Positions 1 through 47,341 of a stretch of 47,341 bases of DNA are shown piece by piece. The stretch lies in assembly GCA_021846285.1 (NCBI GenBank), contig JAJZCB010000020.1, forward strand, positions 1-47,341, read 5' to 3'. Below the pieces are notes generated by a model. It made no database searches, was not told where the DNA came from, and worked only from the letters and a program-made list of their open reading frames with translations. Both the position numbers and the translations under genes were made by a program. The DNA comes from Bacillota bacterium. GTDB lineage: Bacteria > Bacillota > Bacilli > Alicyclobacillales > SLC66. Numbering within the stretch: position 1 is the stretch's first letter; each line of letters opens with the position of its first letter.

Positions 1-1226
1 CTAACAGGAGCGATTCGATCGGGAACTTCTGGGTGGATTTTATCAAGATTCATACGCGCGTGTTGCTGCCGCTTGCCATCGCGTTTGCCGTTCTTCTGGT
101 TGGCCTGGGCGTTCCGCAGACGCTGCTGGGAGCGCAGGCGGCGCACACATTGCAGGGCGGGACGCAGATCATCTCGCGCGGACCCGTCGCGTCTCTGGAA
201 GCGATCAAGCAAATCGGCACAAACGGCGGCGGTTTCTTCAATGCCAACTCCGCCCACCCATTTGAAGATCCGACGGCGTTCACGTCTGTTTTGGAAATGG
301 TCGCCATGGGGGTCATTTCCGTGGCGTTGATTGCCGCCTTTGGCAAATTTATCGCCAATCGTCGGCAGGCGACGGTGCTGTATGTCTTCCTGACGACGAT
401 TTTGCTGGTCGGGGCGTTTGTCGTGTACGCCAACGAAGCGGCGGGCAACCCGCTCGTGCACCAGGCCCTCGGCATTGCAGGGCCGAATATGGAGGGCAAG
501 GAGTGGCGCTTCGGTCCGGCGCTCAGCAGCGCGTTTGTCGCCATGACAACGGCATTCACCACGGGCGCCGTGAGTTCCATGCATGACAGTTTGATGCCGC
601 TGAGCGGTCTCGTGCCCTTTCTCTTCATGATGTTCAACCTGATTTTTGGCGGCAAAGGCGTCGGGTTGTTGAATATTGTCATGTTTCTGATCATCACCGT
701 GTTTTTGTCCGGGTTGATGGTCGGACGGACACCCGAGATATTCGGGAAGAAAATCGAGGCCAGGGAGATCAAGCTGGCAACGGCGGCGATGCTGGTCCAT
801 CCCTTTTTCATCCTGGTTCCCACGGCGATCGCCGTGGCGACGAAAGCCGGAACGTCGTCGATCCTGAATCCCGGACTGCACGGCTTTTCGGAAGTCCTCT
901 ACGCGTTTACCAGCGCTGCCGCCAACAACGGGTCGGCGTTTGCGGGATTGAACGGCAACACTGTGTTTTACAACGTGTCGCTTGGAATCGTCATGCTGCT
1001 TGGGCGTTATGTGTCGATCATCGCGATGTTCGCGATTGCGGGCTCCCTGGCCAAAAAGGCGATCATACCGACAAGCGCCGGCACGCTAAAGACGGACACA
1101 TTGGCCTTTGGCGGCGTGTTTGTGGCGGTCTTTGTCATCGTGGGGGCGCTGACTTTCTTCCCCGCCCTAGCCATCGGTCCAATCGGAGAACAGTTGCAAA
1201 TGCTGAGCCGTCTGGCGGGTCATTAG
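1..1226 (+). CDS. kdpA: Potassium-transporting ATPase subunit KdpA (5' end cut by window)
   Basis: KdpA is the K+-selective channel-like subunit of the KdpFABC pump in the cytoplasmic membrane. The frame is open from base 3 to the window edge, and the residues before the GTG at 33 (GNFWVDF) belong to the conserved KdpA core, so that GTG is an internal Val and not the start. About 400 C-terminal residues remain of the usual ~557. Visible are the selectivity-filter loop TNGGGFFNANSAHPFE, a later loop TTGAVSSMHDSLMPLSG and the fourth loop SAAANNGSAFAGLNG, separated by several hydrophobic membrane segments. kdpB begins 22 bases downstream, so the genes form one operon. Any kdpF and the operon promoter lie outside the window. 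Confidence 0.97.
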   Translation, partial: NRSDSIGNFWVDFIKIHTRVLLPLAIAFAVLLVGLGVPQTLLGAQAAHTLQGGTQIISRGPVASLEAIKQIGTNGGGFFNANSAHPFEDPTAFTSVLEMVAMGVISVALIAAFGKFIANRRQATVLYVFLTTILLVGAFVVYANEAAGNPLVHQALGIAGPNMEGKEWRFGPALSSAFVAMTTAFTTGAVSSMHDSLMPLSGLVPFLFMMFNLIFGGKGVGLLNIVMFLIITVFLSGLMVGRTPEIFGKKIEAREIKLATAAMLVHPFFILVPTAIAVATKAGTSSILNPGLHGFSEVLYAFTSAAANNGSAFAGLNGNTVFYNVSLGIVMLLGRYVSIIAMFAIAGSLAKKAIIPTSAGTLKTDTLAFGGVFVAVFVIVGALTFFPALAIGPIGEQLQMLSRLAGH

Positions 1227-1248
1227 GCGATAAAGGAGAACGTGTTCC

Positions 1249-3303
1249 ATGGCTAAGGAGTCTTCCAGCACCATATCTGGCGAAATCATGACGCGGGCCG
1301 TATGGGAATCGTTTGTCAAACTCAATCCGCGCGTTCTCGTCAAAAATCCGGTGATGTTTGTGGTGGAAATCGGGTTTGCCATCACTCTGGCGCTGTCGGT
1401 CGATCCGCTCATCTTCGGCGGCGTGCGGCACCCTGGGCAGAGGGCGTACAACATGACTGTGGCGGTCATCCTGCTGATTACGATTCTGTTTGGCAATTTT
1501 GCGGAGGCTGTCGCGGAAGGGCGGGGCAAAGCGCAGGCGGATTCGCTGCGCAAGGCGAAGACGGATTTGACCGCCAGTCGTCGCAAGAGTTCCGGAGACT
1601 TTGAGTCGGTTCCCGCCACCGCCTTGCGCAAGGGCGATGTTGTTCAGGTGACCGCAGGCGACATGATCCCCGCGGACGGCGAGGTGCTTGAGGGGCTGGG
1701 AAGCGTGGACGAATCGGCCATAACCGGAGAATCGGCGCCAGTGATCCGGGGCGCGGGCGGAGACTTCAGCTCGGTCACCGGGGGCACGAAGCTGCTGTCC
1801 GATGAGCTGGTCATCCGGGTGACCGTCGATCCCGGCGAGTCCTTTCTGGATCAGATGATCAATCTGGTGGAGGGCGCCAGTCGCCAAAAGACGCCCAATG
1901 AGCTGGCGCTCTCGGTCCTGTTGGCCGGACTCACGCTTATTTTCGTGATCGTCGTGGATACGCTTGAACCGATGGCCATGTACGTGCGCGGCAGCATCGG
2001 CGTCGCGACTCTCATCGCGCTGTTGGTGTGCCTGATTCCCACGACGATCGGGGCGCTCTTGTCCGCGATCGGGATTGCCGGCATGGATCGCGTGATTCGC
2101 TTCAATGTGATCGCCAAGTCGGGAAAGGCTGTGGAAGCGGCCGGCGACGTGAATACGCTGATTCTCGACAAAACGGGAACGATCACAATCGGGAACCGGC
2201 TGGCGAGCGAGTTCATTCCTGTGGGCGATCATACCGAACAGGAACTGATTGAGGCGGCGGTGATCTCCTCGCTGTTCGACGAGACGCCGGAAGGCCGCTC
2301 GGTGGTTGATTTGGGACGGGAAAAAGGCGTTTCGCGCGCACGTGAATCATACAGCGACGCGGAAAACGTGGAGTTCAGCGCAGACACGAGAATGAGCGGG
2401 TTGAACCTGGCCGATGGATCGCTGTATCGCAAAGGCGCGGTGGATGCGATTCGCCGCCATGTGCTGGAGCAGAGAGGACAGGTTCCCGACGATTTGGCCG
2501 GCAAGACCGAAACGATCGCCAGGGCGGGCGGAACGCCGCTCGCCGTGATCCGGGGAACGGATGTCCATGGACTCATTTATCTGAAAGACATTGTGAAGCC
2601 GGGGATGAAACAGCGATTCGCGGAACTGCGCAAAATGGGCATCAAAACGGTCATGTGCACCGGAGACAACGCGCTCACCGCCGCAACCATCGCAAAGGAA
2701 GCGGGCGTGGACGATTATATCGCCGAGGCCAAACCGGAAGACAAAATGCGGCTGATCAAGGCGGAACAGGATCAGGGCAAACTGGTGGCGATGTCCGGCG
2801 ACGGAACGAACGATGCGCCGGCGCTGGCGCAGGCCGACGTGGGGCTGGCCATGAACACGGGCACCACGGCCGCCAAGGAAGCCGGCAATATGGTCGATCT
2901 CGATTCCGATCCCACAAAGCTGATCGAGGTTGTGTCGATTGGCAAGCAGTTGCTGATCACGCGCGGCGCGATCACGACGTTTTCAATCGCCAATGACGTT
3001 GCCAAATACTTCGCGATCATTCCGGCGATGTTTGTGGCGATGATACCCAGTCTGCAGGCGCTTAACGTGATGCGCCTGACAAGCCCGCACAGCGCGATCC
3101 TGTCTGCTCTGATCTTCAATGCGCTGATCATTCCCCTGCTGATTCCGCTGGCGATGAAAGGCGTCAAATACCGCCCCATGAGCGCGACGTCCATGCTGTT
3201 GCGCAACCTTCTGATTTATGGCGTCGGCGGGGTGATCACACCGTTTGCGGGCATCAAGATCATCGACCTTCTCCTGACGGCGTTGGGGTTGGCCCATATA
3301 TGA
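1249..3303 (+). CDS. kdpB: Potassium-transporting P-type ATPase subunit KdpB
   Basis: KdpB is the P-type ATPase subunit that hydrolyses ATP to drive K+ uptake through KdpA. The 684-residue length is normal. The phosphorylation motif DKTGT places the catalytic Asp at residue 307, the same number as in E. coli KdpB. The actuator motif TGES starts at residue 159 and the hinge motif GDGTNDAPA at about 517. Hydrophobic segments occur near residues 30-85, 215-275 and 580-680. The ATG follows AAAGGAGAA at a suitable distance. The stop lies next to kdpC, and the kdpA-kdpB-kdpC order is canonical. Confidence 0.98.
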
Positions 3304-3338
3304 GCGATCGTCGGACTGTAAAACTGGAGGGGTTAGGC

Positions 3339-3908
3339 ATGATAAATTTTTGGCGCTCCCTGCGTTTTACGATCGTGTTTGCCGTCTTGCTGGGCATCCT
3401 GTACCCGCTGCTGATCACGGGGGTCGGCAATCTCCTGTTTCCATGGCAGGCGCAGGGGAGCATGGTGGTCTGGCGCGGGCGGGTGGTCGGCTCCGAGTTG
3501 ATCGCCCAGCAGACCACTGTTCCGTGGCTCTTTCATCCGCGGCCGTCAGCCGTGGATTACGCCGGCAACGCGTCGGGCGGCTCGAACCTGGGACCGACGA
3601 ATCCGGCGCTGATCGCCGAAATCAGGCGCAACCTGCACGTCGTGGAGCGGCAGAATCCCGGCGTCGCAGTGTCCTCCATTCCCACGGAGATGGTGGAATC
3701 GTCCGGTTCCGGGCTCGATCCTGACATCTCGATACCCGACGCCCTGATCCAGCTCCCCCGCGTCGCGCGGACGTCCGGTCTGAGCCATTCCTACCTGGAA
3801 GGACTGATCGCCCGGTACACGCAGGAACGGGTGCTCGGCATCTGGGGAGAACCGATGGTCAACGTGATGCGGCTCAACATGGCGATCGTCAGGCGCACCG
3901 GACGGTGA
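3339..3908 (+). CDS. kdpC: Potassium-transporting ATPase subunit KdpC
   Basis: KdpC is the single-span accessory subunit that stabilises the KdpFABC complex. The protein has an N-terminal membrane helix and the family motifs YPLLITG, GSELIAQ, FHPRPSA, ASGGSNLGPTNP and the C-terminal QLPRVA...VNVMRLNMA. The longest frame begins at an ATG at 3300 that overlaps the kdpB stop as ATGA, but that start lacks a ribosome binding site. The ATG at 3339 follows GGAGGGG closely and gives 189 residues, the usual KdpC length, so I chose it. The extra 13 residues of the longer form do not resemble a KdpC N terminus. Confidence 0.96.
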   Translation: MINFWRSLRFTIVFAVLLGILYPLLITGVGNLLFPWQAQGSMVVWRGRVVGSELIAQQTTVPWLFHPRPSAVDYAGNASGGSNLGPTNPALIAEIRRNLHVVERQNPGVAVSSIPTEMVESSGSGLDPDISIPDALIQLPRVARTSGLSHSYLEGLIARYTQERVLGIWGEPMVNVMRLNMAIVRRTGR

Positions 3909-3930
3909 GCCGGCGGGGATTCTCGGGCTT

Positions 3931-4016
3931 GGACGGCTCATGCATGCCGATGCGGCGAGTATTAGCGGTCGTTAGGCCGCGGCTGTCTGAGCGGCAGCGG
4001 CATGCATGAGCCGTCC
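3931..4016. repeat. Perfect 19-bp inverted repeat between kdpC and kdpD
   Basis: The arm at 3931-3949 (GGACGGCTCATGCATGCCG) is exactly complementary to 3998-4016, enclosing 48 bases. The right half (GGCTGTCTGAGCGGCAG, then the arm) resembles the elements at 6496-6529 and 44834-44903. In RNA it would form a strong hairpin that could attenuate kdpD relative to kdpABC, because it lies 22 bases after kdpC. There is no T-run, so a classical terminator is unlikely. The role is inferred. Confidence 0.8.
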
Positions 4017-4172
4017 GGTGGGCACGAGCCACCGCGATTTTCCGGGGTAGACTTCCATGGCGCTGGCGCGCCACCAACAACCGGGAAGAAAATTCGCCTG
4101 CGGCGATTTTTCGGGGCAGGACGGCGATTCATACAAAGCGGGTGATGGCGCTTGCAGCAGCGAGAGGATGAC

Positions 4173-6488
4173 ATGGCGTCGGACGCAGAACGTGCGCCTG
4201 GCAACATCTTTGGGGGAGAACCGGGTGAACTCAAACTGTTCATCGGAGCGGCTCCCGGAGTCGGCAAAACGTACACCATGCTTCGTGAAGCGGCGGGGCT
4301 GCGCGAGCGCGGCGTAGATGTCGTGGTGGGCTATGTGGACTCCCACGACCGCCCGGAGACGCAGGAGCAGGTGGGTGATTTGGAAATTATTCCACGGCGT
4401 CTGATTCACTACCATGGGCACACATTTGAAGAGGTTAATCTGGAGGCCATCTGCGCGCGCCGGCCAGAGGTCGTCGTCATCGATGAGCTCGCCCACACAA
4501 ACTCGCCCGGTTCGCTGTTTCCGAAACGCTACATGGATGTCGAGTATCTGCTGGACCAGGGGTTCAGCATTTTGACGGCGGTCAATGTCCAGCATATCGA
4601 GGGCATCCACGAGGAGGCTGAGGAGATCACGGGAATCCGCGTCAGGGAGTTGATTCCCGCCTCCTTTGTGACGCGCGCGCGCGAGGTCGAGGTCATCGAC
4701 GTGACCCCGGAAACGCTTCGCCAGCGATTGCGCGACGGCAGCATCTATGCGCCCGCAAAAGTGAATCAGGCGTTGGACAATTTTTTTCGCAAGTCCAATC
4801 TCTTCGGACTTCGGGAACTGGCGCTGCGAACGGTGGCCGAGGATGTTGACCAGCGCCTGCAGCGTTCGTATGAGCGTTCCCGTATCCAGGGACCTGTGGG
4901 CGCGCGCGAGACGATCATGGTGTGTGTCAACGACCTTGCGCGGGCCAAGCAGCTTATCCAGAGAGGCTATCGGATGTCCCGGCGCATGAAGGCCGATCTG
5001 TATGTGCTCACCGTATGCAACACGGTTGAGGATCACCTGAAGGAGCGCGATATCGAACGGCTGGCGGCCTTGAAAAAAATGGCCCATGAGCATGAAGGCG
5101 AGTGGATTTTGGAACCGCAAAACGATCGCGCCATCGGGCCGGCGATTCTTGATGCGGTCAACAGACTCAACGTCACGCAGGTGGTCATCGGACAGCCGTG
5201 GCGCATGAAACGCTGGCGGTTCATCTGGAATGACGCGCCTGTCCGCCATCTGCTTCGGCACACGAAATATGCGGATCTGCGGGTTGTGGGGTGGAAGGAG
5301 GCTGAACAGGCGCAGGAGCGCGCCGGCTGGCGTGCGCCCGCAGATGAATCTGCGCACAGGCAGCAGCCCACCCGCAATGGGGCCTCGACAGAACTGGCGA
5401 AGGGCGGGAATCAGCAGGGCCGTCTGACGATTTATGTCGGCGCGGCGCCAGGCGTTGGAAAGACGTATAAGATGCTTCGTGATGCGCGCGACTGGCGACG
5501 GCGGGGTAAAGATGTGGTCGTAGGGTTGGTGGAGACGCATGGCCGCGCAGAAACGGCGGCTCAAATCGAAGATCTGGAGATCATCCCCAAGCGATTGCAT
5601 CGTCTGCAGGACCGACTCTATGAAGATCTGGACGTCGATGCGATTCTTCGCCGCAATCCGCACATCGTCGTCATCGATGAATTGGCGCACTCCAATGTTC
5701 CGGGCAGTGTGCGAGCCAAGCGCTATCAGGATATCGAATATCTGCTCGATCGCGGAATCAATGTCGTCACGGCCGTGAACATCCAGCATCTGGAGAGCCT
5801 GCACGACAAAGTGGAGCATATCACCGGGGTCAAGGTGCGCGAACGGGTGCCCGACTGGTTCATGAAACTGGCGCGGGAAGTGAAGCTCATCGATATCACG
5901 CCGGAGACTCTGCAGCAGCGGTTGCTGGACGGCAAAATCTACTCGGATGATAAAATACAGCGCGCGCTTGACAACTTTTTTCAGGTTGCCAATCTGGCCG
6001 CGCTGAGGGAACTGGCCCTGCTTGAAGTTGCGGATGATGTCGACCAGCGTCTGGATCGCGAACGGGGGAAAAAAGGGGCGGCGGACACCACAACCGAGCG
6101 CATCCTTGTAGCGGTCAACCACAGGCCGCACTCGGAAAAGTTGATTCGCAGAGGCTGGCGTCTGGCCGATCGGCTTAAGGCGGAGTTATGGGTGCTCGTG
6201 GTGTTGTCGCAAGAAAATATGTCCGAAGAAGATACGAGGGATCTGGACAGGATTCAGCGGCTCAGTGAACAGTTTGACGCCAGATTCATCACCAGAAAAG
6301 CGCTTGATCAGGGAGTGGGAGCGACGATTGTGGCGGTGGCCGAGGAACTGGGCATCTCCCAACTTGTCACAGGGCAACCCCTGCCGCCGATTCGCTTCAT
6401 CAACCGTCTGCAGGGGAACCCGATCGATTACGTGCTGCACCACGCCGACTTTGTGGATCTTTACATTGTCGCGAATTCCCGGGATTGA
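4173..6488 (+). CDS. kdpD: Kinase-less KdpD with two tandem KdpD-sensor/USP modules
   Basis: Standard KdpD is a membrane histidine kinase with an N-terminal KdpD domain, a USP domain, four membrane helices and a kinase. This 771-residue protein contains the cytoplasmic part twice and nothing else. Module 1 has a P-loop GAAPGVGKT (Lys32), DELAHTN near residue 107, the conserved block DVTPETLRQRL...ALDNFF and a USP domain at about 245-365. After a hydrophilic linker (about 366-412) the plan repeats: GAAPGVGKT with Lys430, DELAHSN, DITPETLQQRL...ALDNFF and a second USP domain at about 640-771. No H-box, ATPase domain or membrane helix exists before the stop. The ATG at 4173 follows GAGAGG; a TTG at 4152 lacks a site. 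It probably acts as a soluble regulator or c-di-AMP-type sensor tied to Kdp, which is inference. No kdpE is adjacent. Confidence 0.93.
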   Translation: MASDAERAPGNIFGGEPGELKLFIGAAPGVGKTYTMLREAAGLRERGVDVVVGYVDSHDRPETQEQVGDLEIIPRRLIHYHGHTFEEVNLEAICARRPEVVVIDELAHTNSPGSLFPKRYMDVEYLLDQGFSILTAVNVQHIEGIHEEAEEITGIRVRELIPASFVTRAREVEVIDVTPETLRQRLRDGSIYAPAKVNQALDNFFRKSNLFGLRELALRTVAEDVDQRLQRSYERSRIQGPVGARETIMVCVNDLARAKQLIQRGYRMSRRMKADLYVLTVCNTVEDHLKERDIERLAALKKMAHEHEGEWILEPQNDRAIGPAILDAVNRLNVTQVVIGQPWRMKRWRFIWNDAPVRHLLRHTKYADLRVVGWKEAEQAQERAGWRAPADESAHRQQPTRNGASTELAKGGNQQGRLTIYVGAAPGVGKTYKMLRDARDWRRRGKDVVVGLVETHGRAETAAQIEDLEIIPKRLHRLQDRLYEDLDVDAILRRNPHIVVIDELAHSNVPGSVRAKRYQDIEYLLDRGINVVTAVNIQHLESLHDKVEHITGVKVRERVPDWFMKLAREVKLIDITPETLQQRLLDGKIYSDDKIQRALDNFFQVANLAALRELALLEVADDVDQRLDRERGKKGAADTTTERILVAVNHRPHSEKLIRRGWRLADRLKAELWVLVVLSQENMSEEDTRDLDRIQRLSEQFDARFITRKALDQGVGATIVAVAEELGISQLVTGQPLPPIRFINRLQGNPIDYVLHHADFVDLYIVANSRD

Positions 6489-6495
6489 GGGCGAC

Positions 6496-6529
6496 GCCGT
6501 GTCTGAGCAGGGGTACAGCATGCGAATCC
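6496..6529 (+). repeat. 34-nt dispersed repeat copy just after kdpD
   Basis: The stretch beginning GCCGTGTCTGAGCAGGGG matches the reverse complement of 44834-44867 at 31 of 34 positions. It starts 8 bases after the kdpD stop. No matching left arm is present here, so this looks like a half-element of the structured repeat at 44834-44903. A weaker relative lies at 3931-4016. Confidence 0.7.
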
Positions 6530-6652
6530 GGCGGGCAGAGATGGATTTTCCGGGATATCTGTAGACATGATGCGCAAGAGTCCAGCACTCGAGTGTGATA
6601 TCATAAATGTACAGGATTTTGCTGATACGGGTCAGTATAACTATGGAGAGAT

Positions 6653-7972
6653 ATGATGAATCGCGAAGATTTGGCGCTTGCGATCGAATCCGCAGGCGGG
6701 AGGCTCTACCTGGTTGGCGGCAGTGTGCGTGACAGGTTGCGTGGGTTGGGGCCCGTCGACGACGATTACTGTGTGACAGGTCTCACCGGAGAAACGTTTG
6801 AGGTCATGTTCCCCGACAGTTATCCTGTAGGAAAAGCGTTTTCTGTCTATCGGGTGCCAATTGAGGGGCGCTTCGCAGAAGTTTCTCTGGCAAGAACCGA
6901 GAGTAAAGCAGGAACCGGGCATACGAGTTTTGACGTCGCTGTTTCCCCGTTTATAACGATCGAACAGGATCTGCGGCGGCGCGACCTGACGATCAATGCG
7001 CTCGCCTGGGATGTGCTTGCGAAACAGTTGGTCGATCCCTACGGCGGGGTGGAGGACATCCAGGAAAGGCGAATTCGGGCAGTCTCTTCCGCGTTTGCCG
7101 AAGATCCGCTCCGTGTTTACCGGGCCGCTCGTTTTGCAGCACAGCTTGGATTCACGATTGACCCGGAAACCGTTCGTCTGATGGAAAGTCTGCGCGCCGA
7201 ATTGCCCGCCTTGAGCGTGGAACGCGTCTTTACAGAGACACGCAAGGCCTTGTGCAGCGATCGGCCGTCAGTGTACTTTCGCGCGCTCTTGCAAGCGGAA
7301 GTTCTGGACGTTCACTTTCCCGAAATAAAGGCGCTGTGTGGAGTGCCGCAACCGGCCAGACATCACCCGGAGGGGGACGCGTTTGAACACACCATGCAGG
7401 TGCTCGACGCGGCAGCCAACCTTACCCAACGCGAGGAAATCCGCTTTGCGGCGTTGGTTCACGATTTGGGCAAGGCGGAGACTCCAACGCATCTATGGCC
7501 CGCACACCACGGCCATGAAGCTAGAGGAGCGGCGCTCGTCAGACGGCTGTGCGAACGGCTCAAACCGCCTGCCGCGTGGACGCGCGCAGCCATTTTTGCC
7601 GCTGAACGCCACATGCAGGCGCATGTTCTTCATCAGATGCGCCCGATCAAGGTTGTGGATCTGCTGGAAGCCGCTAACCGGAACCCGATCGGCGTCGAGG
7701 GATTTGCCATGGTTGCCACCGCAGACATGCGTGGACGAAACAAACCTGACTTCGTTCATGAGAATGCAGAAATGATGGTGGATCTGTGGCGGAGAATGAC
7801 GAGTGAGGTCACTGGACGCGACATCCACTGCGATTGCCGGGGGAAGGCGTTTGGCGAAGCGCTTCGTAAAGCGCGGGCGAATTTTGTCAGTCAATATCGA
7901 GCCTCATTTCATGGATTGACGCCGATCATGCGAACCCATATGGAAAGTGCTCCGAAAAACGAGGGGAGTTGA
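6653..7972 (+). CDS. cca: CCA tRNA nucleotidyltransferase with HD domain (E. coli-type Cca)
   Basis: This enzyme adds or repairs the 3' CCA of tRNAs. The N terminus has the nucleotidyltransferase signature LVGGSVRD followed by acidic VDDDYCVTG (the metal-binding DxD region), then ARTESKAGTGHTSF, RRRDLTINALAWD and EDPLRVYRAARFAAQLGF. A C-terminal HD phosphohydrolase region follows with ALVHDLGKAETP at about residues 267-278, and WPAHHGHE. Length (439) and motif order match the proteobacterial Cca with HD domain rather than the HD-less Bacillus enzyme. Tandem ATGs at 6653 and 6656 follow GGAGAG; the second has better spacing, so residue 1 is uncertain by one. The next gene starts 6 bases after the stop, implying cotranscription. 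Confidence 0.93.
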   Translation: MMNREDLALAIESAGGRLYLVGGSVRDRLRGLGPVDDDYCVTGLTGETFEVMFPDSYPVGKAFSVYRVPIEGRFAEVSLARTESKAGTGHTSFDVAVSPFITIEQDLRRRDLTINALAWDVLAKQLVDPYGGVEDIQERRIRAVSSAFAEDPLRVYRAARFAAQLGFTIDPETVRLMESLRAELPALSVERVFTETRKALCSDRPSVYFRALLQAEVLDVHFPEIKALCGVPQPARHHPEGDAFEHTMQVLDAAANLTQREEIRFAALVHDLGKAETPTHLWPAHHGHEARGAALVRRLCERLKPPAAWTRAAIFAAERHMQAHVLHQMRPIKVVDLLEAANRNPIGVEGFAMVATADMRGRNKPDFVHENAEMMVDLWRRMTSEVTGRDIHCDCRGKAFGEALRKARANFVSQYRASFHGLTPIMRTHMESAPKNEGS

Positions 7973-7978
7973 GGGCAA

Positions 7979-8827
7979 ATGTTTCAGAATGACTTGCTCG
8001 CGGGTAAGGTTATTGTCATTACAGGCGGTGGAACAGGACTCGGCCGGGCTATTGGGGAACGGTACCTGGAACTCGGCGCAAAGCTTGCGATCACCAGCCG
8101 GCGGGAGGATGTGTTGCGGGAGGCCGCAGCGCAGATGTCCGCAGCGGGCGGCGAGGTTTTCTACATCCCTTGCGACGTGCGCGATCCGAACCAGGTCTCT
8201 GCCATGGCGGACGCAGTGATGGAACGGTATGGAAAGATTGACGTCCTGGTCAACAATGCAGCGGGCAATTTTGTGAGTCCCACGGAAAAACTGTCCACCA
8301 GGGCGTTTGACGCCGTGATTGGGATTGTGCTTCACGGCACTGTGCATTGTACCCTCGAAGTCGGCAAACGATGGATTGCGGCAGGGGTGGGCGGCACGAT
8401 GTTAAATATCGTGGCGACGTATGCATCCTCCGGAGCCGGATCGGGATACGTTGTTCCGTCGGCAGTCGCCAAATCAGGAGTGCTTGCACTGACTCGTTCC
8501 CTGGCCGTGGAGTGGGCCAAATATGGCATTCGCCAAGTGGCCATTGCCCCTGGGCTGTTTCCAACGGAAGGCGCATGGTCGCGGTTGGTGCCGACAGCGG
8601 AACTGGCTGAACGGATTGTCGAGCGTGTGCCTTTGCGCAGAGTCGGCGAGAAACGGGAACTGTGCAATCTGGCCGCCTACCTCATAGCAGATGAAGCTGC
8701 CTATATCAATGGCGAAGTGGTGGTCATAGACGGAGGCGAGTGGTTGCGTGGAGCCGGACAGTTTAACGATCTGGAAAGGCTGACAGACCAGGAGTGGGCG
8801 ACGCTCTCCGCCATGGCGAAGCGATAG
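7979..8827 (+). CDS. SDR-family 2,4-dienoyl-CoA reductase-like oxidoreductase
   Basis: This is a short-chain dehydrogenase of 282 residues with the cofactor motif TGGGTGLG near the N terminus and the NNAAGNF motif. The usual YxxxK is replaced by VVPSAVAK, with a Tyr 13 residues upstream of the Ser. That is the layout of mitochondrial-type 2,4-dienoyl-CoA reductase (Tyr, Ser and Lys catalytic). The downstream PGLFPTEGAWSRLVPT and GGEWLRGAGQFNDL regions also resemble that family closely. Likely role: NADPH reduction of dienoyl-CoA in unsaturated fatty-acid beta-oxidation, comparable to Bacillus FadH. The ATG has the site TTGAGGGC 5' of it and follows cca by 6 bases. A general SDR of other specificity remains possible. 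Confidence 0.85.
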   Translation: MFQNDLLAGKVIVITGGGTGLGRAIGERYLELGAKLAITSRREDVLREAAAQMSAAGGEVFYIPCDVRDPNQVSAMADAVMERYGKIDVLVNNAAGNFVSPTEKLSTRAFDAVIGIVLHGTVHCTLEVGKRWIAAGVGGTMLNIVATYASSGAGSGYVVPSAVAKSGVLALTRSLAVEWAKYGIRQVAIAPGLFPTEGAWSRLVPTAELAERIVERVPLRRVGEKRELCNLAAYLIADEAAYINGEVVVIDGGEWLRGAGQFNDLERLTDQEWATLSAMAKR

Positions 8828-8945
8828 CCGCGGCCCCGTTCCCCAAAAAGGTGATCCATGGACCGAAATAACGAGCGGGGCTGGCAATTTTCATTTTGAA
8901 ACGTTACATTAAGTAAGGACTGGGTATTTTCGAGGGGGTTGTCCG

Positions 8946-10754
8946 TTGGAGAAATTACTTGAACGATCAGAGCTTGACGTTAAGTATACGTGGTCGACAG
9001 AGGCCATATTTGCGTCGGACGAACGATGGGAAGAAGAATTGCAGGCGGTGCAGACATTGGTTGGCCAGGATCCGTTCGTCGGCGTTCGGGGGCGGCTGGG
9101 CGAATCCGCAGACTTTGTTGGACAGTATTTTCTCATTGAGCAGACGCTCGCAGAACGCTTGGGGAAACTGCAGATTTATGCGCATACAAAGGCGGATCAG
9201 GACACAAGATTGTCGGAGTACCAGGCCATGATGAGCAGAGTCCAAAGTGTATCTGCCGAGTATGCGGAGCAGGAGAGCTTTTTTGAACCAGAACTCCTGT
9301 CCCTGCCTGAAAGTCTTCTCCATACATATTTGCAGGATGATGCTCTGACAGACCATCGCCACGCACTGGACAACGTCATCCGCAATAAGCCGCATGTACT
9401 CTCCACTGAGACGGAAGCGGTCATCGCCTCTTTCAGCGATGTACTGTACGGCTCTGGGCAAACCTTTTCGCAACTTACCAACGCTGATTTTAATCACGGA
9501 TCATTTACCGTCGACGGCACGGAATATGCGGTGACAGAAGGACGTTTGGGGATTCTTCTTCGCAATCCGGACAGAACCGTCCGGCAGCTCGCTTATGAAC
9601 GTCTTTACGATACCTATCTGGGTCACAAAAATGCGATCGCGGCGCTGTACGCCAACAGTGTTAAAACCGATATTCGACTGGCGCGCGCGAAACGCTTTGG
9701 GACGGCGAGAGATTTTGCCCTGTTCGAGAACAACATTCCCACCTCTGTCTACGACGCTCTCGTTACAGGGGTTCGCAACAATGCGGCGCATTTGCATCGC
9801 TACTTTGAACTTCGCCGCCAACGTCTTGGACTTGATCGCGTTCGGCTGTACGACAAGTATGTTCCGTTGGTGGAAGCTCAGTTGGATGAGTATGCGTTCG
9901 AGGACGGGTTCAGGCTCATTAAGGAAGGGCTTGCAAACTTGGGCGACGAATATGGGACTATTTTGGACCGGGCTCGGGAAGAGCGCTGGATCGATGTGTA
10001 TGAGACTCCGGGGAAACGCAGCGGCGCCTATTCAACGGGCTTCTATGCAACCAGGCCCTATATACTGCTGAACTATCAGGGGAATTACAACAGCGTTTCG
10101 ACGCTTGCGCATGAATTGGGGCATAGTGTACATACGCATCTGGCAGGACGGTCGCAGTTGCCCCAATACTCGGGATACTCCATTTTTCTCGCTGAAATCG
10201 CCAGCACGGTAAACGAAACTCTGCTTGTCAATCATCTTCTTGACGTAACAAAAGATCCCATGGCGCGCGCGACCCTGATCAACCAGCAACTGGACAGTCT
10301 TACGGGCACCATTTTCAGGCAGACCATGTTCGCGGACTTTGAATGGCAAACGCACCGCGAAGTTGAAGAAGGGCGTGCGCTTACGCACGACAGTCTGTGC
10401 GAGCTGTACGCAGGGCTGAACAGCACATACCAGGGTGAAGCGTATGAAGAGGATGACCGTTCCTCAGCAGAGTGGTCGCGCATTCCCCACTTTTACCGCG
10501 CATATTACGTGTTTCAATACGCGACGGGTATGAGCGCCGCTCTGGTGTTTGCGGATCGCATCCGGAAGGAGGGTTCAGCGGCAGCCGACCGTTATCTGGG
10601 TTTTCTGCGCGCCGGTTCAAAAGATTATCCGCTCGAAGTTTTGCGAGAGGCCGGATTGGACATGACCAATCCGGATGTGGTCACACAGGCCCTGAGTATA
10701 TATGGGGAACTTGTGACAGAACTCGAGCGACTGTTGGCAGTTCTAAAACAATGA
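8946..10754 (+). CDS. pepF: Oligoendopeptidase F (M3 family metallopeptidase)
   Basis: This is a cytoplasmic zinc metallopeptidase that cleaves oligopeptides. The zinc-binding HELGH motif has His389, Glu390 and His393, preceded by the family block YILLNYQGNYNSVSTLA. A downstream acidic LAEIASTVNE supplies the third zinc ligand, as in M3 peptidases. The length of 602 residues fits PepF. I chose the TTG at 8946 because GAGGGGGTT lies about 6 bases before it and the first residues continue the family N terminus (LDVKYTWSTEAIFASDERWE). The gene converges with the XRE regulator, with only 5 bases between the stops. Confidence 0.94.
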   Translation: MEKLLERSELDVKYTWSTEAIFASDERWEEELQAVQTLVGQDPFVGVRGRLGESADFVGQYFLIEQTLAERLGKLQIYAHTKADQDTRLSEYQAMMSRVQSVSAEYAEQESFFEPELLSLPESLLHTYLQDDALTDHRHALDNVIRNKPHVLSTETEAVIASFSDVLYGSGQTFSQLTNADFNHGSFTVDGTEYAVTEGRLGILLRNPDRTVRQLAYERLYDTYLGHKNAIAALYANSVKTDIRLARAKRFGTARDFALFENNIPTSVYDALVTGVRNNAAHLHRYFELRRQRLGLDRVRLYDKYVPLVEAQLDEYAFEDGFRLIKEGLANLGDEYGTILDRAREERWIDVYETPGKRSGAYSTGFYATRPYILLNYQGNYNSVSTLAHELGHSVHTHLAGRSQLPQYSGYSIFLAEIASTVNETLLVNHLLDVTKDPMARATLINQQLDSLTGTIFRQTMFADFEWQTHREVEEGRALTHDSLCELYAGLNSTYQGEAYEEDDRSSAEWSRIPHFYRAYYVFQYATGMSAALVFADRIRKEGSAAADRYLGFLRAGSKDYPLEVLREAGLDMTNPDVVTQALSIYGELVTELERLLAVLKQ

Positions 10755-10759
10755 AGATG

Positions 10760-11281
10760 CTATGACTCGGGGGAGTCTCGCTGTGTGCGGGTCTCCTCCA
10801 GGCTTGCCTGGTGAATAAACTCGCTGACCAGTTGCAGAACTTGCTGTGAAGAATGCCGACTGGCGTGAAGTTTTTGCGCAAACGCGAGATATTCCTGCGC
10901 CTCTTCCTGAAGCATGAACGCAATGGTGTCCGGTCGCAGAGCGCGACTCCACTGGGGGAGGGTTTGCGCGAACAGCAGATCTTCACCATCCTCCTGTTGC
11001 TCGCGACCTTTCGGCCGTGGGGAGACGGGATACAGGAACTGTTCTGCCGACGTTTCCGTCTTATGAGGCCCCTTGTCGAGGAAGAAATAGATGGAGACAG
11101 GAAACGCTTCGGCCAAGTCATAGATCAGATCGATCGACGGACTTTTGCGTCGCCCTTTTTCCAGAGCTGACAGGTGACTGATCGACAACCCTGAACGTCT
11201 GGACAGTTCCTCCAGCGACCAGCCCTGCAGTTTGCGCAGTTGTCTGAGTTTTGCGCCGTTGAAGCGGCTAACGTGTTCCAT
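10760..11281 (-). CDS. XRE-family transcriptional regulator
   Basis: The 173-residue protein has an N-terminal helix-turn-helix of the Cro/C1 type at about residues 8-62 (KLRQLRKLQGWSLEELSRRSGLS...LEKGRRKSPSID). A helical, charged C-terminal part of unknown function follows, with no recognisable ligand domain. The ATG is preceded by CGAGGTGAACC. Upstream, a perfect palindrome overlaps the likely -35 box, suggesting autoregulation. The target genes are not evident; the neighbours pepF and proS both point away from its promoter region. Confidence 0.88.
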   Translation of the reverse strand: MEHVSRFNGAKLRQLRKLQGWSLEELSRRSGLSISHLSALEKGRRKSPSIDLIYDLAEAFPVSIYFFLDKGPHKTETSAEQFLYPVSPRPKGREQQEDGEDLLFAQTLPQWSRALRPDTIAFMLQEEAQEYLAFAQKLHASRHSSQQVLQLVSEFIHQASLEETRTQRDSPES

Positions 11282-11314
11282 GGTTCACCTCGGCATCCGA
11301 TTCGCTATACATAC

Positions 11315-11344
11315 ATTGTACAAGGCTTTACACAAATGTGTAAA
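11315..11344 (-). promoter_or_regulatory. Promoter of the XRE regulator gene
   Basis: On the minus strand, TTTACA (11344-11339) and TACAAT (11320-11315) are separated by 18 bases, a good sigma-A pair about 35 bases upstream of the start codon. Confidence 0.65.
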
Positions 11345-11346
11345 GC
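11325..11346. promoter_or_regulatory. Palindromic operator overlapping the XRE promoter
   Basis: The arms GCTTTACACA and TGTGTAAAGC are perfect inverted repeats separated by AA. They cover the -35 box and most of the spacer of the XRE promoter. A second palindrome, TTGTACAA (11316-11323), overlaps the -10 box. The placement is that of a repressor site; autorepression by the XRE protein is inferred. Confidence 0.7.
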
Positions 11347-11458
11347 ACTCGTGCGATTGGATTTTCTGGGACGCCTCTTTGGTGCACGCTGCGGTTCCGG
11401 CGGTATTTTACGCCTTAGCCGAGTTGTCTGCTACAGTAGGGGAGTTTGCCTGCTCGCT

Positions 11459-11490
11459 GGACCGGCGTGAAGTTGTGCGGACGCCGGTCC
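11459..11490. other. GC-rich hairpin in the proS-XRE intergenic region
   Basis: GGACCGGCGT (11459-11468) pairs perfectly with ACGCCGGTCC (11481-11490) around a 12-base loop. It lies about 90 bases beyond the end of proS. No T-run follows on either strand, so terminator function is uncertain. I see no gene in the remainder of 11347-11578. Confidence 0.5.
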
Positions 11491-11578
11491 GGACGAACAG
11501 TTGGCGCTATCCTGTATATTCGAGTTAATCTGTGTTATCTCACGATCTGCGTTTCGCTTGCGTCGCTGTCGTGCGGGT

Positions 11579-13027
11579 CTAATAGGAGCGGGCAAACCAC
11601 ACGGTATGCTCAGCTTTTTGCCCGCACGTTACACAGGCGTCGATATGCGCTGGCGGCGTAAATGGAATGTTGCGGCTGGTGGCGCCCGTTTCCTCTTTGA
11701 TCTTGTCTTCGCACTCTGCGCGACCGCACCATCCGACAAGAGCAAAACCCCGTTCTGTACGTACAATTTCGTGCAGATCGGCAAGGTTCGCGGCAATCCG
11801 TGAATGCTCCCGCTGGAACTCCTGCGCCCGCGTAAACATGGATTGCTGGATTTCCGCCAACAGGGTTGGAATGCGGGTTGTGATCTGATCCAGGGAAACT
11901 GTCTCCTTTTCGCCGGTATCGCGTCTCGCGAGTACAGCCTGATCGGCGTCCAGGTCGCGCGGTCCCAGCTCAAGACGCACCGGAACTCCTCTCATCTCGT
12001 ATTCGTTGAACTTCCACCCGGGGCTCTGATCTTCACTGGCGTCCATCTGAACGCGAATGCCGCCGTCGTTGAGCGCGTTCATCACCTGCCTGGCGGCGGG
12101 CAGTACCCTGTCGCGCGTTTTGGCCGGGCCAATCGGAACGATCATGACTTGTGTCGGAGCGATACGGGGCGGAAGCTGCAGTCCACGATCATCCCCGTGA
12201 ACCATGATCAGCGCGCCGAGTATGCGCGTGCTCATGCCCCAGGAAGTGGTATGGACAAACTTGCGCTCGTTGTCGCGATCGAGAAACTTGATGTCGAATC
12301 CCTGTGCAAAATTTTCGCCAAGGTAATGTGACGTGGCCGCCTGAAGCGCTTTGCCGTCCTTCATCATGGCTTCGAGCGAATAGGTGGCAATCGCCCCGGG
12401 GAACTTTTCGGAGGGAGTCTTCTGTCCACGTATGACGGGGATCGCCAGTTCGTTTTCGACAAAATCCGTGTAGACATCCAACATCCGCATCGTTTCCTCG
12501 CGGGCTTCCTGATCGGTCGCATGCGCCGTGTGCCCTTCTTGCCACAAGAATTCGCTGGTGCGCAGAAACGGCATGGTGCGTTTCTCCCAGCGCACGACAT
12601 TGGCCCACTGGTTTATAAGGACAGGGAGATCCCGATAGGACTGGATCCACTGACTGTACATGTAACCGATGATGGTTTCCGATGTCGGTCGGATCGCCAA
12701 CCGCTCCTCAAGCTTCGTATCCCCCACTTCCGTTACCCAGGGCAACTCGGGATTGAATCCTGCCACGTGTTCCTTTTCCTTCTCAAAAAAACTCTCCGGA
12801 ATAAACAGTGGAAAGTAGGCGTTGCGGTGTCCCGTCGCCTTGAATCGGCGATCGAGTTCCCGCTGGCATGCTTCCCAAAGTTCGTATCCGTCTGGCTTGA
12901 ACACGATGCACCCTCGGACAGGTGAATAATCCATCAGATCGGCTTTCGTGATGGTGTCCAGATACCAACGCGAAAAGTCTTCGCTCTGTGGTGTAATTTC
13001 TTTCACAAAATCCTTTTCTTTCGCCAT
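11579..13027 (-). CDS. proS: Proline--tRNA ligase, short archaeal/eukaryote-like type
   Basis: The enzyme charges tRNA-Pro with proline. The protein is 482 residues from the ATG at 13027, which follows GGGAGGATTGC; the longer open frame to 13165 has no ribosome binding site and no family similarity. Class II motifs are present: motif 1 region GCIVFKPDGYELWE, motif 2 NQWANVVRWEKRTMPFLRTSEFLWQEGHTAH (split here for reading) and motif 3 in TTSWGMSTRILGALIMVHGDD. The C terminus ends in an aromatic Tyr after a Cys-rich zinc-binding region (CGRAECEDK...CVTCGQ), diagnostic of the ProS type lacking the bacterial editing insertion. A tRNA-Pro gene lies 4 kb away. No T-box leader was recognisable upstream. 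Confidence 0.96.
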   Translation of the reverse strand: MAKEKDFVKEITPQSEDFSRWYLDTITKADLMDYSPVRGCIVFKPDGYELWEACQRELDRRFKATGHRNAYFPLFIPESFFEKEKEHVAGFNPELPWVTEVGDTKLEERLAIRPTSETIIGYMYSQWIQSYRDLPVLINQWANVVRWEKRTMPFLRTSEFLWQEGHTAHATDQEAREETMRMLDVYTDFVENELAIPVIRGQKTPSEKFPGAIATYSLEAMMKDGKALQAATSHYLGENFAQGFDIKFLDRDNERKFVHTTSWGMSTRILGALIMVHGDDRGLQLPPRIAPTQVMIVPIGPAKTRDRVLPAARQVMNALNDGGIRVQMDASEDQSPGWKFNEYEMRGVPVRLELGPRDLDADQAVLARRDTGEKETVSLDQITTRIPTLLAEIQQSMFTRAQEFQREHSRIAANLADLHEIVRTERGFALVGWCGRAECEDKIKEETGATSRNIPFTPPAHIDACVTCGQKAEHTVWFARSY

Positions 13028-13224
13028 GCAATCCTCCCGCTTTTTCTCCTTGTTACCTAGCTTGATCTGCATTATACACGAACATACCCGGCGTTGCGCG
13101 GCTGACCTCCAGTTCACTGTAAGGTCGCGACGACAAACGTTTCGTTGTGTGCACAGGCAACACACTCCATATTTTTCAAATGAGGAAATATGTTATACAA
13201 TAGAGGAATCGGGAGGTGCCCATC

Positions 13225-13431
13225 ATGAAAGCGACTTTGGGTGAACGTATGAAAGAGAGACGTCTCATGCTAGGATTATCGGTTAAAGAGCTGGCTAAAC
13301 GCGCAAAAGTATCAGCCAGTTACATATATGCAATCGAGTCTGGAGAACGCGGATCGCATATCGACAAGTTGGCTCGCATTGCTCGGGCCCTGGAAACCAG
13401 CCTGGTTGAACTGTGGCCGCTGGATAAGTGA
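13225..13431 (+). CDS. Small XRE-family DNA-binding protein
   Basis: The protein is 68 residues, consisting almost only of a Cro/C1 helix-turn-helix (about 5-60: LGERMKERRLMLGLSVKELAKR...YAIESGERGSHIDKLARIARAL). It ends with VELWPLDK. I chose ATG 13225 because GGGAGGTG precedes it at 6-7 bases; the GTG at 13216 overlaps that site. A -10-like TATACA lies at about 13194, shortly before the gene. The small size suggests a SinR-like or phage-type repressor. It lies divergently from proS; its target is unknown. Confidence 0.85.
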   Translation: MKATLGERMKERRLMLGLSVKELAKRAKVSASYIYAIESGERGSHIDKLARIARALETSLVELWPLDK

Positions 13432-13440
13432 ACTGAAAAA

Positions 13441-13468
13441 TTGTATTTCCCCAAGTATAGTGTAATAT
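13441..13468 (+). promoter_or_regulatory. Candidate promoter of the enoyl-CoA hydratase gene
   Basis: TTGTAT (13441-13446) and TAATAT (13463-13468) are spaced by 16 bases. Downstream, the untranslated region holds the inverted repeat GTCTACC/GGTAGAC (13520-13526, 13535-13541) and three copies of GACTGTC at 13539, 13583 and 13596, possibly regulator sites. Confidence 0.5.
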
Positions 13469-13616
13469 AAAAAATAGAGGCAGGAGTTTATTGGTCTGAC
13501 CACGATTTTTGAAGCTCCGGTCTACCTTCCGTCCGGTAGACTGTCAAGAGGCAAGTCACAATGTCCAGTGCTGGATCTATAAGACTGTCCAGTTGGACTG
13601 TCGGGAGGTGAGCTGG

Positions 13617-14396
13617 TTGGGCGAGACCGTATTGCGCACCACTCAGGGAGGCGTTTTGACACTCAGTCTACATCGACCAGAGGTGCTAAACGCGTTTAAT
13701 CGGGCGCTGGTTGCCGAACTGGCGGAAGGACTGGCGGAAGCGGCAAGCAATCCCACCGTTCGTGCGGTAGTCATCAGGGGTAGTGGGCGCGGTTTCTGTT
13801 CGGGGCAGGATCTGGGTGCGACAGTTCCCGGTGAAGGCGCCTCAATCGCAGATGTCGTCCGAGAGATGTACAACCCCCTCATAAGCGCCATGAGGGAACT
13901 CCCCAAACCAATCATCGCCAGTGTGGGGGGCGTGGCTGCCGGAGCGGGCATGAGCCTGGCGATGGCTGCGGATTTGCGGATTGCCTCGACATCCGCCAAA
14001 TTTGTCTATGGATTCAGCGGGATTGGATTGGCGCCAGACAGCGGCGCGAGCTACTTCTTGCCGCGCATCGTCGGAGTTGCGCGGGCGCTTGAGTTTGCGC
14101 TGCTCGGCGGCGCAGTCGACGCCGAACAGGCGTTGCGCTTGGGACTGGTGACCAAAGTGGTTGCAGAGGAGAATTTGACGCAGGAGACAGGCCTGTTGGC
14201 CGCGCGGTTGGCCGCCGGACCGACGGTGGCGTTCGGATTGACCAAACGGGTGATTTACGAAGGATCTACAGGCGCTCTTTCAGACGCCCTCGAGCGCGAG
14301 GCGCTCTATCAGCAACTGGCCTCAGAAACGGGCGATTTTAGGGAGGGGCTGCGAGCGTTTGCAGAAAAGCGACCCCCTCAGTTCGAGGGGCGCTAA
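13617..14396 (+). CDS. Enoyl-CoA hydratase/isomerase, PaaG-like
   Basis: This is a crotonase-fold enzyme. Two oxyanion-hole segments are visible: VIRGSGRGFCSGQDL and SVGGVAAGAGMSLAMAADLR. The motif GIGLAPDSGASYFLPRIVG carries the Asp typical of the PaaG isomerase (2-(1,2-epoxy-1,2-dihydrophenyl)acetyl-CoA isomerase) rather than the Glu pair of classical hydratase. I chose TTG 13617 because GGAGG sits 9 bases upstream and the resulting 259 residues equal the usual PaaG length; the open frame to 13509 is unsupported. The exact substrate cannot be read from sequence, since the rest of a phenylacetate pathway is not in the window. General fatty-acid oxidation is an alternative. Confidence 0.87.
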   Translation: MGETVLRTTQGGVLTLSLHRPEVLNAFNRALVAELAEGLAEAASNPTVRAVVIRGSGRGFCSGQDLGATVPGEGASIADVVREMYNPLISAMRELPKPIIASVGGVAAGAGMSLAMAADLRIASTSAKFVYGFSGIGLAPDSGASYFLPRIVGVARALEFALLGGAVDAEQALRLGLVTKVVAEENLTQETGLLAARLAAGPTVAFGLTKRVIYEGSTGALSDALEREALYQQLASETGDFREGLRAFAEKRPPQFEGR

Positions 14397-14497
14397 CGCA
14401 TCTTTGGGAGAGGATGGGCGCGAGCATCGATTCGTTGGAAATGACGACGCTCTCCATGCCGTGTGATGGTACTGCGCAGCGGCATGGGGCGTTCCCA

Positions 14498-14527
14498 TTG
14501 CAACCGGCAACCCTGCATGGGTACAAT
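14498..14527 (+). promoter_or_regulatory. Promoter of the Fur-family gene
   Basis: TTGCAA (14498-14503) and TACAAT (14522-14527) are separated by 18 bases, ending about 20 bases before the GTG start. Confidence 0.6.
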
Positions 14528-14548
14528 GGATGAGGGTGGTGGCGGTGC

Positions 14549-14971
14549 GTGGAAACGGATTCGTATATGTCGGAGTTGCGTGAGCGCGGATATCGCATAA
14601 CTGGAAAGCGACGGGAGATCCTGGGGTACCTGCTCAGGAACGATCGGTATATGAGTGCGCGCGAACTGATTGAGTATATGAAAGACAGATACCCGACCAT
14701 GAGTTATGAAACGGTCTACCGCAATCTTAAAACGCTTCGCGACGAGGGCATTATTGAAGAGTCGCAGTTTGCAGACAACGAAGCGAAGTATCGCATGGCT
14801 TGCCAAACTGGACACCATCATCACTATATTTGCGTGGCCTGTGGGCAAACGATGGTGATAGAGCATTGTCCTATGCCTGAACTTTGCGTTCCCGATGGAT
14901 TTCAGGTCTTGCGGCATCGATTTGAAGTTCTCGGATACTGCCAGAACTGCCGGGCAGTCGAAAGCGAATAG
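14549..14971 (+). CDS. Fur-family metal-responsive transcriptional regulator
   Basis: The protein is 140 residues. The N-terminal winged helix (about 8-80) contains RGYRITGKRREIL and SYETVYRNLKTLRDEGII, the recognition helix of Fur proteins. The C-terminal dimerisation domain has the metal site GHHHHYICVACG and a second CxxC (CQNC), the structural zinc site. Fur, Zur and PerR cannot be separated with certainty; the four-His run before ICVACG is compatible with Zur or Fur. The GTG at 14549 follows GAGGGTGG; ATG 14567 is an alternative start. The gene stands alone between the PaaG-like gene and the MITE-like element. Confidence 0.92.
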   Translation: METDSYMSELRERGYRITGKRREILGYLLRNDRYMSARELIEYMKDRYPTMSYETVYRNLKTLRDEGIIEESQFADNEAKYRMACQTGHHHHYICVACGQTMVIEHCPMPELCVPDGFQVLRHRFEVLGYCQNCRAVESE

Positions 14972-15058
14972 CGTGCGTACGACGGAGAATAACTTGGAAG
15001 CGTTCCAAATCTCTGTGTCGGCGCCGTCTGACGGTGAAACACCCTGCAGCAGGCTTTG

Positions 15059-15184
15059 CTAGGGAACCTGTGAAAAAGTCCGGAGCAGTACGAAAACTGG
15101 GCACATATAGCGTTTGAGGCTTTAATCAAACGCTATATGTGGACGATTTGGCGACGGACCGATCGAATTTCACAGGTTCCCTAG
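15059..15184. mobile_element. MITE-like nested palindromic element flanked by CTAG
   Basis: The outer arms at 15059-15075 (CTAGGGAACCTGTGAAA) and 15168-15184 are a perfect 17-bp inverted repeat. Nested inside, a 16-bp perfect pair (15102-15117 and 15126-15141; CACATATAGCGTTTGA) encloses 8 bases. GTCCG/CGGAC at 15078-15082 and 15155-15159 also pair, so the whole 126 bp looks like one decayed palindrome. No coding frame is present. The outer CTAG could be a target duplication of the IS5 type, but CTAG is itself palindromic, so this cannot be shown here. Confidence 0.65.
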
Positions 15185-15217
15185 GCGTAGAATCTGGACA
15201 ACCGAGGTGTTCTCCGC

Positions 15218-15508
15218 ATGCAGTTGGATAAGCTCCGCGATCGTGAGGTCGATCAGCTATTTGAGGCCATCTTGAAACTGGAAACGGTAGAAGAGTGCTA
15301 CCATCTGTTTGATGATCTGTGCACGGTAGGAGAAGTGCAGTCACTGGCCCAACGTCTGGAAGTGGCGCGCATGTTGCGTCAGGGAAAGACATACAGCCAC
15401 ATCGAAACGGAAACAGGCGCAAGCACCGCCACGATTAGCCGGGTCAAACGTTGTCTAAACTATGGAGCAGATGGATACACTCTGGTGTTAGACAGATTGA
15501 AGCGGTGA
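15218..15508 (+). CDS. yerC: YerC/YecD family TrpR-related protein
   Basis: The 96-residue protein has a TrpR-like helix-turn-helix. Family features are LFEAILKLETVEECYHLFDDLCTV (read in two parts), EVQSLAQRLEVARML, and the recognition segment TGASTATISRVKRCLNYG. In Bacillus, yerC lies next to pcrB, as here, where pcrB begins 4 bases after the stop. Its operator and ligand are unknown to me. The ATG follows CGAGGTG. Confidence 0.94.
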   Translation: MQLDKLRDREVDQLFEAILKLETVEECYHLFDDLCTVGEVQSLAQRLEVARMLRQGKTYSHIETETGASTATISRVKRCLNYGADGYTLVLDRLKR

Positions 15509-15512
15509 GTGA

Positions 15513-16187
15513 GTGGAGATTCGCTATTGGCGCCGTGTGGCCAAACTGGATCCGGTTCGCCCCCATAGCCAGGGGCTTATTGACCGTGTCGCGAAAAGTC
15601 CGTTTGACGCCATCGTGATTGGCGGCACATGGGGTGTCACGGCCCAAAACGCCACGGATCTGGCGTTGTCACTGCGCAAAGTCCGCGTTAGACTGCCAGT
15701 CTGGCAGGAATTGTCCGGTGAACAGGATGTTGCTTTTGGAATGGATGGCTACTTTGTTCCCATGGTGTTAAATACAGCGGACATCACGTATCTGGCTCGC
15801 AGCCACGTGCGGGCGATCCGCAACTATAGGGGCAGGATAGCGTGGAGATATATTGTACCCACAGGCTATATCGTCATGCGCACAGACTGCGCGGTAGCGC
15901 ACCGTACCAGAGCGGAAACGCCTCGCGACATGGAGGATGTGATCGCCTACGCCGAATACGGCGTAAGATTTTGCGGACTGAGCATGCTCTATATTGAGTA
16001 CAGTGGAGCGCTCGGTGATCCCGCTGTACCGGCCCGTCTGCGTGAGGAATTTCCGGACATTCAGATATTTTACGGTGGCGGAATCGCGAGCAACGATGAC
16101 ATGGAACGCTATCTGGCAGTGTCTTCGGCCGTTGTGGTTGGCAATGCGCTTTATGATCTGGCGCAGACAGACCTGCTGGTGCAATGA
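15513..16187 (+). CDS. pcrB: Heptaprenylglyceryl phosphate synthase PcrB
   Basis: PcrB is a TIM-barrel prenyltransferase that joins a heptaprenyl chain to glycerol-1-phosphate, making archaeal-type ether lipid precursors in Bacillota. Visible motifs are KLDPVRP near the N terminus, DAIVIGGTWGVT, GYIVM, SMLYIEYSGALG and FYGGGIASNDDM (phosphate-binding loop). The length of 224 residues is normal. The GTG start at 15513 has only a weak site within the end of yerC, suggesting translational coupling. In B. subtilis the gene precedes pcrA; here pcrA lies 4.5 kb downstream. Confidence 0.93.
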   Translation: MEIRYWRRVAKLDPVRPHSQGLIDRVAKSPFDAIVIGGTWGVTAQNATDLALSLRKVRVRLPVWQELSGEQDVAFGMDGYFVPMVLNTADITYLARSHVRAIRNYRGRIAWRYIVPTGYIVMRTDCAVAHRTRAETPRDMEDVIAYAEYGVRFCGLSMLYIEYSGALGDPAVPARLREEFPDIQIFYGGGIASNDDMERYLAVSSAVVVGNALYDLAQTDLLVQ

Positions 16188-16310
16188 TAAAAATCTGCAC
16201 AAACAGAAACGTGCGGTATTTTATCGTTGGATGGGTGTCGGACATGCAACCTTTTCCTGCCTGAAGCGTCTAACTTAGTGGCATACATCCCTAAGGAGGC
16301 GCATTTTATT

Positions 16311-17099
16311 ATGAGGATTCGTCAAAAAGTTCGATTTGCCGCGGCGACTGTTGCACTTGGCGCCGCATTTGCGGCGGGAGGGCTGCTCAGTTCAGGCGGG
16401 CTGGGCGCGGCGCATGCGCAGGGCGCGAGTGGGGCCTCGCCGACGCCAGCCACGGGGCAGACCCTTACGGTCACTGGTCTGGCCACAATGACAGCTCCGG
16501 TCGATGGAGTGGCGCTCCAGATTTCCATGAATGACAGTCAGATGACCGTGGCCACGATCTCCGCCCAATTGCAGTCGGTTCACGGCAATATCGTTGCGGC
16601 GCTGGAAAGGACGGGCGTGCCAGCGGCGGCAGTACAGACATCCAACTTCAACATTTGGTCCCAGCAGGGCGGCAGTTATAATGCGAGCGAACAGATTACG
16701 GTCCTGCTAAAAAGCCTTCCCCAAGCGTTAAACATCATGAATCTTGTCAACCGGGACAGTGGCAAATTGGTCGCCAATGGACCTGTGACGCTAAATTTCA
16801 ACACGCAATTTTCGGCGAGTGTTTCGTCTGCGACGCGGACCAGGCTGTTTGCCGCGGCCTTGCAAGACGCCAAGACACAGGCGACAACTCTGGCGTCTGA
16901 TGTTGGAGAACAACTGGGCGCGGTCGTCAGCATGTCCACTGGATCTTCGCAAGGAGGTAGTTCCGTGTACCAAAACGGCCCATACACGCCGGTCAATACC
17001 AGCGCAATCGGGGGCCTGCAGGAACAGCAGAGCCCGTTTGGCGGCGCCGTCAGCGATGTCTCCGCCCAGGTTACGGTGTCGTACGCGCTTGTACAGTAG
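16311..17099 (+). CDS. Exported SIMPL-domain (DUF541) protein
   Basis: The 262-residue protein starts at ATG 16311 after AAGGAGG; the open frame to 16227 lacks a site. The N terminus (RIRQKVRFAAATVALGAAF...AHAQG) is a signal peptide, with likely cleavage after AHA near residue 36. The SIMPL domain follows (LTVTGLATMTAPVDGVALQI... and a conserved C-terminal ARTRLFAAALQDAKTQATTLA-like helix). A Ser/Gly/Gln-rich tail carries the final beta strand (AQVTVSYALVQ). Members of this family are extracytoplasmic, and the biochemical role is mostly unclear. The neighbours give no further hint. Confidence 0.9.
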   Translation: MRIRQKVRFAAATVALGAAFAAGGLLSSGGLGAAHAQGASGASPTPATGQTLTVTGLATMTAPVDGVALQISMNDSQMTVATISAQLQSVHGNIVAALERTGVPAAAVQTSNFNIWSQQGGSYNASEQITVLLKSLPQALNIMNLVNRDSGKLVANGPVTLNFNTQFSASVSSATRTRLFAAALQDAKTQATTLASDVGEQLGAVVSMSTGSSQGGSSVYQNGPYTPVNTSAIGGLQEQQSPFGGAVSDVSAQVTVSYALVQ

Positions 17100-17191
17100 T
17101 GAAGGCGTTGCAGAGGAGATGGCAGGACGCCGGGATATTCTCGAAGATGGCAATGGAAAGCAAGCGGGAACTGCGCGTCCGTTTTCGGTAT

Positions 17192-17221
17192 TTGACGAGA
17201 CGAGGAGACGGGTGTTATAGT
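17192..17221 (+). promoter_or_regulatory. Promoter of tRNA-Pro
   Basis: TTGACG (17192-17197) and TATAGT (17216-17221) have an 18-base spacer and end 12 bases before the tRNA. Confidence 0.7.
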
Positions 17222-17233
17222 ATCGTGTGTCAC

Positions 17234-17310
17234 CGGAATGTAGCTCAGCTTGGTAGAGCGCACGGTTCGGGACCGTGAGGCCGCAGGTTCGAATCCTGTC
17301 ATTCCGACCA
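17234..17310 (+). tRNA. tRNA-Pro (anticodon CGG)
   Basis: The 77-nt cloverleaf includes an encoded CCA. The acceptor stem pairs CGGAATG with CATTCCG, followed by discriminator A and CCA. The D arm is AGCTCAGCTTGGTAGAGCG. The anticodon stem CACGG/CCGTG carries loop TTCGGGA, giving anticodon CGG (codon CCG). The T arm is CAGGTTCGAATCCTG. All stems are intact. Confidence 0.96.
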
Positions 17311-17318
17311 TACCGCTT

Positions 17319-17355
17319 CGCAAAGCCCCTTGTCTTCACGGCAAGGGGCTTTGCG
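17319..17355. terminator. Bidirectional terminator between tRNA-Pro and the chemoreceptor gene
   Basis: A perfect 14-bp stem (17319-17332 with 17342-17355; core GCAAAGCCCCTTG) encloses a 9-base loop between two convergent genes. The T-run is poor on the plus side. Confidence 0.7.
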
Positions 17356-17372
17356 TTCTGCCAAACATACGG

Positions 17373-18221
17373 TTACTGTGCAAATGTTCCCCCGGTCATC
17401 CGCTCCGAGTTAACCTCCGACAGTTGTGCGAGGCGGTTGGCCAGTGTCTGCAACTCATGGGCAGTTGTGACCATCTCCTCCAGAGAAGCGCTCAATTCCT
17501 GGGACACAGCTCCCAATTCCTCGGCGCGCGAGGCGACATTGCCGATTGACGACTGCAGTCCGCGCACAAATGTCGTGATGGACTTGGCGGCATCTTTATT
17601 GCTGGCGGCCATCTTTCTGATCTCCGAGGCGACCACGTTGAAACCACGTCCGTATTCCCCCGCATGCGCAGACTCGATGGCCGCGTTTAGGCCAAGCAAC
17701 TGGGTGCTGTCCGCCACCTGTTTGATGAAGGCGGCCATACTGTCTGCCTGTGTGGCGGTTTCCGATGTCCTGGCGGCCACTTCGGTCAACGTTCCGGCGT
17801 GTTCTGCGAGCGTCGTCGCAAGCGCTACAAGGTTTTCAACCGCTCTGGTGACTCTTTGCACAGCGCCCGCGGATTGTCGGGACATATCCTGCAACTCCCG
17901 TTCACGATACAGTGGAATGGCTGTCGCGAAAGAACCCACGATCTGGTCGCCGTCAAAGATGGGAATCGTTGCCGCGATAAAGGGTACGCCATGAGCAGTC
18001 GCTTCAATCTCTGCGATGATTTTTTGTCTGCTGGCGATAGCATGGAACGTACTGCCTTCCGGTGATAGCATGTCTCCCGCCTTAATTCCAACATCGAGAT
18101 CTCGGGCGGGAATGTAGGCGAGGAATTTTTCGCAGTCCGTCACTGCGAGAATCACGGAACCCATCAGTGCTTCACTGAGCATGGGCAACAGATCAATGAG
18201 TGTATCCGGAGCAATGTTCAA
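17373..18221 (-). CDS. Soluble methyl-accepting chemotaxis-type signalling protein
   Basis: The 282-residue protein has no membrane segment or signal peptide. The N-terminal half (about 10-115) is a small sensory domain (VILAVTDCEKFLAYIPARDLD, split; ATIPIFDGDQIVGSFATAIPL) of the PAS-like type seen in short receptors. The C-terminal half is coiled coil with the conserved signalling tip STQLLGLNAAIESAHAGEYG at about residues 170-190. Size and layout recall B. subtilis YfmS. The start is TTG 18221 with AGGTGAT upstream. On the minus strand a TATAAT at 18362-18357 could be its -10 box. The ligand is unknown. Confidence 0.9.
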   Translation of the reverse strand: MNIAPDTLIDLLPMLSEALMGSVILAVTDCEKFLAYIPARDLDVGIKAGDMLSPEGSTFHAIASRQKIIAEIEATAHGVPFIAATIPIFDGDQIVGSFATAIPLYRERELQDMSRQSAGAVQRVTRAVENLVALATTLAEHAGTLTEVAARTSETATQADSMAAFIKQVADSTQLLGLNAAIESAHAGEYGRGFNVVASEIRKMAASNKDAAKSITTFVRGLQSSIGNVASRAEELGAVSQELSASLEEMVTTAHELQTLANRLAQLSEVNSERMTGGTFAQ

Positions 18222-18537
18222 ACTGTAATCACCTGTCCTTTATATCCGAAGTTGGCCTGTCCTGTTGCATGACCGGCGTCTCGACTGCCTCGGGCAGTCA
18301 TGTTTCGCCTGCGATTGGCGGACGGCAATCATGCGGATCTCTCTTGTCATGATAAAATTATAGCAAACTATGCGTCGGTTTCAGACAGGCGCAGGGAGCA
18401 GAATACAAATAAGTGCGCGTTTCCGCTGTGATGTTGGGGGCCTGCGCAGACAGTGTGTTTTTGTTATAGTTAGGGAAGCGACCCTCAGCGTTGCGACAGG
18501 GTTATCAGCGTGTTTAGTATATGAGGTGATGGAAAGC
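18222..18537. promoter_or_regulatory. Divergent chemoreceptor/purE intergenic region
   Basis: This 316-base region holds the likely minus-strand promoter (TATAAT 18362-18357, with CTGAAA 16 bases upstream) and a plus-strand -10-like TATAGT near 18466. It also has a tight hairpin with 7-bp stem GACTGCC/GGCAGTC and a 3-base loop (18283-18299). I recognise no PurR box or purine riboswitch core, and no gene. Confidence 0.4.
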
Positions 18538-19053
18538 GTGTCTTTGCGGGCGGTAGTCGGGGTGATCATGGGCAGCAAGTCGGATTTTGAAACGATGAGG
18601 CATGCTACCGACATTTTGCGTGAGTTCGGAGTGTCGTTCGAGACGGAGATCGTATCTGCCCACCGCACACCCGATAAACTGTACCAGTATGCGCGCACAG
18701 CGCGGGAACGCGGCTTGCAGGTGATCGTGGCGGGAGCTGGAGGAGCCGCGCACTTGCCGGGCATGACCGCGGCTCTGACAACTGTTCCTGTGATTGGCGT
18801 TCCGGTGGAATCCAGGGCGCTGCATGGGCTTGACAGCCTGCTGTCGATCGTGCAGATGCCAGCTGGCATCCCTGTGGCCGCTGTGGCCATCGGTGTGGCC
18901 GGCGCGAAAAATGCAGGGTTGCTGGCTGTATCGATTTTGGCTGCGACAAACGGACAATTGGCTCAGCAACTCGAAACGTTTCGGGAACGGCAGACGCAGA
19001 CCGTTCTTGACACTGAACTGTTTGATTCAGGGGAAGAAGAGACTGAACGATGA
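18538..19053 (+). CDS. purE: N5-carboxyaminoimidazole ribonucleotide mutase PurE
   Basis: PurE converts N5-CAIR to CAIR in purine synthesis. The 171-residue protein shows the full family signature: [67 protein letters not shown] and [10 protein letters not shown] chose GTG 18538 because GAGGTGA lies 8 bases upstream; ATG 18529 would overlap that site, and the longer open frame to 18370 is unsupported. The stop overlaps the purK start as ATGA, so the two steps are translationally coupled. Confidence 0.96.
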
Positions 19054-20186
19054 GAACCATTGGAATTCTCGGAGCAGGGCAACTGGCGCAAATGACATGT
19101 CTGGCTGGACGGGAGCTCGGGTTTGTCATGCACGTCTTTGCCAATCATGCGCTGGAGCCCGCCGCTCTGGTGGCTGACAGGGTGTGCGTCGGCAGTCTGC
19201 GCGATCTCGGTCGACTGAAGGAGTTCGCGCAGACCGTGTCCGTGGTGACATACGATACAGAACTCCTGCCGATTGAAAGTGTTCGGTGGGTCAGTCAGTA
19301 CACAAGAGCAGCGCCGGACCCGCAAGTGCTTTTTACGGCTCAGAATCGCGAGCGGGAACGGCTGTTTCTGATCGAACAGGGGATTGAAACTCCGCGTGTG
19401 GCGTTCATCCACTCGGAGAGGCAACTCGCTGAAGCGGTCTCGCGCGTGGGAGTTCCCGCAGTCTTAAAGACCCTGGAACAAGGTTATGACGGCAAGGGAC
19501 AGGCATTGGTGCGTCGCGTCGCGGACATGGCGGACGCCTGGCGGGCATTGGGGAGTGTTCCATGTGTTTTAGAGGAGTGGCTGGAGTCTCCTTTAGAGAT
19601 GTCCGTCATTGTCGCCCGAGGAGTAAGCGGCGACATGCGGTCGTATCCTGTCATCGACAACGAGCATCGCCGCCACATTTTACACCGCTCCGTGTCGCCT
19701 TCCGCACTTCCTGACGATGTGCAGCGACAAGCCGTGGCCATTGCCGAACGCATTGCCGTCGCCCTATCCCTGACAGGTCTGCTGACCGTGGAGATGTTTT
19801 ATGCGTCAGACGGACGGGTGTTGGTCAATGAACTGGCCCCACGACCGCATAATTCGGGTCATCACACCCAACTCTCCGCTGCCACGAGTCAATTTGAGCA
19901 GTTGGTGCGCGCTGTGTCGGGGTTGCCCTTGGGCGACACGAAACACCGGCCTGCGGCCATGATCAATCTTCTTGGTGATGCGTTTGCCAACACGGACGAT
20001 CAGTCGTATCGCAGGCAGGGCTTCGTATATCCTGATCGCCCCGCTGGCAATGTCTACTTTTATGGCAAGTCCGAAGCCCGTTCGGGGCGAAAGATGGGCC
20101 ATCTGATCGCGCTGGCCGATACGGCCGCTGAAGCGGCGAAAGAGGCGGATGAATGGTATGAAAAGTTTATGAATGCCAGGAGATGA
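19050..20186 (+). CDS. purK: 5-(carboxyamino)imidazole ribonucleotide synthase PurK
   Basis: PurK is the ATP-grasp enzyme that carboxylates AIR with bicarbonate, the step before PurE. The N-terminal Rossmann-like [11 protein letters not shown], the ATP-grasp segments [16 protein letters not shown] and [20 protein letters not shown] (split), and the metal-binding [17 protein letters not shown] are visible. The length of 378 is typical. It overlaps purE by 4 bases and a small downstream gene likewise, forming a compact operon. No other pur genes follow in this window. Confidence 0.96.
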
Positions 20187-20194
20187 CTCGACGC

Positions 20195-20644
20195 ATGACG
20201 GAAGCGGAAGCGTACGGTATATTGCGGCAAGCCCTCACGGATGAAGTGATGAAACAGGAACGCATGCGGGTTCTGCTCGCCGTGGAGCGAAAGGCGCGCG
20301 ATCTTCTCGCGGCGCTGGGGTTTCCTGATCTTCTTGAAGACGATATAACAACGCGCCAGCTATCCTTGTATAAGGAATTTCACCATGTTCCCGGCGATCA
20401 CCTGTGGCAAGCGATGCAATTCGTATTTCGAGTAGCCCGGGATGGAGGCGATGAGGATGATCACCGTCTAAAGTCGCATTATCTTCCGGTGATCTACAAC
20501 ACTCTGTTCACTGCGCCCATGACACGCAAGCGGCAGATTCCCGAAGACTGGTGGCATACGCCGCTGGGTTTGTCCTGCAAGGTGGTAGAGTCGGGCATCG
20601 CATCCTGCCACGACGTGTTGGCAGAGTTACAATCGGTTGAGTAA
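20195..20644 (+). CDS. Conserved-looking hypothetical protein in the pur operon
   Basis: I do not recognise this 149-residue, mostly helical protein. It has an acidic, charged centre (RVARDGGDEDDHRLKSHYLP) and the aromatic segment PEDWWHTPLGLSCKVVESG. No signal peptide or membrane helix is visible. The frame also opens at an ATG at 20183 that overlaps the purK stop, but the AGGAGATGA site is spaced correctly only for ATG 20195. It sits between purK and pcrA, 12 bases before the latter, and is probably cotranscribed with both. Its reading frame has normal codon use, so it is likely a real gene. Confidence 0.8.
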   Translation: MTEAEAYGILRQALTDEVMKQERMRVLLAVERKARDLLAALGFPDLLEDDITTRQLSLYKEFHHVPGDHLWQAMQFVFRVARDGGDEDDHRLKSHYLPVIYNTLFTAPMTRKRQIPEDWWHTPLGLSCKVVESGIASCHDVLAELQSVE

Positions 20645-20656
20645 AGGGATGATCGC

Positions 20657-25023
<4,367 letters not shown>

Positions 25024-25246
25024 GCAAAAACCTCCCTAGAAGAGCCGCGCATTTTGAAGAATTGCGCATAATGAAGGATATGAGCGCCGCCGCCCGATTA
25101 GACCCGGATTTGCAAGGCGCCATTTGGGGCGGGGGAGTTCCTCGGTGTGGCGGGAGGCAATGACCGGGACCTGTTTTCCTGGCGCCTCTTATTTTGGTAT
25201 ACTGACAGTGGTCGTCTTGTATCATATCGGGGAGGCTCCTGGATCC
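25024..25246. promoter_or_regulatory. Upstream region of the TagO-like gene
   Basis: A -10-like TATACT at 25198-25203, preceded by TTGG, lies 44 bases before the ATG at 25247. No convincing -35 box is visible. The rest of this stretch holds the ribosome binding site of the minus-strand small ORF and nothing else I can identify. Confidence 0.4.
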
Positions 25247-26203
25247 ATGTATTATATCCTAGCGGTCGTTATCAGCTTCGCGCTGGTCTATGCTTCTGTT
25301 CCTTATGTGCAGAAACTGGCGCTTAGGACCGGATTTGTAGATATCCCCAATCAGCGAAAGATCCACAAAGATCCCATTCCACTTCTCGGCGGTCTGGCCA
25401 TTTATGGCGGATTTATCGTGACGGCTGCCATATTTGTCCACCGCGCCCCCGAATTCTGGGGAATCACCCTCGGAGGCGGGATTATATTCCTTCTTGGGAT
25501 CGTCGATGACTATTACAAAACGAGAAAACAGGATCTGCCCGCCTGGCCAAAGTTTATCGTTCAGATCATCGCTGCCTGTGTGCTCCCTATATTTGGCGTC
25601 AGTATACAGGGCATAAATGTTCCATTTATGCATGCTTTTGTTGTCTTCCCGACGTGGTTGCGCGTTGTTACCACCATGGTTTGGGTGGTGGGCATTACCA
25701 ATATGATGAATTTCCTTGACGGCGTTGATGGCCTGGCGGCGGGGATTGCCGCCATTTCGGGAACGACGCTGTTTTTCATTGCATTAATCAAAGGTCACCA
25801 CGCCATGGCCCTGCTGTCCATCATCCTGATCGGAAGTTCACTCGGGTTTCTACGGCATAATTTCCATCCCGCGCGTATCTTCATGGGGGACGCCGGAGCA
25901 ACGTTTATCGGCTATGTTCTCGCGGCCATCGCTGTGGGAGGCGCTTTCAAGTCGGCCACGCTCGTATCGGTCCTGATTCCTGTCCTGGCCTTGGGAGTGC
26001 CGATCATGGATGCGTTCTATGTGATTTTCCGGCGGTTTCGTGAAAACCGCCCCATTTATGTCGCCGATAAAGGCCATACGTTTCATCATTTGATGAGTTC
26101 AGGATTGTCGCAAAAGCAGACAGTGACATTTCTCTATCTGCTGGGCATCTGTTTTTCGCTGGTTTCGATCGTGATTTTGCTGGTGGGTAATGGTCTTCAT
26201 TGA
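25247..26203 (+). CDS. tagO: Undecaprenyl-phosphate GlcNAc-1-phosphate transferase (TagO/WecA type)
   Basis: This polytopic membrane enzyme transfers a sugar-1-phosphate from a UDP sugar to undecaprenyl phosphate, starting wall teichoic acid or other surface glycan synthesis. Family signatures are IPNQRKIHKDPIPLLGG, the Asp pair in LGIVDDYYKT (about residue 88), NMMNFLDGVDGLAAG (about 153), FMGDAGATFIGY and the cytoplasmic loop DKGHTFHHLMSSGLS. Around ten hydrophobic segments are present in 318 residues. The ATG at 25247 follows GGGGAGG; the frame opens further upstream without support. The gene lies between ligA and gatC, 23 bases before gatC. Assignment to TagO rather than another WecA-like enzyme is moderate. 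Confidence 0.88.
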   Translation: MYYILAVVISFALVYASVPYVQKLALRTGFVDIPNQRKIHKDPIPLLGGLAIYGGFIVTAAIFVHRAPEFWGITLGGGIIFLLGIVDDYYKTRKQDLPAWPKFIVQIIAACVLPIFGVSIQGINVPFMHAFVVFPTWLRVVTTMVWVVGITNMMNFLDGVDGLAAGIAAISGTTLFFIALIKGHHAMALLSIILIGSSLGFLRHNFHPARIFMGDAGATFIGYVLAAIAVGGAFKSATLVSVLIPVLALGVPIMDAFYVIFRRFRENRPIYVADKGHTFHHLMSSGLSQKQTVTFLYLLGICFSLVSIVILLVGNGLH

Positions 26204-26226
26204 GATCATGGCAGGAGGAATCCGGT

Positions 26227-26529
26227 GTGAGTTTGAGTCGCAAGGATGTTCTGCATGTAGCGACATTGGCGCGGCTGCATGTCACAGACGCGGAACAGGA
26301 AGAGCTCGCGCAGGAGCTGAGCCGCATCCTGGCATACGCGGCGCAACTGAATACGCTGGATTTGGTGGCGAGTCTTGCGGGGGTTGAAGTGACGAGCCAT
26401 ATGAGCGTCTCGAGCATGGTCACGCGACCGGACGCGCAAGGTGAATCACTGCCCCCTGAAGTGGTGTTGGCCAATGCGCCTGACGCAGAGGAACAGCAGT
26501 TTCGCGTTCCCGCAGTACTGGAGGGTTAA
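26227..26529 (+). CDS. gatC: Asp-tRNA(Asn)/Glu-tRNA(Gln) amidotransferase subunit GatC
   Basis: GatC is the small subunit linking GatA and GatB. The 100-residue protein starts at GTG 26227, with AGGAGG 8 bases before it. Typical segments are SRKDVLHVATLARLHVTDAE, LSRILAYAAQLNTLD, the linker SHMSVSSMVTRPDAQ and LANAPDAEEQQFRVPAVLEG. gatA follows after 4 bases. Confidence 0.96.
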   Translation: MSLSRKDVLHVATLARLHVTDAEQEELAQELSRILAYAAQLNTLDLVASLAGVEVTSHMSVSSMVTRPDAQGESLPPEVVLANAPDAEEQQFRVPAVLEG

Positions 26530-26533
26530 GTGA

Positions 26534-27997
26534 GTGGATTTTTTTAGTAGCCTACTGGAACTGCACGCGGGTTTGCTGAAGCGGGAAGCAACCGCTTCCG
26601 AACTTGCGGATTTGAGTCTGCAACGGATCGCAACGTTGGACGACCGCGTACACGCCTTTCTGCACGTGTCTGCCAACTGTGTTGCTGCTGCTGCGCAGAA
26701 GACGGAGACGGTCATTGGCAGGGAGAGCATACTGGACGGCATTCCCTATGCGCTCAAAGACAACATGTGCACTCGGGGTATTGAAACCACCTGCGCCAGC
26801 CATATCCTCAAAGGCTACATACCGCCATACTCGGCGACGGTCGCAGAGCGGTTGGACGACGCCGGGGCCGTACTGGTGGGCAAACTCAACATGGACGAGT
26901 TTGCCATGGGTTCCTCCACAGAGAACTCGGGCTTCTTTCCCACGCGGAATCCGTGGGACCTGGAGCGGGTTCCGGGAGGTTCAAGCGGGGGGGCCGCGGC
27001 GGCCGTCGCAGCGGGCATGGTGCCTTTCGCTCTCGGTTCGGACACCGGCGGTTCCATTCGCCAGCCTGCCGCCTTTTGCGGGGTGGTAGGACTAAAGCCT
27101 AGCTATGGACTGGTATCCAGATTTGGTCTCGTGGCCTTTGCGTCTTCGCTTGATCAGATCGGCCCGCTGACGCATACTGTCGAGGATGCGGCGATTGTCC
27201 TTCAGGCGATAGCCGGAAAGGACGAACGCGATTCCACGTCCGCCAATATTCAGGCGCCTGACTATCGGGCCGCGTTGACGGGCGATGTCCGGGGCCTGCG
27301 CATCGGGATTGCCAGCGAATATTTTGGGCCAAGTGTAGAAAGCGGCGTCCGGGACGCGGTTACGAAAGCCATCGCACTGCTGGAGCAACTGGGGGCTACG
27401 GTCTCTCCGATCAGCTTGCCCCATACGGAGTATGCATTGTCCGCCTATTATCTGATTGCGCCTGCAGAGGCGTCTTCGAACCTGGCCCGCTACGATGGGG
27501 TGCGGTACGGGGTTCGGGCCGCCGATGCCGGGAATCTGTTGGACATGTATCAAAAGACGCGCAGCACAGGGTTTGGTTCGGAAGTGAAGAGACGGATTCT
27601 GATCGGCACGTATGCGCTGTCTTCAGGTTATTATGATGATTATTACAAACGCGCCCAACAAGTGCGCACGTTGATTCGACAGGATTTCTTGGATGCCTTT
27701 GAGAGCGTGGACGTCATTGTCTCTCCGACGGCGCCGACGACGGCTTTTCGCTTGGGAGAAAAAGTACACGACCCGCTGACCATGTATCTCAGTGACATCT
27801 GCACCATCCCCGTCAATCTGGCGGGATTGCCGGCGATCAGCGTTCCCTGCGGCATCATCGACGGTCTCCCCGTAGGACTGCAGATGATCGGGCGCATGTT
27901 TGATGAACAGACTCTTCTGCGGGCTGCGCACGCCTATGAACAGGCGGCCGGCATGGCGCCGCTGCGCCCTGCTCTGGCTATGGGGGTGAAGGCGTAA
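26534..27997 (+). CDS. gatA: Amidotransferase subunit GatA
   Basis: GatA is the glutaminase/amidase subunit that supplies ammonia to GatB. It is an amidase-signature enzyme of 487 residues. The catalytic triad is visible as Lys75 (YALKDN), Ser150 in GGSSGG and Ser174 in [14 protein letters not shown], offset by four from the S. aureus numbering. GTG start with GGAGGG upstream. The gene abuts gatB exactly, with no intergenic base. Confidence 0.97.
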
Positions 27998-29437
27998 ATG
28001 ACAGCGCTGGAAACGGTCATCGGTTTAGAAGTTCATGTGGAGCTCGGTACGAAAACGAAAATTTTTTGTTCTTGCGCCGCAGAGTTTGGCGCGCCGCCAA
28101 ACAGTCATGTCTGCCCTGTCTGCCTTGGCAGCCCCGGCGCCCTTCCGGTATTGAATGAGCAGGCATTGGCGCTTGGTATTCGCGCGGCGCTGGCGCTCAA
28201 TTGCAGCGTGCCTGCGCAAAGCAAATTTGACCGCAAAAACTATTTTTATCCCGACAGTCCCAAGGCGTATCAAATTTCTCAGTACGATGAACCGATCGGA
28301 CAACACGGGTTCATTGAAATTGCAGTTGGTGGAGAAAAGAAGAGGATTGGCATCACTCGCGTACATCTGGAGGAAGACGCCGGAAAGTTAAGCCATTCTC
28401 CCTATGGCGATGTATCGTTTGTCGATCTCAATCGCGTTGGTATTCCATTGATTGAAATCGTCAGCGAGCCCGATATCCGCAGCGCAGAGGAAGCGCGTCT
28501 CTATCTGGAAGAAATCCGTTCGATCCTGCAATACTGTCTGGTGTCAGAATGCAGGATGGAGGAAGGATCCCTGCGCTGCGACGCCAACATTTCGCTTCGT
28601 CCTGCAGGGCAACGGGAGTTTGGCACAAAAACGGAAATCAAGAACATGAACAGTTTTCGCAATGTGCAACGGGGACTTGAGTATGAGCAGGAGCGACAGA
28701 CGGGCATACTGGCGCGAGGAGAAAACATTGCCCAACAGACTTTGCGGTGGGATGAAGCGACAGGAACTACTCTCGTGATGCGATCAAAAGAGGACGCTCA
28801 CGACTACCGTTACTTCCCTGATCCCGATCTGCCGCGCATTGTGCTGTCTGCTGCGTATATCGATGCGCGGCGCGGTGAGATTCCAGAACTGCCGACGCAA
28901 ATGCGCGAACGGTTTGAGCGCGAGTACGGCTTGCCCGCCTATGACGCAGGCGTGTTGACAGCATCGCGGGGACTGGCAGAGTATTTTGACCAGACAGCTC
29001 AGCGTGTTCGGGATCCAAAGTCGGCCAGCAACTGGATCATGGGGGAACTGCTCGCCTATCTCAAAGCGGCCATGCTTGAGATCGACGAAATTCAGGTCAC
29101 GCCTTTCGCGCTTGCCGATCTGATCCGTCTGATCGAGGACGGAACGATTTCCGCAAAGATCGCGAAAACCCTCCTTAAGGATATGCTGGATTCGGGAAAA
29201 GACGCGAAGACACTTATTGCAGACCAGGGACTTATCCAGATTTCCGACGAGGGTGAGTTGCGGGCGATTGCTCTGCGCGTGCTGGCGGCGAACCCCAAAT
29301 CAGTGGACGATTATCGCGCAGGCAAGGAGAAAGCTTTGGGCTCCCTGGTTGGACAGATGATGAAGGAAACGAGGGGTAAGGCCAATCCCCAAATCGTCAA
29401 TCGCGTCATACTTGAGCTTATTGCAGGCGGGGAGTGA
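27998..29437 (+). CDS. gatB: Amidotransferase subunit GatB
   Basis: GatB is the kinase/transamidase subunit that converts mischarged Asp-tRNA(Asn) or Glu-tRNA(Gln) to the correct amide. The 479-residue protein has the N-terminal [19 protein letters not shown], the zinc ligands CSC...[33 protein letters not shown] and the C-terminal YqeY-like tail ending [19 protein letters not shown]. The ATG directly follows the gatA stop. The gatCAB order is standard for Bacillota. The asparagine synthetase nearby indicates a second route to asparagine. Confidence 0.97.
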
Positions 29438-29442
29438 GCGCG

Positions 29443-30339
29443 GTGCGTCCCAGAGTACGGCTCATATACAATCCTACAGCCGGAAAGGAAGCGTTCAGGG
29501 CCCAGTTGGCAGATGTCTTGCGCATTCTGGAGGAGAGTGACCTGGAAGCGTCATGCCACGCGACACGCGGGCCCGGTGACGCGATTCAGGCAGCCGCAGA
29601 GGCTGCGGCAGACGGATTTCAGTTTGTGGTGGCCTGCGGCGGGGACGGAACTGTTCACGAGGTGGTGAACGGCCTCGCATCCGCCGCGGAACGTCCTGTG
29701 CTCGGGATTATCCCTGCCGGCACGACAAACGATTTTGCGCGGGCTTTGCACATTCCTCTCAATATCATAGAAGCTGCGCGCGTCATCGCCAGAAGGACGG
29801 TGCAGCCACTTGACCTGGGGCGCATTGGCGGGGATCGCTATTTTGTGAATATCGCCGCATGTGGTCGCTTGACGGAGATTACATATGATGTGCCGAGTAA
29901 ACTGAAGACGGTTCTCGGGCAACTCGCCTATTATGTCAAAGGGCTTGAGTTGCTTCCTGGATTGCGCCCGATTGATTTGGACATCCAGGCAGGCGACTTT
30001 ACCTACAGCGGCAAGGCGATGCTATGCCTGATCACCAATTCCAGATCGGTGGGCGGTTTTGAAAATATCGCGCCCAAGGCGTCAGTGAGCGATGGGGTGC
30101 TGGATGTGCTTGTCGTCAAACCGACGAATCTCGGCGATATGATTCGCCTTGTGAGCACCGCCCTGCGCGGTGACCACATCCATGACGAACGCGTGCTGTA
30201 TTTCCACGCCCGGCAGATTGAACTGGACTCCGACGAGGTCGTCGATCTGAACATCGACGGCGAATACGGCGGCCGATTACCACACAGTGTCGAGGTCATG
30301 CCGCAGCATCTGTCGGTCATCGTCACTGAGGCGCAATAA
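29443..30339 (+). CDS. Diacylglycerol kinase family lipid kinase
   Basis: The 298-residue protein has the DAGK catalytic domain: RLIYNPTAGKEAFR at the N terminus, VVACGGDGTVHEVVNGL (nucleotide-binding loop), GIIPAGTTNDFARAL and, toward the C terminus, NIAPKASVSDGVLDVLVVKP and LNIDGEYGG. In Bacillus the homologue DgkB (YerQ) recycles diacylglycerol to phosphatidic acid and also lies next to gatB, as here. I chose GTG 29443 because GGGGAGTGA is correctly spaced; GTG 29434 overlaps the gatB stop. Confidence 0.9.
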   Translation: MRPRVRLIYNPTAGKEAFRAQLADVLRILEESDLEASCHATRGPGDAIQAAAEAAADGFQFVVACGGDGTVHEVVNGLASAAERPVLGIIPAGTTNDFARALHIPLNIIEAARVIARRTVQPLDLGRIGGDRYFVNIAACGRLTEITYDVPSKLKTVLGQLAYYVKGLELLPGLRPIDLDIQAGDFTYSGKAMLCLITNSRSVGGFENIAPKASVSDGVLDVLVVKPTNLGDMIRLVSTALRGDHIHDERVLYFHARQIELDSDEVVDLNIDGEYGGRLPHSVEVMPQHLSVIVTEAQ

Positions 30340-30371
30340 CACATTCTGAAGAGCGAATCGGGGCTGGTCTA

Positions 30372-31916
30372 TTGGTAAAGCGAGATCGTATGATACTGCC
30401 TGTAAAGGTAGGCGATCAGATCGATGTATCAGTCGAGCGCCTGGGGTATCGCGGTGAAGGAGTGGCCCGTCATCAGGGCGTCGCCGTCTTCGTGGAAGGC
30501 GTGCTGCCCGGTGAACGGGCTGCTGTGCGGATTACCCGAGTCGCCAAGTCGCACGTGTTCGCAAAAGCGTTGCGTATCGTTGAGACCGCTCCTGACAGAG
30601 TCGTGGCGCCGTGTTCTGTGTTTGGCGTATGCGGCGGGTGCCAGGTGCAGCATCTATCTTATGAAGGACAGTTGCGTTTCAAACGACAACTCGTAAAGGA
30701 TGCACTCCAGCGGATCGGAAAATTCGACGCTGATGTTGTGGACAGACTTGTGAAGCCCACCATCGGGCAAGCGGATCCCTGGCGTTACCGCAATAAAGTG
30801 AGCGTCATGGCCAAAGCGCGCGAGGGTCGGTTTGTGGCTGGATTTGTCGAGGAAGGCACACACGAGCCCGTGGAGCATGGGGAGTGTCTGATTCGGCCTG
30901 CTGCCTACGACGATGTGCAAAGGACATTGGTTCGACTTCTCGGGGAATTGGCCATTGCGCCATACGACGAGGGCGACCGAACGGGAGCGGTTGCGGAGAT
31001 TGTGATACGTTCCACGCGGGCGGGAGATGTGATGGTCGTTCTTAGAACCGCCGTGCCGCTGCTTTCGGCTGGCGCGCAATTGGCGCGCAAACTCAGCGAG
31101 GAGATGCCTGCAGGGTACAGGCTTGCCAGTGTTGTCGAGCAGGCGGTTGCCCAGTCTGGACCAGGACGCGAACCTGGGTCGAGAGCGGTGGCGGAACATG
31201 GATCTGGATCAGGGATTGGGCAGGCGTCTGGATCGGGGCATGGACCAGGACATGGACCAGGACGCGGCCGCAGTGCGGTGCGACAGGACAAGCTGATCTG
31301 GGGTTCTCAGTATATGATCGACGCAGTGGGAGAAGTGGGAGAGTTGCAAATGCAGGTGTCACCGTCGTCGTTTTTACAGGTCAATCCTGTGCAGACGGAC
31401 ATCCTGTATCGCAGGGCTCTGGCCATGGCGGATATCGGATCTGGCGATATCGTGCTTGACCTCTACTGCGGCATTGGCACATTGTCGCTTCTGGCGGCCA
31501 AACACGCTCGCTCTGTGTACGGCGTGGAAAGTGCGCCCGCCGCTGCCGCGGACGCGGTTGCAAACGCCAGGCGCAACAAGGTCGAGAACGCTCACTTTAT
31601 CACCGGGCGCGCGGAACATGAAGTTCCGTTACTCATCGAAAGCGGGATCAGACCGAACGTGGTTCTTCTGGATCCTCCGCGTTCGGGCTGTGAAGCAGAC
31701 GTGCTGCTCGCGCTGGCGGCGGCGCAGGTTGCCCGCGTGGTTTACGTGTCGTGCAACCCCGCCACCTTGGCCCGAGACTTGCGTCTTCTGGTCGATCACG
31801 GATACGTGATCGACGATGTGGCGCCTGTCGACATGTTTCCGCAGACGGCGCATGTGGAAGTTATATCGTCAATGTTTCTGGACAAATCCAGGGGGCATCG
31901 ATTGCAGCGAGATTAG
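30372..31916 (+). CDS. rlmCD: 23S rRNA (uracil-C5)-methyltransferase RlmCD/RlmD family, with Gly-rich insertion
   Basis: This SAM-dependent enzyme makes m5U in 23S rRNA. It has an N-terminal TRAM domain (about 10-65: RLGYRGEGVARHQGVAVFV), a cluster of cysteines for an Fe-S centre (CSVFGVCGGC at about 81-90, and a fourth Cys near 171), the SAM motif LDLYCGIGTLSLLAAKHA, LDPPRSGC and the catalytic-Cys motif YVSCNPATLARDL (Cys near 461). At about residues 261-303 there is a repetitive Gly/Pro/His/Ser stretch (GSGSGIGQASGSGHGPGHG) with repeated DNA, which the family lacks. TTG 30372 is the start of the longest frame; ATG 30390 is an alternative, and neither has a strong site. B. subtilis yefA is the likely orthologue. 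Confidence 0.92.
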   Translation: MVKRDRMILPVKVGDQIDVSVERLGYRGEGVARHQGVAVFVEGVLPGERAAVRITRVAKSHVFAKALRIVETAPDRVVAPCSVFGVCGGCQVQHLSYEGQLRFKRQLVKDALQRIGKFDADVVDRLVKPTIGQADPWRYRNKVSVMAKAREGRFVAGFVEEGTHEPVEHGECLIRPAAYDDVQRTLVRLLGELAIAPYDEGDRTGAVAEIVIRSTRAGDVMVVLRTAVPLLSAGAQLARKLSEEMPAGYRLASVVEQAVAQSGPGREPGSRAVAEHGSGSGIGQASGSGHGPGHGPGRGRSAVRQDKLIWGSQYMIDAVGEVGELQMQVSPSSFLQVNPVQTDILYRRALAMADIGSGDIVLDLYCGIGTLSLLAAKHARSVYGVESAPAAAADAVANARRNKVENAHFITGRAEHEVPLLIESGIRPNVVLLDPPRSGCEADVLLALAAAQVARVVYVSCNPATLARDLRLLVDHGYVIDDVAPVDMFPQTAHVEVISSMFLDKSRGHRLQRD

Positions 31917-31950
31917 GGGGAACACCCTAGTCTTTCGCGTTTCTTCGGGG

Positions 31951-32067
31951 TTATTCCCTCGACAAATCAATATGTTGCGCAACCGTCTCCACATCCATCC
32001 CGGACAGTAACAGGTTCCTCGCTATGTTTTGTGCTGCTTGTAGCGCACCTATCTTCAAATGCTCTTT
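31951..32067 (-). pseudogene. C-terminal remnant of an Rpn/PD-(D/E)XK-type nuclease
   Basis: A 38-codon frame (KEHLKIGALQAAQNIA, RNLLLSGMDVETVAQHIDLS) ends at 31951 and is preceded by a stop. It resembles the helical tail of Rpn/PDDEXK transposase-like proteins, whose ends read as AKNLL.GM....A..TGLS. No start codon or nuclease core is present. The call rests on this short pattern only. Confidence 0.4.
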
Positions 32068-32133
32068 TCATGAGGGAATCCTACATTGCAATCGCGTCCA
32101 ATTCTCGACGGATGTCTTCATTCTCTCCAGCTT

Positions 32134-32501
32134 TCAAGAGTTTTCCTGGCTTAAAAAGGTACGCAACTCTTCTTGAGACCTGATCGGATTCCGATAATCG
32201 AGTCCAACCATATCATGTAACGGAGCAAAGTCCTTGTCATTGTTACCAATCAGGGATGCCGTGTGCAGGAGGGCAGTCGCTGTGATGATGGCGTCTGGCA
32301 GCTTCAGATTTTTCCCGGTGCGAGTTTTCCATAACCTTCGAATTTCTGCTGCTTTCCGAGCAATCCCTTCAGTAACATCGACGACACGATGTACAGCTGA
32401 AATATAACTCTGTTCAATTCAGCGTTAATTGCATCGACAACAGGCGGGTACTTCCGATAGTGATAGAGATAGATGTTGGTATCAAACAGCACATTATTCA
32501 A
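32134..32501 (-). pseudogene. PIN-domain toxin broken by one frameshift
   Basis: The frame from TTG 32501 (site GGGAGG) begins NNVLFDTNIYLYHYRKYPP, the N-terminal acidic strand of a PIN nuclease, and then leaves the family. Near 32412-32420 a shift of one base restores the PIN sequence: IEQSYISAVHRVVDVTEGI, then LKLPDAIITATALLHTASL and IGNNDKDFAPL, ending at 32134. Restoring one A in GAATTGAAC (to GAAATTGAAC on the minus strand) would reopen the gene at about 122 codons. All other PIN acidic residues (D near the start, D in LPDAII, D in NDKDF) are kept. Its start overlaps the antitoxin stop, the usual toxin-antitoxin layout. Sequencing error cannot be excluded. Confidence 0.8.
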
Positions 32502-32796
32502 AGTGGGAATCCTCCCGATCATCCTCATCGTCGCGATTTGCATGTGCCAGCATATCGTCGAATACGGATCCGGGGATTTGTCCGCCTCGTCTGGCTAAGT
32601 TCTGAAATGTATCGTAGCGTTGCTTTGCCGTGCGTGGGTTACGAAAGCGAAGGATCAGTTCATCCTCATCCTCGACGACGTCAATCAGAACTGTCTGATC
32701 ACGATGTTGACTGATCCGTGCACGGACATTTTCCAATAAAGCATCAATTTCGCTTGTTGAAAATTCCTTGCGTGCATCCAAACTGTTCATCTCCAT
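32494..32796 (-). CDS. Antitoxin of the PIN-domain module
   Basis: The 100-residue acidic protein begins MEMNSLDARKEFSTSEID and has a central segment DQTVLIDVVEDEDELILRFR (strands) followed by a highly charged tail (ANRDDEDDREDSHFE). I do not recognise a named DNA-binding domain. It lies immediately upstream of, and overlaps by 8 bases with, the broken PIN toxin, so an antitoxin role is inferred from position and acidity. The ribosome binding site is weak (GAGATGTTAGAAACGA). It may now be an orphan antitoxin. Confidence 0.7.
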   Translation of the reverse strand: MEMNSLDARKEFSTSEIDALLENVRARISQHRDQTVLIDVVEDEDELILRFRNPRTAKQRYDTFQNLARRGGQIPGSVFDDMLAHANRDDEDDREDSHFE

Positions 32797-32879
32797 TCGT
32801 TTCTAACATCTCTAAATGGGTCGATGGTCTGTGGATTCATTTAAATACATTCTATCACACCATACGGGATCGAGCTTTA

Positions 32880-33557
32880 CCGACCGGAGAGCTAATACGT
32901 GCCGCGCCGAGCATGCTTGGGCTGAATCCGGCGACTTTCGAGTAAGGTGACGATTTCGGCATGCTCCTACGGTGTTTTGACCGCAGGGTGTGCATTCTCG
33001 ACGACGATCCAATTTTCGCGCAGGATCAATTTGGAGGCTTCGTGCGTCCGAGTCATACGCGTACGGGAAAGGGGCGGGGCCGTTCGTCCAGTGACCCAGG
33101 CGGGCGCCGATCTTCCTGTCGCGCTGGAAGCGTTTCTTGATCATCCGGTATTCGTAGCGGGCGAAGACGCCCTCGATATCCGTGATCAGTTCCTGATCCT
33201 CATCGTTCAGATCGTATACGCGAGGGGGTGTTATAACGAGGGTATTCGATTGCTGGAGAATTTTCTCCACCGTGCCCGGTCTTCCTTGTCACTGCGACTG
33301 AGCCGGTCGTAGTCCATGACCACGACCGCGTCATAGAAATCATTTTCGATGTTTTTCAACAGTCTCTTGAACTCGGGGCGAAAATCGATGCTGTCGGAAC
33401 TGCCGATTTCCCGGTAAATCACATAGCGCCAGTTGTTTTTACGGACGAGATCGGTAAGCGCGGTTTCGTGTTTGAGGAGGACGTCTTCTTCGCCGCTGGT
33501 GTCGTCGCGGCTCTTGCGAAGATAGACGTCCACCTCATGGATTTTCTTTTGCTCCAT
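32880..33557 (-). pseudogene. Decayed large serine recombinase
   Basis: Starting at ATG 33557 (site GAGGTGA) the frame reads as a resolvase domain: VYLRKSRDDTSGEEDVLLKH with the catalytic-Ser context, YREIGSSDSIDFRPEFKRLL and VVVMDYDRLSRSDKEDRAR. Near 33265 the frame shifts by one (a lost G in the minus-strand CGGGTG) and resumes as VEKILQQSNTLVITPPRVYDL and ARYEYRMIKKRFQRDRKIGA. A second shift near 33020 leads to ENWIVVENAHPAVKTP, a stop, EHAEIVTLLESRRIQPKHAR, RGTY and a further stop. These belong to the recombinase domain of phage- or ICE-type integrases. The zinc-ribbon and C-terminal part are missing. No att site or cargo was found. Confidence 0.8.
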
Positions 33558-33799
33558 TTCGTGTCACCTCGATGGTCAGGTGATGGTTCCCGTTTGGGAT
33601 GTCCATCTTGGCTCTGCATGGAGAAGGAAGTCAACGGCAGAAGGTGGAGTGATTGTGGCGGGAGGATACCGCTGCCATGCTGAAATTAAATCCAGGATAC
33701 TCAGGTAAAGGGAACATAGGTCAAGGGATGTTTGCTTGCATTTTCGGTGCCCACGGTGATGTGCGCAGTGGGCTAAGCGCGCGGCGGTGGCAACGAGGT

Positions 33800-33977
33800 C
33801 CCGCTTGCCGCTGGATCCCTGATGGGATGACCACGGGCCGCGATGGTCCATCGCCGGCGACGACCGCTTCCAGATCGGTTCGAATCCCCAGTCATCCAGA
33901 ATCAGTAGCTCAACCCTCGCCAAATGGTTGCATAACAGAGCGAAAGTGATTGGAGACTGACTTGGGTCCATGGGCAC
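33800..33977 (-). pseudogene. IstB-like (IS21 helper ATPase) fragment
   Basis: On the minus strand one frame reads LARVELLILDDWGFEP, the Walker B region of IstB-type ATPases. A second frame immediately after reads DLEAVVAGDGPSRPVVI, similar to the following IstB segment. No start, Walker A or IS21 transposase is nearby and the frames are broken. Between this and the recombinase start (33558-33799) I see no gene. Confidence 0.5.
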
Positions 33978-33994
33978 CTCGAAGAAAGCGCACG

Positions 33995-34534
33995 TCAGTG
34001 GTTTGTCCCAGCGCAGAAGGCCTCGAATAGTGCGGCACCCTGTGGCCAGTCATTGAGACCGCTCGCCTCGTTAATGTGACCAATCGCTCCAGCGATAACG
34101 AGGCCGGAGCCCCACCCTTTAGCCCGTTTGCTGACATAGTCGAGGGAGGCGAAGGGATCATTCGTGCTCGCGATGACAAGCGCTGGGAACGGCAGCGCGC
34201 TCGCCGGCGCGTTTGCAAACGACCGTGCCTCCACCGGAAACACCGGAATGTCGGGATCCGGAACCGCTACGAGGAGTGCGCCGCGGATCGAGCGCGTGCT
34301 CCTCGCGGCCCAATGTGCAACGAGCAAACAAGCGAGGCTGTGGGCAACGAGAAGCGGAGGGGTCTGGGACTCGGCGACGGTGCGATCGAGAGCCTCGATC
34401 CAGTCGATGAGATCAGGATGGTTCCAATCGCGCGGATGGAAGCGGATCGCGCCTGACAGACTGCGTTCCCAGTATGTCTGCCAATGGTCCTCGCCAGATC
34501 CTCCGATTCCGGGCAGGATGATGGTTGTGAACAT
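33995..34534 (-). CDS. RBBP9/YdeN-family serine hydrolase
   Basis: This is a small alpha/beta hydrolase of 179 residues. Features in order are TIILPGIGGSGEDHWQTYWE, the nucleophile elbow in VAHSLACLLVAHWA (Ser), DPDIPVFPVEARSFA, the acid ASTNDPFASL and the catalytic His in GAIGHINEASGLNDWP. I chose ATG 34534 since AAGGAGG lies 6 bases before it; the frame opens 10 codons earlier without a site. It stands alone beside the mobile-element remnants, so it may be cargo. The substrate is unknown. Confidence 0.88.
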   Translation of the reverse strand: MFTTIILPGIGGSGEDHWQTYWERSLSGAIRFHPRDWNHPDLIDWIEALDRTVAESQTPPLLVAHSLACLLVAHWAARSTRSIRGALLVAVPDPDIPVFPVEARSFANAPASALPFPALVIASTNDPFASLDYVSKRAKGWGSGLVIAGAIGHINEASGLNDWPQGAALFEAFCAGTNH

Positions 34535-34718
34535 GTCGTTCCTCCTTGAAAAGTGGTTTTTCAAGTATTATTCTAGATCAAATGTCGTTTCGGCCATAGG
34601 GCATGTTATCGCCAATACGGTTTTTTGCCGATGAATTAAATGTGGTGGATGCAAAACAAACATCCCTTTGGTCAATCAATCTCACCCATGAACGCCCATC
34701 CGAAAGGAGGGGATGCCC

Positions 34719-34832
34719 ATGGCACACGAATCAGTCTACCCGCTTCTACGCGCCGTTACGGGATCAAATATGCGAGTTGAACCCATCGATTGTTTTCGTG
34801 GTGAATCGTTGCAACCGCTTATGGAATTCTAA
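34719..34832 (+). CDS. Candidate 37-residue ORF with strong ribosome binding site
   Basis: ATG 34719 follows AAAGGAGGGG by 6-7 bases, the best ribosome binding site in this stretch. The peptide begins MAHESVYPLLRAVTGSNMRV and contains VEPIDCFRGESLQPLMEF at its end. It lacks a signal peptide and matches no family I know. The neighbours are a hydrolase on the other strand and a secreted protein downstream. It may also be a remnant of a longer gene. Confidence 0.35.
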   Translation: MAHESVYPLLRAVTGSNMRVEPIDCFRGESLQPLMEF

Positions 34833-34901
34833 TGGATTTCACAAGACCGTCTAACAGGGAGTGTCTATACTGAGGCCATTCCCACGAAGGAGGTCATCAA
34901 A

Positions 34902-35273
34902 TTGAGTAAGAAAATCATTGGCGGCGCAGTTGCTTTGATCATGGTGGGGGGGCTTGCCCTGACTCAAGCTTCAGCCTTTGCGGCCACGGGTCAGAACAAC
35001 AGTGCACCCACCGCAATAGCAACAGGCGCAGCCTTGCAGAGTACAGTGCCTTCGCTTGCCGACTCAACGGAGGCCCATTCTCAAACCGGGGGCACCGATG
35101 TCGGGCCGAATGTACAGCAACAAACTGGCAGCCAAGTGAACGACAGTGGATCGCCGCTTGCGGCAGAGACTGCGAAAGAAACGAATGGCAAGAAAGCAGA
35201 TGGCAGTGTCGATTCCGGACCGAATGTACAAATTCAGTCCGGCAGTCAGGTGAACAATACGGTCAGTCAATAA
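34902..35273 (+). CDS. Small secreted protein with two copies of a GPNVQxQxGSQVN repeat
   Basis: The 123-residue protein starts at TTG 34902 with AGGAGG upstream. A signal peptide (KKIIGGAVALIMVGGLALTQ then ASAFAA) has probable cleavage after AFA. The mature part is hydrophilic, rich in Ser, Thr, Gln, Asn and Gly. It contains two near-identical 16-residue units, DVGPNVQQQTGSQVND (about 66-81) and DSGPNVQIQSGSQVNN (about 104-119). No cysteines or enzymatic motifs are visible. It is followed by a terminator and then, 107 bases after its stop, by a response-regulator gene. I do not recognise the family. Confidence 0.8.
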   Translation: MSKKIIGGAVALIMVGGLALTQASAFAATGQNNSAPTAIATGAALQSTVPSLADSTEAHSQTGGTDVGPNVQQQTGSQVNDSGSPLAAETAKETNGKKADGSVDSGPNVQIQSGSQVNNTVSQ

Positions 35274-35286
35274 TGAACGGAAGCGA

Positions 35287-35322
35287 GCCCGCAGGGAACA
35301 TCCCTGTCCGTTCACTGCGGGC
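35287..35322 (+). terminator. Terminator after the secreted protein gene
   Basis: Stem GCCCGCAG (35287-35294) pairs with CTGCGGGC (35315-35322) and is followed by CGTTTCTT. An inner hairpin CAGGGA/TCCCTG and a competing TGAACGGA/TCCGTTCA pairing are also possible. Confidence 0.6.
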
Positions 35323-35380
35323 CGTTTCTTCATGGCGTGTCTGTCCTGAAACGGATGTCTTTAGATTCGGAGGTCTTTAG

Positions 35381-36064
35381 ATGGGGAAAGAGAAAGTTTT
35401 ACTGATTGAAGACGACGAAGATATCGCCGGATTTATTGAACTGGAACTCACGCATGAAGGATACGACATTACGGTGGTCACTGATGGGCGTGAAGGTCTT
35501 CGTCAGGCTATATCTCAACCCTGGGATATACTTCTGCTGGACTTAATGTTGCCTGGCATAAACGGGCTGGAGGTTTGCCGGAGGATTCGTACGGACAGTC
35601 AGGTTCCGATTATTATGTTAACAGCAAAGGGGGAAGTAACTGATCGAGTTGCAGGGATTGATTATGGAGCCGACGACTATCTTGTAAAACCGTTTGCGAT
35701 TGAGGAACTTATGGCCCGCATGCGGGGATTGCTCCGTCGAGCATCGTACGCAAACAGTACATCGGCCATCATAACCGCTCGGGATTTGGTGATGAACCTG
35801 GATACTCGGGAAGTCACAAGGTCAGATTCTGTTATTTATTTGACACCGCGTGAATTTGACCTCCTGCGTTGTTTTATGGATAATAAAAATCACGTTCTAT
35901 CTCGTGAGACACTTCTTCAAACTGTTTGGGGTTATGATTTCACCGGGGAGACCAATGTGGTCGATGTGTATGTCAGATATATACGGTCCAAAATCGATGA
36001 TGGGTATCCAGCAGCCTTGATTCACACGATTCGGGGTGTTGGGTACGTACTAAAAGAACAATGA
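35381..36064 (+). CDS. OmpR/PhoB-family response regulator
   Basis: The 227-residue protein has a receiver domain with acidic EDDED near residues 9-13, phosphoacceptor Asp54 in LLLDLMLPG, and conserved Thr and Lys (MLTAKGE; LVKPF). The C-terminal winged helix is of the OmpR type (TPREFDLLRCF...ETLLQTVWGYDF...VDVYVRYIRSKID). ATG follows GGAGG. The stop overlaps the kinase start as ATGA, so the pair is cotranslated. The direct repeat GTCTTTAGAT at 35357-35366 and 35373-35382 overlaps the start region. It is not KdpE, because its partner is a complete membrane kinase. Confidence 0.95.
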   Translation: MGKEKVLLIEDDEDIAGFIELELTHEGYDITVVTDGREGLRQAISQPWDILLLDLMLPGINGLEVCRRIRTDSQVPIIMLTAKGEVTDRVAGIDYGADDYLVKPFAIEELMARMRGLLRRASYANSTSAIITARDLVMNLDTREVTRSDSVIYLTPREFDLLRCFMDNKNHVLSRETLLQTVWGYDFTGETNVVDVYVRYIRSKIDDGYPAALIHTIRGVGYVLKEQ

Positions 36065-37440
36065 CCCGCTTGTCTATAAAATGGCGTTTGTCTCTCGTGT
36101 CAATGGCCACTCTTACCGGCATCATGCTTTTATTTACTGTATTTGTCTATGTCACTCTCTCCAAGTGGATGATTCAACAGCAGGAAGAGTCCGCTCTGGT
36201 GGACGCCCAACACATTGCCATGGCTTATCCAGGCAATGTTGAGACAGGCTCAGGCAATTTGAATGACGCCCATCCGAATTGGTTAAATCAATTTGTATCA
36301 AATAGTCAATCGGCTTTCCTCATCAGTCATAATGGGCATCTGATGGGAATCGGCGGATCAGGCAATTCGCTTGTTGCGCGCTCCATCCCCTATGGAAAAC
36401 TTCGCGATTCCGTGAGCATTCTTGGAATTCAACAACATCATTACGTCCGTGTCATCACAGCAAGCCGATCGGATTCAGGAACTGTCCTCGCCTGGGTTGT
36501 GCTGTATTCTTCCATTGATGTGGTAGAAGGATATATCGCCACTCTAGTTCGCGTTCTGATCATTGGTTCGTTGGGCGGTATTGTTCTGGCCGGCGTAAGT
36601 GGGTATATGCTGGGGTTCTCTGCCTTGCGTCCAGTCGCCAGGATCATTCGCGCTGTCAGACGCATGAACCTCAACCGAATGGACGAGAGGCTTCCGGACA
36701 GTCAGGGCAAGGACGAAATAGCGGAACTGACACGGACATTTAACGAGATGTTAGAACGGATTGGCCATGCAATTCAAAAGCAAAATGAATTTGTGGCGGA
36801 TGCGTCCCATGAATTCCGTTCTCCCCTCACAGTCATTGAGGGTTACGCCAATTTGCTGGATCGATGGGGAAAGCAGGACCCCTCCGTAACGGAGCGTTCC
36901 ATTAAGGCGATCAAAAGAGAGGCTGGCCGTCTTCGCAAGTTGACAAATGGTCTCTTGCAATTAGCCGGCATTCCTTATTCCCAGACCCTGATGACTCCGC
37001 ACTTGGTGTGTCCCGTCATTGAAGAAGTGGTTTTACAGCTGAGTGATGTGTATCAAAGGCCCATCGAATTTGTTGTCGAGGATACAACCTTACAGGCCTT
37101 TATACAGCCCGAGCATCTGCATCAGGTGATCACGATCCTGCTGCAAAATGCCGTCAAGCATACCGAGTTTGACAAATCGATCACCGTTCGTGTATATAGG
37201 GAACGTCAAACTGTGCGTATCGACGTTGTGGATGAAGGAGCGGGTATTCCCGCAGAGAGTCTCTCCCACATTTTCGAGCGTTTTTATCGGGCGGACAAAG
37301 CAAGAAGTCGCGCAACAGAGGGGTTTGGTCTGGGATTGGCGATCGCGCGGGAATTGGTTCTGCTGTATCAGGGATCGATGTGGGCAACCAGTCAACTTCA
37401 TATGGGAACGATTATGTCCGTGTCTCTCATTTGTTTCTAA
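36061..37440 (+). CDS. Membrane sensor histidine kinase
   Basis: The 459-residue kinase has two membrane helices (about 12-34 and 160-184) flanking an extracytoplasmic sensor of about 125 residues. A HAMP linker follows (SALRPVARIIRAVRRMNL), then the HisKA H-box DASHEFRSPLTVIEGY with His near residue 250. The ATPase domain has the N box (LLQNAVKHTEFDKSITV), G1 (DEGAGIP), F (FERFYRADKARS) and G2 (GFGLGLAIARELV). The sensor carries no recognised domain. The signal is unknown; the secreted repeat protein just upstream is a candidate ligand or target. The coding region uses slightly AT-richer codons than its neighbours. Confidence 0.94.
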   Translation: MTRLSIKWRLSLVSMATLTGIMLLFTVFVYVTLSKWMIQQQEESALVDAQHIAMAYPGNVETGSGNLNDAHPNWLNQFVSNSQSAFLISHNGHLMGIGGSGNSLVARSIPYGKLRDSVSILGIQQHHYVRVITASRSDSGTVLAWVVLYSSIDVVEGYIATLVRVLIIGSLGGIVLAGVSGYMLGFSALRPVARIIRAVRRMNLNRMDERLPDSQGKDEIAELTRTFNEMLERIGHAIQKQNEFVADASHEFRSPLTVIEGYANLLDRWGKQDPSVTERSIKAIKREAGRLRKLTNGLLQLAGIPYSQTLMTPHLVCPVIEEVVLQLSDVYQRPIEFVVEDTTLQAFIQPEHLHQVITILLQNAVKHTEFDKSITVRVYRERQTVRIDVVDEGAGIPAESLSHIFERFYRADKARSRATEGFGLGLAIARELVLLYQGSMWATSQLHMGTIMSVSLICF

Positions 37441-37473
37441 TGAAAATCTAATGCGGATCACATGAATTCTCGA

Positions 37474-37502
37474 TTACAGTATTGATGCGCCCATTTTAGA
37501 AT
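37474..37502 (+). promoter_or_regulatory. Promoter of the asparagine synthetase gene
   Basis: TTACAG (37474-37479) and TAGAAT (37497-37502) have a 17-base spacer. The -10 box overlaps the upstream in-frame ATG at 37501, supporting the start at 37543. Confidence 0.6.
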
Positions 37503-37542
37503 GACAGACGCTTTCTATTACGGACTGAGGAGAAGCGGTTGC

Positions 37543-39456
37543 ATGTGTGGAATTGCAGTATTGGTTGCAAAGACGAATCATAGTCGGTCAATGAAAAAGG
37601 AACTGGAAAAGATGTTGGATATCATGCAGCATAGGGGGCCGGACGGTCGGGGATCAGTGTATCTGCCTGGTGTCGACATGGGGATGGTTCGCCTCGCGAT
37701 TGTTGATATTGAGAGTGGCGCACAGCCCATTTGGAACGAGGATCACACTATGGCGCTTGTATGCAATGGGGAGATTTACAATTCTACAGCGTTGCGCTCC
37801 ACGCTTGTCGCCAATGGGCATCAATTCAAAACCCACTCGGACGTTGAAGTTGTATTGCATCTTTACGAGGAGATGGGTGAGCGTTGTCTCAATAGGCTGG
37901 AAGGGATTTATGCGCTGGCCATTTGGAACGATCAGCGCAAAGCATTGTTCGTCGCACGCGACCGCATGGGCGTCAAGCCGCTATACTATGCGGACATCGG
38001 TTCACATTGGGCGTTTGCGTCAGAGCTGCGGGCGCTGGTTTCATTAGACGGTCTGGCAAAGGAAATTGAGGACAGCGCGCTCATGGCATACCACGCGTTT
38101 CGCTTTACGCCCCACGAGCAGACACTGTATCGGAGCATACGCCGCATACGCCCCGCCCATTTCGCCGAAGTGAATCTGGGTGTTTTCCGGATCGATGCAT
38201 ACTGGGAACCAACCTTCTCACCGACAGAGTTGCCTGTAGACTCCAGGGATGAGGACTTTTCTCCGGAGAGACTGCGGGAAGTGATGTTCACTGCGGTGAA
38301 AGACCAGTTTGCGCCGGAAGTGAATAGTGCTGTGCTTTTAAGCGGCGGACTGGATTCAAGCGCCTTGCTCGCGATGCGAAAGGCGATATCCGGAGGAAAA
38401 CCGGACATCGCGATCACTGTCGCCTTCGAGCGTCCCGTCTCCGGGGGGCGGCGTGTCGAATATACCGAAGTGGAGCACGCAAGCAGCGTGGCGCGCGCGT
38501 ACCAAGCGGATCACATAGTAGGTGTGGTGAACGCGCGCGAGGCACTCGAGGCATTGCCGCGGATCATCGCAGATCTGGATGAACCCATAGCGGATCCGAC
38601 TGCCATTCCACTCTGGTTTGCAACAAGGATGGCGCATGCGAACGGTTGCAAAGTGGTCTACAGCGGCGAAGGACTTGACGAACTGTTTGCCGGTTATAAG
38701 GTGTATGGACACGAGCGCTGGATGCGTGCGTTGAACCGAGTGCCTGAGACGCTAAGACGTTCCCTTCTCGAATGGCTTGTTCGCAAGGGCTTGCCAGGCA
38801 CTGGCGTGATAGGGAGATCACTGCAGGATATTAATGACTGGTATCAAGGCGTGGGCGGAATATTTACCCCCGAAGAGCGCTGCACGCTTCTGCAAACAGC
38901 AGTCTCAAAAGACGACCCCGTTGCCGTGCGCGCCGGTTCCCTGATGGGTTCCACTGATTCACTCAGCGCATTGCAACAGATGATGCTGTTCGATCTGCTC
39001 ACGTGGCTCCCCGATAACACACTGGCCAAGTCAGACAAAATCTCCATGGCTCATTCGGTTGAACTGCGCGTTCCGTATCTTGACAGTCGCATTGTCGATT
39101 TCGCGCTCTCCAGTCCCGATCATAAGACATGGAATGGAGGCGGGAAGAGAATCGTTCGCCAGGCGTTGACGGGGGTCGTTCCGTCCTTTGTCCTACGGAG
39201 ACGCAAGGCAGGATTTAACGTTCCAATTTCCGCATGGTTGTTTGGGGAATGGCAAGAATTCGCCCGTGAAGTGCTCCTCTCTCCGAATGCCGCAACGCGG
39301 GAGTTGTATGGAAATCGGCCGCATACACTGTTTGACGCGCCAAAAGCGCGTCAGGAACGGGCCGGAAGACTGCTGTTTGCTCTACTCACTTTAGAATTGT
39401 GGCTGCAACAAACACCTTTGCACACCGCATGGAGACCGACATATTTGATAAGCTAG
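37543..39456 (+). CDS. asnB: Asparagine synthase (glutamine-hydrolysing)
   Basis: The enzyme makes asparagine from aspartate, glutamine and ATP. The start at ATG 37543 is fixed by Cys2 (MCGIAVLV), the glutaminase nucleophile, and by GAGGAGA upstream; the frame opens 14 codons earlier without support. The N-terminal class II glutaminase has MQHRGPDGRG, VCNGEIYN and ARDRMGVKPLYY. The synthetase domain has the pyrophosphate loop LLSGGLDSSAL, ADPTAIPLWF, YSGEGLDELFAGY and KSDKISMAHSVELRVPYLD. Length 637 is typical. It is monocistronic, with its own promoter and terminator. Whether it serves cell metabolism or a spore-specific role (as AsnO) cannot be told. Confidence 0.95.
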   Translation: MCGIAVLVAKTNHSRSMKKELEKMLDIMQHRGPDGRGSVYLPGVDMGMVRLAIVDIESGAQPIWNEDHTMALVCNGEIYNSTALRSTLVANGHQFKTHSDVEVVLHLYEEMGERCLNRLEGIYALAIWNDQRKALFVARDRMGVKPLYYADIGSHWAFASELRALVSLDGLAKEIEDSALMAYHAFRFTPHEQTLYRSIRRIRPAHFAEVNLGVFRIDAYWEPTFSPTELPVDSRDEDFSPERLREVMFTAVKDQFAPEVNSAVLLSGGLDSSALLAMRKAISGGKPDIAITVAFERPVSGGRRVEYTEVEHASSVARAYQADHIVGVVNAREALEALPRIIADLDEPIADPTAIPLWFATRMAHANGCKVVYSGEGLDELFAGYKVYGHERWMRALNRVPETLRRSLLEWLVRKGLPGTGVIGRSLQDINDWYQGVGGIFTPEERCTLLQTAVSKDDPVAVRAGSLMGSTDSLSALQQMMLFDLLTWLPDNTLAKSDKISMAHSVELRVPYLDSRIVDFALSSPDHKTWNGGGKRIVRQALTGVVPSFVLRRRKAGFNVPISAWLFGEWQEFAREVLLSPNAATRELYGNRPHTLFDAPKARQERAGRLLFALLTLELWLQQTPLHTAWRPTYLIS

Positions 39457-39514
39457 TTTTGGTGCTGCTGCATTGCCGTACTACAAGAGGGAAGAATCTT
39501 GCAAACTAGGTCGG

Positions 39515-39545
39515 AAGACGGAGGCGGCCGTCTTTTTCTTTGTTA
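39515..39545 (+). terminator. Rho-independent terminator after asnB
   Basis: Stem AAGACGG (39515-39521) pairs with CCGTCTT (39528-39534) around 6 bases and is followed by a T-rich run (TTCTTTGTT). It precedes the RND gene, whose -10-like TATACT is at 39544-39549. Confidence 0.7.
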
Positions 39546-39592
39546 TACTGTCTATTGTAAGATTGAACCAGACGAACGAGGTGTGGATATTG

Positions 39593-42500
39593 TTGTCGCG
39601 ACTCACAACATTTTCTCTGAAAAACGGGGCTGTCGTTGCCATCCTGGTATTGTTTCTCATTGGAGTCGGGCTTTATTCGGGGTCGGCGATTCCTATGCAG
39701 GAATACCCGAATGTCGCCATACCCTGGGTAAACGTCGCGATCCCCTATCCCGGGAGCACGCCGCAGCAGGCGTATCAGGATGTCGGGCGACCGCTGGAGA
39801 AGGCGTTTGCGGCCATTGGCGGTCTGAAAAATATGTATGATTTCAGCACCGCAGGTTCTGTTGATTTTAGCCTTGAATTTCACTACAGCCGACCGATAGC
39901 TTCCGTGCTTCGCGATATCCGTACTGCGGTCGACGGCGCCGGACTTCCCTCGGCCGCAGGTACCGCGCAGATCCAACAAGCCACTCCTGGAAGCACGGAT
40001 GTGTTTCAGTTTGCCCTGTCCGCACCCGGCAGTCTGTATCCGATTCAGGACTATGCAAAGCAGACTGTGGAACCCGCACTGCTCGCTGTGCAGGGCGTGA
40101 GCAGCGTCGACATTCGCGGCGCCGCCAAACGTTCGATTTATATCGATGTGAATCCTGCGCTGGCCCGTGCAGACGGCATCACGCTGCAGGATGTCGCCAA
40201 TGCGCTGCAGGCCAATCAACTGAACGCGCCCACAGGCGACACGCGGATCGGCGGCGCCCAGATGCCGATCGTTTTGCGCAATCAGTATGCCTCGCTTGCA
40301 CAAATTCGCGCCGTTCCCATCTTCACTGTGACACAGAATATGAATGGTCTCCAGAGTGCGTTTCAAGGCGTGAGTTCGGGAATGTCCGCGCTCGGAACGG
40401 GGCTTGGCTCTCTCGCAAAAATGGACGCAGCTTTGCAGGCGGAGATCGAACTGTCAAACCAACTCAACTCACTCACTGCCGCTTCCGCGCAAATACAGAC
40501 GCAAATGGCCCTGCTCCGTCAGCAGTCGTCCACGAGTCGAGCGACGCAGGCAAAACTGGCGGCGCTTCAGGCGCAGGCGATCGCGCTGCAAACGGAGCAG
40601 TCCACACTCGAGACCAAACTGCGCGCCATCGCGGCCAGCCTGGGCGCGGCGACCCAAAGGGGAACCCCGATCGGCCAGAGTGGACTGCAGTCGCCGACGC
40701 TTGGGCAGACAGGCTCCCCTGCGTCGGTTGCCCCTGCGCTCGGCGTGAAGACCGTGACGCTTGGCGACATCGCGACGGTGACGTATCGCACGCCGGCCTC
40801 GGGCGGGCTCATTACACGACTCGACGGCCGACCGGCGGTGGTTGTGGGGATCCAGGCGTCCAGCAATGCCAATGTAGTGACGCTGGTGCAGCAGGCGAAA
40901 GCGGTTTTGGCCAAACTCACGCTGCCGCCTCACTTTGTCGTCACACCCTTGCAAGATCAGGCGAAGCAAACCCGCGATTCCGTACAGAGCATGATGCGCG
41001 AGGCTGCGCTCGGCGCGCTGTTCGCCATGTTGGTCACACTTCTGTTTCTTCGCAACTGGCGCGCCACCATCGTCGCTGTCATCGCCATTCCTCTCTCCGT
41101 TTTGGCCGCTGTCACCGTCATGAATCTGGTCGGTTATACGCTCAATATCATGACACTCTCAGGCATGGCGGTGGCCATCGGGCGCGTCGTGGATGACAGC
41201 ATTGTCGTCATTGAGAATCTCTACAGGCGGATTCGCGCTGCGAAAAACCATGACTCGCAACTGGTGCTGAAGGGAACGGCGGAGGTCGGGTCGGCCATCG
41301 CAAGTTCAACCGCCACCACAGTTGCGGTGTTTTTGCCGATGGCTTTTGTGCCGGGCATCGTCGGCCATTTCTTTGCGCCGTTTGCCTGGACGGTGATCGT
41401 TGCCCTCCTCTTCTCCCTGCTCGTGGCGGTAACCGTCGTACCTCTTATCAGCAAATGGACCCTGTTGCGAACCAGGCATCAAGCCGCCGCACAGGGCCTG
41501 CTGCAGCGCGCGTACATGCGGATTCTACGCGGGGCCCTTCGGCGCAAGTGGCTTGTGGCGATCGTCTCCCTCGCGCTGTTGCTGGAAAGCGGCGCGGTAT
41601 TGGCCACGCAGATCGGGTTCAATTTCTTGCCATCCGGCCAGACGAAGTCGTATTCCGTCAATGTGACGATGCACCACAATGCCCGGCTCCCACAGACGGA
41701 ACGCATTGTACAGCAGATCGAACATATTCTGCAGACCCAACCGGGCGTCAAGTTGTTCGACAGCTATGCACAGGGTGTTCAGGGAGCTCTTGGCGTCGAG
41801 CTTACGAACAGCGCGCCGGCGCATTTCTCCACGCTGTTGCGAGAGCGGTTGCGAGCGGTGCATGGAGCAAAGTCGATCACCGTGTCGGGGCAAAATGGAC
41901 TGTCCAATCAGAATCAACTGTTCATCCAGGTCAATTCAGCCAATTATGCGGACATGTCCCGCGCCAGTAGACAGATCGCGAACGCCATTCGGGGCATTCC
42001 GGGACTTGCCGGGGTCGTCACCACGCAGCAGGCGGCCAAGCCGCAGGTGGTCGTCAATGTAAAAGCGCAGCGAGCTGCTCAGTACGGGGTGAGTCCCGCG
42101 ATGATCGCCTCTGAGCTCGAAACCATGGTGACTGGACAAAAGATCGGCTACGCACAGATCGGATCATCGAAGCCAGATCTCATCCTGCGTCTGCAGACGC
42201 CCGGCGGACTCGGACAACTGTCGGCTATCCGCAATCAACTGATCAATACGATGACGGGCAAGTCCGTACGCCTGGGCGATGTCGCCACTGTATCAATCGT
42301 AGCTGGACCGACCGAAATCACGCGGCTCAATCAGGATCCGTATATCGCCGTGACGGGTCAGATCACGTCAGCCAATGCGAGCGGCGTCACGACGCAGGTC
42401 AGCCGTGACATCGCACAGCTCAAACTGCCGAGTGACGTCACCTGGCAACAACAGGGGGCCGCTCAATCCATGAATAACGGATTCGTGAATCTGGCGCTGG

Positions 42501-43033
42501 CCATGATCGCATCCCTGGTTCTGGTGTTCATGATCATGCTGCTGACTTTCAGCGAGTTTGCGGCGCCGCTGGCCATTTTGACTGCGTTGCCCTTCTGCCT
42601 GGTCGGAGGCGCAAACGCCCTGTGGATCGTGCACCAGCCCCTTGGCATGCCGGGTATGATCGGGTTCCTGATGCTCATCGGCATAGTGGTGACAAACGCG
42701 ATCGTCCTGATGGATCGCGTGCGCCGCAATCAGATGGCGGGCATGCCGGTGCGAGAGGCGATCGTCGAAGCGGGCGCCATTCGGTTGCGGCCGATACTGA
42801 TGACGGCCACGGCTACCATCTGTGCCTTGTCGCCGCTGGCCTATTCAACCGGAGCGGGCGTCATCTCAAGTACGCTTGCGATCGTCGTGATCGGTGGGCT
42901 GCTGACCTCCACGCTCTTGACGTTGATCATTGTGCCGAGCACGTATGAAACGTTGGTGTGGATCCGGAGTAAGGTGTTGCGTCTGAAGGATCACCCTGTT
43001 GCCCAAGGCTCGGTTGAGCCTGAGATGGTGTGA
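39593..43033 (+). CDS. RND-family efflux permease with coiled-coil insertion
   Basis: This is a proton-driven multidrug or lipid exporter permease with a fully conserved membrane core: the first helix after SLKNGAVVAIL, the porter-domain IPYPGSTPQQAYQDVGRPLE, the RND signature MAVAIGRVVDDSIVVIENLYR (split; includes the Asp pair), KGTAEVGSAIASSTATTVAV and a second helix cluster near the C terminus. From about residue 245 to 383 the first porter loop holds an extra ~140 residues. This is Gln/Ala/Ser/Leu-rich heptad sequence (AQIQTQMALLRQQSSTSRAT; LAALQAQAIALQTEQSTLET) followed by a Gly/Ser linker. TTG 39593 is chosen because AGGTG lies 8 bases upstream; the open frame extends to 39473. No adaptor or outer-membrane partner is adjacent. 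Length is 1146 residues. Confidence 0.92.
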   Translation: MSRLTTFSLKNGAVVAILVLFLIGVGLYSGSAIPMQEYPNVAIPWVNVAIPYPGSTPQQAYQDVGRPLEKAFAAIGGLKNMYDFSTAGSVDFSLEFHYSRPIASVLRDIRTAVDGAGLPSAAGTAQIQQATPGSTDVFQFALSAPGSLYPIQDYAKQTVEPALLAVQGVSSVDIRGAAKRSIYIDVNPALARADGITLQDVANALQANQLNAPTGDTRIGGAQMPIVLRNQYASLAQIRAVPIFTVTQNMNGLQSAFQGVSSGMSALGTGLGSLAKMDAALQAEIELSNQLNSLTAASAQIQTQMALLRQQSSTSRATQAKLAALQAQAIALQTEQSTLETKLRAIAASLGAATQRGTPIGQSGLQSPTLGQTGSPASVAPALGVKTVTLGDIATVTYRTPASGGLITRLDGRPAVVVGIQASSNANVVTLVQQAKAVLAKLTLPPHFVVTPLQDQAKQTRDSVQSMMREAALGALFAMLVTLLFLRNWRATIVAVIAIPLSVLAAVTVMNLVGYTLNIMTLSGMAVAIGRVVDDSIVVIENLYRRIRAAKNHDSQLVLKGTAEVGSAIASSTATTVAVFLPMAFVPGIVGHFFAPFAWTVIVALLFSLLVAVTVVPLISKWTLLRTRHQAAAQGLLQRAYMRILRGALRRKWLVAIVSLALLLESGAVLATQIGFNFLPSGQTKSYSVNVTMHHNARLPQTERIVQQIEHILQTQPGVKLFDSYAQGVQGALGVELTNSAPAHFSTLLRERLRAVHGAKSITVSGQNGLSNQNQLFIQVNSANYADMSRASRQIANAIRGIPGLAGVVTTQQAAKPQVVVNVKAQRAAQYGVSPAMIASELETMVTGQKIGYAQIGSSKPDLILRLQTPGGLGQLSAIRNQLINTMTGKSVRLGDVATVSIVAGPTEITRLNQDPYIAVTGQITSANASGVTTQVSRDIAQLKLPSDVTWQQQGAAQSMNNGFVNLALAMIASLVLVFMIMLLTFSEFAAPLAILTALPFCLVGGANALWIVHQPLGMPGMIGFLMLIGIVVTNAIVLMDRVRRNQMAGMPVREAIVEAGAIRLRPILMTATATICALSPLAYSTGAGVISSTLAIVVIGGLLTSTLLTLIIVPSTYETLVWIRSKVLRLKDHPVAQGSVEPEMV

Positions 43034-43038
43034 GTTGC

Positions 43039-43074
43039 CGCAGCCTCGCGCTGGTGTTTTCTCGCGAGGCTGCG
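43039..43074. terminator. Strong hairpin between the convergent RND and PucR genes
   Basis: A perfect 12-bp stem (43039-43050 with 43063-43074; core GCAGCCTCGCG) encloses a 12-base loop. No T-run follows on either side. The position between converging genes supports a bidirectional terminator. Confidence 0.65.
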
Positions 43075-43146
43075 ACCGCAATCGCCAGTGACGAAGATTG
43101 TGTGAAATCCGTAAGGTCCACTGTGTCTGGAGTTTACCGTTCTGTG

Positions 43147-44796
43147 TCACGGATTCAGGATATGGTAATACACGGAAACATGAAGGGCGAGGCGTCTGAC
43201 TGGATCCGCCAGGTCGATGGCGAGCAGTTGATCGAGCTGTTCCAGTCGGTGATACAAAGTCTGCCTATGGATAAAAAGTCGATCCGCCGTTTGCTGTTTA
43301 GATCGGTCGCAATCCAGATATACACGCAAGGTCTCAAACAGACCCGTGTGGTGTTTCTGATCGTACTCGATGACTGACTGGAGGTCGTCATTGGCCAACT
43401 GCCGCGCTTGCTCATTCGGTCCCAACATGGAGACCCAGCGATAAATTCCCGCGTCATCGTAAAAGAATATGTCCGAGTCGGAGGTTCTGCCGCGAATCGT
43501 GAGGGCCGTTACGGCCTCCTGATAACTGCGTTCGACGGCAGACAAAACGTTGACCTCTCGTCCTACGCCTACGAAGATACCCTGATTTTCCACCCCGTTT
43601 TTGCGCAGCATCGCGTGCAGTTGTTCGATCGCAGCGGTAATGCGCGGTTTCCAAGTTGTTTGTTGTCCGTCATATTCGAGTACAGCAATGATCGCATCGC
43701 GCCGGAGGGACAAATAGGGCCGAAATTGCTCTCGAGTAAACGGGAAGCGAATTAACATGGACAGGGGTAATTGATGGTCGCGCCAGTCCTCGCCAAATTG
43801 CTCCGAAACGTTGATCACGAGCCCGGGTATGTGAATAATCACAGTGCAGTAGCGTTTTTCGCGTCGGTCTTGCGTCGTGGAGTCGGCGATCGATTGTTGG
43901 AGTTTCTCTCCCCGAATGAGTTGTTCCACCCAATCCTGTTCATGAAACAACTGTTGTTCCTGAACGGCCAGGCGGTGAAATTCGTCTTGCGCCAGCGCGC
44001 TTGTCGAGCGGTCGACAACCATCAGCAGGTACTCGTTCACCTGGTCGGCGGCGCACAGGAGCACAAGCGTCGCTCTCGGGATGCCGGCGACAAACACCGT
44101 CTGCGCGACGGCGACTTCGCATTTGTGTCTCAAAGTGCAAGTATCTGGGATAGGAAAGACGACAGGCTCTATCATGCCGTCCATATCAATTTGCAATGCT
44201 TCGACAAAATCTTTGGCGACGGCTGTGGGGTCTGTGCGCGTCTGCGGCAGCACGACTGGTTTTTGCCCATTTCTGAAATACAGTACGGTGTGTCCTGTGA
44301 CTTCCCGAACAAACGCAAGGATGTGCTGCATACCTAAAGCGCCTACCGTGTACTGTTGCAACCGGCGCGCGATATGCTCCACATCGTCGAGCAATTTGTG
44401 ATGCCTGCCGAGAATGAGGCTATGCACATCTTGCGTGATGTCGACAAAGCGCACCTGGAAGGTGAACACGATCAACGGGAAGTCATGCGCATCGGCAATC
44501 TCCAGGATTTCTGGCGGCACCTCCCGGATTGCCGTTCCAAGTTCCATACAGAGTCCAACGGCTTTGCCTTCAATCAGTTGCTCAACATAGGATCGAAAGT
44601 CCTCTGTACAGCGGCTGAAACCCATACCGGTTGTGAGAACCAGTTCGCCGCCGCGAAGCATGTCGCGCACCTCAAGAACGTCCAAAATATGAATCCATCG
44701 TAGAGGTCGGTCAATGCCGGACGCTCCGGCAAGCAACTGTGCGCCTTTGAATACCGGGCGCATCAATACATCCTGGATGCGCAGAGGGCTGTGCAC
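43147..44796 (-). CDS. PucR-family transcriptional regulator
   Basis: The 549-residue protein has an N-terminal PucR domain (about 5-130: IQDVLMRPVFKGAQLLAG, LRWIHILDVLEVRDMLRGGE, LVLTTGM). A middle region includes the strand-rich CdaR-GGDEF-like part (VGVGREVNVLSAVERSYQEA). The C-terminal PucR helix-turn-helix reads LFETLRVYLDCDRSKQQTA, RLFIHRQTLYHRLEQL. Start GTG 44796 follows AGGAGTGA; the frame opens 15 codons earlier, without a site. It is transcribed divergently from the aminotransferase gene and probably controls it. Family members respond to purines, allantoin, GABA, pyrimidines or related nitrogen sources. Confidence 0.93.
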   Translation of the reverse strand: MHSPLRIQDVLMRPVFKGAQLLAGASGIDRPLRWIHILDVLEVRDMLRGGELVLTTGMGFSRCTEDFRSYVEQLIEGKAVGLCMELGTAIREVPPEILEIADAHDFPLIVFTFQVRFVDITQDVHSLILGRHHKLLDDVEHIARRLQQYTVGALGMQHILAFVREVTGHTVLYFRNGQKPVVLPQTRTDPTAVAKDFVEALQIDMDGMIEPVVFPIPDTCTLRHKCEVAVAQTVFVAGIPRATLVLLCAADQVNEYLLMVVDRSTSALAQDEFHRLAVQEQQLFHEQDWVEQLIRGEKLQQSIADSTTQDRREKRYCTVIIHIPGLVINVSEQFGEDWRDHQLPLSMLIRFPFTREQFRPYLSLRRDAIIAVLEYDGQQTTWKPRITAAIEQLHAMLRKNGVENQGIFVGVGREVNVLSAVERSYQEAVTALTIRGRTSDSDIFFYDDAGIYRWVSMLGPNEQARQLANDDLQSVIEYDQKHHTGLFETLRVYLDCDRSKQQTADRLFIHRQTLYHRLEQLDQLLAIDLADPVRRLALHVSVYYHILNP

Positions 44797-44833
44797 GGAC
44801 TCACTCCTAATCCGAAAAATGTGCGTGCCAACC

Positions 44834-44903
44834 GGATTCATATGCTGTGCCCCTGCTCAGACACGGCTGCGCCGAACTCGCGACGGGCACAGCATATGAA
44901 TCC
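44834..44903. repeat. Structured 19-bp inverted repeat upstream of the PucR gene
   Basis: GGATTCATATGCTGTGCCC (44834-44852) pairs exactly with 44885-44903. The enclosed 32 bases contain, on the minus strand, GTGTCTGAGCAG. The left 34 bases match 6496-6529 (31 of 34, minus orientation), and the whole resembles the repeat at 3931-4016. The element overlaps the upstream extension of the PucR reading frame, another reason for the start at 44796. Confidence 0.8.
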
Positions 44904-44989
44904 TGACGAGCGGGCTTTTTCATCCTGCTGATGGGGCGCGGCGGCATGGCCGTCTGCCCCGACGCGACAAATTGTCATATTCTTCTGTC

Positions 44990-45009
44990 GATACATCATA
45001 CGATGTGTC
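44990..45009. promoter_or_regulatory. Candidate PucR operator in the divergent region
   Basis: GATACATC (44990-44997) and GATGTGTC (45002-45009) form an imperfect inverted repeat with one mismatched pair per arm, between the divergent regulator and aminotransferase genes. A TTGTCA at 44973-44978 may be a -35 box. Binding is inferred from position. Confidence 0.35.
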
Positions 45010-45124
45010 ACATGCTTTGCTTCCGACCAATGTGATATCTTCATATCAATCGTCAGGTTGGTTTGCGCCAGACAGTATGCGGTATGTTGAAAAGATTCTA
45101 GCACATACGAGGAGAGGTGTCATT

Positions 45125-46453
45125 GTGCAGGCAATGGATTCAGATACTCAGGGCGACACGCTGCTCTCACGTAAGGAGAAGTATTTGGTTCCTGGCGTAA
45201 GCACCTATTACGACGAACCGATCGTAATAGATCATGGTGAGGGTTGTTATCTTTACGATACGGAGGACCGTCAATATCTGGATTTTTTTGGCGGCATTCT
45301 CACCGTGTCTGTCGGACATGCCCATCCACGAATCAACGCTGCGATTATCGATCAGATTAACAAGGTGACGCACATCTCTACACTTTATCTCCATCAGTCC
45401 ATGGTAGACTTGGCCGAACGTCTGGCGCAACTGACGCCCGGTGGTTTGACGATGAGTTTCTTTACATCGAGCGGAACGGAAGCGGACGAAACGGCCATCA
45501 CCATGGCGCGTCTGGCCACGGCAGCATACGAAGTGATCGCATTGCGTCACAGCTACAGCGGCCGCTCCGCTCTGGCGATGGCGTTGACAGGACAATCGCC
45601 CTGGCGGCTTGGACTGGCCGGCGTGCCAGGTGTCACACATGCGATGAACGCCTACTGCTACCGATGTCCATTTGGCAAGAAACCTGATCAGTGCGGACTG
45701 GAATGCGCAAAGGACATGGAGGAAACGATTCGCACTTCGACTGCGGGCAGAATTGCCGCAGTGATCGCGGAACCCATTCAGGGCGTCGGCGGGTTTATCA
45801 CGCCTCCGGAAGATTACTTCGCTGAGGTCGCCAGGATTGTGCGCAAGTATGGCGGTCTCTTCATTGCAGACGAGGTGCAGACGGGTTTCGGACGCACGGG
45901 CAAATGGTTTGGGATTGAGCATTACGGGGTGGAACCAGAGCTGATGACATTTGCCAAAGGACTTGCCAACGGGATGCCGATCGGTGCGGTCATAGCCACG
46001 CGCGGGGTGGGCGAATCTTACCGCGGACCGACAATCTCAACATTTGGCGGCAATCCGGCGTCCATGCGAGCGGCCTTGGCTACGCTCGATGTCATGACGG
46101 AACAGCAGTTGATGGAGAATGCGCGTGTGCAAGGCCAGTTGTTGCGTGACGGTCTGGAAGAACTGCAGCGGCAGTATCGGGTGTTTGGCGACGTACGGGG
46201 GAAGGGGCTTATGCAGGGCGTCGAATTTGTACGCGCCAATAAGGAACCGGCGCCGGATCTTGTCGCAGAGTTCTTTGAACTGACAAAGGAACATGGATTG
46301 CTTGTCGGCAAAGGAGGGTTGTACGGCAATACGGTGCGCATAACCCCGCCGCTGACTGTTTCGGAAGCGCAGGTGAAAGAGGCGCTGGCAGTTATGAAGC
46401 AGGCTCTGGAGAAGATGTATGAAACGCATCCGGAACTGAATCACATGCAGTAG
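45125..46453 (+). CDS. AGXT2/GABA-type class III aminotransferase
   Basis: This PLP-dependent omega-aminotransferase has 442 residues. Family marks are VSVGHAHPRINAAI, SSGTEADETAITMARLAT, HSYSGRSALAMALTG, YCYRCPFGKKPDQCGLECAK (a Cys-rich segment typical of AGXT2-like enzymes), VIAEPIQGVGGF, IADEVQTGFGRTGKWFG and the PLP-Lys region MTFAKGLANGMPIGAV. GTG 45125 follows GAGGAGAGGTG; ATG 45134 is possible, and the frame opens to 44972 without a site. With the downstream semialdehyde dehydrogenase and divergent PucR regulator, a beta-alanine (or related amine):pyruvate/2-oxoglutarate reaction is the best inference. The exact amino donor is unresolved. Confidence 0.93.
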   Translation: MQAMDSDTQGDTLLSRKEKYLVPGVSTYYDEPIVIDHGEGCYLYDTEDRQYLDFFGGILTVSVGHAHPRINAAIIDQINKVTHISTLYLHQSMVDLAERLAQLTPGGLTMSFFTSSGTEADETAITMARLATAAYEVIALRHSYSGRSALAMALTGQSPWRLGLAGVPGVTHAMNAYCYRCPFGKKPDQCGLECAKDMEETIRTSTAGRIAAVIAEPIQGVGGFITPPEDYFAEVARIVRKYGGLFIADEVQTGFGRTGKWFGIEHYGVEPELMTFAKGLANGMPIGAVIATRGVGESYRGPTISTFGGNPASMRAALATLDVMTEQQLMENARVQGQLLRDGLEELQRQYRVFGDVRGKGLMQGVEFVRANKEPAPDLVAEFFELTKEHGLLVGKGGLYGNTVRITPPLTVSEAQVKEALAVMKQALEKMYETHPELNHMQ

Positions 46454-46481
46454 AGGATACACATAGGGAGGAACTATTGTC

Positions 46482-47341
46482 ATGAAGGTATTGGAAAACC
46501 TGATCAACGGTCGGTTTGTTGAGGCCGATGCGGTTGAGAGGCTGGATGTTCCCAACCCATCAACCAGAGAACTACTCGCGCAGGTTCCTCTCTCAAGCGG
46601 CGAAGATGTGGATCGCGCCGCCGCTGCGGCGGCGGCGGCGTTCGAGGACTGGAGTCAGGTTCCGCCAGCAGAGCGGGCGCGTGTCATGTTTCGCTACCGC
46701 GATATACTGGAACTTCACAAGGATGAGTTGGCCCGGCTTGTCACGCTGGAAAACGGGAAAAACCTGGATGACGCGCGCGGAGAAGTTCGGCGAGGCATCG
46801 AAGTGGTGGAGTTTGCGTGCGGCATTCCAACGTTGCTCATGGGCAGCGTGCTGCCGAATGTGTCACGGGAGATTGATTCGGAGATGATTCGTTTTCCCGT
46901 CGGGGTGGTGGCCGGTATAACCCCTTTTAATTTCCCGTGCATGGTTCCCATGTGGCTGTTTCCCATTGCGATCGCGTGCGGAAACACGTTTATCCTGAAG
47001 CCGTCCGAACGCACGCCGCTTTCGTCAAACCGCCTGGCGGAACTGCTGCTTGAGGTCGGTTTGCCGGACGGTGTGTTCAACGTGGTGCATGGCGCGAAAG
47101 AGGTTGTCAACCGGATTCTTGAACACCCGACGATCAAGGCAGTGTCTTTTGTCGGATCGGCGCCAGTCGCGAAGTACGTCTACAAGACGGCGGCCGCGCA
47201 CGGCAAGCGAGTCCAGGCGCTTGCGGGGGCCAAGAACCACCACATTGTGCTGTCAGACGCGCCAATGCAAAAGACGGTTGATATTCTGATCAGTTCCGCG
47301 TTTGGAAATGCAGGTGAGCGGTGTCTGGCGGGCAGTGTTTT
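46482..47341 (+). CDS. mmsA: CoA-acylating methylmalonate/malonate-semialdehyde dehydrogenase (3' end cut by window)
   Basis: The gene starts at ATG 46482 after AGGGAGGAACT and runs off the window. It is an aldehyde dehydrogenase of the MMSDH type: NLINGRFVEADAVERLDVPN, LVTLENGKNLDDARGEV, GVVAGITPFNFPCMVPMWLF (split), FILKPSERTPLSS, AVSFVGSAPVAKYVY, LAGAKNHHIVLSDA and the catalytic-Cys segment GNAGERCLAGS with Cys281. The NAKNH-like LAGAKNHH and ERCMA/ERCLA signatures separate it from ordinary ALDHs. It would convert the aminotransferase product (malonate semialdehyde from beta-alanine) to acetyl-CoA. A polyalanine run near residues 46-52 is notable. Confidence 0.93.
   Translation, partial: MKVLENLINGRFVEADAVERLDVPNPSTRELLAQVPLSSGEDVDRAAAAAAAAFEDWSQVPPAERARVMFRYRDILELHKDELARLVTLENGKNLDDARGEVRRGIEVVEFACGIPTLLMGSVLPNVSREIDSEMIRFPVGVVAGITPFNFPCMVPMWLFPIAIACGNTFILKPSERTPLSSNRLAELLLEVGLPDGVFNVVHGAKEVVNRILEHPTIKAVSFVGSAPVAKYVYKTAAAHGKRVQALAGAKNHHIVLSDAPMQKTVDILISSAFGNAGERCLAGSV

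Follow-up and report, generated by a model that had tools for sequence, protein, structure and literature searches.

The kdp gene cluster analysed here ends in a KdpD-like gene that encodes the sensory module twice, and it raises the question of whether such a protein is a sensor without enzymatic activity or a kinase that acts on the potassium pump itself. The gene is located in a 47,341-nucleotide stretch of Bacillota DNA (contig C114, hereafter the window). The original prediction, made from the letters of the window, described it as a KdpD with two P-loop/Usp units and no kinase.

Two KdpD/Usp modules in one intact reading frame

The features of the cluster that lie in the window are as follows.

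33..1226, plus strand: kdpA, 3′ part (PF03814), with a 127-nt exact overlap to contig C160 (locus L117), which carries the 5′ part
1249..3303, plus strand: kdpB, the presumed substrate (TIGR01497, 1090.3 bits)
1732..1734, plus strand: codon of KdpB Ser162 in TGES, the presumed phosphorylation site
3300..3908, plus strand: kdpC (PF02669)
4173..6488, plus strand: tandem KdpD-Usp-KdpD-Usp protein of 771 aa, intact ORF with ATG start
4224..4847, plus strand: KdpD P-loop (atypical serine kinase) domain of the N module (PF02702, 288.1 bits)
4245..4271, plus strand: Walker A of the N module, GAAPGVGKT, with Lys32
4482..4487, plus strand: Walker B Asp-Glu of the N module, residues 104-105 (E. coli D109/E110)
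4905..5297, plus strand: Usp domain of the N module, residues 245-375 (below the Pfam threshold; structural match to 7ji4)
5301..5411, plus strand: inter-module linker, residues 377-413 (pLDDT <50)
5412..6041, plus strand: KdpD P-loop (atypical serine kinase) domain of the C module (PF02702, 306.3 bits)
5439..5465, plus strand: Walker A of the C module, GAAPGVGKT, with Lys430
5676..5681, plus strand: Walker B Asp-Glu of the C module, residues 502-503
6096..6449, plus strand: Usp domain of the C module (PF00582)

The tandem ORF has an in-frame alternative start, TTG at 4152, upstream of the ATG. Pfam KdpD matches the protein in two stretches (E 3.1e-177), as does the one-module NCBIfam model NF038185 (KdpD-like non-kinase, 373 positions), whose 893.6 bits are the sum over the whole tandem protein and not the score of one module. 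Pfam Usp exceeds its threshold once only, in the second half, and the first Usp domain is recognised by its structural match. The P-loop and Usp domains are thus each present twice, with the P-loop lysines at residues 32 and 430 exactly as predicted. Both Walker B motifs read IDELAH, and the two halves share 45.7% identity across 359 alignment columns. The beta1-alpha1 loop of the C-module Usp, VNHRPHSEKLIRRGWR, is strongly conserved among window-type C modules. The absence of a histidine kinase from the chain was also borne out, with neither DUF4118 nor HisKA found in it by a domain search at E 0.001; the DUF4118, GAF, HisKA and HATPase set of a full-length histidine kinase KdpD is not present in the chain. 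The arrangement of short KdpD/Usp proteins, PF02702 followed by Usp with no HisKA or HATPase, occurs twice, the first Usp being identified by structure only.

The draft genome consists of 164 contigs, one of them the window, and an assembly or frameshift error could have truncated a full-length KdpD, as the original prediction cautioned, or merged two genes. However, the same full-length ORF is found in two other assemblies (L038 and L039, with proteins 97% and 95% identical), fused relatives are present in complete chromosomes (L048, L052 and L070), and the histidine kinase is located elsewhere in the same gene cluster. The repeated intact ORF and the complete chromosomes exclude an artefact, the chance of which we regard as negligible.

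Spread of the fused architecture

A search with a tandem query listed 394 relatives, and the best 80 of these gave 79 loci from 75 assemblies by accession. A fused tandem is encoded in 67 of these loci and an adjacent gene pair in the other 12, a fraction that says nothing on frequency as the set was drawn with a tandem query. Followed up in this way, the suggested search for tandems without HisKA shows that the form recurs. Among the named hosts are Alicyclobacillus, Sulfoacidibacillus, Ferroacidibacillus, Sporolactobacillus, Paenibacillus, Fontibacillus and Melainabacteria MAGs. In 62 of the 79 loci, the tandem or pair is preceded on its own strand by a KdpC match. Two loci carry further modules: L046 (2938-7520) has four KdpD/Usp modules in a row, a fused tandem followed by N-type and C-type single genes, and L048 has a tandem plus a broken third module.

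Within the family of the window's organism, 13 of the 14 genomes with KdpD above the cut-off carry a fused tandem, four of them two, while the fourteenth (G010) encodes a full-length KdpD and, side by side, two single modules. This set is not independent of the retrieved loci, since 10 of the 17 other family genomes are the same assemblies. In a phylum sample of 398 genomes, with at most 7 candidates scored per genome, 59 passed the cut-off, and setting aside three marginal ones (G300, G061 and G381, 26-28 bits) left 56 KdpD-bearing genomes including the window's own. A fused tandem, taken as two matches in one frame, occurs in 8 of the other 55 (seven read as DNA, G236 from the match table alone), and G344 has a neighbouring, unfused pair. 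With these counts in the phylum sample and the family, the fused copy is less unusual than first thought. A known regulator occurs repeatedly in a genuine tandem form that is undescribed in the literature searched: in those sources, available in part, we found neither a description of a KdpD-Usp-KdpD-Usp protein nor experimental work on any tandem KdpD, with the proviso that a 2006 paper on the split kdpD of A. acidocaldarius may report the doubling.

A separate histidine kinase and regulator upstream of kdpA

The window begins inside the broken-off kdpA, and its first 127 nt are identical to the end of contig C160. The joined gene order is histidine kinase - kdpE - (kdpF) - kdpA - kdpB - kdpC - tandem. 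The histidine kinase chain (L117:2997-4574) has 525 aa with DUF4118, GAF, HisKA and HATPase, and no KdpD or Usp domain. The KdpE-like regulator has its best match to NF007820 at 273.7 bits, below that model's KdpE equivalog cut-off of 325, and a 66-aa ORF at the expected place is a putative kdpF. Looking elsewhere in the genome for a KdpD kinase and KdpE, as had been advised, thus led to the adjoining contig, where the two genes rule out a lost kinase domain and replace the ‘unlinked kinase’ with one in the same gene cluster. In contrast to the full-length serine-histidine kinases of E. coli and S. aureus, the tandem chain has no membrane, GAF, DHp or CA domains, these parts being on the separate upstream protein; ‘tandem’ here denotes two serine-kinase modules, whereas KdpD in those species joins a serine and a histidine kinase.

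This layout would also allow another role for the tandem, in which it supplies the N-terminal input that the split histidine kinase lacks, acting in trans on the DUF4118-GAF-HisKA chain and tuning KdpE phosphorylation rather than the pump. The lack of KdpD and Usp domains in that chain agrees with such a role. So does its proximity: among the 13 tandem-bearing family genomes, a DUF4118 chain (open frames 510-561 aa) lies on the tandem's contig within about 8 kb in nine, or ten once the window's own overlap-joined contig is included, with the chain on another contig in G002 and G007 and none in G009. A split kdpD was reportedly described in Alicyclobacillus acidocaldarius by Schleussinger in 2006, which also counts in favour. 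Split layouts are known in Deinococcus radiodurans as well (kdpD-N/SK/RR; PMC5716572, available in part); like the window, both species have separate N-terminal and histidine kinase chains in one kdp region, although kdpD-N of D. radiodurans is a single module. Against an input role, 13 of 29 genomes chosen for carrying the tandem (G344 with an unfused pair) have no DUF4118 match, and Lys-Asp-Glu is intact in the C or second module of every one of the 13. In addition, KdpD forms without histidine kinase domains mostly occur where KdpE is missing, according to the accessible part of PMC11018627. In Bacillus thuringiensis, deletion of a short kdpD left kdp transcription unchanged (PMC6488665, available in part). 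We consider it unlikely that the tandem serves as this input.

Other features of these loci were noted. Between kdpC and the tandem gene (window 3931-4016) is a 26-nt inverted repeat, 92% matched with 34 nt between the arms, and the whole gap folds with z -4.33. The repeat is present in L039, one 17-nt arm core is found in L038, and two single arms with one mismatch occur elsewhere in the genome. The window also encodes, at 39473-43033, a 1186-aa AcrB/AcrD/AcrF-type (RND) transporter in a Bacillota genome. In G344 (L164:2385-6988), kdpB is in two pieces 2.6 kb apart, possibly due to an insertion.

Serine-kinase active-site residues and the presumed KdpB target

Ser162 of the window's KdpB lies in TGES, and TGxSxP is matched by 70 of the 74 KdpB matches above 300 bits; of the remaining four, L108 and L113 have TGES with different following residues, and L163 and L164 are partial ORFs. 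As TGES is a general motif of P-type ATPases, conservation of Ser162 is not diagnostic of its phosphorylation.

The part of PMC11018627 available to us reports that the P-loop domain of KdpD works as an atypical serine kinase (ASK) and inhibits KdpB by phosphorylating Ser162, an inhibitory phosphorylation traced to KdpD only in 2024. The activity of E. coli KdpD, the numbering of which is used for these positions, requires Walker A G36/K37/T38, the W39/R190 pair, D109 and E110, and was abolished by E110A (PMC11018627, same part). All seven tested positions are kept in both tandem halves, with W39 as Tyr, a substitution also seen in 9/9 single-module references in the alignment. Both halves accordingly have the active-site pattern of short KdpD/Usp proteins: Walker A Lys, Walker B Asp-Glu, and W/Y39 with R190. 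A description as ‘no kinase’ is not supported, because the P-loop domain is itself a serine kinase by that published work and the histidine kinase chain is encoded upstream, and our finding corrects the view of such genes as kinase-less sensors.

The closest known relatives are the short KdpD/Usp serine kinases (Deinococcus geothermalis KdpD; NF038185, KdpD_non_kinase), which like the tandem consist of P-loop and Usp domains with no histidine kinase in the chain, are encoded after kdpC and keep the ASK residues. The tandem differs in joining two modules in one chain, the N and C halves of which are specialised. The D. geothermalis protein, a single module, is stimulated by c-di-AMP and phosphorylates KdpB Ser162 (PMC11018627, same part). 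Taken with the tested residues kept in both halves, this lends computational support to the suggestion that the tandem may act directly on the pump.

Predicted packing of the two Usp domains

An AlphaFold model of the tandem, built from 42 tandem sequences, has a pLDDT of 83.7 and a pTM of 0.83, with a linker (377-413) of low confidence. In the model, the first Usp domain (residues 245-375) resembles 7ji4, the S. aureus KdpD-Usp/c-di-AMP structure (Z 16.1, rmsd 2.7, 124 residues). In single superpositions, residues 244-771 align to the tandem-type Usp protein 4r2j (Z 21.8, rmsd 3.4, 241 residues) and to UspE, 5cb0 (Z 21.6, rmsd 3.3, 244 residues). A model of the Paenibacillus type (pLDDT 75.4, pTM 0.68) behaves alike (3loq, Z 20.3, rmsd 3.6, 248 residues), the two models being not fully independent as their alignments share sequences. 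By sequence, the Pseudomonas syringae KdpD domain 2r8r is the only match among solved structures at E 0.01. Both predicted models thus pack Usp1 on Usp2 side by side in one chain, as in the tandem-type Usps UspE, Rv2623 and TTHA0350, and favour the intramolecular dimer raised in the original prediction. Unlike in those proteins, each Usp domain of the tandem comes after a P-loop kinase domain.

Specialisation of the N and C halves

Usp ligands bind at the beta1-alpha1 loop. Among the 99 modules of our tree (see below), the 26 window-type N and 26 C modules differ markedly in this loop, with a mean entropy of 0.34 bits in C versus 1.64 in N modules, while the whole-Usp means are 1.30 and 1.59. 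Eleven positions are conserved within both module types yet different between them. The far stronger conservation of the C-module loop argues, at the level of sequence, for Usp2 as the main ligand site.

Our preferred reading, to which we assign a probability of about 0.65, is that the tandem is a covalently joined dimeric KdpB serine kinase with specialised halves. The two Usp domains would pack as an intramolecular Usp dimer that sets the activity of both flanking P-loop domains. Under ample potassium, one or both of these would move an ATP phosphate to Ser162 of the KdpB encoded in the same cluster, and the pump would be shut; the signal could be c-di-AMP or another Usp ligand. Transcription would be a separate matter, left to two proteins encoded upstream of kdpA: the DUF4118-GAF-HisKA-HATPase chain of the split histidine kinase and the KdpE-like regulator. 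The halves would divide the labour and not be redundant, the C module having the more conserved features and the N module being more divergent.

Lys-Asp-Glu is kept in all 67 C modules of the retrieved fused tandems and in 32 of the 67 N modules (27 window-type Bacillota and 5 Melainabacteria). In 34 N modules the Glu is changed (Gly 32, Ser 2), and one further N module is cut off. All 34 come from Paenibacillus, Fontibacillus, Paenibacillaceae MAGs or a single entry labelled Bacillus sp. (L088), and in 34/34 the C module retains the Glu. The seven phylum-sample tandems read as DNA likewise have a changed N-half Glu (Gly 3, Asp 3, His 1) and an intact C half, with the Walker A Lys also lost from the N half of G339. 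None of the seven has two intact halves, which indicates that the window's form with two active sites is rarer outside its own relatives. Asp-Asp stands at this site in 5/5 N halves of the family's second tandem. Since E110A abolished the activity of E. coli KdpD (PMC11018627, same part), N halves with a changed Glu are probably not kinases. The N half of the window is itself intact, and this asymmetry is one seen in other branches.

A stronger form of the preferred reading, which we put somewhat short of even odds, is that tandems are obligately asymmetric serine kinases, in which one module would catalyse and dock KdpB while its partner would be a nucleotide-bound regulator. Lineages would then stand at different stages, from two intact sites in the window type to a pseudokinase N half with an intact C half in Paenibacillus and relatives, where E110 became Gly or Ser (Asp or His in other genomes, including the family's second tandem), and where some loci carry double c-di-AMP riboswitches. 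A natural covalent dimer with one half probably dead in some lineages and both intact in others would allow the roles of dimerisation, Usp ligand and active site to be separated by simple mutants, and bears on how Usp ligands switch the KdpD serine kinase.

Some further variants were observed. The second tandems of G001, G002 and G016 (L156, L157 and L159), with Asp-Asp for Asp-Glu in the N half, belong to a second kdp cluster and are oriented divergently from kdpA and a weakly KdpE-like regulator. In L113, two single serine-kinase modules precede a full-length histidine kinase KdpD (8192-10858) with an apparently degenerate ASK site of its own (Walker B DG, P-loop GKTR), a pattern that would fit a shift of this activity to the adjacent modules. 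Among the eight full-length KdpD rows of the alignment, one has E110G.

Origin of the two modules

The tree of the two halves that had been proposed for dating the duplication was a quick, midpoint-rooted one with SH-aLRT support only, built from 99 hand-picked modules of 250 (183 after thinning at 90% identity); the N module of G339 (L162) has a very long branch and was excluded from clade tests. The 26 window-type N modules and 26 C modules form separate clades (SH-aLRT 100 and 99) that are sisters at 95, and eight full-length KdpDs form their own clade (99). The N and C clades also take in the first and second genes of unfused pairs, with the N gene first in every pair on the tree. This places the duplication before the sampled window-type genomes, unless it spread by transfer. 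Two other tandems, the Paenibacillus type and the second one in the window's family, are placed apart. A single origin of Bacillota N modules is not rejected (AU p 0.224), and the likelihood is slightly higher (by lnL 1.48, p 0.523) when the Paenibacillus type is given a duplication of its own.

The tandem might also be a neutral or dosage doubling, two redundant fused copies with no asymmetric or dimeric mechanism. Such a doubling would fit the tree, on which the fused or separate state changed at least 3 times for N modules or 4 times for C modules, and also the four modules of L046 and the broken third module of L048. Redundant copies, however, are not what the modules look like: they keep separate clades, their order and module-specific conserved positions. 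Moreover, the seven Paenibacillus-type N modules on the tree have all lost the catalytic Glu yet keep Lys37, Asp109 and Arg190, which speaks for a retained non-catalytic role of the N module. We regard a mere doubling as improbable.

c-di-AMP as a candidate signal

The genome has two diadenylate cyclase domain matches. The available part of PMC8214093 gives the c-di-AMP motif of Firmicutes KdpD-Usp as (A/G/C)XSXSX2N(Y/F). This motif is not visible in either tandem Usp in an alignment inspected by eye and made without S. aureus KdpD: at the S244, S246 and N249 positions, the window has N, L, A in Usp1 and N, R, S in Usp2. The motif serines are also missing from the single-module KdpD-N of D. 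radiodurans, which was compared here as a relative of the c-di-AMP-activated D. geothermalis protein.

A c-di-AMP riboswitch (RF00379) is absent near the window's kdp genes, the genome's five sites being on other contigs and none on L117; the window's cluster has a KdpE-like regulator in its place. With upstream DNA before kdpA often reaching only about 0.5-1.6 kb, RF00379 was found upstream of kdpA in 0/13 window-type loci scanned (including its own L117 and the unfused L072) and in 9/16 loci of the Paenibacillus type. L072 has one site far downstream on the other strand, L163 has one downstream of the tandem, and a scan of L099 (Melainabacteria) gave none. Control of expression by c-di-AMP is thus well supported for part of the tandem's relatives, and for the window's own protein control by this nucleotide is only possible. 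In five of the nine positive loci, all from Paenibacillus (L073, L074, L107, L111 and L116), two consecutive RF00379 aptamers precede kdp operons whose last gene is the tandem.
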